From assembly GCF_024585165.1 (NCBI RefSeq), contig NZ_CP029008.1:3162001-3226000 (forward strand): a stretch of DNA of 64,000 nt, in the 5' to 3' direction. The translations under genes and the position numbers were made by a program. How positions within the stretch are numbered: the first letter of the stretch is position 1; each line of letters starts with the position of its first letter. Below the pieces are notes generated by a model. It saw only the letters and a program-made list of their open reading frames with translations, was not told where the DNA came from and searched no databases. Below are positions 1 through 64,000 of this stretch, one piece after another. The stretch is from Bradyrhizobium sp. WBOS07. GTDB taxonomy: Bacteria > Pseudomonadota > Alphaproteobacteria > Rhizobiales > Xanthobacteraceae.

Positions 1-1
1 C

Positions 2-964
2 ACCCGCGCCCTGCGCTATGGCATCGGCCCTGACGGCTCGAACTATTACCCGGCCTTTCCCTATCCTTATTTCACGAAGATGACGAAGGACGACACGCTG
101 GCGATCCGCGCCTATCTCGGCACGCTCGCGCCTGTCGTGAGCCGCAACAAGCCGCCGGAGCTGCGCTGGCCATTCGGCTATCGCGGCCTGATGCGGATCT
201 GGAACGCCATATATTTCAAGCCCGGCCTGTTCGAGCCGGACCAGAGCAAGAGCGCGGCCTGGAACCGGGGCGGCTATCTCGTCACCGGGCTCGGCCATTG
301 CGGCGCCTGCCATACCCCGAAGAATTATTTCGGCGCGGACAGGGACGCGCAGGCGCTGGCCGGCAACGAGGTCGCGGGCTGGTTCGCTCCGCGGCTCGAT
401 GGCGCAGCGCGCACCGGATTGAAATCGTGGAGCGAGGCGGACATTGCGGAGTATCTGCAGAGCGGACGCAACGCCAGGAGCCATGCCGGCGGACCGATGG
501 CGGACGTCGTCGTCAACTCGACCTCGAAGATGAGCGATGCCGATGTGCGCGCGATCGCGCTGTATCTGAAGAGCCTGCCGCCGTCACGGCGCGAGACCAT
601 CGTGACGCCGCCGGACGAAGCCGAGATGAGAGCCGGCCAGGCGGTCTACGCCAAACTCTGCGTCGCCTGCCACGAAGCCGACGGCATGGGCGCCCCGCGC
701 ATCTATCCGCCGCTGCCGGGCAATGCGCTGCTGCAATCCAACAACCCCTCCTCCACCTTGCGCATCATCCTCGACGGCGCCCGCACCGTAACCACGCCAC
801 GCGCGCCGAACACCGGCGAGATGCCGGGCTATGCCGGGCAATTGTCCAACGAGGAGATCGCGGCCGTGACGAACTACATCCGCAATTCCTGGGGCAATGC
901 GGGGTTGCTGGTGACGCCCGCGCGGGTCGCGAAGGCGAGGAAGCAGGGGGCGAATGGGGAGTAG
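2..964 (+). CDS. Cytochrome c subunit of a membrane-bound dehydrogenase (5' truncated by window edge)
   Basis: The frame is open from base 2, so the start lies outside the window. Two CXXCH haem c motifs are visible (HCGACHTPK near bases 296-322 and LCVACHEADG near 656-685). The opening GIGPDGSNYY/FPYPYFTKMT segment is typical of the three-haem cytochrome c subunit of alcohol/gluconate/aldehyde dehydrogenases, so a first haem motif is expected upstream. The family is periplasmic and membrane-associated and passes electrons from the dehydrogenase to ubiquinone or an oxidase. The partner subunit would be upstream and is not seen. The stop codon lies inside a short inverted repeat (950-1008). 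The identification rests on motifs and is confident for the family, less so for the substrate. Confidence 0.85.
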   Translation, partial: TRALRYGIGPDGSNYYPAFPYPYFTKMTKDDTLAIRAYLGTLAPVVSRNKPPELRWPFGYRGLMRIWNAIYFKPGLFEPDQSKSAAWNRGGYLVTGLGHCGACHTPKNYFGADRDAQALAGNEVAGWFAPRLDGAARTGLKSWSEADIAEYLQSGRNARSHAGGPMADVVVNSTSKMSDADVRAIALYLKSLPPSRRETIVTPPDEAEMRAGQAVYAKLCVACHEADGMGAPRIYPPLPGNALLQSNNPSSTLRIILDGARTVTTPRAPNTGEMPGYAGQLSNEEIAAVTNYIRNSWGNAGLLVTPARVAKARKQGANGE

Positions 965-1008
965 CGAATAGCGAGTAGCCTGGATCCATTCGCCATTCGC
1001 TATTCGCG
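950..1008. repeat. Family D inverted repeat (GAGTAGCGAATAG type), copy 1
   Basis: This short imperfect palindrome has GCGAATAGCGAGTAG on the left and ATTCGCCATTCGCTATTCGC on the right. It overlaps the end of the cytochrome gene and lies between two convergent genes. Similar units occur at 26723-26792 and 41343-41398. It could fold in either transcript and might act as a weak bidirectional terminator or mRNA end stabiliser; that role is inference. Confidence 0.6.
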
Positions 1009-1019
1009 CGTGATCGCGC

Positions 1020-1664
1020 CTACTTCTGCTCATCCTCGGTGAACACGAATTTCGGCATCTCCCATGTATAGCGCACCGCCAGCAGGCGGAAGCTGATGCC
1101 GAGCACGAAGGTGAGGATGGTCGAGAGCTCGGCGTTGAGCTTAAGGCCGAACGCGGTGGCGTAGAACAGGCCGGTCACCAGCGACACGCTGGCGTAGAGC
1201 TCGGAGCGAAACAGCAGCGGCACGTCGTTGCAGAGCACGTCGCGCAACACGCCGCCGGCGCAGCCGGTCACCATGCCAGAGACGATGACGATCGGCAGCG
1301 AGGCGTCCATCTGCCAGGCGACGTCGCAGCCGGCCATGGTAAAGACGACGAGCCCGATGGCGTCGAGCACGATGAAGGCGACCTTCAGCCGGTGCACCAG
1401 GCGCGCGAACAGGATGGTGAGGAACGCCGCGCCGCCGGCCAGCGCGAGATAGATCGGGTTCTGCACCCAGGCCAGCGGATAATGTCCCAGGAAGAGATCG
1501 CGCAGCGTGCCGCCGCCGAGCGCGGTGATGCAACCAAGGAAGCAGACTCCCAACCAGTCCATGCTGCGGCGTCCGGCGGCGAGCGCCGCCGTCATGCCCT
1601 GCGCGGCTATCGCGACCAGCGACAGGAAATGCAGCACGCTATCGGTCGGCGGCAGGCTCCACAT
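1020..1664 (-). CDS. TRIC/UPF0126 family inner-membrane cation channel protein
   Basis: This 214-residue, strongly hydrophobic protein has about seven membrane segments. It shows the duplicated signature of the UPF0126/trimeric intracellular cation channel family: GGGTLRDLFLG in the first half and GGVLRDVLCNDVP in the second. Prokaryotic TRIC proteins form homotrimeric monovalent cation channels in the inner membrane. I chose the ATG at 1664 because GGAGGG lies about 8 nt upstream; a longer reading from 1700 adds twelve residues that look non-coding. It is convergent with the cytochrome gene and has no obvious operon partner. The ion and physiological role cannot be read from the sequence. 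Confidence 0.88.
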   Translation of the reverse strand: MWSLPPTDSVLHFLSLVAIAAQGMTAALAAGRRSMDWLGVCFLGCITALGGGTLRDLFLGHYPLAWVQNPIYLALAGGAAFLTILFARLVHRLKVAFIVLDAIGLVVFTMAGCDVAWQMDASLPIVIVSGMVTGCAGGVLRDVLCNDVPLLFRSELYASVSLVTGLFYATAFGLKLNAELSTILTFVLGISFRLLAVRYTWEMPKFVFTEDEQK

Positions 1665-1830
1665 CGCTAGTTCCCTCCTCGCGAGCCCCGGAACTCGCAT
1701 TTAGTTCCCGGAAGCAACAGGTTCCCGATTCCCGGTGGCTGAGCAACACGCGACGAAAGCACAAGGAGGCGCGGAACAGAAACTCGCATCCACGGGTTGT
1801 CCGGGGGTCATAACCGAGGAGACCCAATCG

Positions 1831-2223
1831 ATGGCTGACGACCGTTTTCCCAACGATCCGTACCGCCCGAACCTCGCCGACGATGAGTATCTTCGCACGG
1901 CGCGCCGGGATGCCGACCTTCAGGCCGATCCCCAGCTCGGCGAAGGCCCCGCCTCCAGCGGCAAGGTGGCCTTGTTCGCCGTGGCGATCGCACTAGTGCT
2001 GGGCGCCGTGTTCTACGGCTTGAACAATACCAGCACGACCAATCAGGCCAGCAACCCGCCGGCCTCGCAGACGGCGCAGACGCAGCCGGCCAATCCGGCC
2101 GCGCCTCCCGGCATGCGCGACGTGACGCCGCGCACCAACACCGCGCCGGGCGTGACCACGGGCGCGGCGCCGACCAGGCCGGCCCCGGAGGCGCAGACGC
2201 CGCCGGCTGAGGGCGCGAAGTAA
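1831..2223 (+). CDS. Hypothetical single-pass membrane protein with Pro/Thr/Ala-rich tail
   Basis: This 130-residue protein has an acidic N-terminal half, one transmembrane helix at about residues 46-64 (VALFAVAIALVLGAVFYGL), and a low-complexity C-terminal part rich in Pro, Thr, Ala and Gln that is probably periplasmic and disordered. The start at 1831 is preferred to an upstream in-frame ATG at 1735 because a GAGGA site lies just before it and the upstream extension is not protein-like. I do not recognise a named family. It is followed by a good hairpin terminator at 2286-2321 and appears monocistronic. Confidence 0.75.
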   Translation: MADDRFPNDPYRPNLADDEYLRTARRDADLQADPQLGEGPASSGKVALFAVAIALVLGAVFYGLNNTSTTNQASNPPASQTAQTQPANPAAPPGMRDVTPRTNTAPGVTTGAAPTRPAPEAQTPPAEGAK

Positions 2224-2285
2224 CGAAAGGCCGCGGTGGACTGGATGCCCCGCCTGCGCGGAGCATGACACCGAGAAGATGAGAG

Positions 2286-2321
2286 AGCGGCGGGACGCAT
2301 AAAGTCCCGCCGCTTTCGTTT
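2286..2321 (+). terminator. Intrinsic terminator between convergent genes
   Basis: Perfect 11-bp arms (AGCGGCGGGAC / GTCCCGCCGCT) enclose a 7-nt loop and are followed on the plus strand by TTCGTTT. It sits 60 nt after the hypothetical membrane protein and just before the stop of the convergent lyase-family gene, so it may serve both. Confidence 0.75.
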
Positions 2322-2323
2322 GC

Positions 2324-3133
2324 TCAGCTGAACATCTTGTTGAGCTCGCCGCCGGGATAGCCGCCGCCGAGCTCGGTGAACGTCCCCTTCTCCGCCATCT
2401 CCTTTGCCGCGCGCATGAAGCCGCCCCAGGCGGCGCGGGCCAGCGAGCCGCCGACGCTGATCCGGCGCACGCCGAGATCCTCGGCCTCCTTCAGCGACAG
2501 GCCGGACGCGCCGATCAGGAGATTGAACGGCTTTGGTGCGACCGCCTTCACCACGGCGCTGATGTCCTCGCGCGTCTTCAGGCCCGGCGCATAAAGGCAA
2601 TCAGCGCCGGCGTCGGCATAGGCGGTCAGCCTGTCGATGACGAGCTTGAGATCGGTGACGCCCCACAAATAGGCTTCGCAGCGGCCGACCAGCAACGTGC
2701 CGCTGTCGCCGATCGCCTTGCGCGAGGCCTTGATGCGCTCGACCGCGAGGGTGCGATCGTAGAGCGGCTTGGCCTTGTCGCCGGTGGAATCCTCGATCGA
2801 TAGGCCGGCAACGCCGGTGCGCACGCAGCGCTCGACATTGTCCGCGACCCTGTCCGGCTCGACCGCAAAGCCGCCCTCGAAATCGGCGTTGACGGGAATG
2901 TCGACGGCCGAGCTCAATGCTGCCAGATGCTGACAGACATCCTCGACCGTGACGTGATTGTCGGCCTTGCCGATGGTCCAGGCAAAGCCCGCGCTCGACG
3001 AGGCGATCGCCTTGAAGCCGAGATGCTGCAATGCCTTGGCGCTGCCGACGTCGACCGGATTGGGCAGGATGAAGCACCCGCTCTCGTGCATCTTCTTGAA
3101 GGTCGCGCGCTTGTCAGCAGTTGTCACATGCAT
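2324..3133 (-). CDS. Isocitrate lyase/PEP mutase superfamily protein
   Basis: This 269-residue (beta/alpha)8 barrel protein belongs to the ICL/PEP mutase superfamily, whose members cleave or form C-C or C-P bonds next to a carboxylate (2-methylisocitrate lyase, oxaloacetase, PEP mutase, carboxyvinyl-phosphonate mutase). Visible family segments are LPNPVDVGSAKALQ near residue 22, the Asp/Glu metal-ligand region NADFEGGFA, IEDSTGD, and LLVGRCEAYLWG. It lacks the KKCGH-type motif of true isocitrate or 2-methylisocitrate lyases, so it is one of the generic oxidoreductase-like members and its substrate is unknown. The start at 3133 is preferred (GGGGAGAG upstream) over the longer reading from 3163. 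Confidence 0.85.
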   Translation of the reverse strand: MHVTTADKRATFKKMHESGCFILPNPVDVGSAKALQHLGFKAIASSSAGFAWTIGKADNHVTVEDVCQHLAALSSAVDIPVNADFEGGFAVEPDRVADNVERCVRTGVAGLSIEDSTGDKAKPLYDRTLAVERIKASRKAIGDSGTLLVGRCEAYLWGVTDLKLVIDRLTAYADAGADCLYAPGLKTREDISAVVKAVAPKPFNLLIGASGLSLKEAEDLGVRRISVGGSLARAAWGGFMRAAKEMAEKGTFTELGGGYPGGELNKMFS

Positions 3134-3184
3134 GTTTCTCTCCCCTATTTGCCGCGATGACATAAGCGCGCATTCACGCCGGCG

Positions 3185-3535
3185 CTAGTGCGCATCGTGC
3201 ACGGCGCGACTATCCTTCGGCGCCTGCTCGCGGTCGCTCATGCTGTAGTCCCGGATCACGCTGGCGATGCGCAGATGATAATCGGCGAAGATTTTCGCGC
3301 GGCCCTTGGCCTGGGTGCGGCGGTGCTCCATCGTGTTGCGCCATGCGGCGACGGCCGCCTCGTCGCGCCAGAACGACACCGACAGGATCTTGCCCTTCTC
3401 GGTCAGGCTCTCGAATCGCTCGACCGAGATGAAGCCGTCGATGGTTTGCAGCAGCGGCTTCAGATCCGCGGCGAGGTCGAAATAATCCTGGCGGTGTTCC
3501 GGCTTGGGCCAGACCTCGAAGATCACGGCGATCAT
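3185..3535 (-). CDS. Antibiotic biosynthesis monooxygenase (ABM) domain protein
   Basis: This 116-residue single-domain protein has the dimeric alpha-beta barrel fold. It shows the ABM pattern of an N-terminal MIAVIFEVWP strand, then DGFISVERFES, ILSVSFWRDE and a following AAWRN...H helix. Members range from quinol monooxygenases to haem-degrading or stress proteins of unknown function; no cofactor is needed in many of them. Of the two adjacent ATGs, the second (3535) has AGGAG at a proper 6-nt distance. The neighbouring gene 23 nt upstream encodes another protein of the same fold, so the two form a likely two-gene transcript. Confidence 0.85.
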   Translation of the reverse strand: MIAVIFEVWPKPEHRQDYFDLAADLKPLLQTIDGFISVERFESLTEKGKILSVSFWRDEAAVAAWRNTMEHRRTQAKGRAKIFADYHLRIASVIRDYSMSDREQAPKDSRAVHDAH

Positions 3536-3558
3536 GGGCATCTCCTGCTGTTGACAGG

Positions 3559-3867
3559 CTACAATACCACCTTGCGCAGGAAGGTGCGCTCTTCGGCGAG
3601 GATGAATTTGTGTTCCTCGGCGAAATGGAAATTGGCCATGCCTTCGGCGTCCTGCCGCAGCCGCGCGCGATAGGATTCATAGGCGGCCAGGCTCTCGAAC
3701 GTGATCAGCCCAAAGGCGATGTTGTTGGTGCCCTCGTGCGGCATGAAATAGCCGATCAGGTCGCCGCCGCATTTCGGGATGATGGTGAGCCAGCGTTTCG
3801 AATATTCCTCGAACTGCGGGCGCTTGAACGGGTCGAGCTGGTAGCGGATGAAGACGGTGACGGACAT
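3559..3867 (-). CDS. NIPSNAP family protein
   Basis: This 102-residue protein has the NIPSNAP/dimeric alpha-beta barrel pattern: [22 protein letters not shown] at the N-terminus, then [20 protein letters not shown], and an AYESYRARL helix. The function of bacterial NIPSNAP proteins is not established; related folds bind small hydrophobic molecules or act as monooxygenases. The start at 3867 has an AGGAG site, and the reading upstream of it runs into the intergenic repeat. It lies directly upstream of the ABM-domain gene in the same direction and is probably co-transcribed with it. Confidence 0.82.
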
Positions 3868-3912
3868 GATAGGCTCTCCTGTTTGTACATCTTCATAGCG
3901 AGCGCTGGGTCG

Positions 3913-4034
3913 CGTAGGGTGGGCAAAGCGGCTTGTCCGCCGTAGCTCGAAGAGCGAAGGCGGAAGCGTGCCCACGTCCTTGTCCGCAACGACGATTGGT
4001 GGGCACGTCGCTGCGCTGCTTTGCCCACCCTACG
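3913..4034. repeat. Family A intergenic palindrome, copy 1
   Basis: The outer arms CGTAGGGTGGGCAAAGC and GCTTTGCCCACCCTACG are near-perfect inverted repeats, with an inner GTGCCCACG/GTGGGCAC pair. The unit is about 122 bp long and sits between divergent genes. Related copies are at 12061-12150 and 23781-23872. Confidence 0.85.
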
Positions 4035-4088
4035 GGCGCGCTTCTCGCAATGACGAACTGTGAGACGCTACCCGCTTGCCCGACTTCA

Positions 4089-4112
4089 ATGCTTCGGTTA
4101 CCATCGAAGCAT
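4089..4112. promoter_or_regulatory. Palindromic operator overlapping the ArsR-family start codon
   Basis: A perfect 8-bp inverted repeat, ATGCTTCG and CGAAGCAT, is separated by 8 bp, and its right arm contains the start codon of the regulator at 4111. The spacing suits a winged-helix dimer. By analogy with ArsR/SmtB proteins this is a candidate autoregulatory operator; binding is inference. Confidence 0.6.
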
Positions 4113-4809
4113 GAAATCAGGACCCGACATCGCCATGGTCGCTTCGCTGGTCGGCGATCCCGCCCGCGCCAACATGCTCACCGCCCTGATGAACGGCCGC
4201 GCGCTGACCGCGAGCGAGCTGGCGCAGGAGGCCGGCATCACGCCGCAGACTGCGAGCTCGCATCTGGCCAAGCTCGAGGCGGGCGGTCTCATCGAGCCGG
4301 AGAAGCAGGGCCGCCACCGCTATTATCGCCTCACCGACGACGACGTCGCCGGCGTGCTCGAAGGCCTCGCCGGACTTGCGGCGCGGACCGGCCATATGCG
4401 GGTGCGCACCGGGCCAAAGGATCCGGCGCTGCGGCGCGCGCGGATCTGCTACGACCATCTCGCCGGCGATCTCGGCGTGCAGATGCTCGATTCCTTGCGC
4501 GAGCGGAATCTGATCAGGCAGAAGAAGCAGGACATCGAGCTGACCGCCGAGGGCGAGCGCTTCCTCGCCAAGCATCTGCAGATCTCGCCCGACATGCTCG
4601 CCCACCCGCGGCGCCCGGTGTGCAAGGCCTGCCTCGACTGGAGCGAGCGGCGGCATCACCTCGCCGGCACGCTGGGGGCCGCCATGATGCAGCGCTTCGC
4701 CGAGCTGAAATGGGCGGCACGCGACACGACGCCCGGCAGCCGCGTCGTGAATTTCACCCGCGCCGGCGAGAAGCAGTTTGCCGCGCTGTTCGGCAGCGGC
4801 AAGGACTGA
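4111..4809 (+). CDS. ArsR/SmtB-family winged-helix regulator with extended C-terminal domain
   Basis: This 232-residue protein has an ArsR-type winged helix at residues 10-75: LVGDPARANMLTAL, then a recognition helix region ITPQTASSHLAKLEAGGLI and the wing RHRYYRL. Classical ArsR proteins are about 100 residues; the additional 150 residues contain two Cys-centred segments, ICYDHLAG and ACLDWSERRHHLAG, that look like internal repeats and could sense an effector or redox state. The metal-binding ELCVC box of arsenic sensors is absent. I take the ATG at 4111 as the start because the HTH begins directly after it and it lies within a palindromic operator (4089-4112). There is no obvious adjacent target gene, so it may mainly regulate itself or act elsewhere. 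Confidence 0.85.
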   Translation: MKSGPDIAMVASLVGDPARANMLTALMNGRALTASELAQEAGITPQTASSHLAKLEAGGLIEPEKQGRHRYYRLTDDDVAGVLEGLAGLAARTGHMRVRTGPKDPALRRARICYDHLAGDLGVQMLDSLRERNLIRQKKQDIELTAEGERFLAKHLQISPDMLAHPRRPVCKACLDWSERRHHLAGTLGAAMMQRFAELKWAARDTTPGSRVVNFTRAGEKQFAALFGSGKD

Positions 4810-5068
4810 CCCGCGCGCTCCATTGCGGACCGGAGCGCTACAGCCGCACGGCAGTTAGGAGCTTTCCCGGCCGGCGGGGCCACGTCTGTCGCCTCAAGCC
4901 GCATGCGGGAAACGTTCATGCCGCATTCAGGTCATGATTGGCAGGTTTGGATCGCGTCGTGCCGATATGTTGCAAGATTCGACATGTCTAATCGCGTCTG
5001 CTGATTCTTTGTGCGCCGCTAGCGCCGCCCCCCAAAAGACTTGCCCCAAGAACGAGAAGGAAGATCAA

Positions 5069-5317
5069 ATGAAGTATCTGTTCGCCGCCGCCATACTTGC
5101 CAGCGCGGTCGTCGGTTTCGGCGAGACGGCCAGCGCCGCCGAGGGCTGCGGCCGAGGGTTCTACCGCGGTCCCTATGGCAATTGCCGCCCGATGCGCGGC
5201 GCGGTCGTGGTGCGCCCGGCCCCGGTGTATGTCGCTCCGCCGGTCGTCGTCGTGCCCCGCGCCCGCGCGTGCCCCTATGGCCTCCACTGGCACGCCGGCC
5301 GCTGCCGCCCCTACTGA
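5069..5317 (+). CDS. GCG_CRPN-type small secreted Gly/Cys protein
   Basis: This 82-residue protein has a clear signal peptide (MKYLFAAAILASAVVGF..ASAA, cleavage near residue 24). The mature part starts with GCGRGFYRGPYGNCRP, which matches the GCG_CRPN motif seen in small exported proteins of Bradyrhizobium and relatives, then a Val/Pro-rich stretch and a C-terminal ACPYGLHWHAGRC. The four Cys of the mature chain could form two disulfides. Function is unknown. GAGAAGGAAG precedes the ATG. A strong terminator follows at 5333-5372, so it is a single-gene transcript. Confidence 0.85.
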   Translation: MKYLFAAAILASAVVGFGETASAAEGCGRGFYRGPYGNCRPMRGAVVVRPAPVYVAPPVVVVPRARACPYGLHWHAGRCRPY

Positions 5318-5332
5318 TCTCTTCCTCGCAAG

Positions 5333-5372
5333 ATGGCCGCGCGGCGAAAGCCTGCGCGGCCATTTTCGTTTT
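5333..5372 (+). terminator. Intrinsic terminator of the GCG_CRPN-type gene
   Basis: 10-bp arms ATGGCCGCGC and GCGCGGCCAT with an 11-nt loop are followed by TTTCGTTTTC, starting 15 nt after the stop codon. Confidence 0.85.
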
Positions 5373-5410
5373 CTGGATGGTGCCGACGGATTCACCGCGA
5401 AACTGAAGCG

Positions 5411-5449
5411 CCTCAAAATCGAAACGGGGACCGCGGCTGCGATCCCCGT
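5411..5449 (-). terminator. Intrinsic terminator of the His/Arg/Trp-rich protein gene
   Basis: Read on the minus strand, ACGGGGA and TCCCCGT arms enclose a 12-nt loop and are followed by TTCGATTTTG. It lies 23 nt beyond the stop codon of the gene at 5473-5760. Confidence 0.7.
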
Positions 5450-5472
5450 CCAATTGACTCTCTGCTGCGGGC

Positions 5473-5760
5473 TTACCAGTGATGGCGGCGGTGCCAGCGC
5501 CGGTGATGCCGGCGCCAATGACGGCGGCGCCAGCCCCAGTGGCGGTGATGGCCACGCCAGTGCACCTGCTCGGGACTCAGCTCGGCGGCTTCCTCGCTGG
5601 TGGTGACGGCGGGATGAGCGTCGGGATTGCCCTCCGGCATGCGCTTGGGATCGCCGACCGGCTGCGGTGACAACGGCACGGCCTGCGCTGCGGTCGCAGC
5701 GAAGGCAGCCGCTCCGGCCGTCAGTCCCAATGCAAGTTTCAGAAAATTCCGGCGCTCCAT
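5473..5760 (-). CDS. Putative Tat-exported protein with His/Arg/Trp-rich C-terminus
   Basis: This 95-residue protein opens with MERRNFLKLALGL, a good twin-arginine motif (RRxFLK), followed by a hydrophobic stretch and an AQA cleavage site near residue 27. The mature chain is short: a Pro-rich middle (PLSPQPVGDP, PEGNPDAHP) and an extraordinary last 30 residues containing 10 His, 11 Arg and 6 Trp. Such a tail could bind metal, haem or polyanions. I do not recognise a family. AGGAAG lies upstream of the ATG, and its own terminator follows. Because Tat substrates are usually folded with a cofactor, the tail may be the cofactor site; that is inference. Confidence 0.75.
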   Translation of the reverse strand: MERRNFLKLALGLTAGAAAFAATAAQAVPLSPQPVGDPKRMPEGNPDAHPAVTTSEEAAELSPEQVHWRGHHRHWGWRRRHWRRHHRRWHRRHHW

Positions 5761-5874
5761 GGCTTCTTCCTTCTTGGATCATCGTGCTTGTGATGCAGAA
5801 GGAGTGTCGCCGTGACGGCATGAACCGAAGCTGAAAAGTGCGTTCAGATTCGTAGCCACCAAGATGAAGATTTC

Positions 5875-5955
5875 GTAGCCTGGATGGAGCGCAGCGCAAT
5901 CCAGGTTCGTGCGTCATACAAGACCCGGATTACGCTTGCGCTCCATCCGGGCTAC
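5875..5955. repeat. Family B intergenic palindrome, copy 1
   Basis: The left arm GTAGCCTGGATGGAGCGCAG and right arm TTGCGCTCCATCCGGGCTAC, with inner GCAATCC/GGATTACGC, form a long hairpin between the Tat-substrate gene promoter side and the EthD-like gene stop. Relatives are at 7321-7408 and, shortened, at 8360-8384. Confidence 0.75.
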
Positions 5956-5964
5956 AGGACGTCG

Positions 5965-6279
5965 CTAAGTCGCGAACTCCTGCGCCAGCACCATGGTCTC
6001 GCGCGAGCGCTTCACGTCGGGCCAGTCGCGGTTGAAATCGGCGACCAGCTTTTGCAGCGCGTCGCCTTTCAGCATCGCCGCGAGCTTGGCCTCGTCATCG
6101 AACTGATACATAGCCTGGTGAAGCGAGGGATCATCGAGGCTCCAGAACCGCCACGCCTTGCTGACGCCGAACGCCTTCATCGCGTCGGGCAGATGTTCCG
6201 TCTCGTACCACTGGTCGAAGGCGGCGCGCTTTTCAGCGTCAGGGACGACGGCGCGGACGACGAAGTAAGCTGCGGGCAT
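5965..6279 (-). CDS. EthD-like/dimeric alpha-beta barrel small protein
   Basis: This 104-residue protein has an N-terminal strand MPAAYFVVRAVV, then AAFDQWYETEHLPDAMKAFG, a pattern (WY..EH.P) shared with EthD and related dimeric alpha-beta barrel proteins, and later AWRFWSLDDPSLHQAMYQFD. The function of such proteins is mostly unknown; some act in degradation of ethers or polyketide-like compounds. An AGGAGG site precedes the ATG at 6279. It is divergent from the GST gene at 6412 across 132 nt, so the two could share a control region. Confidence 0.78.
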   Translation of the reverse strand: MPAAYFVVRAVVPDAEKRAAFDQWYETEHLPDAMKAFGVSKAWRFWSLDDPSLHQAMYQFDDEAKLAAMLKGDALQKLVADFNRDWPDVKRSRETMVLAQEFAT

Positions 6280-6411
6280 CGGGTTTCCTCCTGTCTTGTT
6301 TGGACCGAGACTAGCCGCTTGCGGCGCCCGCGACAAAAAGAGTTGGCAGCGGTGTCGGAATAGGCGCCCTTCGCCCGTCCTCTGCTTCGAACCTGGACAC
6401 GGAGACAGCAC

Positions 6412-7065
6412 ATGGCCGACCTCACCCTGACCACCTTCGCTTGGGTTCCCGAACCGCCGCGCGGCTTCGTGCGCGACCTCAGGATACGCTGGGCGCTCGA
6501 AGAGGCCGCCCTGCCCTATCGCGTCGCCAGCGCGCCGTTCGACGATCGCGGGCCCGCGCACCTCGCGCACCAGCCGTTCGGCCAGGTGCCGTGGCTGACC
6601 GACGGCGACCTCTCGATCTTCGAGAGCGGCGCAATCCTGCTGCATCTTGGCGGGCTCAGCGACAAGCTGATGCCGGCAGGTCCGCGCGGCCGCATCGAGA
6701 CGACGGAATGGGTGTTCGCGGCGCTCAATTCGGTGGAGATGGCGAGCCTGCCCTGGGCAATGTCGAAATTCATGGGACATCCGACCGATACGGCGGCGTG
6801 GAAATTCGTCGACGACTTCCTCAAGCTGCGGCTGAAGCATCTCGAGCCGGTGCTTGCGGGGCTCGAATGGCTGGCCGGCTCGTTCTCCGTCGCCGACATC
6901 CTGATGGCGGACGTGCTGCGGGTCGTCGATGGTTTCGGCGGCCTCGCGGACAGCCTCGCCTGCCGCGCCTACGTCGCACGCGCCACCGGCCGCCCGGCCT
7001 TCATGAAGGCGCACGCCGACCAGATCGCGCATTTCGCTGCGGCGGATAAGGCCCGTGGAACGTGA
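6412..7065 (+). CDS. Glutathione S-transferase family protein
   Basis: This 217-residue protein has a thioredoxin-like N-terminal domain (residues 1-80) with VRDLRIRWALEEAALPY, FGQVPWL containing the cis-Pro, and the glutathione-binding DGDLSIFESGAILLHLG. The C-terminal helical domain contains SFSVADILMADVLRVVD, the usual GST_C N-capping motif. GSTs conjugate glutathione to electrophiles or act as reductases/isomerases in the cytoplasm. The class looks like the common proteobacterial group with FxWxP at the N-terminus. Substrate is unknown. It appears to be transcribed alone, with a small ORF 75 nt downstream. Confidence 0.9.
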   Translation: MADLTLTTFAWVPEPPRGFVRDLRIRWALEEAALPYRVASAPFDDRGPAHLAHQPFGQVPWLTDGDLSIFESGAILLHLGGLSDKLMPAGPRGRIETTEWVFAALNSVEMASLPWAMSKFMGHPTDTAAWKFVDDFLKLRLKHLEPVLAGLEWLAGSFSVADILMADVLRVVDGFGGLADSLACRAYVARATGRPAFMKAHADQIAHFAAADKARGT

Positions 7066-7139
7066 TCCGCCTCACATAATCGATCCAGCACCCGGCCTAT
7101 AGTCGCCAGCACCGGACGGAAGCAATCGAAAGGTGACCC

Positions 7140-7292
7140 ATGGTCCGCATCGAATATCTCAAGCGACAGATCGCCCGCGCCGAGCGCCTGGCCAAGGCCA
7201 TCCTCGACCGCCAGACCGCCGAGCGGCTGCAAGCCTTCGCCGCCGAATGCCGCACGGAATTGTCGGAGCTGACAGTCAAGCAGGCCGCGTGA
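7140..7292 (+). CDS. Small hypothetical protein (50 aa)
   Basis: The ATG at 7140 is preceded by GAAAGGTG. The 50-residue product MVRIEYLKRQIARAERL...VKQAA is highly charged, predicted to be all helical, and contains a single Cys. Codon use is like that of its neighbours. It has the appearance of a genuine small cytoplasmic protein. No named family is recognised. It could be co-transcribed with the GST 75 nt upstream. Confidence is moderate because of its size. Confidence 0.6.
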   Translation: MVRIEYLKRQIARAERLAKAILDRQTAERLQAFAAECRTELSELTVKQAA

Positions 7293-7320
7293 GGCGTGCC
7301 GGCGCTGGATGCGTGAGAAA

Positions 7321-7408
7321 CGTAGGGCGGATTAGCGAAGCGTAATCCGCCACTTCTCCATCTGGTGACATATAACTTGTTGGATTACGCTTCGCTAATC
7401 CACCCTAC
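7321..7408. repeat. Family B intergenic palindrome, copy 2
   Basis: GTAGGGCGGATTAGCGAAGCG...CGTAATCC on the left and GGATTACGCTTCGCTAATCC...ACCCTAC on the right form arms of more than 25 bp with few mismatches, around a roughly 30-bp AT-richer centre. It lies between convergent genes and may end both transcripts. Confidence 0.85.
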
Positions 7409-7411
7409 CCG

Positions 7412-7780
7412 TTACACCAGCTTCAGCGGCGCATCGGCGACGACGCGCAGGTCGATGCGCCCGATCAAAGCCGCGCGCCGCGCCTCCTCAGCACCGATCG
7501 CATCATCCGTCTGCCGCAGCGTGCTGACGTTCGAGCCGAGCGAAACGATCCCGCCGAGAACCAGAGCGATCGAGCCGAGCGCTGCGGTCTGACCGAAGCC
7601 GAACAGCCCGAGGATCGTCACCAACAGCAGCGCAGCACCAACACCGATGGCGATCTTGGACGCCAGGATGTACTTCCGGCAGCGCTCGGCGATCTCGGCG
7701 AGAGTCTCGATCCGATCTTCGATGTCGGAGATTTCGTCGGTCGGATCGTCTTCGGTCATTGGATATGAGCTTGCGGCCAT
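7412..7780 (-). CDS. Hypothetical membrane protein with N-terminal coiled coil
   Basis: This protein has 122 residues from 7780, or 115 if the second ATG at 7759 is used; neither has a convincing ribosome site. An acidic helical segment (EDRIETLAEIAERCRKYIL) precedes two hydrophobic helices at about residues 43-62 and 66-84 (KIAIGVGAALLLVTILGLFGF and ALGSIALVLGGIVSLG). A charged C-terminal helix contains EEARRAALIGRIDLR. Topology suggests a small hairpin membrane protein with both ends in the cytoplasm. I do not recognise the family. Confidence 0.7.
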   Translation of the reverse strand: MAASSYPMTEDDPTDEISDIEDRIETLAEIAERCRKYILASKIAIGVGAALLLVTILGLFGFGQTAALGSIALVLGGIVSLGSNVSTLRQTDDAIGAEEARRAALIGRIDLRVVADAPLKLV

Positions 7781-7848
7781 TGCGTCATGAACTGAACTTA
7801 CATGTGGTGCGGGTCAAGCGAATCCGTAACCCAGCGATTGCAAGGTCC

Positions 7849-8274
7849 CTAGATTGCTGATTGCGGCCCGTCCTTCACCTCTACCTGCTTCGCGAGGAGC
7901 CAGCCGGACAATCCGTACGAAGAGGAGAGTTCGAATCCTCGGATACCCTTGGCGCCGAGCATTGCGCCAGCCGAATCGAGATCCGCGGCCCATGGTCCCG
8001 GCGCCCCCGACATCCGAAAAGACTCTTTGATTTCAGATTGATGATCGAACAGAAGCTTTTCGACCGGAACTTCTGTCAACGAAAGGATGATATTGCCAAA
8101 CGCGTCGTCCCAAAAATGGTAGCCTTCCACACCATCAAACAGGACGATGCGGTTCAAGGACGGGGCTAATGTCGGATGCGACCTAGTATCACGCCGTACG
8201 CGCAACATGATGCGGCGTGCCTCGCAATGAACTTCATAAGAAATCAGAAAATAGTCATGGAGCGACGGCAACAC
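7849..8274 (-). CDS. Hypothetical protein (141 aa, GTG start)
   Basis: This protein reads from a GTG at 8274 with an AGGTG site about 9 nt upstream. It is soluble and mixed alpha/beta, with the segments NRIVLFDGVEGYHFWDDAFGN and SEIKESFRMSG and a C-terminal GFELSSSYGLSGWLLAKQVEV. The local base composition is lower in GC than that of the neighbouring genes. This and the isolated position suggest possible acquisition, and the general look (a small beta-rich protein of this size) is reminiscent of immunity-like proteins, but no family is recognised and no toxin partner is visible. Confidence 0.6.
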   Translation of the reverse strand: MLPSLHDYFLISYEVHCEARRIMLRVRRDTRSHPTLAPSLNRIVLFDGVEGYHFWDDAFGNIILSLTEVPVEKLLFDHQSEIKESFRMSGAPGPWAADLDSAGAMLGAKGIRGFELSSSYGLSGWLLAKQVEVKDGPQSAI

Positions 8275-8359
8275 GACTTACACCTGATGTCTGTTTCGCA
8301 AGCACGTTCCTCTTAGCCGGCCGCTTGAGCCGAGGCGAAGTGCGGAGCCGAAACGAAAA

Positions 8360-8384
8360 CCCGGATGTCGTGCGCTCATCCGGG
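8360..8384. repeat. Shortened family B palindrome, copy 3
   Basis: CCCGGATG and CATCCGGG arms are followed by GCTACG, the same outer sequence as in copy 1. It lies 10 nt beyond the stop of the carboxylase beta subunit gene and may act as its transcript end. Confidence 0.55.
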
Positions 8385-8393
8385 CTACGTTTC

Positions 8394-9926
8394 TCACAAC
8401 GGCAGATTGTCGTGCTTCTTCGCCGGCATTTCCGTCTTCTTGTCCTTCAGCATCGCCAGCGCCCGCGCGATCCGCTTCCGTGTCGAGTGCGGCATGATGA
8501 CGTCGTCGATATAGCCGCGCTCGGCGGCGATGAAGGGCGAGAGGAATCGGTCTTCGTATTCCTTCGTTCGGGCCGCGATCTTGTCGGGGTCGCCGATGTC
8601 GGAGCGGAAGATGATCTCGACCGCGCCCTTGGCGCCCATCACCGCGATCTGTGCGGTCGGCCAGGCGTAGTTCATATCAGCGCCGATCTCCTTGGAGGCC
8701 ATGACGTCGAAGGCGCCGCCATAGGCCTTGCGGGTGATGACGGTGACGAGCGGTACGGTGCACTGGGAATAGGCGAACAACAACTTCGCGCCGTGCTTGA
8801 TCAGGCCGCCATATTCCTGCGCGGTGCCGGGCAGGAAGCCGGGAACGTCGACGAAGGTCACGATCGGGATGTTGAAGGCGTCGCAGAAGCGGACGAAGCG
8901 CGCGGCTTTCCGCGAGGCGTCGCTGTCGAGCACGCCGGCGAGCACCATCGGCTGATTGGCGACGAAGCCGACGGTACGGCCGGCGATGCGGCCGAAGCCG
9001 GTGACGATGTTCTTGGCGAAGGCTTCCGCGATCTCGAAGAAGTCGCCCTCGTCCACGACCTTCAGGATCAGCTCCTTCATGTCGTAGGGCTTGTTCGGAT
9101 TGTCGGGGATCAGCGTGTCCAGGGACATGTCGACCCGCCCGATATCGTCGAAGCTCGGCCATTCCGGCACGCCATCCGTATTGTTGGACGGCAGGAAGTC
9201 GATCAGGCGCCGCATCTGCAAGAGCGTCTCGACGTCGTTCTCGAAGGCGCCGTCGGCGATCGAGGAGCGCGTGGCGTGCACGCTGGCGCCGCCCAGTTCT
9301 TCGGCGGTGACGACCTCGTTGGTCACGGTCTTCACGACGTCGGGCCCTGTGACGAACATGTAGCTGGTGTTCTTCACCATGAAGATGAAGTCGGTCATCG
9401 CGGGCGAATAGACGTCGCCGCCGGCGCAGGGCCCCATGATGACGGAGATCTGTGGGATCACGCCCGAGGCCAGCACGTTGCGGCGGAAAACGTAGGAGTA
9501 GCCGGCGAGCGCGGCAACGCCCTCCTGAATGCGGGCGCCACCGGCGTCATAGAGGCCGATGATGGGCGCCCTCGCCTTCATCGCCATGTCCTGGAGTTTC
9601 GTGATCTTCAGCGCGTGGGTCTCGGACAGCGAGCCGCCGAACACGGTGAAATCCTTGGCGAAGACAAACGTCTTGCGGCCGTTGACGGTGCCCCAGCCGG
9701 TGACGACGCCGTCGCCGGGCACCTTGGTCTTCTCCATCCCGAATTCGGTGGAGCGGTGCTCGACGAACATGTCGAACTCCTCGAACGACCCCTTGTCGAG
9801 CAGCAGCTCGATGCGCTCGCGCGCCGTCAGCTTGCCGCGGGCGTGTTGCGCCTCGATGCGCTTCTCCCCGCCGCCGAGTTTTGCGCCGGCACGACGATCT
9901 TCAAGGGCGTCCAGGATGTGTTTCAT
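8394..9926 (-). CDS. pccB: Acyl-CoA (propionyl-CoA) carboxylase beta subunit
   Basis: This 510-residue carboxyltransferase matches the usual PccB length. The N-terminal half carries [38 protein letters not shown] and the oxyanion-hole segment [17 protein letters not shown]. The C-terminal half carries [27 protein letters not shown] and the second oxyanion segment [24 protein letters not shown]. The enzyme transfers CO2 from biotin to propionyl-CoA, giving methylmalonyl-CoA. The biotin carboxylase/carrier subunit needed for activity is not in this window. The propionyl assignment rests on overall similarity; another short acyl-CoA is possible. Confidence 0.93.
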
Positions 9927-10301
9927 TTGCTCCCGCCAGTTCTAAAGCCTTCAGCGATGCCGGGGGTTCTAACACGGCATTTTGCAAGCCGGAAAGCGCC
10001 TTTCCGCGTCGCAGGGCTGCCCTGAGGCAGCGGGAAAGCGCAAGGAATTCCAGAGTTTGCCGGGTAGCCGAGGCTGGAGGCGGGAATGACCGGACGTGCC
10101 GCGGTCGGGCTTCGCCATCTCGGCCTGGATGGCGCGCAGACGAGCGCCTGATCCGGCCGGCTGCCCGCGAAATTGGTGCCCTGGCCCGGTTGACCGGGGC
10201 TGCCGATTCAGGCTTGCTTCGCGCTTGCGATCAGGCGCCGAATGTTGCGTGAGCCCAGTCGGTACGGCGGCGGTCACCACGCCCTGCCCCAGGCATCCCT
10301 C
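9927..10301. other. 375-bp gap without recognised gene
   Basis: The frames here are short and not protein-like. A CCCGGTTGACCGGG hairpin is present near 10183-10197. The region lies between divergent genes, so it should contain both promoters, but no convincing -35/-10 pair was found. No RNA gene is recognised. Confidence 0.4.
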
Positions 10302-10895
10302 ATGTCCGCGACGGTCGTTCCCCTGCCGCCAAGCTCATCGTCAGAGACCGTCGGCTTCCTGCGGCGCATGGCCGGCATGGTGTCGGGGCGGAATGGCGAG
10401 ATGCTGCTGCGCGCCGCGAGCCTGATCGAGCAGCTCGGCCAGCGGGCGATGTCGGCCGAGCGGCTGTATCACGAGCAGCAGATCGAGAGCACGCGCAACG
10501 CCGAGCTGCGCGAGGCCGCCGAGCTCGCCTCCGACGCCATGGTCGGCCAGATCGAGGTGCTGCGGGCGCAGCTGGCCGAAGTCACCGCGGCAGCCGCAGC
10601 AGAGCGTGCCGCCTTCGATGCCGAGCGCGGCAGGCTGATCGGCCTGATGCAGGATGCCGAAGGCCATATCGTCAAGCTCGCGACCGAGCTGGACACCTTG
10701 CGCGCCTCGGTCGACAGCTTCAACGAGACCGCGGTCTCGGTGCCGATCGAGGTGCTGCGGCTTGCGCGAACACAGTTCGATTATCTCTCCACCGGCTTTG
10801 CCCGCAAGGGCGACGTAATCTCGCAGGCGATGAGCGAGATCGGCGGCTTTGCCATCGACCAGGCGCTGACCGCGAAGACGGCCGACAAGGCCTGA
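10302..10895 (+). CDS. Hypothetical coiled-coil protein
   Basis: This 197-residue protein is dominated by a long helical region from residue 35 to about 140 rich in Ala, Glu, Arg and Leu (AEVTAAAAAERAAFDAERGRL...), with the heptad pattern of a coiled coil. The C-terminal part FLSTGFARKGDV-like segment is amphipathic. There is no signal peptide or membrane helix. The start at 10302 was chosen because the protein-like composition begins there; the ribosome site is weak. The family is unknown; structural or scaffolding roles are possible. Confidence 0.65.
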   Translation: MSATVVPLPPSSSSETVGFLRRMAGMVSGRNGEMLLRAASLIEQLGQRAMSAERLYHEQQIESTRNAELREAAELASDAMVGQIEVLRAQLAEVTAAAAAERAAFDAERGRLIGLMQDAEGHIVKLATELDTLRASVDSFNETAVSVPIEVLRLARTQFDYLSTGFARKGDVISQAMSEIGGFAIDQALTAKTADKA

Positions 10896-10914
10896 GGCCA
10901 TCCACGAAGTAGCC

Positions 10915-10999
10915 GTCATGCCCGGGCTTGTCCCGGGCATCCACGTCTTTGGTGCCGGCGAAGAAGATCGTGGATGGCCGGGACGAGCCCGGCCATGAC
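10915..10999. repeat. Family C intergenic palindrome, copy 1
   Basis: GTCATGCCCGGGCTTGTCCC... and ...GGACGAGCCCGGCCATGAC are inverted over about 30 bp, with CATCCACG/CGTGGATG inside. It stands between the coiled-coil gene and the dienelactone hydrolase pseudogene. A relative with similar outer GTCGTCCC/GGGACGAC arms is at 22097-22230. Confidence 0.8.
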
Positions 11000-11047
11000 G
11001 TGGTGGAAACAGCCTCCCAACTCACGCGCGTCCCTGCCTGCGTCAAA

Positions 11048-11076
11048 TTGACAGCGCGCGGCTCGGTTGTTCTACT
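11048..11076 (+). promoter_or_regulatory. Sigma-70-like promoter of the dienelactone hydrolase pseudogene
   Basis: TTGACA at 11048-11053, a 17-bp spacer, then TCTACT at 11071-11076. The -35 box is perfect and the -10 matches 4 of 6. The expected start of transcription is about 20 nt before the ATG at 11102. Confidence 0.6.
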
Positions 11077-11101
11077 TGATGAAAATATCTGGGAGGATCC
11101 G

Positions 11102-12036
11102 ATGGCCACCAACTGGCGCGCTGCCGTGCTCATCGCACTGTGCGTTTCGAGTTCATTCGTCGCCGGCACAGCCGCCCAAGCGCAATCCCTGCCCAAGGAA
11201 GTCGCCACCCGCACCGAGATCTACCCGATCCCCTCTCTCACACTCTCCGACCAGCAATTCCTGAGCGGCGATGCCGCCGCAGGCAAGCCGGTGACGGTGG
11301 CAGCCGAATTCCGTGTTGCGCAAGGCACCGGCAAGCTCCCCGTCGTGGTGCTGATGCACGGCTCCAGCGGCGTCGGCGCCACCACCGAGGCCTGGGTGCG
11401 CGCCTTCAACGCCATGGGCATCTCGACCTTCGTGATCGACGGGTTCACCGGCCGCGGGCTGACGATGGTGGGCCCGAACCAGGCCCTGCTTGGCCGGCTC
11501 AATCTGATCATCGCTTCTCGCGCGGCGGACAAGCGACGCTCTATGCAAGTGTCGATCGCTTCAACAAGCTCTGGAACAAGTCCGGCATCACCTTCGCCGC
11601 CTATGTCCCGTTCTATCCGGATTGCTCGACGAGCTATGTCGGCGACGACGGGGTCGTCGCACGCCCGATCCGCATCTTCCACGGCACGCCCGACGACTAC
11701 AATCCCGTCAGCAGCTGCAAGGCGTTTGTCGAACGGCTCAAGGCCGCAGGGCGCGACGTGGTGCTGACCGAATATCCCGACAGCGCGCACGGGTTCGACA
11801 GCGGCCTGCTTGGCGTCAGCACCGTTGCGGTGTCGGCCAATTCGCAGACGGTGCGCAACTGCAAGATCAAGGAAGGTGACGGCGGCGTGCTCATGAACGG
11901 CGATACCAACGCGCCCTTCACCTACAAGGACGCCTGCGTCGAGCTGAACCCGCATGTCGGCGGCAATCCGAAGACGGCCGCCGAGGCGCGCAAGGCGGTA
12001 CAGGAGTTCTTGCAGGCGCTGTTCAAGCTGGGTTGA
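11102..12036 (+). pseudogene. Dienelactone hydrolase family protein, broken by an internal out-of-frame deletion
   Basis: The 5' part (11102 to about 11513) has a GGGAGGA site, a signal peptide ending in AQA, and the alpha/beta-hydrolase strand LPVVVLMHGSSGVG. It is in frame 2. The 3' part (about 11514-12036) is in frame 1 and holds FSRGGQATLYASVDRF (nucleophile elbow), the IRIFHGTPDDYNP region with the acid, and YPDSAHGFDSG with the catalytic His. Between LNLI and FSRGG, intact members have a further stretch of about 20-25 residues, so both sequence and frame are lost. The remainder is undamaged, so the event is recent or is an assembly error. If intact it would be a periplasmic hydrolase. 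Confidence 0.8.
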
Positions 12037-12060
12037 GACAGGCCGCTCCGTCCGCGGTGT

Positions 12061-12150
12061 CGTAGGGTGGGCAAAGCGTAGCGTGCCCACGAATTTCGGA
12101 TGATGGAAAGAGCTCGTGGGCACGGCGCTGGCGCCTTTGCCCACCCTACG
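12061..12150. repeat. Family A intergenic palindrome, copy 2
   Basis: CGTAGGGTGGGCAAAGCG... and ...CTTTGCCCACCCTACG outer arms with inner CGTGCCCACGA/TCGTGGGCACG. It lies between convergent genes (pseudogene and beta-lactamase) and could terminate both. Confidence 0.87.
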
Positions 12151-12169
12151 AGGGCTGCTCAAGACAGCG

Positions 12170-12988
12170 CTAGATCGCGCCGATCTCGGCAAGGCAGGCT
12201 TGCGTCAGCGACATGCGCTCGGCGGCGAGGCGCGGCTCTTTGCAATCCATGTTGAGCGCAAACACCGTGTGCGCCTCGCCCTTCTCGGCCCAGCCGACCA
12301 TCCAACCGAGCGACGCCTCGCCGCGCTCGGCACCGAGCAGGCCCGACTTGGCGCGGATGACGCTGTCGCCCACCTTGGTCACCGGCAGGATGTCGGCGAC
12401 GAGGTCCTGGCTCCGCTTCGAGATTGGCAGCGCGCGGCGGCGCAGCCGGTCGACGAAATCGATCTGCTCGACCGGATCGATGCGCAAGGCCCCCGTCAGC
12501 CAGAACTGGTCGATGCCGCCGCCGATGTCGCGATTGCCGTAGTCGAACTCGTCGAGATATTCCTGCATGCGCTCCTGGCCGATGCGGCGCGCGATCTCCT
12601 GATACACCGGCACCGCGCTGACCGCGATCGCACTGCGCAGCGTGTGATCCTTGTTCCAGGCCTCGATCGGACGCTTCACGCCGTCCCAGGGGAAGACGTC
12701 CTTGTCGGGATCGGCGACGACGCCGGTCTCGATCGCGATCAGCGAGTTCGGGATCTTGAAGGTCGAAGCTGGCAGCTTGCTCTCGCCCGAGCGATCCTTG
12801 TCGCTGGCGACGACCAGATAATCCTCCACCTTGTAGCCGACGAAGGTGCCCGATGTGCCGAGGTCGGTGAAGCGCTTTGCGAGACTGTCACGAATCTCGT
12901 TGCGCGGCGGCGCGACGTGAGCGAGCGCGTGCCGCGGCAGGATGGCAGATGCGGCGAGCAGGCCGAGAGTGGAGCGGCGGGTCAGCAA
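12170..12988 (-). CDS. Class D (OXA-type) beta-lactamase
   Basis: With a TTG start at 12988 the protein has 272 residues, the usual class D length. All active-site elements are present: S75-T-F-K78 (acylated Ser and carbamylated Lys), S124-A-V126, Y150-G-N, W163 in FWLTGAL, and K214-S-G, plus GWMVGW near the end. The enzyme hydrolyses beta-lactams in the periplasm. The N-terminus LTRRSTLGLLAAS looks like a twin-arginine signal rather than a plain Sec signal. TTG was chosen because AGGA lies about 10 nt upstream and the signal begins there; a GTG at 13015 is the alternative. No regulator is adjacent. Activity and spectrum cannot be predicted. Confidence 0.92.
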   Translation of the reverse strand: MLTRRSTLGLLAASAILPRHALAHVAPPRNEIRDSLAKRFTDLGTSGTFVGYKVEDYLVVASDKDRSGESKLPASTFKIPNSLIAIETGVVADPDKDVFPWDGVKRPIEAWNKDHTLRSAIAVSAVPVYQEIARRIGQERMQEYLDEFDYGNRDIGGGIDQFWLTGALRIDPVEQIDFVDRLRRRALPISKRSQDLVADILPVTKVGDSVIRAKSGLLGAERGEASLGWMVGWAEKGEAHTVFALNMDCKEPRLAAERMSLTQACLAEIGAI

Positions 12989-13056
12989 AGCGAGACATCC
13001 TGAATTGAGCAGCACGTCGGCACCATGGCGGCGCCACGTGGTGAAACGATGACGGG

Positions 13057-13320
13057 CTACCGCCCCCGGCCCGACAGCCGCAGCACGAACACCAGCACCT
13101 CGGCGACGGCCTTGTAGAGGTCGGGCGGGATCTCCTCGCCGAGCTCGACCTTGGACAGCGCGCCGGCCAGGACCTCGTTCTCCTCGATCGGGATGTCGTG
13201 GGCCTTGGCGATCTCGACGATCTTCTCGCCGATCGTGCCCTTGCCCTTGGCGACGACGACCGGCGCGCCGGAGCCCCTCTCGTAATGCAGCGCGATCGCC
13301 AGCTTGGACGGGTCGCTCAT
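13057..13320 (-). CDS. Stand-alone FlhB C-terminal domain protein (YlqH-like)
   Basis: This 87-residue protein aligns to the cytoplasmic C-terminal piece of FlhB/YscU that remains after self-cleavage: [40 protein letters not shown] and [16 protein letters not shown]. It has no membrane part, and begins SDPSK where FlhB has N-P-T-H, so it lacks the cleavage motif. Its gene overlaps the upstream FliK-like gene by 4 nt. In Bacillus the same kind of pair (YlqG/YlqH) is known. It may compete with or help FlhB in substrate switching of a flagellar type III export gate; that is inference. Confidence 0.85.
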
Positions 13321-14900
13321 GTGGCGCGATCCAGGAAATGGCCGGCGCGGGCCGGCGCCGGTTGCGGTGGCGTGCCGTCGCGAACCAGGATCTCGCCGGG
13401 CTTGAGCTCGGCCCGCACCAGGGCCTGGCTGAGCTCACCGATGCCGGCGCGGAGCTGCTGCGCGGTTGTCGGCCGCTCCGCCCACATCCGCACGAAGGTC
13501 TGGTCGCCGCTCAGCGTGATCAGCGCGTGGACGGGGCCCGCCGGCTCGACATCGAGCGTGAAGCGCGCGCGCCAGGCTTGCCTGGCGGCATCGGCGGATT
13601 CGCCAGCGCCATCGCGCGAGATCTCGAACTGCGCCATCGCGGTGCCTTGCGGCGTCGCGAACGGAATCTCGAAATTCCACTGCGGCACATTCGGATCAAC
13701 GCGGTGACCGCCGGCGTCGGTGCGATCGGGGAGCGATGCGACCTGAAGCAGGGTCTGCCGCGCGATCGCGGCGTCGGTCTCATCGAGCAGGCGATGCACG
13801 GTCGCAGCGAGCGGCGTATCCGGCGCGAGCGATGGCGAGGCGATGGATTGGGCCGAGGGCAGCGCGCCACGGAACGGCGGCGGTGTCGCACGCGCTGCCG
13901 CCTCGAAGATCTCGCCGTCGGGCACCGCTTTGTTGGAGCCGGGCACATTCCCGGTCAGGCGCGGCAGGTTTTGCGTGACCTCCTGTAGCAGGCTCGCGGC
14001 AAGGCCGGCGGACATGCGCGGCATCGCCATTGGCGGCGCGTCGGCCGCCAGGTCGCCCAGCATCGCCGCTGCGAGATTGGCGTTGCGCGGCTGTTGCGCA
14101 CTTGCGGGAGCGATCGACGGCGATACGGCCGGCTGAGCCGGCGCGGCGGCGGCCTGCGGTGTCGCCGTGGAGCCGGCCGGGATCGCGGCGCCCTGGCTCT
14201 GCGGCGCCGCCGTCCCGATCGTGGCCAAGGTCTGGCGCAACACCAGCAGCGCCGCCTTCAAATCCGGAACGGCCCCGGAGGACGGCGCCGTGCCTGCGGC
14301 CAGTGAAGCCTCGAGGAACAGCCCTGACTTCTGGAAGGCGGATTCGATGCCGCCGCCATCGAGGGCGGGGTCGAGCGGCGTCTGCTGTGCCAGCACGTTC
14401 AGCACCGCCTGCTTCAGGCCCGCCGGCAAATCGCTGCCGGTGACGACGGCCGCCAGATTGGCGAACAGCGGCGCCTGGCTGCCCTGCTTGGCCGCAGCCT
14501 CGGCCGAGGCTGCGCTGACGGCGACCTGCTCCAACGGCGTGAGCGTATTGCGCGTCGCGGACGGCGCGAGCGGCGGGCTTTCCACCAGCGAGGCAGCGCG
14601 AGGCGTCAGCGTGACCTGATCGGGAGATGCCTCGCCTACGCCGCTCATGATCGCAAGGCGGATGGTGCCGTCGCTCTTCGACACCGCGAGTTGCAGATTC
14701 TGCCCCGGTGTCAGCGCCACTTCCGACAACACGTCCATCGAGAGGTTGGCGATCGCGATCCGCACCAGATTGTCGGCCATCACGCTGACGACCCGTGCGT
14801 TCACGACGCTGCCGGCCTGAAGCGCGAGGTCAGGCGTCGTCGCATCAGCTACAGGGCTGGCGGCACTGACGCGTACGATGGAAGTGACCGGCGTCGGCAT
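13317..14900 (-). CDS. FliK-like flagellar hook-length control protein
   Basis: This 527-residue protein has a long Ala/Pro/Gln-rich low-complexity middle (residues about 120-390), as expected of a hook-length ruler. The folded C-terminal domain at about residues 400-510 resembles Flg_hook: [39 protein letters not shown] and [21 protein letters not shown]. FliK-type C-terminal domains contact FlhB to stop hook export. Here the next gene, overlapping by 4 nt, encodes exactly such an FlhB C-terminal domain. The N-terminal part ([21 protein letters not shown]) looks like a small beta domain. No other flagellar gene is near. Confidence 0.82.
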
Positions 14901-14967
14901 CTCAGGGGGCCCAAGGGAGCACGGGAAGGAACACCGCCACCCTAACGCCTGCGTCGTAAACCTCTCG

Positions 14968-15762
14968 TTAAGGACCTCTGGCCGCGGGCGCCTTCACCGC
15001 CGCCAAGACCGTCACGGCGGCCTCGAAATCCCGCAGGCGCGTGGCCCGGCGGGCGGCCGCCTCCTCGTCCACGCCCCATTGCTCGGCATTCCAGTCCTCA
15101 TCGACATGGGCGGCGGCCCAGACCTGGCCGGCATCGCGCACGCCATGGGCCAGTGCCAAGGCGAGCAGCGCCGAACCGGTCAGGGTCGTCACCACATGGA
15201 GCGCGGCGACCGACCAGGGGTCCTCGGGCAGCGCGGCACGTGCGATCCGGAGCGCCTCATCCGGCTGCTTCACGTGCATGACGCCCTCGGACAGGATGAA
15301 ATGCGCCCCCAGCGCCTCCGCCGCCCAGAACAGCACGGGGTCCCAATGCGCCGCCTCGCGGGCGACCAGCCCTTCGGGGTGGCCGGCGCGATAGAACAGC
15401 AGGTCGGACTCGAAGTATTTGGCGAGATCATCGCTGACCAGCCCAACGCGGTCGACGACGCCCTCCACCACGCTGTTGGCGATCCGCGTCAGCGGCATGC
15501 TCACCGGATCGATGCTCTCGCCCTGGGCCGCCCATTCCGCGGCCACGGCATCGGCGAGCGTCCGTGCCGGGATCACCACCTGGCGGGCGGACGGCGTGCG
15601 GATCGGCCTGCCATCGAGCGTGATGGCAAAACCGCCCTCGGCGTCAGTGACACCGGCCTCCTTGTAGAAGCGCTTGCGCAGCGGCGTGCGCGCGGACGCG
15701 CGCGCCGATTCCCGCGGGTCCGGCGGGGGCTGGCTTGCTGCTTCTTCGAACAATTCGCGCAT
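14968..15762 (-). CDS. ATP12 family F1-ATPase assembly chaperone
   Basis: This 264-residue protein matches the ATP12 family: KRFYKEAGVTDAEGGFAITLDGRPIRTPS near residue 30, LADAVAAEWAAQGE, and IDPVSMPLTRIANSVVEG, followed by SDDLAKYFESDLLFYRA. In mitochondria ATP12 binds the F1 alpha subunit and prevents its aggregation until beta joins; alphaproteobacterial homologues are presumed to do the same in the cytoplasm. It is probably monocistronic or led by the downstream-transcribed FliK gene 67 nt away. There is no signal peptide, in agreement with a cytosolic chaperone. Confidence 0.9.
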   Translation of the reverse strand: MRELFEEAASQPPPDPRESARASARTPLRKRFYKEAGVTDAEGGFAITLDGRPIRTPSARQVVIPARTLADAVAAEWAAQGESIDPVSMPLTRIANSVVEGVVDRVGLVSDDLAKYFESDLLFYRAGHPEGLVAREAAHWDPVLFWAAEALGAHFILSEGVMHVKQPDEALRIARAALPEDPWSVAALHVVTTLTGSALLALALAHGVRDAGQVWAAAHVDEDWNAEQWGVDEEAAARRATRLRDFEAAVTVLAAVKAPAARGP

Positions 15763-15835
15763 CGGTCTTTCGATCCTTGTCGTTCGTCACGTTACCTGTG
15801 TCGTAATGGCTTCGCCAGGACGTCCATCAGTGCTG

Positions 15836-16144
15836 CTAGTTCGCGCAGCTTCGCGCATACGTGCCGCGATCGGCCGGGCCCAGCCCCGCGGCTGCGGCGT
15901 CGTCGAGGCATTTTGTGACGCGGTCGCTGAACGAATTGCGCGGCAGCGGCTGGTAGTTGTAGCGCGGCGGTGCGTCGAACTGCGGAACCTTGGGCACCTC
16001 GATCTTCGGCGGCGGTGGCGGCGCCGGCAGCGGTGGAGCGAGCCGTGAGGCGCCCGGCAGCACATATTGCGCGTGGACAGCCTGCCCCGCCCCTAGCGCG
16101 GCCAACACCACAAGACTGATCGAGAGCCGTGTCATGGGCGACAT
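15836..16144 (-). CDS. Hypothetical Pro-rich periplasmic protein
   Basis: This 102-residue protein has a signal peptide (MTRLSISLVVLAALGAGQAVHAQ) and a mature chain with a proline run (APPLPAPPPPPKIEVPKVPQF) and a C-terminal helix with two Cys (VTKCLDDAAAAGLG...YARSCAN) that can form a disulfide. The start at 16144 has GGAGG six nt upstream; the second ATG at 16135 is an alternative. The family is unknown to me. It is 31 nt downstream of the pseudouridine synthase gene and may be co-transcribed with it. Confidence 0.75.
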   Translation of the reverse strand: MSPMTRLSISLVVLAALGAGQAVHAQYVLPGASRLAPPLPAPPPPPKIEVPKVPQFDAPPRYNYQPLPRNSFSDRVTKCLDDAAAAGLGPADRGTYARSCAN

Positions 16145-16175
16145 GTCGTGCCTCCGCCGCCCCGATTCAACCCGG

Positions 16176-17387
16176 CTATTCCTCCGGCGCGTTCTCGATC
16201 GGATCAAACCGGCTGGCATCGAGCCCGAGCAGGTTCCATGACTGCTGCATGTGCGGCGGCAGCGGCGCGGTGGCGTCGATCACGCCGCCGCGCGGATGCG
16301 GAATGACGATGCGGCGCGCGAGCAGATGCAGCCGGTTCTGCAGGCCGCCCGGCAATTGCCAATTCTCGATGTTGAAATATTTGGGATCGCCGACGATGGG
16401 ATGACCGATATGGGCCATGTGGGCGCGCAGTTGGTGGGTGCGGCCCGTCACCGGCTTCAGCGACACCCAGGTCAGCTTGTTGCCGGCGGTCTCGACCACC
16501 GCGTAATAAGTCACCGCGTGGCTGGCGCCCTCGTCGCCGTGCTGGGCGATGCGCATGATGGTATCGTCCTCGCTCTCCTCCTTCGCGAGGAAAGTCGAGA
16601 TGCGGCCCTGCTTCGGTTTCGGCAGGCCCGGCACCAGCGCCCAATAGACTTTTCGCGCCGACCGGGAGCGGAAAGCGCCGGTGAGATGTGAAGCCGCAAA
16701 GCGCGTCTTGGCGACCAGGAGGCAGCCCGACGTCTCGCGGTCGATGCGGTGCACGAGGCGCGGCTTCTGGCCCTTGGCATCGCGCATCACCTCGAGCATC
16801 TGGTCGATGTGCCGCGTCATGCCCGAGCCGCCCTGCACGGCAAGGCCAGCCGGCTTGTTGAGGACGAGGACGTCGTCGTCCTCGTAGATCGTCATCTCTT
16901 TCAGCGCCTTGAGCGTCTTCTGCGCCGCGTCCGAGAGCTCGCCGACGGCCTTCGGCGCATCGAGCTTCAACGGCGGGATGCGGACGCTCTGCCCCTCCTG
17001 GAGGCGGTCCTTGCTATCGACGCGCTTGCCGTCGACGCGCAGCTCGCCTTTGCGGACGACGCGCTGGATATGGGAGAACGACAGGCCGGGAAAGCGCGCC
17101 TCGAGGAAACGGTCGACACGCATGTTGTTCTCGTCCGCCGTCACTTTGACGGTCTGCACCTTGGTCGGCAGCAGCGGCTCGGCGGGCTTTGCCGGCTCAG
17201 CTCTCTCCAACTCGCGCTTGGGTGGGCGCCGCTCGGCCCGTTCGCCCGCAAAGCGCGGCGGCTTGCCGGCGGCCTTTGCGGCTGGGCGCAGCCCGGGCTT
17301 GGCGCTGCGCGCCTTGAACGGGCGCGCCTCCTTGCGCTCGTCGCGCGAACGTGGCTTGGGATCGGTTCTCTTGATGCGGCGGCTCAT
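16176..17387 (-). CDS. RluA-family pseudouridine synthase (RluC-like) with basic N-terminal extension
   Basis: The protein is 403 residues against about 320 for typical RluC/RluD. Residues 1-85 are a disordered Lys/Arg/Pro-rich extension. An S4 RNA-binding domain follows at about 88-135 (RVDRFLEARFPGLSFSHIQ), then the catalytic PseudoU_synth_2 domain from about 165 with LVHRIDRETSGCLL containing the catalytic Asp (D216), and GRTHQLRAHMAHIGHPIVGD. It converts specific uridines of 23S rRNA to pseudouridine; RluC-type sites are likely but not proven. The basic extension could add affinity for rRNA. It is followed at 31 nt by the small Pro-rich gene. Confidence 0.9.
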   Translation of the reverse strand: MSRRIKRTDPKPRSRDERKEARPFKARSAKPGLRPAAKAAGKPPRFAGERAERRPPKRELERAEPAKPAEPLLPTKVQTVKVTADENNMRVDRFLEARFPGLSFSHIQRVVRKGELRVDGKRVDSKDRLQEGQSVRIPPLKLDAPKAVGELSDAAQKTLKALKEMTIYEDDDVLVLNKPAGLAVQGGSGMTRHIDQMLEVMRDAKGQKPRLVHRIDRETSGCLLVAKTRFAASHLTGAFRSRSARKVYWALVPGLPKPKQGRISTFLAKEESEDDTIMRIAQHGDEGASHAVTYYAVVETAGNKLTWVSLKPVTGRTHQLRAHMAHIGHPIVGDPKYFNIENWQLPGGLQNRLHLLARRIVIPHPRGGVIDATAPLPPHMQQSWNLLGLDASRFDPIENAPEE

Positions 17388-17439
17388 GGTTGCCTGCCTA
17401 GCCTAAAAGCCGGCTGTCGTCACGGCGAAATGGCCGGTT

Positions 17440-18773
17440 CTAGGTCTTCCCGCCCCGCTCCTTCCTGAGCTTGGCCCAGTAATCCAGCCGCTTCCGGATC
17501 TCGCGCTCGAAGCCGCGCTCCGGCGGGTCGTAGAAGGTCTGGCGGCCCAGGGCTTCCGGAAAATAGTCCTGGCCCGAGAAGGCCTCGGGGGTGTCGTGGT
17601 CGTATTCGTAAGCTGCGCCGTAGCCTTCCGACTTCATCAGCTTGGTCGGGGAGTTGAGGATGTGCTTTGGCGGCAGCAGCGAGCCGGCCTGCTTGGCAAC
17701 CTGCATCGCCGTGCCGAAGGCGGTGTAGACCGCGTTCGATTTCGGCGCGGTGGCGAGATAGACCACGGCCTGCGCGATGGCGAGCTCGCCCTCGGGATGG
17801 CCGAGAAAGTCGAAGGCATCCTTGGCCGCGTTGGCGATGACGAGGCCTTGCGGGTCGGCAAGTCCGATGTCCTCCACCGCCATGCGCACGACGCGGCGGG
17901 CCAGGAACAGCGGGTCCTCGCCGGCGTCCAGCATCCGCGCGAGATAATACAGCGCCGCATCGGGATCGGAGCCACGCACCGACTTATGCAGCGCCGAGAT
18001 CAGATTGTAATGGCCGTCCGCCGACTTGTCGTAGATCGGCGCGCGGCGCTGCAGAATGTCCTGCAATTGCGCGGCATTGAAGATCTCGTCCGCCCGCGCC
18101 GAACGCCAGACCTCTTCGGCGAGCGTCAGCGAGGCCCGCCCGTCGCCATCGGCCATGCGCACCAGCACGGCGCGCGCTTCCGCGTCGAGCGGCAGCTTTC
18201 TGCCCTCGACCGCCTCGGCGTGCGCGAACAGCTTTTCGATCGCGGCCGCATCGAGCGAGCGAAACACCAGGACGCGCGCGCGCGACAGAAGCGCGGCGTT
18301 GAGCTCGAAGGACGGGTTCTCGGTGGTGGCGCCCACCATCACCACCGTGCCGTCCTCCATCACCGGCAGAAACGAATCCTGCTGGGCACGGTTGAATCTG
18401 TGGACCTCGTCGACGAACAAGAGCGTGCCCTTGCCCATCTCGCGGCGGGCGCGCGCCGCGTCGAAGGCTTTCTTGAGGTCGGCGACACCGGAGAACACCG
18501 CGGAAATCTGCTCGAAATGCAGGTCCGTCGCATCCGCCAGCAGCCGCGCCACCGTGGTCTTGCCGGTGCCGGGCGGTCCCCAGAATATCAGCGAGCCCAG
18601 CGTGCGCGTCTCCAGCATGCGCGTCAGCGCGCCGTCGGGGCCGAGGATATGGTCCTGGCCGACGACCTCCGACAACAGGCGCGGGCGCAAGCGATCCGGC
18701 AGCGGATGCGGCGCATCGTGGTCGAGCCCCGCCGCGGCAAAGAGCGTTGGCGTCTCTTGTGGTCGCTTCGGAC

Positions 18774-18777
<4 letters not shown>
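17440..18777 (-). CDS. rarA: Replication-associated recombination protein A (RarA/MgsA), AAA+ ATPase
   Basis: This 445-residue protein has a Walker A at about residues 67-75 (GPPGTGKTT), Walker B LLFVDEVHR near 119-126, sensor GATTENPSFELN, and the C-terminal MgsA region with GSDPDAALYYLARML and IANAAKDAF. RarA is a tetrameric clamp-loader-like ATPase that acts at stalled forks and single-strand/double-strand junctions. Its ATG overlaps the stop of the upstream Deg protease by 4 nt, so the two are translationally coupled; that link between protease and fork repair appears to be gene economy rather than shared function. Confidence 0.95.
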
Positions 18778-20180
<1,403 letters not shown>

Positions 20181-20486
20181 TCCTACCTCTTGGAAAAGAC
20201 GCCGGAATATAGGCGCGTTCGCCCCTCAATAGAAGGGCGCGGGGTGGCAATATTCGGCCTCATTCCGACGGCTCGGGCCCGAGCCAGGCGTGCGAAACAG
20301 CAACTTGCCGGCGGGGTCGATTGGCATGACACGCATCATCTTGCATGCTCGCTCTCGGCGGATTCGGTTGCGACGAATTTACATCAGCGGGAACCAGCGC
20401 AACCGAGGCTTGCCGTCGCGGGGCAGTCATCGAGCGCTCTTAGGCTCGCGACTTGGGGAAGTTGGTCCAACCGATGGAGTGATGAC
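20181..20486. other. 306-bp divergent promoter region, no gene seen
   Basis: This gap separates the divergently transcribed Deg protease and porin genes. A short plus-strand frame inside it is not protein-like. No confident -35/-10 pair was found. Both genes concern the envelope, so a shared envelope-stress control site is conceivable but not visible. Confidence 0.4.
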
Positions 20487-22088
20487 GTGAGCAGGACAAG
20501 AATTGCAGCCACGGCGATTGGCCTCGCCGGCGCACTGGCCGCCTCGCAGGCCCAGGCCCAATCAGCAAGCAGCAGCGAGCAGGAGATCGCGCTGCTGAAG
20601 CAGCAGTTGAAGCTGCTGGAGCAGAAGCTCGACAAGCTCCAGAGTCAAACCGCCGCGAACATTGCGGCTGCGGCAAAGGCCAGAACCGAAGCAAAGGCCG
20701 AGGCGCGCTCGGAGGCAAAGGCGGTCGTTGCCAACGCCAATGCGGCGATTCCCGTCAAGGGGCCGGCCCCGGCATCCGGCGTCGTCGTGACGATGCCGAA
20801 CAACCGCCCGACGATCTGCACCGCCGACCAGGCCAATTGCGTCGGCATCACCAGCCGCCTGCACTGGGATGTGGGCGGCTACGACTATCGCCCCAACACG
20901 GCGGCGACCGTGCCGCAGAAGCTCGACAGCGGCCAGAACGTCCGCCGTGCGCGCATCGGCGTCACCGGCAAGTTCTTCAACGACTGGAACTTCGCGCTGG
21001 TCTACGATTTCGGCGGCTCCTCCGACGGATTTGGCGGCGCCGCGCCAGGCTCGCTGCCGGGCGGCGGCCTCTCCGGCGTCGAGAACGCCTATCTGAGCTA
21101 TACCGGCCTGAAACCGTTCGGCGGGCGGATGGCGATCGAGGCCGGCATCATGGACCTGCCCTACACCATGGACGAGGCCACCAGCTCCAACGACATCATG
21201 TTCATGGAGCGTGCCTCCCCCGGCGTGATCGCGACCAACATCGCTGCCGGCGACTTCCGTTCCGCAGCCGGTGCGCGCTGGTACAACGACCAGCTCTGGA
21301 TCGGCGGCTACATCACGGGACCGTCGACCGGCGCGATCCACTCCGCCTCGAGTGTCTCGCCCCCTGGCACGAGCGAGCAATATGGCGCGGTCGCCCGCGT
21401 GGCCGGTAATCCCATCAGCGCAAAGGACTACTCCGTGCATATCGGCGCCAATGCGCAATGGCTGATTCAGCCGCCGCGCAATCTGATCGCCAACACCCAG
21501 ACGGTCACGCTCAGCGATCGTCCGGAATTGCGCCTCGATCCGACCACGCTGATCTCCACCGGCGCCATCGCCAATGCCTCTGGCGCGCAGGTCTACAGCG
21601 TGGAGGCAGCGGCGACCTACGGACCCCTCATCGTCCAGGGCGAGTACTTCTGGTACAATGTCGACCGCACCGCCAACACCGGCGTGCCGCTGGTGGGAGC
21701 ACCGAGCCTGAAATTCCAGGGCGGCTATGCGCAGGCCGGCTACGTGCTGACGGGCGAAGGGCGAACCTACAATGCGGCAAATGCCGCCTATCATGGCGTC
21801 AAGCCGGCCCATCCGTTCTCGCTCGACGGCGGCGGCTGGGGCGCGTGGGAAATCGCGGGACGGTTCTCGACGATCGACCTCAACGATCAGCTTGCAACCG
21901 CGACCGGCGTCGCCGGCGGCCGGCAGACCGTCTACACGCTGGCGCTCAATTGGTACGTCAACGGCAATGTCCGCTTCATGCTGGACTATCTGCACGGCAC
22001 CGTGTCGCGACAGGCCTCGCCGGTCTCGACCGCCGATGTCGGCTCGAAGTTCGACGCGGTCGCGATGCGCACGCAGTTTGCGTTCTAG
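20487..22088 (+). CDS. Outer-membrane porin (OprO/OprP-like)
   Basis: The GTG at 20487 with GGAG upstream gives 533 residues: a signal peptide to about residue 25 (AQAQ), a coiled-coil trimerisation segment at 30-70 (EQEIALLKQQLKLLEQKLDKL), an Ala-rich linker, and a beta-barrel with alternating aromatic strands ending in F (TQFAF). Features such as RRARIGVTGKFFNDWNFALVYDFGG and the closing WYVNGNVRFMLDYLHG are typical of phosphate-selective porin family (OprO/OprP) proteins. The barrel gives passive diffusion across the outer membrane; phosphate specificity is not established in this group. Confidence 0.88.
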   Translation: MSRTRIAATAIGLAGALAASQAQAQSASSSEQEIALLKQQLKLLEQKLDKLQSQTAANIAAAAKARTEAKAEARSEAKAVVANANAAIPVKGPAPASGVVVTMPNNRPTICTADQANCVGITSRLHWDVGGYDYRPNTAATVPQKLDSGQNVRRARIGVTGKFFNDWNFALVYDFGGSSDGFGGAAPGSLPGGGLSGVENAYLSYTGLKPFGGRMAIEAGIMDLPYTMDEATSSNDIMFMERASPGVIATNIAAGDFRSAAGARWYNDQLWIGGYITGPSTGAIHSASSVSPPGTSEQYGAVARVAGNPISAKDYSVHIGANAQWLIQPPRNLIANTQTVTLSDRPELRLDPTTLISTGAIANASGAQVYSVEAAATYGPLIVQGEYFWYNVDRTANTGVPLVGAPSLKFQGGYAQAGYVLTGEGRTYNAANAAYHGVKPAHPFSLDGGGWGAWEIAGRFSTIDLNDQLATATGVAGGRQTVYTLALNWYVNGNVRFMLDYLHGTVSRQASPVSTADVGSKFDAVAMRTQFAF

Positions 22089-22096
22089 GCAGAGCT

Positions 22097-22230
22097 GTCG
22101 TCCCGGGGCGCGCGAAGCGCGAACCCGGGACCCATAACCACAGGCGGAAGTGGTTGCGAAGACTCGGAGTTGCCGCTGCGCACCACAACCTCACCCTGGG
22201 GTTATGGGTCCTCGCCTTCGCGGGGACGAC
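22097..22230. repeat. Family C intergenic palindrome, copy 2
   Basis: GTCGTCCCGGGGCGCG...GGGACCCATAACC is inverted as GGTTATGGGTCC...CGCGGGGACGAC, with about 50 bp between the arms. It lies between the porin gene and the convergent HxlR gene. Confidence 0.8.
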
Positions 22231-22258
22231 ACCGAACACGCGCCGCTTCTCCTACAAC

Positions 22259-22636
22259 TCACGCCGCGCGCTTCGGCTTCCTCACCACCACCGGCTCAGG
22301 CGCGCAGGACAGCCGCTCCTGATGACTTTCGCCCCAGGTCTTCAGGGTGTCGATAACCGGCTTGAGGCTCTCGCCGAGCTCGGAGAGGCAGTACTCCACG
22401 CGCGGCGGCACCTCGGCATAGACCCTGCGGATGACGAGCTTGTCCTCCTCCAGAGCGCGCAGCTGCTTTGTTAGCATGCGCTGGGTGATGCCGGGCATCC
22501 GGCGGCGCAATTCGCCGAAGCGCTGCGTGCCGCTCTGCAGGTGATAGAGGATCACGCCCTTCCACTTGCCGTCGATCAGGTCCAGCGTCGCCTCGACCGC
22601 GCAGCCGGGGCGACGGGCAAAATTGCGCCGTTTCAT
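22259..22636 (-). CDS. HxlR-family transcriptional regulator
   Basis: This 125-residue protein is a one-domain winged helix of the HxlR type: a Cys near the N-terminus (RPGCAVEATLDLIDGKWKGVILYHL), the recognition region FGELRRRMPGITQRMLTKQLRALE, and a wing EVPPRVEYCLSELG. In HxlR relatives such as HypR and YodB, the N-terminal Cys senses electrophiles or disulfide stress. It is divergent from an MDR oxidoreductase across 120 bp containing an ATAGT-type inverted repeat, which fits control of a quinone/aldehyde-handling enzyme. Confidence 0.9.
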   Translation of the reverse strand: MKRRNFARRPGCAVEATLDLIDGKWKGVILYHLQSGTQRFGELRRRMPGITQRMLTKQLRALEEDKLVIRRVYAEVPPRVEYCLSELGESLKPVIDTLKTWGESHQERLSCAPEPVVVRKPKRAA

Positions 22637-22648
22637 GCGTCTTTCCCA

Positions 22649-22670
22649 ATAGTATCCAAATAGGGACTAT
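22649..22670. promoter_or_regulatory. Putative HxlR operator
   Basis: ATAGT at 22649-22653 and ACTAT at 22666-22670 form an imperfect inverted repeat with partly paired CC/GGG inside, a few bases upstream of the regulator gene in the divergent region. YodB/HxlR sites often have TAGTATC-like half sites. Binding is inferred. Confidence 0.4.
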
Positions 22671-22756
22671 ATCCCCGAATTTACAGTACTTGCCAAATCG
22701 GAGCCAGAGCGACAGTTAGGACGGCAGGCGAGCATGCCATCTGATGGAGACAAGCC

Positions 22757-23770
22757 ATGAAGGCCGTCGGCTACAAGAAATCGCTTCCGATCGAGGACGC
22801 GGATTCGCTGTTCGATTTCGAGACCGCAAAACCGGAGCCCAAGGGGCGCGACATCCGCGTCGCCGTAAAGGCGATCTCGGCCAATCCGGTCGATTACAAG
22901 GTGCGCAAGCGCGCAGCCCCGCCCGAGGGCGAGACCAAGATCCTGGGCTATGACGCAGCCGGCGTGGTCGATGCCGTCGGGCCCGAGGTTACGTTGTTCA
23001 AGCCGGGCGACGAGGTGTTCTACGCCGGCTCGATCCTGCGCCAGGGCACCAATGCCGAATTCCATCTGGTCGACGAGCGCATCGTCGGCAACAAGCCGAA
23101 GAGCCTGTCCTTCGCGCAAGCAGCCGCCCTTCCCCTCACCTCCATCACCGCCTGGGAATTGCTGTTCGACCGGCTCGGCGCGGTGCCCGGCAAGAGCGTC
23201 GATCCGCGCACGCTGCTGATCACCGGCGGCGCCGGCGGCGTCGGCTCGATCCTGATCCAGCTTGCCCGCCGCCTCACCGGCCTCACGGTGCTCGCCACCG
23301 CGACGCGGCCGGAATCGCGGACATGGTGCCTCGAGCTCGGCGCGCATGCCGTGATCGACCACGGCAAGCCGATGAAGGAGCAGATCGAGAAGCTCAAGCT
23401 GCCGCCGGTCGCGCTGGTGGCGAGCCTCACCTTCACCGATCAGCACTACAAGGCGATCGCGGACTTCATGGCGCCGCAGGGCAGGTTCGGCCTGATCGAC
23501 GATCCGCCGGAATTCACCATGAGCACGTTCAAGGGCAAGGCAATCTCGGTGCACTGGGAATCGATGTTCACGCGCTCCTCGTTCCAGACGTCGGACATGA
23601 TCGCGCAGCATCATCTGCTGAACGACGTCGCCGACCTCATCGACAAGGGCGTGCTGCGCACCACGCTCGACCAGACCTTCGGCACGATCAACGCCGCCAA
23701 CCTCAAGCGCGCGCATGCGCTGCTGGAAAGCGGCAAATCGCGCGGCAAGATCGTGCTGGAGGGGTGGTAG
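22757..23770 (+). CDS. Zinc-binding-type alcohol dehydrogenase/quinone oxidoreductase (MDR family)
   Basis: This 337-residue medium-chain reductase has an N-terminal GroES-like domain (SANPVDYKVRKR, LGYDAAGVVDAVGPEV, FKPGDEVFYAGS) and a Rossmann domain with LLITGGAGGVGSIL. The Cys and His zinc ligands of true alcohol dehydrogenases are absent from the GroES domain, so it is a zinc-free member such as the quinone reductase/enone reductase group. It would use NADPH to reduce quinones or unsaturated carbonyls in the cytoplasm. GGAG precedes the ATG. It is divergent from the HxlR regulator. Confidence 0.9.
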   Translation: MKAVGYKKSLPIEDADSLFDFETAKPEPKGRDIRVAVKAISANPVDYKVRKRAAPPEGETKILGYDAAGVVDAVGPEVTLFKPGDEVFYAGSILRQGTNAEFHLVDERIVGNKPKSLSFAQAAALPLTSITAWELLFDRLGAVPGKSVDPRTLLITGGAGGVGSILIQLARRLTGLTVLATATRPESRTWCLELGAHAVIDHGKPMKEQIEKLKLPPVALVASLTFTDQHYKAIADFMAPQGRFGLIDDPPEFTMSTFKGKAISVHWESMFTRSSFQTSDMIAQHHLLNDVADLIDKGVLRTTLDQTFGTINAANLKRAHALLESGKSRGKIVLEGW

Positions 23771-23780
23771 GCGAAGGCTT

Positions 23781-23872
23781 CGCAGGGTGGGCAAAGGCGC
23801 ACTTGCGCCGCGCCCACCAGCTCACTCGGCCGCAAGAAGTGCGTGGGCACGCTTCGCTTTGCCCACCCTACG
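23781..23872. repeat. Family A intergenic palindrome, copy 3
   Basis: CGCAGGGTGGGCAAAG... and ...CTTTGCCCACCCTACG outer arms with inner GCGCACTT/AAGTGCG and GCCCAC/GTGGGC. It sits between convergent genes. Confidence 0.85.
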
Positions 23873-23876
23873 GCAG

Positions 23877-24173
23877 TCACGCTTCCGGCACGCCCTCGAC
23901 GAACAGCAGCCGCCTCTCGAGCGCTGTCTGGCGCAACTTCAGCGCCTCGGCATATTCCGGCGAGGCGTACCATTCCTTCAGCCTCGCCATCGACGGAAAT
24001 TCGACAATGACGATCGCCTTCGCCGGGAGGTTACCTTCGGCAAGCTCGGCCTTGCCGCCGCGGACGAGATAGCGTCCGCCGTAGAGCGCGATCGTCTTTG
24101 CGGCGAGCGTGCGATAGGCTTCGAATCCGCCCGCGTCGCGCATCTCGACTTCGGAGACCACATAGGCCGTCAT
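23877..24173 (-). CDS. DUF1330 family small protein
   Basis: This 98-residue dimeric alpha-beta barrel protein has MTAYVVSEVEMRD at the N-terminus, FEAYRTLAAKTIALYGGRYLVRGG, and VIVEFPSMARLKEWYASPEYAEAL, which together define DUF1330. Biochemical function is unknown. It lies 8 nt downstream of the SDR gene in the same direction and so probably belongs to the same transcript and pathway. Confidence 0.87.
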   Translation of the reverse strand: MTAYVVSEVEMRDAGGFEAYRTLAAKTIALYGGRYLVRGGKAELAEGNLPAKAIVIVEFPSMARLKEWYASPEYAEALKLRQTALERRLLFVEGVPEA

Positions 24174-24181
24174 GCGCGGCC

Positions 24182-24970
24182 TCAGGCAATGGTGTTGACG
24201 ATGCCGCCTTCTGCGCGCAGCGCAGCGCCGTTGGTGGCGGATGCCTGCTTCGAGGCGACGTAGACCACCATGTTGGCGATCTCGTCGACGCTGGCAAAGC
24301 GCTGGAGCAGCGAGCTCGGGCGATGCTGCTTGACGAAATTGGTGGCGGCCTCGTCCACCGACTGGCCGTTCTGCCTGGCGAGATCCTTCACGAAAGTTTC
24401 GACGCCCTCCGACATGGTCGGGCCCGGCAGCACGGAATTGACGGTGACACCCGTGCCGCGGGTGAGCTGCGCCAGGCCGCGGGCGACCGACAGCTGCGCC
24501 GTCTTGGTCATGCCGTAATGGATCATCTCGACGGGAATGTTGAGGCCGGACTCCGAGGAGATGAAGACGATGCGGCCCCAATTGCGCTGGAGCATGCCCT
24601 TCATGTAGGCCCGCGACAACCGCACGCCGCTCATGACGTTGACCTCGAAGAAGCGGCTCCAGTCCTCATCGGGAATGTCGAAGAAGTCCTTGGGCTCGAA
24701 GATGCCGGCATTGTTGACGAGGATGTCGACGTCCGGCAGCGCCGCAACGAGCGCCTTGCAACCCGAGGCGGTCGAGACGTCGGCGGCGATGCCGCGGACC
24801 CTGGCGCCCGTCCCTTCCAGCTTGCGCACGGCGGCATCGACCTTGTCCTGGCCGCGGCCGTTGATCACGACGCTGGCGCCGGAGGCCGCCAGGCCTTTGG
24901 CGATGGCCTGGCCGATGCCGGCGGTCGAGCCGGTCACCAGCGCGGTTTTTCCGGAAAGGTCGATGTTCAT
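24182..24970 (-). CDS. SDR family oxidoreductase
   Basis: This 262-residue classical short-chain dehydrogenase has a cofactor motif TGSTAGIG at residues 13-20, NNAG at 86-89, catalytic Ser in FISSESG near 138, and Y152-x-x-x-K156 (YGMTK). NAD(P)(H)-dependent oxidation or reduction of an alcohol/ketone in the cytoplasm is expected; substrate is unknown. GGAGATATGAC precedes the ATG. It is followed closely by the DUF1330 gene and is divergent from the TctC-type binding protein over about 200 bp with a CTCAC/GTGAG repeat at 25034-25049. Confidence 0.9.
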   Translation of the reverse strand: MNIDLSGKTALVTGSTAGIGQAIAKGLAASGASVVINGRGQDKVDAAVRKLEGTGARVRGIAADVSTASGCKALVAALPDVDILVNNAGIFEPKDFFDIPDEDWSRFFEVNVMSGVRLSRAYMKGMLQRNWGRIVFISSESGLNIPVEMIHYGMTKTAQLSVARGLAQLTRGTGVTVNSVLPGPTMSEGVETFVKDLARQNGQSVDEAATNFVKQHRPSSLLQRFASVDEIANMVVYVASKQASATNGAALRAEGGIVNTIA

Positions 24971-25169
24971 GTCATATCTCCATCAGATCGATGACGGGGA
25001 TATCGGTCGCGGTGGACCGGCCCGCAATCGGAGCTCACCAATCAGTGAGACGCTCGGACGCCGTTCCGGCAGCAATGGGTCCCGCGCCCGGCTCGACCGC
25101 AGGTGGAATGATTATTGCTAAACCGGAACCCGAGCATCTTCGCTCATGCGAACACGGAAGGACCAAGCG

Positions 25170-26147
25170 ATGAAGAGAACCGCCCTCACTGTTGCGCTCG
25201 GGTTGCTCGGCCTGATGGGCAGCAATTCGCTCGCGCCAGCGCAAGCGGTCTATCCGGACAAGGCCCTGCAATTGATCGTCCCCTTCCCGCCCGGCGGCGC
25301 CTCCGACGTGGTGGCGCGCATCATCGGCGGCGAGCTGGAGACGCGGCTCGGCAAGCCCGTGATCATCATCAACCGCCCCGGCGGCGGCACCACGATTGCG
25401 GCCAAGGAAGTCGCGCGAGCGGCGCCGGACGGATACACCCTGTTCTTCAGCTCGAACTCGAGCTTCACGCTGCCGGCAGCCGTCAAGGAAACCGTGCCTT
25501 ACGACGCGGCCAAGGATTTCGAGCCGCTCGGCCAGGTCGGCAAGATCACGCTGGTGCTGGTCACCTACAAGGACAATCCGGTCAAGGACGTGGCTGCGCT
25601 CGTCGCTGAAGCCAAGGCCAATCCCGACAAGCTCTCGCTGGCATCCTTCGGCGTCGCGACCGTCTCGCACTTTGCCGGCGAATTGTTCAAATCGGCGGCC
25701 GGGATCAAGATGGTCCACCTGCCCTACAAGGGCAGCGCGCCGGCGATGAACGACCTCATCGGCAAGCACATCCAGTACCACGTCGACACGGTGATCGCGG
25801 TCAAGCCGCAGGTCGAGGCGGGTACCGTCAAGGTGCTCGCGGCGTTCTCGGCCAAGCGCACGCCGTTCCTGCCTGACGTGCCGACACTCGCCGAGCTCGG
25901 CTATGGCAACATCGACTTCGCCTCGTGGGGCGCCGTGGTCGCTCCCAAGGGCCTGCCGCCGGCCGTTCGCGACAAGCTCTCGGCAACGCTGGAGGAGACG
26001 ATCAAAAATCCCGCCGTGGCCGAGCGCTTCGCCAAGGTCGGCTTCGAGCCCGGCTTCGCGCGCTACAGCGATTGGGCGGGAGCGATCGGCAAGGAGACCG
26101 CCGACATGAAGGACATCGCGCAAAAAGCGGGGATCAAGGAGGAATAG
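25170..26147 (+). CDS. Tripartite tricarboxylate transporter substrate-binding protein (Bug/TctC family)
   Basis: This 325-residue protein has a signal peptide (MKRTALTVALGLLGLMG...PAQA). The mature part shows the Bug hallmarks: YPDKALQLIVPFPPGGASDVVAR, PVIIINRPGGGTTIAAKEVA, and LPYKGSAPAMNDLIG. These periplasmic receptors bind carboxylates and deliver them to a TctAB membrane complex or to sensors. No tctA or tctB is adjacent, which is common for orphan Bug receptors. The start at 25170 has GGAAGGACC upstream. It converges with the end of the ribosomal superoperon. Confidence 0.92.
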   Translation: MKRTALTVALGLLGLMGSNSLAPAQAVYPDKALQLIVPFPPGGASDVVARIIGGELETRLGKPVIIINRPGGGTTIAAKEVARAAPDGYTLFFSSNSSFTLPAAVKETVPYDAAKDFEPLGQVGKITLVLVTYKDNPVKDVAALVAEAKANPDKLSLASFGVATVSHFAGELFKSAAGIKMVHLPYKGSAPAMNDLIGKHIQYHVDTVIAVKPQVEAGTVKVLAAFSAKRTPFLPDVPTLAELGYGNIDFASWGAVVAPKGLPPAVRDKLSATLEETIKNPAVAERFAKVGFEPGFARYSDWAGAIGKETADMKDIAQKAGIKEE

Positions 26148-26180
26148 TCAGTCCCGCGCATCTGCGCCGGTCCCAGACAC

Positions 26181-26204
26181 AAAAACGGCGCCCGAGGGCG
26201 CCGT
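26181..26204 (-). terminator. Intrinsic terminator at the end of the ribosomal superoperon
   Basis: On the minus strand, ACGGCGCCC and GGGCGCCGT form the stem and are followed by TTTTTG. It begins 25 nt past the rplQ stop codon and also stands in the gap to the convergent Bug receptor gene. Confidence 0.9.
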
Positions 26205-26229
26205 CTTCAATCCATATCCGCTGAGTGGC

Positions 26230-26646
26230 TTACGCCGCCTCGGCTTCCTTTTCCTGCACCGGGCCTGAATCCTGGCCCTTGGCATCGACGTCGCGATCGA
26301 CGAACTCGATCACGGCCATCGCGGCGTTGTCGCCGTAGCGGAAGCCGGCCTTGATGATGCGGGTGTAGCCGCCCTGGCGGTCCTTGTAGCGGGTCGCCAG
26401 CGTGTCGAAGAGCTTCTTGACCATGTCGACGTCGCGCAGCTCCGAGATCGCCTGGCGGCGCAGCGACAGACCGCCCTTCTTGCCGAGAGTGACGAGCTTC
26501 TCGACGATCGGACGGAGCTCCTTGGCCTTCGGCAGCGTGGTGACGATCTGCTCGTGCTTGATCAGCGCGGCCGCCATGTTGGCGAACATCGCCTTGCGGT
26601 GCTCGGCCGTGCGGTTGAGCTTCCGATGAACCTTGCCGTGACGCAT
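26230..26646 (-). CDS. rplQ: 50S ribosomal protein L17
   Basis: This 138-residue protein is recognised by [21 protein letters not shown] at the N-terminus and the central [18 protein letters not shown]17 lies near the peptide exit tunnel of the large subunit. The C-terminal 15 residues are acidic ([11 protein letters not shown]), a usual alphaproteobacterial extension. It is the last gene of the superoperon, separated from rpoA by a family D repeat. Confidence 0.98.
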
Positions 26647-26722
26647 GTGAGTAGTCCTTCTCGATTGTGTCGCGGTGGTTCAGCGACTGGTTTCAGGTGG
26701 GCTTCCTGCGTTCGCCCAAGTC

Positions 26723-26792
26723 AGCGAGTGGCGATGGTGAGTAGCGAATAGATCTTCTTCCCCTATTCGCCACTCCCTGCTCGCCATTCGCT
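26723..26792. repeat. Family D inverted repeat, copy 2 (between rpoA and rplQ)
   Basis: GCGAGTGGCGATGGTGAGTAGCGAATAG on the left and CTATTCGCCACTCCCTGCTCGCC on the right. Arms pair over about 20 positions with few mismatches. The unit separates rpoA from rplQ in their common transcript. Confidence 0.72.
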
Positions 26793-27823
26793 CAGTAATG
26801 ATCCTCGAAGCGCTTGGCGAGCTCGTCGATGTTCTCCGGCGGCCAGCCCGGCACTTCCATGCCGAGATGCAGACCCATCTGGGCCAGCACTTCCTTGATC
26901 TCGTTCAGCGACTTGCGGCCGAAGTTCGGGGTGCGGAGCATTTCCGCTTCGCTCTTCTGCACGAGGTCGCCGATATAGACGATGTTGTCGTTCTTCAGGC
27001 AGTTGGCCGAACGCACCGACAGCTCGAGCTCGTCCACCTTCTTGAGGAAGGCCGGGTTGAAGGCGAGGTCCGGGATGATCTCCTGGGCGACTTCCTTGCG
27101 CGGCTCTTCGAAGTTGACGAAGACGTTGAGCTGGTCCTGCAGGATGCGGGCAGCGTAGGCCACCGAGTCATCCGGCGAGATGGCGCCGTTGGTCTCGATC
27201 GTCATGGTCAGCTTGTCGTAGTCGAGGATCTGGCCCTCGCGGGTGTTCTCGACCTTGTAGGAGACCTTGCGGACCGGCGAGTACAGGCTGTCGACCGGAA
27301 TCAGGCCGATCGGCGCATCCTCGGGACGGTTGCGCTCGGCGGGCACGTAGCCCTTGCCGGTGGCGACCGTGAACTCCATGCGGATCTCGGCGCCCTCGTC
27401 GAGGGTGCAGATCTGCAGGTCCGGGTTGAGCACGACGACGTCGCCGACGGTCTGGATGTCACCGGCGGTGACGACGCCGGGGCCCTGCTTCTTCACGACC
27501 ATGCGCTTGGGGCCTTCGCCCTGCATCTTGATCGAGATGTCCTTGATGTTGAGCACGATGTCGGTGACGTCCTCACGGACGCCCGCGATCGAGGAGAACT
27601 CGTGCAGCACGCCGTCAATGTGCACCGACTGCACCGCCGCGCCCTGAAGCGAGGAGAGCAGGATGCGGCGCAGCGCATTGCCGAGCGTCTGGCCGAAGCC
27701 ACGCTCGAGCGGCTCGGCGACGATCGTCGCGAAACGCGAGGAGTCGCTGCCGGGCGTAACCTGGAGCTTGTTCGGCCGAATCAGTTCTTGCCAATTTTTC
27801 TGGATCGTCACTGTTTCACCCAT
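26792..27823 (-). CDS. rpoA: RNA polymerase alpha subunit
   Basis: This 343-residue protein starts [17 protein letters not shown], matching rhizobial RpoA; a longer reading to 27904 is not supported. The N-terminal domain (1-235) carries the dimerisation and beta/beta' contacts ([17 protein letters not shown]). The C-terminal domain (about 255-330) contains [18 protein letters not shown], the DNA- and activator-binding alphaCTD. It sits between rpsK and rplQ as in most bacteria. There is no strong Shine-Dalgarno before the ATG, so translation may depend on coupling to rpsK. Confidence 0.98.
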
Positions 27824-27937
27824 ACAGGCCAGTCGAACTGCCATTGCAGACACTGGCGTTGGAGAAAGGCCGCAGGTCGCACCCGCGGCTTCTTGCAAAG
27901 TCATTGCGGGCGCCGATGCGCCCGCAACTCGTAAAAA

Positions 27938-28327
27938 TCAAACGCGACGACGCTTGCGCGGACGGCAACCGTTGTGCGGGATCGTGGTCACGTCGCGGAT
28001 CGAGGTGACGGTGAAGCCGGCGGCCTGAAGCGCGCGGAGCGCCGATTCGCGGCCCGAACCGGGACCGGCGACTTCGACTTCCAGCGTGCGCATGCCGTGC
28101 TCCTGCGCCTTCTTGGACACGTCCTCGGCGGCAACCTGCGCGGCGTACGGGGTCGACTTGCGCGAGCCCTTGAAGCCCATCGTGCCGGCGGAGGACCAGG
28201 CAATCGTGTTGCCCTGCGCGTCGGTGATGGTGATGGTCGTGTTGTTGAACGACGAGTTCACATGCGCGACGCCGGAGGCGATGTTCTTGCGCTCACGACG
28301 ACGAACGCGGGTGGCTTCCTTGCCCAT
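27938..28327 (-). CDS. rpsK: 30S ribosomal protein S11
   Basis: This 129-residue protein has the S11 signature of [20 protein letters not shown], then [17 protein letters not shown] and the C-terminal [19 protein letters not shown]. It sits on the platform of the small subunit next to S18 and contacts mRNA near the E site. It lies between rpsM and rpoA in the alpha operon. Confidence 0.98.
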
Positions 28328-28449
28328 TGAGTCCCTTTCCTGAAGATCTCAAACGCCGCCGTAATGCCAGCGGCTACACCTGTGGAACGAAAGGCGCGCG
28401 GCGAACGGGCATCCCCGGTTCGCCGCACGCCGCGACTAGATTCGAAAAC

Positions 28450-28818
28450 TTACTTCTTCTTGCCGGCGATGGCTTTCGCCGGACCCTTGCGCGTGCGCGC
28501 ATTGGTGTGGGTGCGCTGGCCGCGCACCGGCAGACCGCGACGATGACGCAGACCGCGATAGCAGCCGAGGTCCATCAGACGCTTGATGTTGATACCGACC
28601 TCGCGGCGCAGGTCGCCCTCGACGAGATAGTCGCGGTCGATCACTTCGCGGATCTGGAGCACTTCAGCGTCGCTGAGCTGATTGACGCGACGATCCACGG
28701 GGATCTTCACCTTCTCCAGGATCTCACCGGCGATCTTCTGACCGATGCCATGGATGTACTGGAGCGCGATCAGCACGCGCTTGTTGGTGGGAATGTTCAC
28801 GCCGGCAATACGGGCCAC
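28450..28818 (-). CDS. rpsM: 30S ribosomal protein S13
   Basis: This 122-residue protein starts at a GTG (28818) with AGGAG upstream. [15 protein letters not shown], the central [21 protein letters not shown] and the C-terminal [17 protein letters not shown] identify S13. It contacts the P-site tRNA and L5 through bridge B1b. It is the first gene after the adk-rpsM gap, which contains a good promoter and two hairpins. Confidence 0.98.
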
Positions 28819-28835
28819 GGCCTTCTCTCCTGTTG

Positions 28836-28855
28836 CCGATCCTCGTCAGGATCGG
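28836..28855. promoter_or_regulatory. Hairpin in the rpsM leader
   Basis: CCGATCC and GGATCGG with a 6-nt loop stand about 18 nt upstream of the rpsM GTG. Its stem would lie just before the ribosome site and could matter for translational feedback; in E. coli the alpha operon is repressed by S4 through a pseudoknot in the S13 leader. The analogy is only positional. Confidence 0.45.
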
Positions 28856-28967
28856 GCTTTAAGTGCTTGTGTTCTCGGGCAGGTGTTCACAAACGCGAAC
28901 ACGACGCCCTCCCCCGGTCTTCCTGGGGCCCGGCATCGTCTGAAACTATCCGACTTGGATGCGGGGC

Positions 28968-28997
28968 TTATTAGGGGATTCCGGGGGCTTTCGTCAA
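28968..28997 (-). promoter_or_regulatory. Sigma-70-like promoter for the rpsM-rpsK-rpoA-rplQ group
   Basis: On the minus strand, TTGACG (28992-28997), an 18-bp spacer, and TAATAA (28968-28973). It lies just past the adk stop codon and about 150 nt before rpsM, giving a long leader. An overlapping reading with 17 bp is CTAATA. Confidence 0.6.
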
Positions 28998-29003
28998 CCG
29001 CTG

Positions 29004-29906
29004 CTAGCGCTTGGCTCGCTTTTTCGTGACCTTTTTTGCAGCCTTCCTGGCACCCTTTTTGACCGCCTTTTTGGCGGCCTTCTTGGTGGCCTTCTTGACC
29101 GTCTTCTTGACGGTCTTCCTTGCTGCTGTCTTGGAACGCTTGACGGTCTTCTTGGCCGCCTTTTTGACGGATTTGGCTGGTTTGGCGGCCTTTTTGGCTG
29201 CTTTCACCGCCTTCTTGGCCGATTTCTTCGCCGCCTTGGTCTTTTTGGCCGGGGCGGCCTTGGCCGCGCTCCTGGTCTTTGCCTTGGTGGCTTCCTTGGC
29301 CTGCATCTTGGCGCCAGCCGCGCCCAATGCCTGGAGCTGGCGATCGATGGCGCGGGTGACCTCGTCGATGGCCATCATGCCGTCGATGGTGGAGAGCTTC
29401 CGGCGCTCGGAATAGTAGTGAATCAGCGGTTCCGTCTGGCTGCGGTAGCTGGCTAACCGCTTGGTCAGGACCTCCGGCGTGTCGTCGAGCCGGACCTCCT
29501 CGCCGCGCTCCCGCATCTGGGCGACGCGGGTCTCGACACGGTGCAGGAGCGCGCTCTCGTTGACGCGGAGCTCGATCACGGCGTCCAGCTTGAGGCGCTT
29601 GTCCTTGAGCAGCTCGTCCAGCGCCTCGGCCTGCGGCACGGTGCGCGGGAAGCCGTCGAGGATGAAACCATTCTGGGCATCCGGCTGATCGATGCGATCG
29701 GAGATGATTCCGACCACGACCTCGTCGGGCACGAGGCCGCCGCTGGCCATGATCTCCTTGGCCTTCAGCCCGACCGGCGTTCCGGCCGCAACCGCGGCAC
29801 GCAGCATATCGCCGGTCGAGAGCTGGACGATGCCGTAGCGCTGCACCAGCAGCTGCGCCTGCGTCCCCTTGCCCGACCCCGGCGGTCCCAGAAGTATAAT
29901 TCTCAT
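29004..29906 (-). CDS. adk: Adenylate kinase with histone H1-like lysine-rich tail
   Basis: The protein is 300 residues against about 190-220 for bacterial Adk. Residues 1-203 form a normal kinase: P-loop GPPGSGKGT at 7-15, [32 protein letters not shown], and a short lid between RETRVAQ-like and [10 protein letters not shown], with no zinc Cys. It catalyses ATP+AMP = 2 ADP. Residues about 204-300 are a tail with 39 Lys and 6 Arg in 97 positions, built from KKAAKK/KKAVKK units separated by Ala/Val/Thr, with one acidic residue. Such tails occur in H1-like and some HU-like proteins and would bind nucleic acid. The start at 29906 is preferred to the 25-residue longer reading. Confidence 0.95.
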
Positions 29907-30110
29907 CGGCGTACGCCCCCCGGATTGGTGAGCGATACGTCGCGCACCTGTGTTTGAAAAATCGCGAACAGTGCAAACCACAATCGGCGCTGCACCGCTA
30001 CCCTACCATAGAGGAGCAGATGGGTGGACGCCAAGAAGGGCTTTGAAATCAGTGATTGCAGAGCCAGTGGGAGCAGCTCTGCCGAAGCGACCGAACGATC
30101 GCCTCAGGGG

Positions 30111-30155
30111 CCGCGCGCTGCTCGCGCGGCGAATCGGCGGCGCGGTCGCGCCGCC
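30111..30155. repeat. Two adjacent GC palindromes between secY and adk
   Basis: CCGCGCG/CGCGCGG around 5 nt (30111-30129) and GGCGGCGCG/CGCGCCGCC around 2 nt (30136-30155). They lie in the 263-bp secY-adk gap, where most spacings of the superoperon are under 50 bp, and may act as a processing or attenuation site. Confidence 0.5.
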
Positions 30156-30169
30156 TTCAGAGCACGCCT

Positions 30170-31501
30170 TTAGCGGCGGCGGCCGCGCAGCTTCGACTTC
30201 CGGATCAGGCCTTCATACTGGTGCGCCAGCAGATAGCCCTGCACCTGTGCCACCGTATCCATGGTGACGCTGACGACGATCAGCAGCGAGGTGCCGCCGA
30301 AGTAGAACGGCACCGAGGCATAGGAGATCAGGATCTCCGGGATCAAGCAGACGATCGCCAGATAGATCGCGCCGAGCACGGTGATGCGCGAGAGCACATA
30401 GTCGATATATTCCGCGGTGCGCTCGCCGGGCCGGATGCCCGGAATGAAGCCGCCGTGCTTCTTCAGATTGTCCGCGGTCTCGGTCGGGTTGAACACGATC
30501 GCGGTGTAGAAGAAGGCGAAGAACACGATAAGCGCCAGATACATGAACAGGAACAGCGGACGGCCGTGACCGAGCTGGGTGGTGATCCACTGGAACCATT
30601 CCGGCCCACTGCCGGCGTTGAAATTCGCGACCGTCGTCGGCAGCAGCAGCAGCGAGGACGCGAAGATTGGCGGGATCACACCGGAAGTGTTGAGCTTGAG
30701 CGGCAGATGCGAGGACTGGCCCTCGAACATCTTGTTGCCGACCTGGCGCTTCGGATACTGGATCAGGAGGCGGCGCTGCGCGCGCTCCATGAACACGATG
30801 AAGGCGATCACGGCGACGGCCATGATGATGACGACCAGAATCAGGCCGGTCGACATCGCGCCCTGACGGCCGAGCTCGAGCATGTTGGCGAGCGCGGCGG
30901 GCAGCTCGGCGACGATGCCCGCGAGAATGATCAGCGAGATGCCGTTGCCGATGCCGCGCGAGGTGATCTGCTCGCCCAGCCACATCAGGAACATGGTGCC
31001 GCCGGTCAGCGTGACAGAGGTCGAGAGCAGGAAGAACAATCCGGGCTCGCTGACGACATTGCCGGCGCCCTGAAGTCCTACCGCGATGCCGTAGGACTGG
31101 AACGCGGCCAAAATCACCGTGAGAAAGCGGGTATACTGATTCAGCGTCTTGCGGCCGGCTTCGCCTTCCTTCTTCAGCGCCTCGAGCTGCGGCGAGACGG
31201 TGGTGAGAAGCTGGATGATGATCGAGGCCGAGATATACGGCATGATGTTCAGCGCGAAGATCGCCATGCGGTTGATGCCACCGCCCGCGAACATGTTGAA
31301 CATGCCGAGGATGCCGCCGGCCTGCGAGCGGAACACCTGTTCCCAGGCACTCGGGTCGATGCCGGGCAGCGGAATGTAGGTCCCGAGCCGATAAACGAGC
31401 AGCGCACCCAGGGTGAACCAGATGCGCTTCTTCAGTTCGTCGGCCTTGGCGAACGCACTGAAATTGAGATTGGCTGCCAGTTGTTCCGCTGCAGAGGCCA
31501 T
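30170..31501 (-). CDS. secY: Protein translocase subunit SecY
   Basis: This 443-residue polytopic protein has ten membrane helices. Visible SecY landmarks are LGALLVYRLGTYIPLPGID in TM1/plug region, GIGNGISLIILAGIV, and the C-terminal PFYFGGTSLLIVVSVTMDTVAQVQGY. It forms the protein-conducting channel with SecE and SecG in the inner membrane. It is between rplO and adk, as usual. Confidence 0.98.
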   Translation of the reverse strand: MASAAEQLAANLNFSAFAKADELKKRIWFTLGALLVYRLGTYIPLPGIDPSAWEQVFRSQAGGILGMFNMFAGGGINRMAIFALNIMPYISASIIIQLLTTVSPQLEALKKEGEAGRKTLNQYTRFLTVILAAFQSYGIAVGLQGAGNVVSEPGLFFLLSTSVTLTGGTMFLMWLGEQITSRGIGNGISLIILAGIVAELPAALANMLELGRQGAMSTGLILVVIIMAVAVIAFIVFMERAQRRLLIQYPKRQVGNKMFEGQSSHLPLKLNTSGVIPPIFASSLLLLPTTVANFNAGSGPEWFQWITTQLGHGRPLFLFMYLALIVFFAFFYTAIVFNPTETADNLKKHGGFIPGIRPGERTAEYIDYVLSRITVLGAIYLAIVCLIPEILISYASVPFYFGGTSLLIVVSVTMDTVAQVQGYLLAHQYEGLIRKSKLRGRRR

Positions 31502-31620
31502 CTTGGACTTTCTCCCGCCGCCTATCGCGCCGTCATGCCCGCGGCCGGGCTACATTATACCGGACACCGGACATTATCTGGGGCTCGGCTTCGATAAGTC
31601 CATCGTCCCACATACGTAAA

Positions 31621-31639
31621 GGCCCGCGCGCCGCGGGCC
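31621..31639 (-). terminator. GC-rich hairpin between rplO and secY
   Basis: GGCCCGC and GCGGGCC with a 5-nt loop are followed on the minus strand by TTTACG. It is about 14 nt past the rplO stop. The short T-run suggests attenuation rather than full termination. Confidence 0.45.
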
Positions 31640-31652
31640 GATGACGCAGTTG

Positions 31653-32138
31653 TTACGCCGCCTCGCCTTCTTCCTTGGCAGGGGCGAGAATCTTCACCGA
31701 TCCGCCGGCCTTCTCGACCGCTTCGATCGCGGTCTTGCTGGCGCCGTGGACTTCGATGTTGAGCTTGGACTTGAGCTCGCCACGGCCGAGCAACCGCAGG
31801 CCGCCCTTGGCGCGGCGCAGCACGCCGCCCTTCACCAGGGCCTCGACGTTCACGACGCTGCCGGCGTCGATCTTCTTGGCATCGACCGCTTCCTGGAGCC
31901 GATCGAGATTGATCTCGGCGAACTCGACGCGGAAGATGTTGTTGAAGCCGCGCTTGGGCAGACGGCGATGCATCGGCATCTGGCCGCCTTCGAAACCCTT
32001 GATGCGCACGCCGGACCGCGCGGTCTGGCCCTTGCCGCCGCGGCCGGACTGCTTGCCCTTGCCCGAACCGATGCCGCGGCCGACGCGCATACGCTTCTTG
32101 CGCGAGCCGGCGTTGTCGGCGATATCGCTGAGCTTCAT
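31653..32138 (-). CDS. rplO: 50S ribosomal protein L15
   Basis: This 161-residue protein has [20 protein letters not shown] followed by the Gly-rich [19 protein letters not shown] and, later, [17 protein letters not shown], all diagnostic of L15. It binds domain II/V of 23S rRNA late in assembly. It is followed by a hairpin and secY. Confidence 0.98.
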
Positions 32139-32214
32139 CGCCCTTCTCCTTGTGTCTTGCGCCTGATCTTCGCCGAAAACGGGTAGCCCGCTGTTCGGGA
32201 TCGTGCGCCTTTGC

Positions 32215-32409
32215 TTACTTCTCGTCGACGATGCGGACGAGATGGTGAACCTTCTCGATCATGCCACGAACCGCCGGGGTATCGGGCAGTTCGCTGGTGC
32301 GGCCGATCTTGTTGAGCTTGAGCCCGATCAGCGTCGAGCGCTGCGAGTGATGGCGGCGGATCGCGCTGCCAGTCTGCTCGAGCTTGATCGTCTTTGCGGC
32401 CTTGGCCAT
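32215..32409 (-). CDS. rpmD: 50S ribosomal protein L30
   Basis: This 64-residue protein has the L30 pattern of [28 protein letters not shown] and [13 protein letters not shown]30 is a small peripheral protein of the large subunit. It lies 25 nt downstream of rpsE and 76 nt upstream of rplO. Confidence 0.97.
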
Positions 32410-32434
32410 GGGAGTCTACTCCGAAAAGCTTCCG

Positions 32435-33031
32435 TTAGTCGGCAGCCGCCTCGGCGTCGCCACCGATACGGCGGGACTGGAGGGTGGACACCTTGATATT
32501 GCGGCGGGCAGCGACCGAGCGCGGCGAGTCCTGGTGCTTCAGCGCGTCGAAGGTCGCACGAACCATGTTGTAGGGGTTCGACGAGCCGATCGACTTCGCC
32601 ACCACGTCCTGGACGCCGAGCGTCTCGAACACGGCGCGCATCGGACCGCCGGCGATGATGCCGGTACCGGCCGGCGCCGCGCGCAGGTAGACGCGGCCCG
32701 CGCCATGACGGCCGGCGATGTCGTGATGCAGCGTGCGGCCCTCGCGCAGCGACACGCGGGTCAGGTTGCGCTTGGCAGATTCGGTGGCCTTGCGGATCGC
32801 CTCGGGCACTTCGCGCGCCTTGCCGTGACCGAAGCCGGCGCGGCCCTTCTGGTCGCCGATCACAACCAGCGCTGCGAAACCGAAGCGCTTGCCGCCCTTG
32901 ACGACCTTGGCCACGCGATTGATGTGGACGAGCTTGTCGACGAACTCGCTGTCGCGCTCCTCGCGCTCCCTGCGTTCACGTCCGCCGCCGCGTTGATCGC
33001 GTCCACCACGTTGTTCGCGTTCAGCTGCCAT
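32435..33031 (-). CDS. rpsE: 30S ribosomal protein S5 with RGG-rich N-terminus
   Basis: This protein is 198 residues long. From residue 28 it is a normal S5: [42 protein letters not shown], and [20 protein letters not shown] C-terminal half. S5 lies at the mRNA entry and takes part in decoding fidelity. Residues 1-27 are an added charged segment with RGG and [11 protein letters not shown] motifs, disordered and probably on the surface. Extensions at this end are known in alphaproteobacteria. Confidence 0.98.
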
Positions 33032-33078
33032 GGTTTTTCCAATCCTTCAGAGGCTTACGCCTCAATCCTCAAATTCCG

Positions 33079-33441
33079 TTAGAAGCTCAGCCCACTCTCA
33101 CGCGCAGCGTCGGCAAGAGCCTTGACGCGCCCGTGATAGAGGTAGCTGCCGCGATCGAACACGACTTCCTTGACACCCTTCTCGGCGGCGCGCTCGGCCA
33201 GCAGCTTGCCGACCGCCTTCGCCGCATCGATGTCGGCGCCGGTCTTGCCGCCGTCGCGCATCGACTTCTCGAGCGAGGAGGCAGAGGCCAGCGTCTCGCC
33301 CTTCAGGTCGTCGATGACCTGGGCGTAGATGTGCTTGGACGAGCGGAACACCGACAGACGCGGACGACCACCACCGGAGCGGCGCAGCTTCAGCCGCACA
33401 CTCCGCTTGCGCCGGGCATTGGTAACCTTGGCTTTGGACAT
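33079..33441 (-). CDS. rplR: 50S ribosomal protein L18
   Basis: This 120-residue protein has a basic N-terminal tail ([21 protein letters not shown]) followed by the L18 fold with [28 protein letters not shown] and [26 protein letters not shown]. L18 binds 5S rRNA together with L5. It is between rplF and rpsE. Confidence 0.98.
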
Positions 33442-33452
33442 GACCGGCTCCG

Positions 33453-33986
33453 TTACTTCTTCTTGCCTTCCTTGCGGAAGATGAATTCGCCAACATACTT
33501 CACGCCCTTGCCCTTGTAGGGCTCCGGCGGGCGATAGCTGCGGATCTCGGCCGCGACCTGGCCGACACGCTGGATGTCGCTGCCCGACACCGTGATCTCG
33601 GTCGGCTTCGGCACCGCGATCGTGATCCCTTCCGGGATCGCGTAGACCACGTCGTGGCTGTAACCGAGCGCGAGCTGCAGGTTCTTGCCCTGCATCGCGG
33701 CGCGGTAACCGACGCCGGTGATCTCGAGCTTCTTCTCGAAGCCCTTGGTGACGCCTTCGACCAGATTCGCGACCTGGGCGCGAGCGGTCCCGTAAAGCGC
33801 ACGCGCGCGATTGGTCTCGAAGCGCGGCTGAACCTTGATCTGGCCGCTCTCGAGCTTCACCTCGACGTCGTCATGGACGACGAACTGAAGCTGGCCCTTC
33901 GGCCCCTTCATCTTGACGGTCTGCCCATCGACGGTCGCGGTAACACCCGACGGCACCGCCACAGGCCTTTTGCCAACACGTGACAT
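33453..33986 (-). CDS. rplF: 50S ribosomal protein L6
   Basis: This 177-residue protein starts [21 protein letters not shown]; a 17-residue longer reading is not L6-like. The second domain carries the diagnostic [20 protein letters not shown]6 lies near the factor-binding site and the sarcin-ricin loop. Confidence 0.98.
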
Positions 33987-34002
33987 GGATGAAAAATCCT
34001 TC

Positions 34003-34401
34003 TCAGAACACCGTGAAGAGGACTTCACCGCCCACATTCGCGTCGCGCGCGCTGTGGTCGGCCATGATCCCCTTCGGCGTCGACAACACCGAAATGCCGA
34101 GCCCGTTGTTGACCCGCGGCAGGTTCTTCACCGAGGCGTAGACACGGCGCCCGGGCTTGGAGACACGTTCGATCTCGCGGATGACAGGCTCGCCGTCGAA
34201 ATACTTCAGCTCGATCTCGATCTCGCTGCGGCCCGAGGAATGCTCGAGCGTGGCGTACCCGCGGATGTAACCCTCGGTCTTGAGGACCTCGAGCACGTTC
34301 TCGCGCATCTTCGAGCCGGGCGTGGAGACCTTGCTCTTCGAGCGCATCTGCGCATTGCGGATACGGGTGATCAGATCGCTGATTGGATCGTGCGTCGACA
34401 T
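34003..34401 (-). CDS. rpsH: 30S ribosomal protein S8
   Basis: This 132-residue protein has [21 protein letters not shown] at the N-terminus and [24 protein letters not shown] at the C-terminus, both diagnostic. S8 binds the central domain of 16S rRNA and in E. coli represses the spc operon by binding its mRNA near rplE. Confidence 0.98.
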
Positions 34402-34415
34402 CTAAACGACCCTCC

Positions 34416-34721
34416 TTACCAGCTGGACTTCACGAGGCCCGGGACCATGCCCTTGGAGCCAAGTTCGCGCAGCGCGATACGGGACAGCTTGTTCTTGCGG
34501 TAGTTCGAGCGCGGACGGCCCGACAGCTCGCAACGCAGGCGGATGCGGGTCGCCGACGAATTGCGCGGCATTTCCGCCAGCTTCAGGGTCGCGGCGAACC
34601 GCTCCTCCATCGGCAGCGTCTTGTCGGCGATGATCGCCTTCAACCGCTCGCGCTTGGCGGCGGCGTTCTTCACCATCCGCTTGCGCCGGTTGTTCTTCTC
34701 GACTGAACTCTTCTTTGCCAT
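34416..34721 (-). CDS. rpsN: 30S ribosomal protein S14 (zinc-free type)
   Basis: This 101-residue, long-form S14 has [19 protein letters not shown], and [23 protein letters not shown]. The paired CXXC of the zinc-binding short form is missing; one Cys remains. It binds the 16S 3' major domain. It is located between rplE and rpsH. Confidence 0.98.
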
Positions 34722-34767
34722 GCTTGGCTCCTGGGTATCCGCGTTTGAGAGGCTTTAGGTCAGCGTC

Positions 34768-35325
34768 TCACTGCCGGAACGGGAAATTGAAAGCGGTCAA
34801 CAAGGCCCTCGCCTCTTCGTCGGTCTTGGCCGTGGTGCAGACGGTGATGTCCATGCCGCGGGCTTCCGTGACCTTGTCGAAGTCGATCTCGGGGAAAATG
34901 ATGTGCTCCTTGATGCCGAGCGAGTAATTGCCGCGGCCGTCGAAGCTCTTCGGGTTCAGGCCGCGGAAGTCGCGGACGCGCGGCAGCGCGACCGTGACCA
35001 GGCGATCGATGAACTCGTACATCCGGGCCTTGCGCAGCGTGACCTTGCAGCCGATCGGCTGGTTCTCGCGCAGCTTGAAGGTCGCGATCGCGACCCGCGA
35101 ATAGGTCACGATCGCCTTCTGGCCGGCGATCTGGGTCAATTCGGCAGCGGCGGTCTCGGCCTTCTTGCGGTCGTTGACGCTGTCGCCGACGCCCATGTTC
35201 AGCACGACCTTGTCCAGGCGCGGAACCTGCATGACGTTCTCATAACCGAACTTCTCGGTCAGAGCCGTGCGGATATTCGCGTCGTATTCCGCGCGCAGGC
35301 GCGGGGTGTAAGCGGCCTCAGCCAT
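34768..35325 (-). CDS. rplE: 50S ribosomal protein L5
   Basis: This 185-residue protein starts [40 protein letters not shown], the central [21 protein letters not shown] and [11 protein letters not shown] identify L5. It binds 5S rRNA and forms bridge B1b with S13. Its 5' end overlaps the 3' end of rplX by 8 nt. Confidence 0.98.
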
Positions 35326-35632
35326 CGATCTCAGCTCCCGAGCTCTTGGCGATGCGGACCTTCTTGCCGTCCGCCAGAATCTTGAATCCGACGCGGGTCG
35401 GCTTTCCGTCCTTGCCGACATACGCGATGTTGGACAGTTGGATCGGCGACTCCTTGGAGATGATGCCGCCCTCCTGGGCCTGCGTCTGCTTCTGGTGACG
35501 CTTGACCATGTTGATGCCGCGCACCAGCGCCGTGCCGGCGTCGGGACGCACCTCGAACACTTCGCCGGTCCGGCCCTTGTCGCGACCGGTCAGCACGACG
35601 ACCTTGTCGCCCTTGCGGATCTTCGCAGCCAT
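35318..35632 (-). CDS. rplX: 50S ribosomal protein L24
   Basis: This 104-residue protein begins with a KOW motif ([22 protein letters not shown]), followed by [13 protein letters not shown] and a basic end. L24 starts large-subunit assembly at the 5' end of 23S rRNA. It overlaps rplE by 8 nt downstream and rplN by 1 nt upstream (TGATG), so all three are translationally coupled. Confidence 0.98.
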
Positions 35633-36000
35633 CACAGCACCTCCGGCGCGAGCGAGATGATCTTCATGTGGTTCTTGGCGCGCAGCTCGCGCGGCACGGG
35701 CCCGAAGATACGGGTGCCGACCGGCTCGGACTGATTGTTGATCAGAACGGCGGCGTTGCGGTCGAAGCGGATGACCGAACCGTCGGCGCGGCGGATGTCC
35801 TTGCGGACGCGCACCACGACGGCCTTCATCACGTCGCCCTTCTTCACCTTGCCACGCGGAATCGCTTCCTTGATCGAGACGACGATGATGTCGCCGATCG
35901 TGGCGTAGCGGCGCTTGGAGCCTCCGAGCACCTTGATACACATGACACGGCGTGCGCCAGAATTGTCGGCCACGTCGAGGTTGGTCTGCATCTGAATCAT
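35632..36000 (-). CDS. rplN: 50S ribosomal protein L14
   Basis: This 122-residue protein has [27 protein letters not shown] and the diagnostic [23 protein letters not shown]14 forms bridges with 16S rRNA and binds the silencing factor RsfS. The start at 36000 is used; a longer reading is not conserved. Confidence 0.98.
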
Positions 36001-36083
36001 TGATGCACCTCGTCCTCTTCTCTTTGCGCCAGCCCAGCCGGCGCTCAACATTTCCCTGAAGTCAGTCGGCTAAAGCCAACAGA

Positions 36084-36332
36084 TCAGGCGCTTTTCTTGT
36101 GCTCGCCCCGGATCACGACCCAGCGCTTCAATTTCGAAATCGGCTTCGATTCCTCGATCCACACCATGTCGCCCGGCTTGAACTCGTTGCTCTCGTCGTG
36201 CGCGTGGTAGTTCTTCGAACGGCGGATCGTCTTCTTGTAGATCGGGTGCGTGAAGCGGCGGTCGACGCGCACCACGATGGTCTTGGCCTGCTTGTCGCTG
36301 ACGACCACGCCCTGCAAAGTACGTTTCGGCAT
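36084..36332 (-). CDS. rpsQ: 30S ribosomal protein S17
   Basis: This 82-residue OB-fold protein has [21 protein letters not shown] and then [24 protein letters not shown], typical of S17. It binds the 5' domain of 16S rRNA early in assembly. The start at 36332 is chosen because MPKRTLQG is the family N-terminus. Confidence 0.98.
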
Positions 36333-36345
36333 CTTCGTAAGCCTC

Positions 36346-36552
36346 TTACTTCTTCTTGGCGCGCGTCTGCGCGGCGACAGTCTTGATCCGGGCGATGTCA
36401 CGGCGGGCCTCGCGCAGGCGCGAGGTGTTCTCGAGCTGCCCGGTGGCGCGCTGGAAGCGCAGGTTGAAGCGCTCCTTCTTCAGGTTCAGGATGGCGTCAT
36501 CCTGCTGGTCGGGGCTCATCGCGCGGATGTCTTCGATCTTCATCTGGGCCAT
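36346..36552 (-). CDS. rpmC: 50S ribosomal protein L29
   Basis: This 68-residue helical hairpin protein has [23 protein letters not shown] and [24 protein letters not shown]. It sits at the tunnel exit near L23 and the trigger-factor site. Two ATGs are close together; 36552 has GGAG 8 nt upstream and gives the usual MAQMKIED start, whereas 36558 overlaps the rplP stop (TAATG). Confidence 0.97.
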
Positions 36553-36557
36553 GGCCA

Positions 36558-36971
36558 TTACTCCGCAATGCGCTCGACGAAGCGCGTCTTGATCGGCAGC
36601 TTGGCGGCCGCCAGGGTCAGCGCCTCACGCGCCGTCTGGGTGTTGACGCCGTCGATCTCGAACAGCACCCGGCCCGGCTTGACGCGCGCGACCCACAATT
36701 CCGGCGAACCCTTGCCGGAGCCCATGCGGACTTCGGCCGGCTTCTTCGACACCGGAACGTCCGGGAACACGCGGATCCAGACGCGGCCGGCGCGCTTCAT
36801 GTGGCGGGTCAGCGCGCGGCGAGCGGCTTCGATCTGGCGCGCGGTGACGCGCTCAGGCTCGGTCGCCTTCAGGCCGAACTGGCCGAACGCCAACGTCGCG
36901 CCCGAAGACGCAACGCCGTGGATGCGGCCCTTGTGCGCCTTCCGGAACTTCGTTTTCTTAGGTTGCATCAT
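36558..36971 (-). CDS. rplP: 50S ribosomal protein L16
   Basis: This 137-residue protein has [41 protein letters not shown], and [19 protein letters not shown], all L16 signatures. L16 lies near the A-site tRNA elbow and is needed for peptidyl-transferase centre assembly. Two adjacent Met codons open the frame. Confidence 0.98.
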
Positions 36972-37001
36972 GGCTTTGAGCCCTCAAATTCCTGTGCGGC
37001 T

Positions 37002-37727
<726 letters not shown>

Positions 37728-37744
37728 CGTGTTCTCCTGCGCCC

Positions 37745-38131
37745 TTAAGCGGCGGCTTCAGCTTCGACCTGACGAACGATGATCGTCAGCTGCGAAAATG
37801 GTTTGTAGACCCGGCCCGAGCGGCCACGGCCGCGAGCGGCGAAGCGCTTCATCACGAGACCGTTGCCGACGAAGGCCTGCGCCACGACGAGATCATCGAC
37901 GTCGAGGTCGTGGTTGTTCTCGGCATTGGCGATGGCCGATTCCAGGCACTTCTTGACGTCGACCGCGATCCGCTTGCGCGAAAACTGCAGATCGGCGAGC
38001 GCAGCAGCAGCCTTCCGGCCGCGAATGAGCTGGGCGACCAGGTTGAGCTTCTGCGGGCTCACCCGCAGCATCCGGGCGACCGCCTTGGCCTCGTTGTCGG
38101 CGAGGCTCCGTTCGCGCTTAGGTTTGCTCAT
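37745..38131 (-). CDS. rplV: 50S ribosomal protein L22
   Basis: This 128-residue protein has [23 protein letters not shown] and the extended tunnel loop with [22 protein letters not shown]22 reaches into the exit tunnel and affects macrolide response and stalling peptides. It lies between rpsS and rpsC. Confidence 0.98.
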
Positions 38132-38141
38132 CGTTTAATCC

Positions 38142-38420
38142 TCAAGCCTTCTTGGCTTTCTTGTCGCCGGAGTGGCCATGGAAGGTCCGGGTCGGCGAGA
38201 ACTCGCCGAACTTGTGACCGACCATTTCCTCGTTGACGGCCACCGGCACGTGCTTCTGACCGTTGTAAACGCCGAAGGTCAGGCCGACGAACTGCGGCAG
38301 GATCGTCGAGCGACGGCTCCAGATCTTGATGACGTCGTGACGGCCGGACGCGCGCGCGGCATCTGCCTTCTTGAGCAGAGAACCCTCGACGAACGGGCCT
38401 TTCCAGACTGAACGAACCAT
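38142..38420 (-). CDS. rpsS: 30S ribosomal protein S19
   Basis: This 92-residue protein has [42 protein letters not shown], and [16 protein letters not shown]19 is in the head of the small subunit with S13. It is spaced 12 nt from rplB and 10 nt from rplV. Confidence 0.98.
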
Positions 38421-38432
38421 GTCCGGCGTTCC

Positions 38433-39266
38433 TTACTTCTTCCGCTTGTGGCGGCTTAGGAGAATGAATTTGTTGGTCGACTTGTTGGTGCGGGTCTTCT
38501 TGCCCTTGGTCGGCTTGCCCCACGGCGTGACCGGGTGGCGGCCGCCCGAGGTACGACCTTCACCACCGCCGTGCGGATGGTCGATCGGGTTCATCGCGAC
38601 ACCGCGGTTGTGCGGGCGGCGGCCCATCCAACGCTTGCGACCGGCCTTGCCGATCGAGGTGTTCATGTGATCCGGGTTCGACACCGCGCCGATCGTGCCG
38701 CGGCAACGGCCGTGCACCAGGCGCTGCTCGCCCGAATTCAGGCGGATGATGACGTAGTCCTGGTCGCGGCCCACGAGCTGCGCGTAGGTGCCGGCGGAAC
38801 GGGCGAGCTGGCCGCCCTTCCCGATCTTGACCTCGATGTTGTGGATGATCGTGCCGACCGGCATGTTGCCCAGCGGCATGACGTTGCCCGGCTTCACGTC
38901 GACGTAGTTGCCGGCGACGATGGTGTCGCCCACGGCCAGGCGCTGCGGCGCCAGGATGTAGGCCTGCTCGCCGTCCTGATACTTGATCAGCGCGATGAAG
39001 CCGGTGCGGTTCGGATCATACTCGAGCCGCTCGACGGTCGCGGGAACGTCGACCTTCTCGCGCTTGAAGTCGACGGTGCGCAGCGTCTTCTTGTGACCGC
39101 CGCCACGGAAGCGCACGGTGATGCGGCCGGTGTTGTTGCGGCCGCCCGAGGAATGCTTGCCCTCGGTGAGCGCCTTGACCGGCTTGCCCTTGTAGAGGGC
39201 CGAACGATCGACCATGACCAGCTGGCGCTGGCCCGGCGTCGTGGGGTTGAATTTCTTCAGTGCCAT
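38433..39266 (-). CDS. rplB: 50S ribosomal protein L2
   Basis: This 277-residue protein has [21 protein letters not shown] at the N-terminus and the highly conserved [27 protein letters not shown] near the end, with the His needed for peptidyl-transferase centre function and subunit joining. It is near-universal in S10-operon position between rplW and rpsS. Confidence 0.98.
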
Positions 39267-39278
39267 CGTCGTACGACC

Positions 39279-39581
39279 TTACAGACCGGTGGTGACGTCG
39301 ATCCGGTGACCCTCTTCGAGGGTCACGATCGCGCGCTTGGTGTTCGACTGCGAGCCGAGATTGCCGCGGAAGACCTTGGTCTTACCCTTGCGGACCAGCG
39401 TGTTGACGCTCTTGACCTTGACGTCGAACAGCTTCTCGATCGCTTCCTTGATCTGCGGCTTGGTCGCCTTCGCCGCGACCTTGAACAGCACCTTGTTGTG
39501 CTCGGAGGCGATCGTCGCCTTCTCGGTCACGACCGGCGCGACGATCACGTCGTAGTGGCGAGCCTCGATGTTCTTCGTCAT
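39279..39581 (-). CDS. rplW: 50S ribosomal protein L23
   Basis: This 100-residue protein has the L23 pattern of [43 protein letters not shown] and [10 protein letters not shown]. It is the docking site for trigger factor and SRP at the tunnel exit. The ATG overlaps the rplD stop by 4 nt. Confidence 0.98.
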
Positions 39582-40198
39582 TTGAAGCGCGCCTCCAGCG
39601 CATCGATGGCGGCCTTGGTCAGAACGAGCTTCTGACGGCGCAGGATGTCGTAGACGTTGATGCCCTGGATCGGCAGCACGTCCATGTTCGGGATGTTGCG
39701 GGCCGCAGCGGCAAAACCGTTGTTGAGCTCGGCACCGTCGATGATCAGCGCGTTGGTCAAGCCCAGACCCGAGAAGTGACCGAGCAGCGCCTTGGTCTTG
39801 GCGGCTTCCAGCGCGGCCTTGTCGATCACGACGAGATCGCCGTCCTTGGCCTTGGCCGAGAGCGCATGCTTCAGAGCGAGCGCGCGGACCTTCTTCGGCA
39901 GGTCGGTGGCGTGCGAACGCACCACCGGACCGAAGGCACGACCGCCGCCGCGGAACTGCGGCACGCGGGCCGAGCCGTGACGAGCACCGCCGGTGCCCTT
40001 CTGCTTGTACATCTTCTTGCCGGTGCGCCAGATCTCGGCGCGGCCCTTGGCCTTGTGCGTACCGGCCTGGCGCTTGTTGAGCTGCCACTGCACGCAACGT
40101 GCAATGATGTCCTGGCGCGGCTCGAGGCCGAAAATGGTGTCGGAGAGCTGGACCGAGCCGGCTTCCTTACCTTCGAGGGTGGTGACCTTCAATTCCAT
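39578..40198 (-). CDS. rplD: 50S ribosomal protein L4
   Basis: This 206-residue protein starts [20 protein letters not shown]. The tunnel loop [31 protein letters not shown] is conserved. L4 nucleates 23S rRNA assembly and, in gammaproteobacteria, represses the S10 operon through a leader hairpin. It overlaps rplW by 4 nt. Confidence 0.98.
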
Positions 40199-40199
40199 C

Positions 40200-40913
40200 T
40201 CACGCCTCCTGCGCAGCCGGAGCGGCGTCCGCGTCGCCAGCAACCTTGAACTTGCCGGGCTTCGGAGCTTCCTTCGGCAACGGCTTCTTGACGGCGTCGC
40301 GCACGCGAATCCAGCCGCCCTTGGAGCCGGGAACGGCACCTTCGACGAGGATCAGGCCGCGCTCGACATCGGTCTGGACGACGCGAAGGTTGAGCGTGGT
40401 GATGCGGTCGACACCCATGTGGCCGGGCATCTTCTTGTTCTTCCAGGTCTTGCCGGGGTCCTGACGACCGCCGGTCGAGCCGATCGAACGGTGCGAGACC
40501 GACACGCCGTGTGTGGCGCGCAGACCGCCGAAGTTCCAGCGCTTCATGCCGCCGGCGAACCCCTTACCGACCGAGGTGCCGGTGACGTCGACGAACTGAC
40601 CGACGACGAAGTGATCCGCAAGGATCTCGGCGCCGACCGGGATCATCGCGTCCTGCGAGACGCGGAATTCCTCGACCCGCCGCTTCGGCTCGACCTTGGC
40701 GACCGCGAACTGGCCGCGCTCCGCCTTGGGCATGTAAACGGTCTTGCGGCTGCCAGAACCGAGCTGGAGCGCGACGTAACCGTTCTTCTCTTCGGTACGG
40801 TGGCCTACGACCTGGCAATTGCCGAGCTTCAGCACGGTCACGGGGATATGTTCGCCGGCCTCCGTAAAGACCCGCGTCATCCCGACCTTTTGTGCGATCA
40901 CTCCGGAGCGCAT
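40200..40913 (-). CDS. rplC: 50S ribosomal protein L3
   Basis: This 237-residue protein has [28 protein letters not shown] and the conserved loop [25 protein letters not shown], in which the Gln is the usual PrmB methylation site. L3 reaches the peptidyl-transferase centre. The C-terminus carries an Ala/Pro/Asp tail ([11 protein letters not shown]). It is separated from rplD by one nucleotide. Confidence 0.98.
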
Positions 40914-41011
40914 CGGCTTGCTTCCTGTTCTTTCTGTCCTTGCGGACTAGCTAATCTTCGTAAGTGAGCACGACCCGATCCGAAGACCGGTGCCCACTTC
41001 TCGGGGCATGC

Positions 41012-41320
41012 TCAGAGCTTGATCTCGACGTCGACACCGGCGGCCAGGTCGAGCTTCATCAAAGCATCGACGGTCTGCGGGGTCGGATCGACGATGTCGA
41101 GCAGGCGCTTGTGAGTGCGCATCTCGAACTGCTCGCGGCTCTTCTTGTCGACGTGGGGCGAACGGTTGACGGTGAACTTCTCGATGCGGGTGGGCAGCGG
41201 AATGGGTCCGCGGACCTGCGCGCCGGTGCGCTTCGCCGTGTTCACGATCTCGCGGGTCGACGTATCGAGGATACGATGGTCGAACGCCTTGAGACGGATA
41301 CGAATGTTTTGGCCGTTCAT
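41012..41320 (-). CDS. rpsJ: 30S ribosomal protein S10 (NusE)
   Basis: This 102-residue protein has [57 protein letters not shown] and [12 protein letters not shown]. Besides its ribosomal role, S10 is NusE, which binds NusB in antitermination and NusG in transcription-translation coupling. It is separated from tuf by 82 nt containing a family D repeat, where a new transcript may begin or the long mRNA be processed. Confidence 0.98.
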
Positions 41321-41342
41321 TGCCGTGCTTTCTTTGAGTAGA

Positions 41343-41398
41343 GTGGCGAGTAGCGAGTAGCGAATAGGTCCTATCCGCCACTCACCATTCCCTATTCG
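41343..41398. repeat. Family D inverted repeat, copy 3 (between tuf and rpsJ)
   Basis: GTGGCGAGTAGCGAGTAGCGAATAGG is inverted against CCTATCCGCCACTCACCATTCCCTATTCG with two alternative pairings because the GAGTAGC unit is doubled. It fills the tuf-rpsJ gap. Confidence 0.75.
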
Positions 41399-41402
41399 TT
41401 TG

Positions 41403-42593
<1,191 letters not shown>

Positions 42594-42633
42594 TTGACTC
42601 TCCGTTCAATCGTCAGCTTTAGACCGACGACAA

Positions 42634-44706
<2,073 letters not shown>

Positions 44707-44739
44707 GGGTGGTTCCTTGCGAGTCCGAGTGTGTCGCCG

Positions 44740-45225
<486 letters not shown>

Positions 45226-45597
45226 TTACTTCGGACGCTTCGCGCCGTACTTCGAACGACGCTGCTTACGGTTCTTGACGCCCTGGGTATCCAGAACGCC
45301 GCGGAGGATGTGGTAACGCACGCCAGGCAAGTCCTTGACGCGGCCGCCGCGGATCATGACCACCGAGTGCTCCTGGAGGTTATGGCCCTCGCCGGGGATG
45401 TAGCCGATCACCTCGAAGCCGTTGGTCAGGCGCACCTTGGCGACCTTACGAAGCGCCGAGTTCGGCTTCTTCGGGGTCGTGGTGTAGACGCGGGTGCAAA
45501 CACCACGCTTCTGCGGCGACTGCTGCAGCGCCGGCACCTTCTTGCGCGACTTCTGCACTTCACGCGGTTGAGCGATCAGCTGGTTGATCGTCGGCAT
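45226..45597 (-). CDS. rpsL: 30S ribosomal protein S12
   Basis: This 123-residue protein has [13 protein letters not shown] and the functional loops [17 protein letters not shown] and [14 protein letters not shown]. The Lys residues that are mutated in streptomycin resistance are wild type in both loops, and the Asp modified by RimO in other bacteria is present. S12 monitors decoding. It is the first gene of the str operon after an 862-bp non-coding region. Confidence 0.98.
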
Positions 45598-46459
45598 CCT
45601 GGCCTTACCCTTTGTTCTGTCGCGGCCCCTTGCGGATCCGCTGTCTTGCCGCAGCCCGTTGCCGGAACTGCAAATTCTTTCGAGCTACCTGCCCGACGAG
45701 GCTGCCTTCCGCGGAACAATCCGCACAAAGCGAAATCGCGCCAACCACCCCATCAACGGGCGGAAAGCGCTTCGACGCCACAGAGGACCGCAGTATTGAG
45801 GCCGTCGGCGGTAAGCCAGGGCCTGCGCACTGAGGTCATGCATCCGAATTCGATCTCAAGAGAACTTGCTCAAGAGACCTAGAATCGCACTGGCATTGCC
45901 TAGCTATGATCGACAGCGTTTGAGCGGCATTCGTCGAGGTTGGTGCCCGTCTGAGCGATCCCTTGCGGAGCTGGTCCTTGGAGATCTAACGGGTGGCCCG
46001 TTCCGACGCTGGCGATGCTCACCGCCTGTCGTTAAGTGAGGCGCTTTCTATAAGTGAGAGTCGCTCAAGTCAAGGCGAAACGACAGTCACGAAGCGCTTC
46101 AGCAGCCTGTCAAAATCGCCGTTTGCCGCGCTCCCTCGATATGGGACGGCAGCCTTCACTCTGCCAGCCTGACTGAATTTAATGCCCGGGTAAAAAGCAA
46201 TTTTATGATAATCGGCACGGCCTTTTCTTGCCGGGAGTGCGTTAAGGGTCATTAATCTCTCCGCTTCGGCAGTCATCGGCGCCGCCGGGAGCAGCCGAAG
46301 TCGCGCACGACCACTATCCGCGACGTCGGCCGCGCGGACTTTCGACGCTCACGACCAACTCGAATGAGAGCTATCCGATCGAGTTCTCGAATCGAAAACT
46401 GGTCGTCAGGTGCGGACCGCGCCGATGCCGATCACCGGAATCACCGAATCGCGGTCCGG
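45598..46459. other. 862-bp region upstream of rpsL, leader and promoter zone
   Basis: No gene is supported here. The minus-strand frame at 46070-46276 has no ribosome site and its end runs into a promoter-like element. CTCTTGAG-type short repeats occur around 45856-45880. The part near 46180-46260 is AT-richer. The region presumably holds the promoter and a long leader of the str operon and the 3' end of the exporter transcript. Confidence 0.5.
46047..46073 (-). promoter_or_regulatory. Candidate promoter of the str-S10 superoperon
   Basis: On the minus strand, TTGACT (46068-46073) and TATAGA (46047-46052) stand 15 bp apart, or CTTGAC with TATAGA at 16 bp. A start here would give a leader of about 440 nt before rpsL. 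The spacing is short, so confidence is limited. Confidence 0.4.
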
Positions 46460-48481
46460 TCACTCCTCGTCGTCCTCGTCGTCGTCGTCATCTCTGCCAT
46501 CGTCGACGGGCGCGGCCGCGCCGTGCGGCTGGTGGATCTGGTCGTTCCACAGCTTGCGATAGGTCCCGTTCTTGGCGAGCAGCTGGGCATGAGAGCCGCG
46601 TTCGATCGCCCTGCCCCCGGAAATCACGATGATCTCGTCCATCTCGACCACCGACGTCAGACGGTGGGTCGACCAGATCATGGTGCGGCCCTTGGCGACC
46701 TTGAGCAGCGTGCGGTTGATCGCAGCTTCCGTGGTCTGGTCCAGCGCCGAGGTGGCTTCGTCCAGCAGCAGCACCGACGGATTGCGGATGATGGCGCGCG
46801 CGATCGCGATGCGCTGGCGCTGGCCGCCCGACAGGGTGTCGCCGCGCTCGCCGACCGGCGTGTCATATCGCTGCGGCAGGCTCATGATGTAGCGGTGGAT
46901 CTCGGCCTTCTTGGCGGCTTCCTCCACCTCCTCGTCGGTCGCGCCCTCCTTGCCGAGCCGGATGTTCTCCCGGATCGACATGTTGAACAGCATGTTCTCC
47001 TGGAACACCACCGCCATGCTCCGGCGCAGCGAATCCAGCGTCACCTTGCGGACGTCGACACCGTCGATGGTGAGCCGTCCCTCGTCGGGCACGTAGAGCC
47101 GCAAGATGAGGTTGAGCAACGTGCTCTTGCCGGAGCCGCTCGGGCCGACGATCGCGATGCGCTTGCCGGCGTCGAGCTTGAGACTGAGATTGTCCAGCAC
47201 CGGCGTCTGGCTGCCCTCGTAGCGGAAGGTGACGCGGTCGAAGGTGATGTCGTTGGTGATGCGCGGCAAATCGGGCGCACCGGGCCGATCGGCGGCGCGG
47301 GTCGGCTCGTCCAGCAGCTCCTGGATATGGCGGATCGCGGCGGCCGAGGAGATCGACACCGGGATGAAATGCATCAGATGGGCGATGTTGTAGGAGACCT
47401 CCCAGAACGCACTCTCGAAGGTGACGAAGGTGCCGATGGTGATCTGGCCCTTGGTCGCCAGATACGCGCCGATCGCGAGCACCACGAGGTGCAGCAATAG
47501 CACCGAGATGGTGACCGTCCGCTCCACCATGGTCGACAGGAACGCGGCCGAGGCGATCTTGTTGCGCGTCTCGTCGTTGCGGAAGGCGAAGAAGCCGAAC
47601 ATCTTGCGCTGCAGGCTGAACGCCTTGATCACGGCCTGCGCCGCCACGTTCTCCTGCACCATGCCGAGCAGCGCGCTCTCGTTGAGCTTCTGCTCGTAGT
47701 TGGCCTGCACGGCCTTGGGCGTCAGGATCCGCGGGCCGATCAGCGTGATCGGAAACACCAGCAGCGCGACCACCGCGAGCTGCCAGTTCAGGAACACCAT
47801 CAGGACGATGCCGGCGACCAGTTCCAGAAACGGCAGCGCGGCGCTGTTGGCGAAGGTCTTCACCGAGCCTTCGAACGCGGAGAGGTCGACCGAGAAGCGC
47901 GACAGGATTTCGCCGCGCTTGGTGCGGCCGAAATAGGCCGCCGGCAGGTCCTGGACGTGCTCGAACAGGCGTTTGCGGACGTCCGAGATGACGCAGGCGG
48001 CCAGCCGCGCATCCCAGCGCTCGTACCAGACCGCGACAATCGAGGTGAAGATGCCGGCGACGGCGAGCACGCCGAGGATCTTGTACAGCGCCTGGAAGTC
48101 TTCCTCGCCGAGCGCCTCGTCGATCAGAAACTTGAGGCTGAGCGGCATGATGACGTTGAACAGCGTCTCGACGAAGACGCCGAACGCGACGAACGACAGC
48201 ATCCGCTTGTAGTTCGTCAGATAGGGCTTGACGAAGCCGAGGATGGTCGCGAGCGCGCCGGCGGCCTCGCGGGCGGTAAAGACGACGAGGTCCTCGTCCT
48301 CATCGTCGTCGTCGAGTTCCGGGCCGTCATCCGCCTCGTCCTCGTCGTCCTCCTCGTCGTCGAGATCCGGCTTGGCAGAAGCGGCGAGCTTGTCGTCGAG
48401 CCCGGCCGCCTTGTCCGCGGCGAGCTTCTGTTTGTCGGGCGAGAGAGGCTTGTCGTCGGGCGAGAGAGGCTTGGATGCCAT
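46460..48481 (-). CDS. ABC exporter (fused permease-ATPase) with acidic termini
   Basis: This 673-residue half-transporter has a membrane domain of about residues 80-380 with six helices and an ATPase domain with Walker A GPSGSGKST (446-454), signature LSGGQ (about 550) and Walker B VLLLDE (about 571). The order is that of homodimeric lipid/drug exporters (MsbA/BmrA/NdvA group). Unusual are the ends: residues 41-64 contain 20 Asp/Glu in 24 positions, and the C-terminus ends in DDGRDDDDDEDDEE. It lies between the fusion oxidoreductase-methyltransferase gene (132 nt upstream) and the str operon. Substrate is unknown; a glycan, lipid or toxic metabolite are options. Confidence 0.93.
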   Translation of the reverse strand: MASKPLSPDDKPLSPDKQKLAADKAAGLDDKLAASAKPDLDDEEDDEDEADDGPELDDDDEDEDLVVFTAREAAGALATILGFVKPYLTNYKRMLSFVAFGVFVETLFNVIMPLSLKFLIDEALGEEDFQALYKILGVLAVAGIFTSIVAVWYERWDARLAACVISDVRKRLFEHVQDLPAAYFGRTKRGEILSRFSVDLSAFEGSVKTFANSAALPFLELVAGIVLMVFLNWQLAVVALLVFPITLIGPRILTPKAVQANYEQKLNESALLGMVQENVAAQAVIKAFSLQRKMFGFFAFRNDETRNKIASAAFLSTMVERTVTISVLLLHLVVLAIGAYLATKGQITIGTFVTFESAFWEVSYNIAHLMHFIPVSISSAAAIRHIQELLDEPTRAADRPGAPDLPRITNDITFDRVTFRYEGSQTPVLDNLSLKLDAGKRIAIVGPSGSGKSTLLNLILRLYVPDEGRLTIDGVDVRKVTLDSLRRSMAVVFQENMLFNMSIRENIRLGKEGATDEEVEEAAKKAEIHRYIMSLPQRYDTPVGERGDTLSGGQRQRIAIARAIIRNPSVLLLDEATSALDQTTEAAINRTLLKVAKGRTMIWSTHRLTSVVEMDEIIVISGGRAIERGSHAQLLAKNGTYRKLWNDQIHQPHGAAAPVDDGRDDDDDEDDEE

Positions 48482-48613
48482 GAAACCAACCGATGCTGAC
48501 GGCCGGCATGACCGCAGAGAACGCAGGACATAGCGGCAACTGCTAAGGCCCCGATTCTATGCGATCAAGATGAATTCGGCAAAACAATTGGACGAATTCG
48601 ATGCGTCCCGCGG

Positions 48614-50674
48614 CTATTCCTCGTCCTCGTCCTCGACCTTGTCGAAGAAGGAATAGCGCAAGCTGTCGGCGTCGGCGTACCACTGCCCTGGCCCCTTGTT
48701 GGCAGCGAGCGTCGCCTCCCAGAGCGCATCGGTGCAGTCCTTGCGGTGCATCGAGAGATCGAAACCGTTGCCGAAGAACAGCTCGGACCATTCCCACCAG
48801 GTGCCGAGCTTCTTGACCCCGCGCAGCAGGTCGTAGCGGTCGATCAGGGCGGGAGCCATATCCGAGGTGATCGAGCCGAACACGAGGCCGGTCCTGACCA
48901 CGCGGTTGAGCTCGCGGATCGCGCGGACCACCTGCTTCGGGGAAACGTGGCAGAGGCTGGTCTCGAACACGAAGTCGAACGCGCCGTCCTTGAACGGCAT
49001 GTCGGTGATCGAGCCGAGCTTGTTGTACTTCTTCAGCGCCTTCGGCGTCTTGGCGTGGATGGCACGGTTGTTCTCGATGCCGAAGGCATCGATGCCGCGC
49101 TCGCGCAGCGCGCCGACCAGTTCGCCGCTGGCGGAGCCCGCGACGAGCAGCTTGAAGCCCTTCGTCTTTCCCCAGACGATGCCGAGCAGCTTGGTGAGAT
49201 AATCGGGGTCGGTAAAGTGGCGCCACGCCTCGTGGTAGGGACCGAGACCGCGATAGTTCTCGAAATAATCGCGATCGATCCTGTCGGAGAGCGGCTTGTC
49301 CTCCTGCGCGCGCTGCCGGCGCAGGCGCATCATCTCGGTCAGGATGATGTCGGTGGCGGCGTCGGAGGAGTCGAGCAGGCCGTTCAGCGTGGAGTCGAAC
49401 AGATAGTCGCCGACCACCACGATGCCCGGATGCTGCTTCGGCTCCGGCCGGTGGTTGGTCATGACGTCGCGCACGGGCAGACCGCCCGGTATGGCGTTCA
49501 CCGACGACAGCCAGCGGTGGATCCTGCCTTCCATGAAATGCGAACGCGCATCGCCGAGCGAGGCCGGCAGCGACTTCAGCGCGGCGTCGATCAGCTCCTG
49601 ATCCGACAGATTGGCGAAGGCCAGCGCGTCGGAGCCGGGGATCAGCCAGTTCAACACGCCGTGCTTGCCGACGTCGTGGCGCGCGCCCTCGTTGTAGACG
49701 CAGCAGCCGCCGAAAGCTTCGGACATGAACCAGGCGCCGGGAATCTTCCCGCCCCAGAACGGCGTGTCGAACAGGATCGAGACGCGCAGGTAATGCGCGG
49801 GACGGTCGAAATAGGAGACGTGCTTGACCATCGACTTGCGCAGCTGCTCGCCTTCCCAGCCGAGCGTGGCCAGCCAGGAATGCGGCAGGCAGACCAGCAC
49901 GAGGTCGAAGTCGCGGATCTCCGGTCCCTTGCCGTTCATCATCTTGAGCTGATAGCGGCCGGTCGGCGCCTTGCCCACGGCGAGCACGCGATGATTGAGC
50001 TGGATGTCGGCGTTGACCTCCGACTGCAGGCACTCGATCAGCTGCTCGTTGCCGTTCTGGATGGAATAGAGGCCGATATAGCCGTCGACGTCCATCAGGT
50101 AGTTCTTGAGCGCGTTGAGGCCGTTGGTGTTGTGGCTCTCGGTCGCGATGTCGGAGCGCGCCATCACCTTGAAGAAGCGCTTGGCTGTCTCGTCCTCGAC
50201 CTCCTCGTCGAGCACCTGCTCGGCGGTCTTGTAGGCCCAGGGATTCTCGTTGTCGTGCGCGCCGACGCCCTCGTAATACTCGACCGGCGACAACATCTCG
50301 GCGCAGCGCTTGCGGAAGGCCTCGATCGCAGCGGCGGTCTTGGCGCCGTATTTGCGGCGCATGCCGGGCACATCGTTCAGCAGCTCGCCGCCGAGATGCA
50401 CCTGCTCTGCGTCCATCGGAATGGTCTGCAGCCCGAAATGCTGGATCAACTCGCGCAGCGGATCCGGACCCGTCATCGAGTAATCGTAGATCTCGGCCAC
50501 GCCGGCCTCGTACATCGCGGGCGCGGCATCGAACTTGCGCGTGACGATCTTGCCGCCGAGCCGGTCGGAGGCCTCAAAGATGGTGACGCGACAGAGATCG
50601 CCGAGCTTGCGCTTCAGGTACCAGGCGCTCATCAGCCCGCCGGGGCCGCCGCCTACGATTGCGAGATCAAGCAT
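48614..50674 (-). CDS. FAD-dependent amine-oxidase-like/class I methyltransferase fusion
   Basis: The protein is 686 residues long. N-terminal residues 1-450 form a FAD-dependent oxidoreductase of the amine oxidase/desaturase group: dinucleotide motif GGGPGGLMSAWYLKRK at 8-23, and the closing VVVGDYLFDSTLNGLLDS where FAD ribityl contacts lie. From about residue 508 a Rossmann methyltransferase follows, with the SAM-motif LLVAGSASGELVGAL and FVFETSLCHVSP. The end is acidic (VEDEDEE). Such a fusion suggests sequential oxidation and methylation of one small molecule, perhaps lipid-like, with export by the ABC protein next door; that is inference. It lies behind the rpoC terminator. Confidence 0.85.
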   Translation of the reverse strand: MLDLAIVGGGPGGLMSAWYLKRKLGDLCRVTIFEASDRLGGKIVTRKFDAAPAMYEAGVAEIYDYSMTGPDPLRELIQHFGLQTIPMDAEQVHLGGELLNDVPGMRRKYGAKTAAAIEAFRKRCAEMLSPVEYYEGVGAHDNENPWAYKTAEQVLDEEVEDETAKRFFKVMARSDIATESHNTNGLNALKNYLMDVDGYIGLYSIQNGNEQLIECLQSEVNADIQLNHRVLAVGKAPTGRYQLKMMNGKGPEIRDFDLVLVCLPHSWLATLGWEGEQLRKSMVKHVSYFDRPAHYLRVSILFDTPFWGGKIPGAWFMSEAFGGCCVYNEGARHDVGKHGVLNWLIPGSDALAFANLSDQELIDAALKSLPASLGDARSHFMEGRIHRWLSSVNAIPGGLPVRDVMTNHRPEPKQHPGIVVVGDYLFDSTLNGLLDSSDAATDIILTEMMRLRRQRAQEDKPLSDRIDRDYFENYRGLGPYHEAWRHFTDPDYLTKLLGIVWGKTKGFKLLVAGSASGELVGALRERGIDAFGIENNRAIHAKTPKALKKYNKLGSITDMPFKDGAFDFVFETSLCHVSPKQVVRAIRELNRVVRTGLVFGSITSDMAPALIDRYDLLRGVKKLGTWWEWSELFFGNGFDLSMHRKDCTDALWEATLAANKGPGQWYADADSLRYSFFDKVEDEDEE

Positions 50675-50812
50675 ATGAGTTCCGTGGTCTCCGGTCCGCC
50701 CCCCGTGACGGGACCACCGGTCTAAACTCTCCTAGCAGAAGCGCTTTTACGCCTGAAGGAAAGATGAACAAGGGCTGATCTCGCATCGCAGCAAGCAAAC
50801 AAGGAATGCAGC

Positions 50813-50839
50813 AAAAAGGCCGGCTTGCGCCGGCCTTTT
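50813..50839 (-). terminator. Intrinsic terminator after rpoC
   Basis: The stem GGCCGGC/GCCGGCC with loop TTGC is flanked by A5 and T4, which gives a bidirectional-looking terminator. On the minus strand it ends the rplKAJL-rpoBC transcript about 30 nt beyond rpoC, before the fusion gene starts. Confidence 0.9.
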
Positions 50840-50869
50840 CATTATCTCAGTAGTCCTACGGATGAACGA

Positions 50870-55066
<4,197 letters not shown>

Positions 55067-55161
55067 CGTCTTCTCCTCGCGTGCCGGTCGCCTCCGGCCG
55101 CAAATTCGAAAATCACTTCAAGCAGGCGCCCTGCCCTCAAGGCCTCGGGCGGGGCGCCGGT

Positions 55162-55182
55162 GCCCGGCCGCAAAGGCCGGGC
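55162..55182. repeat. Hairpin in the rpoB-rpoC gap
   Basis: GCCCGGCC and GGCCGGGC with a 5-nt loop. It has no T-run, so it is not a terminator; it may be an mRNA processing site between rpoB and rpoC. GGCATGAC after it resembles the start of family C. Confidence 0.5.
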
Positions 55183-55195
55183 ATGACAGGTCGAA

Positions 55196-59314
<4,119 letters not shown>

Positions 59315-59786
59315 CGTGGCCTCTCATTTTCGTCGCCCGATCTGGGCGCGCCGTCCAGGACGCGGCTGCCACCGCTCCCCGGGTTGAATTTTTCGAACCC
59401 GTTTTGGGGGCCGCAGACTCAGGTTCAGGCGAGAATGTCCTGAATCTGTTCTTCAGACCTTCAAAACGCAAAACGACGCGCGGGGCGCTGCTGCGCGCCC
59501 GCCCGTCACAACGATCGTGTTCACGGACTGCAAAAGCCCGAAATAGCCTGCTCTCCCAACGGCTTACAGGGAAATCCGGCATCCCTGCCCACCGCGCTTT
59601 CGTGCTGCCGACCCGATATGGGGCGACAATAGTGCAGATTCGAGGGTCAAGCCCGCAAATCCCCACACTTTTTCGTGTTCGGCCCGCGTCGGAATGTTCC
59701 GTCGCACGCCTTTTGCATCCGGCCCGCCATCCGAGGACGGGCCAGGATCCCGGACGCGCGCCCGGGATCCCGCCAGTAAGCAGTGC
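59315..59786. other. 472-bp rplL-rpoB gap with attenuator-like hairpin
   Basis: No gene is supported. GGATCCCGG and CCGGGATCC (59745-59770) with an 8-nt loop form a strong stem just past the rplL stop; no T-run follows, as expected of the partial attenuator known between rplL and rpoB in many bacteria. A GCCCG/CGGGC stem lies next to it. A TTGACC near 59648 without a matching -10 is the only promoter-like trace. Confidence 0.5.
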
Positions 59787-60164
59787 CTACTTGAGCTCGA
59801 CCTTGGCGCCAGCCTTCTCGAGCTGGGCCTTGATCTTGTCGGCCTCTTCCTTGTTCACGCCTTCCTTCAGCGGCTTCGGAGCACCCTCGACGAGGTCCTT
59901 TGCTTCCTTCAGGCCGAGACCGGTGATGGCGCGGACTTCCTTGATGACCTCGATCTTCTTGTCGCCGGCGCTGGCGAGAACGACCGTGAACTCGGTCTTC
60001 TCTTCCGCCGGGGCGGCAGCAGCGCCACCGCCAGCCGGGCCGGCCACGGCGACGGCCGCGGCAGCCGAAACGCCCCACTTCTCTTCGAGGAGCTTCGCCA
60101 GTTCAGCAGCTTCGAGCACGGTGAGGCTCGAGAGGTCGTCAACGATCTTCTGCAAGTCAGCCAT
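59787..60164 (-). CDS. rplL: 50S ribosomal protein L7/L12
   Basis: This 125-residue protein has an N-terminal dimerisation helix pair ([25 protein letters not shown]), an Ala/Gly hinge ([19 protein letters not shown]) and a C-terminal domain with [25 protein letters not shown], the factor-binding region. Several copies bind the stalk base through L10. It lies 54 nt after rplJ and precedes the attenuator gap. Confidence 0.98.
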
Positions 60165-60218
60165 TGTTCAGTTTCCTTAACTGTAAGTCTGGTTCGGGTT
60201 TGAGTTTTGCGAAGGGCG

Positions 60219-60737
60219 TCAGGCCGCTTCGCCCTTTGAGGCATGAGCCTGGATGACGCGCGCGAGCTTGCCCGCGGGCGCATTGGCGAGCTGAGCCAGC
60301 TTGGTCGCCGGGGCCACGATGAGGCCGACGATCTTGCCGCGCAGTTCATCAAGCGACGGCAGCGAGGCAAGAGCCTTCACGCCGTCGACATTCAGGACGG
60401 TCTTCCCCATCGAGCCGCCGATGATGACGAACTTTTCGTTCGCCTTGGCGAATTCGATGGCGACCTTTGGCGCCGCTACCGGATCGTTCGAAGTGGCGAT
60501 CACGGTCGGTCCCTTCAGCATGGGGCCGATGGCAACGACGTCAGTGCCTTCAAGAGCAATTTTGGCGAGACGGTTCTTCGAGACCTTCACCGCGGCACCC
60601 GCCTGCTTCATCTGCTGGCGCAGCTTCTGCATCTGGGCGACGGTGAGGCCGGAATATTGAGCAACGACCGCGACGCTCGTGGTCTTGAAGACCTCATTGA
60701 GCTGTTCGACCGCCTCTTTTTTTGCCGCTCGTTCCAC
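60219..60737 (-). CDS. rplJ: 50S ribosomal protein L10 (GTG start)
   Basis: This 172-residue protein is read from a GTG at 60737, which has GGAGAGAG upstream and gives the rhizobial N-terminus [15 protein letters not shown]. The ATG at 60764 would add nine residues and lacks a ribosome site. Family segments are [50 protein letters not shown] and the C-terminal helices that bind L7/L12. L10 forms the stalk base and is the autorepressor of the rplJL mRNA in E. coli; the long leader here suits such control. Confidence 0.97.
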
Positions 60738-61310
60738 AGCAAGCTCTCTCCGGTTGGCGGTCATCGCGAAAGTGGGACCGCCGGGTTGCACCCATCGTCC
60801 CACCCAAAACCTGAACCTCGGGGCCAAAATCCCCTTCGGACACGCGCCGGGCGAGACGACATTCAAAGCCTGCCCTCCGGGAGCACCTGAGGGCGCCCAC
60901 GGCGTGTCGAGGTCCGAACCAGACCCGTTTCGCGACCAGCCCTTAAAGCTGGATACGAAGTGAAATCCGGTCTTCACCCGTCTATGCAGGCCATGCGATT
61001 AAGCCGTTGAGAAATCGAGATTTCCCCCAGGCGCCTGCAGTCTTGGACAGGACAGGGTCAGCCGGCGAACCGCCCGACCCTTGCCCACATTCCACCAACA
61101 GACGGGTTCTCCTTCCTTTTCGGGCAAATCCTCACGGACGTCCTGAAAAGGAATGATCTCCTGTGTCGGGTTTTCGGAATGCGTGCACGAACGCGCCAGC
61201 CGAGGCCGGCACGTCCGGAAGCGGTTCTTTAACCGCTCCGGGCTTGCTTGCCAAGAGCAAAATTCACACCAGTTCCAATCCGCTGCCGGACGGGCTTGGA
61301 ACGGGCCGAT
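60738..61310 (-). promoter_or_regulatory. 573-bp rplJ leader and promoter region
   Basis: No gene is supported. On the minus strand there is a CGGAGCGGTT/AACCGCTTCCG stem (61216-61240) near the end of the hydroxyacid dehydrogenase gene, a CCTTTTC/GAAAAGG pair around 61115-61150, GAAAT/ATTTC at 61011-61024, and a series of GGGAGGGC/GCCCTC elements at 60870-60895. The latter lie where an L10 leader is expected. No good promoter was found. Confidence 0.4.
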
Positions 61311-62264
61311 TCAGGCCGATTTGACCGCGTAAGGCAGCGGCTTGCCCGCGAAGAACGCGGTCAGGTTCGCCAGCACACAATTTCGCATCGCAACATGCGA
61401 TTCGAGGGTGTGGCCGCCGACATGAGGGGCGAACACCACGTTCGGCAGCGCGGTCAGCGCGTCGGGGGCGTGCGGTTCCTTCTCGAACACGTCGAGGCCG
61501 GCGCCGGCGATGGTCTTGTCGGTGAGTGCCGCCACCAGCGCCTTCTGGTCGATCACCGAGCCGCGGGAGATGTTGACGACATAGCCGTCCGCGCCGAGCC
61601 GCTTGAGGATGTCGGCGTTGACGACGTGCTCGGTCTCGGCCCCTGCCCGGACCGCGATCATCAGCACGCTGCACCAGTCGGCCAGTGCCTCCAGCGACGG
61701 GAAATATCGATAGGGCAGATCGTATCGGGTGCGGCTGAAATAGCCGACCTCGCTCTCGAAAGCGGCGCAGCGCGCCGCGATCTTGCGGCCGATCTCACCC
61801 ATGCCGTAGACGCCGATGCGGCGGCCGGGCATGCCGGCCTGCGGGCGCATCATCGGTGACGGCTTCGCGGCGGCCCAGTCGCCGCTGCGGACATATTGGT
61901 CCGCGACCAGGATCCGCCGCGTCGCCGCCAGCATCAGGGTCATCGCGATGTCGGCGACCGAGGCCGCGTTGGCGCCGGGACTGTGGCCGACCGCAATGTT
62001 GCGGGCGGCGGCCGCCTTGAGGTCGACGCCGTCATAGCCGGTGCCGTAGCAGACGATGGCGCCGAGCTTGGGGAACAGGTCCATCGCCTCCGCGCCGAGT
62101 AGCGAGCTGCCGGCGGTCAGCAGCGCGCGGATGCCGCCAAGCTCCTCGGCTGGAAACACGTCTCGCGCGGGCTTGCCACCGGTGTCGAGCAGCTCGAAGC
62201 GCTCGGCGAAGGGCGTCATCATCGTCTTGGGAAAGCGCGAATAGATCAGGACCTTGTCAGCCAT
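61311..62264 (-). CDS. D-isomer 2-hydroxyacid dehydrogenase (glyoxylate/hydroxypyruvate reductase-like)
   Basis: This 317-residue protein has a Rossmann motif VYGMGEIGRKIA (about 152-163) and the catalytic trio R234 (ISRGSVIDQ), E263 (DVFEKEP) and H281 (APHVGGHT). CYGTGYDGVDLKAAAARNIAV is the substrate-domain hinge typical of the GhrB/HPR2 group. It reduces a 2-oxoacid, probably glyoxylate or hydroxypyruvate, with NAD(P)H. The start at 62264 is preferred (GGAAGC upstream) to the longer reading. It stands, in the same direction, between rplA and rplJ, where usually no gene is found. Confidence 0.93.
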   Translation of the reverse strand: MADKVLIYSRFPKTMMTPFAERFELLDTGGKPARDVFPAEELGGIRALLTAGSSLLGAEAMDLFPKLGAIVCYGTGYDGVDLKAAAARNIAVGHSPGANAASVADIAMTLMLAATRRILVADQYVRSGDWAAAKPSPMMRPQAGMPGRRIGVYGMGEIGRKIAARCAAFESEVGYFSRTRYDLPYRYFPSLEALADWCSVLMIAVRAGAETEHVVNADILKRLGADGYVVNISRGSVIDQKALVAALTDKTIAGAGLDVFEKEPHAPDALTALPNVVFAPHVGGHTLESHVAMRNCVLANLTAFFAGKPLPYAVKSA

Positions 62265-62353
62265 TGTTGTTGCTTCCGGTGAGCGCCGCCACAAACGACG
62301 AGGGGCGGAATCGGTTGCCCAATTCCGCCCCTCACCTCATGCAATTTTCAGGC

Positions 62354-63046
62354 TTAGCCGAGGATGGTGCCTGGCTCGACCTTCACGCCAGGGCCCATCG
62401 TCGAGGACACCGCAACGCGCTGGATGTAGGTGCCCTTGGAGCCGGCCGGCTTAGCCTTGGAGACGGCGTCAGCCAGGGCCTTGATGTTCTCGACCAGCTT
62501 TTCCTCGGAGAACGAGGCCTTGCCGACGCCGGCCTGCAGGATGCCGGCCTTCTCGACCCGGAACTCGACCGAGCCGCCCTTGGCACCCTTCACCGCGCCG
62601 GTGACGTCCATGGTCACGGTGCCGATCTTCGGGTTCGGCATCAGGCCGCGCGGGCCGAGCACCTTACCGAGACGGCCGACCAGCGGCATCATGTCGGGGG
62701 TGGCGATGCAGCGGTCGAAATCGATCGAGCCGTTCTGCACCTTCTCGACCAGGTCTTCGGCGCCGACGACGTCGGCACCCGCAGCCTTGGCCTCATCGGC
62801 CTTGGCGCCGCGGGCGAACACGCCGACGCGGAGCGTACGGCCGGTGCCGTTCGGCAGGGTCACGACGCCGCGAACCATCTGGTCGGCGTGACGCGGATCG
62901 ACGCCGAGGTTGATCGCGATCTCGATGGTCTCGTCGAACTTCGCTTTCGCGCGCTCCTTGACCATCTTGATGGCGTCCGCGAGCGGGTAAAGCTTTTCGC
63001 GGTCAACACCTTCGCGGGCTTTGTTCAAACGCTTTCCGATTGCCAT
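62354..63046 (-). CDS. rplA: 50S ribosomal protein L1
   Basis: This 230-residue protein has [25 protein letters not shown], the [22 protein letters not shown] rRNA/mRNA-binding segment, and [21 protein letters not shown]1 moves E-site tRNA and in E. coli represses its own operon at the rplK mRNA. It is 6 nt after rplK. Confidence 0.98.
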
Positions 63047-63052
63047 GACCGC

Positions 63053-63481
63053 TTACCCCGCAACTTCCAGGCCCATCGAACGGGCCGAGCCCTCGACCAT
63101 CTTCATGGCCGATTCGATGGAATCACAATTGAGATCCTTCATCTTCTTCTCGGCGATCTCGCGCACCTGCGCCTTGGTCACCTTGCCGGCCTTGTCGCGG
63201 CCCGGCGCCTTCGAGCCGGACTGGATCTTGGCAGCCTGCTTGAGGAAGAACGACATCGGGGGCGTCTTCATCTCGAAGGTGAACGAACGATCGGCGTAGA
63301 TCGTGATCACCACGGGAATCGGGGTGTTCTTCTCTTCCTTCTGGGTCTGGGCGTTGAACGCCTTGCAGAACTCCATGATGTTGAGACCGCGCTGACCGAG
63401 CGCGGGACCGATCGGGGGCGAAGGATTCGCCGCACCGGCCGGGACCTGAAGCTTCAGGTATCCGGTCACCTTCTTTGCCAT
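63053..63481 (-). CDS. rplK: 50S ribosomal protein L11
   Basis: This 142-residue protein has [32 protein letters not shown], the N-terminal domain that moves with EF-G, and a C-terminal rRNA-binding domain with [13 protein letters not shown] and [18 protein letters not shown]. It is needed for RelA activation and thiostrepton binding. It is preceded by a very stable hairpin in the nusG-rplK gap. Confidence 0.98.
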
Positions 63482-63580
63482 GTATCACTCCTGTTGTGCC
63501 GGCACATCGCCGGCGGTTTCAGGTTCGTGGTCGGGATCAACGGCGGCTGGCAACCGCCCTCGTCCTCCCACGCCTCTTGC

Positions 63581-63604
63581 TGCGCAAGACCGAAGTCTTG
63601 CGCA
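63581..63604 (-). promoter_or_regulatory. UUCG-tetraloop hairpin between nusG and rplK
   Basis: TGCGCAAGAC and GTCTTGCGCA are perfect 10-bp arms around a 4-nt loop; on the minus-strand RNA the loop is UUCG closed by C-G, the most stable tetraloop class. It lies 9 nt after the nusG stop. It has no T-run on the downstream side, so it is more likely a processing, stability or protein-binding site than a terminator. Confidence 0.6.
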
Positions 63605-63612
63605 ATACCCGG

Positions 63613-64000
63613 TCAGACCTTCTCGACCTGACCGAATTCCAGTTCGACCGGCGTTGCGCGACCGAAGATCGACACCGCGACCTTCACGCGCGAGCGCGCT
63701 TCGTCGATTTCCTCGACGACGCCCGAGAACGAGGCGAACGGGCCATCGGCCACGCGCACATTCTCGCCGATCTCGAACGACACCGACGCCTTGGGCCGCT
63801 CCACGCCCTCCTGCACCTGGTGCAGGATGCGCATGGCTTCGGCCTCCGAGATCGGCATCGGCTTGTTTTCCGCACCGAGGAAGCCCGTGACCTTCGGCGT
63901 GTTCTTGATCAGATGAAACGCTTCGTCGGTCAGCTTCATCTTCACCAGCACATAGCCGGGGAAGAACTTGCGCTCGGCGTCGATCTTGCGGCCGCGGCGC
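63613..64000 (-). CDS. nusG: Transcription termination/antitermination protein NusG (5' part outside window)
   Basis: About 129 codons are present and the frame runs off the right edge. The end of the NGN domain is visible (RKFFPGYVLVKMKLTDEAFHLI, and FLGAENKPMPISEAEA), followed by the KOW domain IGENVRVADGPFASFSGVVEEIDEARSRVKVAVSIFGRATPVELEFGQVEKV. NusG binds RNA polymerase and, through its KOW domain, Rho or S10. The order nusG-rplK-rplA is standard. Confidence 0.96.
   Translation of the reverse strand, partial: RRGRKIDAERKFFPGYVLVKMKLTDEAFHLIKNTPKVTGFLGAENKPMPISEAEAMRILHQVQEGVERPKASVSFEIGENVRVADGPFASFSGVVEEIDEARSRVKVAVSIFGRATPVELEFGQVEKV

What the first reader, a model, noticed from the sequence alone, without database searches (positions are those of the whole stretch)
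29004..29906. Adenylate kinase fused to a histone H1-like Lys/Ala tail
Residues 1-203 are a complete kinase, but the last 97 contain 39 Lys and 6 Arg with one acidic residue in KKAxKK repeats. Such tails bind nucleic acids in H1-like proteins. An essential energy enzyme encoded within the ribosomal superoperon and able to bind DNA or RNA could place ADP/ATP exchange at the nucleoid or on nascent ribosomes. The gene is followed immediately by a promoter, so part of the tail might also have been kept for its DNA.
Basis: partly seen in the sequence, partly recalled or inferred. Interest (0 to 1): 0.72.

Follow-up and report, generated by a model that had tools for sequence, protein, structure and literature searches.

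The report
Adenylate kinase with lysine-rich tail
In Bradyrhizobium and many related bacteria the housekeeping enzyme adenylate kinase carries a long tail that evolution keeps positively charged, and the last few codons of that tail also look like control DNA for the next ribosomal gene.

Summary
Window 29004-29906, minus strand, encodes a complete short-type adenylate kinase (Adk) plus a 97-residue tail with 39 Lys, 6 Arg and 1 acidic residue. The tail is no error: it is present in 35 of 35 same-genus relatives and in 27 of 46 representatives of other genera of the family, and absent in 19 of 19 loci from other families that read to a stop. NCBIfam already models kinase plus tail as one family (PRK13808); I found no paper on its function.

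The tail has two parts under different selection. The body (residues 204-290) changes fast but keeps its charge: Lys-Arg differences outnumber Lys-Glu 62 to 7, although both are A-G changes. The end (codons 291-297) is frozen at synonymous sites and lies just upstream of a conserved TTGACG promoter-like site of rpsM; seven relatives that lost the tail keep this DNA untranslated.

Binding to DNA, RNA or polyphosphate is likely but untested; placing ADP/ATP exchange at nucleoid or ribosomes remains inference.

The parts
29004..29906 (-). adk, 300 codons plus TAG stop: adenylate kinase with Lys/Ala-rich tail
29331..29906 (-). kinase, residues 1-192 (short-type Adk)
   Evidence: Pfam ADK; matches to solved adenylate kinases reach residue 195 at most among the 60 listed
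29037..29297 (-). tail body, residues 204-290: variable in sequence and length, charge kept
   Evidence: pN/pS 0.449; Lys-Arg 62 against Lys-Glu 7 differences
29007..29036 (-). tail end (cap), residues 291-300 [10 protein letters not shown]
   Evidence: amino acids 90-100% conserved in 113 genes
29016..29036 (-). DNA element within codons 291-297 (AAAAAGGTCACGAAAAAGCGA), frozen at synonymous sites; kept untranslated in tail-less relatives
28992..28997 (-). TTGACG, -35-like box of the putative rpsM promoter, starting 6 bases after the adk stop
   Evidence: 100% in 121 unique sequences; site found in 42 of 46 genus loci, 0.3 expected
28968..28973 (-). TAATAA, -10-like box, 18-base spacer (the -10 register is my choice)
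   Evidence: bases 98-100% in 121 sequences
28786..28858 (-). Alpha_RBS-like RNA element over the rpsM start, below the curated cut-off (31.8 against 38 bits)
28450..28818 (-). rpsM (S13), 122 codons, GTG start; downstream gene
30170..31501 (-). secY, upstream gene

Best explanation
Adk in this family carries a long, probably disordered, H1-like polycation that holds the enzyme by charge on a cellular polyanion, most likely nucleic acid (DNA or RNA, ribosomes included). Selection acts on bulk positive charge, not on sequence. Shown here: the fusion, its distribution, selection for charge in the body. Inferred: disorder, binding, location, benefit (local ADP/ATP/AMP exchange or retention of the enzyme). 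The last 7-10 codons do a second job as the upstream part of the rpsM (alpha-operon) promoter, so the end of the tail has its sequence because that DNA is needed; I hold this second part at about 0.85, the tether at the figure below.
For: Tail in 27 of 46 other genera with Lys+Arg 28-48% and median acidic share 1.5% although length runs from 53 to 176 residues. Body: pN/pS 0.449, 438 gapped codons, Lys-Arg 62 against Lys-Glu 7 in 53 independent close pairs (p 4e-12 if equal); the third-position spectrum would predict equal shares (0.326 each). Precedents: AlgP and PhaF H1-like tails (PMC9239181, abstract and passages), TopA lysine repeats (PMC7398561, passages). End: 7 codons with mean synonymous diversity 0.010 against a kinase minimum of 0.143 per 7-codon window; element 86% identical among 7 tail-less loci, upstream flanks 37% and 51%; in 26 of 26 tail-bearing loci with a site the adk stop lies within -25 to +18 bases of TTGACG.
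Against: No binding or location data. 19 of 46 genera lack the tail, and one genus lost it. In the kinase Lys-Arg also exceeds Lys-Glu (10 to 1), so the asymmetry is not peculiar to the tail. Body pN/pS of 0.449 allows weak constraint. The consensus scan found no promoter, the -10 is imperfect, and no transcription start was checked. The last three residues keep their amino acids (94-98%) while varying synonymously, so the end is not purely DNA-driven. No structure was predicted.
Confidence: 0.55

Rival explanations
1. Polyphosphate docking: the tail binds polyphosphate granules rather than nucleic acid and places Adk where polyphosphate-derived ADP and AMP turn over.
For: AlgP, with an H1-like tail, associates with polyphosphate granules, and its C-terminus is needed for granule spacing (PMC9239181, abstract and passages). 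A review reports that overproducing E. coli PPK1 enhanced adenylate kinase activity and gave polyphosphate:AMP phosphotransferase activity (PMC3163519, passages).
Against: No data in this family; no link of the tail to polyphosphate genes was tested.
Confidence: 0.2
2. The tail does something else at the protein level: it binds acidic lipid or an acidic protein, or affects solubility or stability, without a nucleic acid or polyphosphate partner.
For: Charge selection does not name a partner.
Against: Polycations of this density bind nucleic acids in described cases.
Confidence: 0.15
3. The whole tail, body included, is kept for its DNA (A-rich spacer or upstream activation of rpsM) and the peptide is a by-product.
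For: The end is kept for its DNA; the body has more AAA codons (1140 of 3206 Lys) than the kinase (56 of 973), and tail-bearing genes always abut the site (26 of 26).
Against: Body synonymous sites are free (pS 0.275 against 0.191 in the kinase) and the codon-position asymmetry 204 silent, 62 Arg, 7 Glu needs selection on protein. Other Lys-rich genes of the genome also have raised AAA shares (0.15-0.35 in six).
Confidence: 0.05
4. The run A AAA AAG at the cap is a programmed -1 frameshift site giving a second C-terminus.
For: In frame at the cap in 92 of 113 genes.
Against: The -1 product is not conserved: 8 residues in 49 of 113, 59-80 in 59, other lengths in 5. The A run is explained by the DNA element, which persists where it is noncoding.
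Confidence: 0.02

Closest known systems
NCBIfam NF010381 / PRK13808 adenylate kinase
   Same: Kinase plus tail as one model of 335 positions; the window protein scores 491.9 against a cut-off of 426, residues 1-297
   Different: The model names only adenylate kinase; no function of the tail, no promoter overlap
AlgP and PhaF (Pseudomonas)
   Same: Folded or helical N-terminal part plus disordered Lys/Ala-rich H1-like C-terminus (PMC9239181, abstract and passages)
   Different: Those tails are KPAA repeats on granule-associated proteins, not on a metabolic enzyme; no homology claimed
Actinobacterial TopA, HupB/HupS and Ku lysine-rich tails
   Same: Lysine repeats added to the C-terminus, resembling histone H1 (PMC7398561, passages)
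   Different: Those proteins act on DNA; Adk does not
Promoter inside the 3' end of the upstream gene
   Same: A promoter for the downstream gene overlaps or abuts coding sequence (recalled as common in bacteria)
   Different: Here it fixes a C-terminal peptide, in some genera reading through the -35 box as RLTK, and the DNA outlives the peptide

Membership tests
Adenylate kinase (PF00406 / PRK13808) | Profile match over the kinase | tested here: met
   191.7 bits, cut-off 26.8; PRK13808 491.9 bits, cut-off 426
Adenylate kinase (PF00406 / PRK13808) | P-loop and catalytic residues | tested here: met
   K13, R36, D84, R88, R123, R139, R150 invariant in 23 sequences; roles recalled
Adenylate kinase (PF00406 / PRK13808) | ATP + AMP = 2 ADP activity | not testable with these tools
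   no assay
H1-like polycationic tails (works like, not a homology family) | Lys/Ala-rich, nearly no acidic residues | tested here: met
   39 K, 6 R, 28 A, 1 acidic of 97; composition kept in 27 of 46 other genera
H1-like polycationic tails (works like, not a homology family) | Selection for positive charge | tested here: met
   62 Lys-Arg against 7 Lys-Glu; the kinase shows 10 against 1
H1-like polycationic tails (works like, not a homology family) | Intrinsic disorder | not tested
   structure jobs were not taken
H1-like polycationic tails (works like, not a homology family) | Nucleic acid or polyphosphate binding | not testable with these tools
   no assay
Sigma-70-type promoter of rpsM | Conserved -35 and -10 at fixed place | tested here: met
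   42 of 46 genus loci, 0.3 expected by base shuffling; in 113 genes TTGACG lies 172-185 bases before the rpsM start
Sigma-70-type promoter of rpsM | Match to the E. coli-type consensus | tested here: not met
   scan listed 0 sites in 28300-30200; -35 fits, -10 does not meet the scan's rule
Sigma-70-type promoter of rpsM | Mapped transcription start | not tested
   B. japonicum map PMC4842269 has its tables in supplements not open to me; rpsM does not occur in the main text

The most novel reading that the evidence does not exclude
A core energy enzyme is tethered by an H1-like tail to a polyanion compartment (nucleoid, nascent ribosomes or polyphosphate) across a large alphaproteobacterial family, giving local adenylate exchange, while the end of the same tail is dual-coding: its codons are the upstream element, and in some genera the -35 box itself, of the alpha-operon promoter, so one stretch of DNA ties Adk's C-terminus to ribosomal protein expression.
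Probability: 0.3. Interest if true: 0.72.

Novelty: new variant of a known kind. Interest (0 to 1): 0.5.

Why it matters
It would extend H1-like tethering from DNA and granule proteins to a central metabolic enzyme and make local adenylate exchange in bacteria testable in a tractable genus. It is also a clear natural example of a C-terminal peptide whose sequence is set by an overlapping promoter-like element, shown by genomes that lost the peptide but kept the DNA. A practical warning follows: deleting the end of adk would probably also disturb rpsM.

Tried and rejected
Frame or assembly error: rejected, tail present in 35 of 35 same-genus relatives. Tail copied from another protein of the genome: the tail as query found, besides itself, only three weak matches (best E 0.39); a KKxx codon pattern finds other Lys-rich genes, by composition only. 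Body kept as A-rich DNA: rejected, see rivals. Frameshift product: rejected. RsmY-like and CRISPR-repeat-like Rfam hits in the tail DNA (14.4 and 16.6 bits, cut-offs 57 and 42): chance. The element elsewhere in the genome: 6 matches to GTCACGAAAAAGCGAG with up to 2 mismatches, one of them this site, 2 in the control; not followed up, so I cannot say whether it is a regulator's site. One search's count of kinase codons used unaligned starts (only 7 columns passed); it was redone, and only the tail rows are used.

Papers: searches found 0; one search listed 2 papers, neither with the words adenylate kinase; one search listed 1, on ARF GAPs; PRK13808 occurs in 1 paper, on fungal toxins (listing only). 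Searches gave leads only. Passages of PMC8776046 and PMC8407463 were seen and add nothing decisive. Only open-licence papers are held.

Dropped rows and limits: L179 has no rpsM on its contig; L230 is cut at a contig end; 20 of the 23 outgroup genomes with a match were fetched. 137 coding sequences collapse to 121 unique; 113 with the stop six bases before TTGACG were used for codon tests. Loci L058-L137 came from six peptide patterns of which two lie in the tail, so they favour tails. Genus representatives need not stand for their genus: two genera (g44, g58) hold both kinds. In the class-wide search (385 genomes, list cut off) no listed match outside the own family passed residue 243; match ranges are not a reading of each tail.

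Full report
What is there. The gene lies on the minus strand, 29906 to 29004, 300 codons, between secY and rpsM, with 185 bases between its stop and the rpsM start. Residues 1-192 are a short-type adenylate kinase: Pfam ADK 191.7 bits; matches to solved adenylate kinases reach residue 195 at most among the 60 of 96 listed. Residues 204-300 contain 39 Lys, 6 Arg, 28 Ala and one acidic residue.

It is real and widespread. Of 35 same-genus relatives, 35 carry the tail (G016 in two contig pieces). In one search, 26 of 27 same-genus genomes do, own genome counted; G342 has a frame break near residue 184 and a tail readable in another frame (L193). Of 80 named loci, 79 are titled Bradyrhizobium and one Afipia (a search that favours tails); all 80, and the 57 unnamed ones, have a tail. 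Of 46 representatives, one per other genus of the family, 27 have a tail of 53-176 residues beyond residue 192 and 19 do not. Of 20 loci from 20 other families of the order, 19 read to a stop without a tail and one is cut by its contig end. A quick tree of 98 rows (SecY, RpsM, RpsK, kinase) needs 13 changes of tail state, at least 8 forced by well-supported branches; shuffled labels need 32 on average. Six rows at the base of the family are tail-less, so one gain followed by several losses is the simplest reading; a few gains are not excluded. The tree carries long-branch warnings (L049, L128, L150, L184) and counts L193 as tail-less.

It is already catalogued. NCBIfam NF010381 (PRK13808) matches residues 1-297 above its cut-off. 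Paper searches found nothing on the tail; only open-licence papers are held.

The body is kept as a polycation. In 53 independent close pairs the body (residues 204-290) has pN/pS 0.449, the kinase 0.060, the last ten codons 0.189 (changes of two or three bases in a codon were split crudely). The synonymous rate of the body is not reduced (0.275 against 0.191). Lys codons differ by one base 326 times: 204 silent, 62 Arg, 22 Thr, 18 Asn, 11 Gln, 7 Glu, 2 other. Lys-Arg and Lys-Glu are both A-G changes with equal expected shares, so 62 against 7 (p 4e-12) points to selection against acid at the protein level. The kinase shows 10 against 1 on 40 changes: the direction is not special to the tail, but in the tail it acts on a stretch that keeps little fixed sequence. 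Across the 27 other genera Lys+Arg stays at 28-48% and the median acidic share is 1.5%.

The end is kept as DNA. In 121 unique coding sequences anchored on TTGACG, 23 bases at -39 to -17 are each at least 92% the same, the box is invariant, bases +16 to +33 are at least 96% the same but for two, while positions between vary. In 113 genes with the stop six bases before TTGACG, codons -10 to -4 (AAA AAG GTC ACG AAA AAG CGA) have a mean synonymous diversity of 0.010; the lowest 7-codon window of the kinase is 0.143, the median 0.276; the longest run of such frozen codons is 7 here and 1 in the kinase. At the Arg of this stretch CGA is used 111 of 112 times, in the kinase in 68 of 2016 Arg codons. 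Two of the frozen Lys codons are AAA in 112 of 112 and 112 of 113, in the kinase 56 of 973. The last three codons (Ala Lys Arg) vary synonymously yet keep their amino acids in 94-98%, so the protein end may matter too.

Natural experiments agree. Seven loci of one genus (L140, L194-L199) have Adk of 206-208 residues ending in another peptide; 78-253 bases beyond the stop the element and the box persist untranslated. Among them the element is 86% identical on average (lowest pair 73%), upstream flanks 37% and 51%, the bases between element and box 65%, the box 100%, the spacer and leader blocks 63-78%. Two other genomes of this genus (L201, L202) have full tails. One of the seven genomes, G119, has a contig of 3,402,093 bases, which I recall as the size of Nitrobacter winogradskyi Nb-255; that name comes from no call. 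In L029 the frame changes at the cap (ending GHEKAS) while the element is intact.

The promoter. TTGAC-N17-20-TA(A/T) lies 100-300 bases upstream of rpsM in 42 of 46 readable genus loci, 0.3 expected by base shuffling. In 26 of 26 tail-bearing loci with a site the adk stop lies between -25 and +18 of it: just before the box (-6, as here), as the TGA inside TTGACG (+4), or after reading through the box, giving the endings LTK or LTKRR and their like (+12, +18). In 16 tail-less loci it lies from -1214 to +4. The simple scan listed no site; it demands T at the sixth base of the -10, which TAATAA lacks. B. japonicum housekeeping promoters are described as TTG-N16-18-TATA (PMC4842269, passages), so the -35 fits and the -10 only partly. 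A below-threshold Alpha_RBS match over the rpsM start (28786-28858, 31.8 bits, cut-off 38, E 1.9e-5) fits an own alpha-operon transcript. No start site was checked.

How it most likely works. A polycation, probably disordered, tethers Adk to a polyanion. Precedents are the tails of AlgP and PhaF (PMC9239181, abstract and passages) and the lysine repeats of TopA (PMC7398561, passages). Nucleic acid is my first guess; polyphosphate is a serious rival. Shown: fusion, distribution, charge selection, constraint on the DNA of the end. Inferred: disorder, binding, location, benefit, and that the element is part of the promoter. The same genome holds other Lys/Ala-rich genes, one reading into a methionyl-tRNA synthetase, so such tails on housekeeping proteins may be a habit of this lineage.

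Verdict. Observation confirmed; interpretation partly supported.

Noticed in passing
L237 (own genome C1:2243068-2243321, minus; outside the window): A methionyl-tRNA synthetase (NCBIfam match of a 185-residue piece) is preceded in frame by a long Lys/Ala-rich stretch; its start codon was not worked out.
   Followed up: partly
L238, L240, L251, L258, L262 (own genome, outside the window): Five further open frames of 106-181 residues with KKxx repeats. One (L240) had only weak Pfam hits below cut-off, the best to SseC, which I take as chance from composition.
   Followed up: partly
28786-28858, minus: Alpha_RBS-like element over the rpsM start, below the curated cut-off.
   Followed up: no
L211 (G004); also G010 and G024: Second adenylate kinase copies about 50% identical to the window's; the one read (L211) is 198 residues without a tail.
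   Followed up: partly
L193 (G342): The one same-genus genome with a broken adk frame near residue 184; a tail with the usual end is readable in another frame. Real break or sequencing error cannot be told.
   Followed up: no
29031-29037, minus: In-frame A AAA AAG heptamer at the cap, present in 92 of 113 genes; explained by the DNA element rather than by frameshifting.
   Followed up: yes
tail body, about codons 51-70 from the stop: Share of AAA among Lys codons peaks at 0.60 and 0.47 here, against 0.25-0.30 in the neighbouring bins 21-50 and 71-80; not explained.
   Followed up: no
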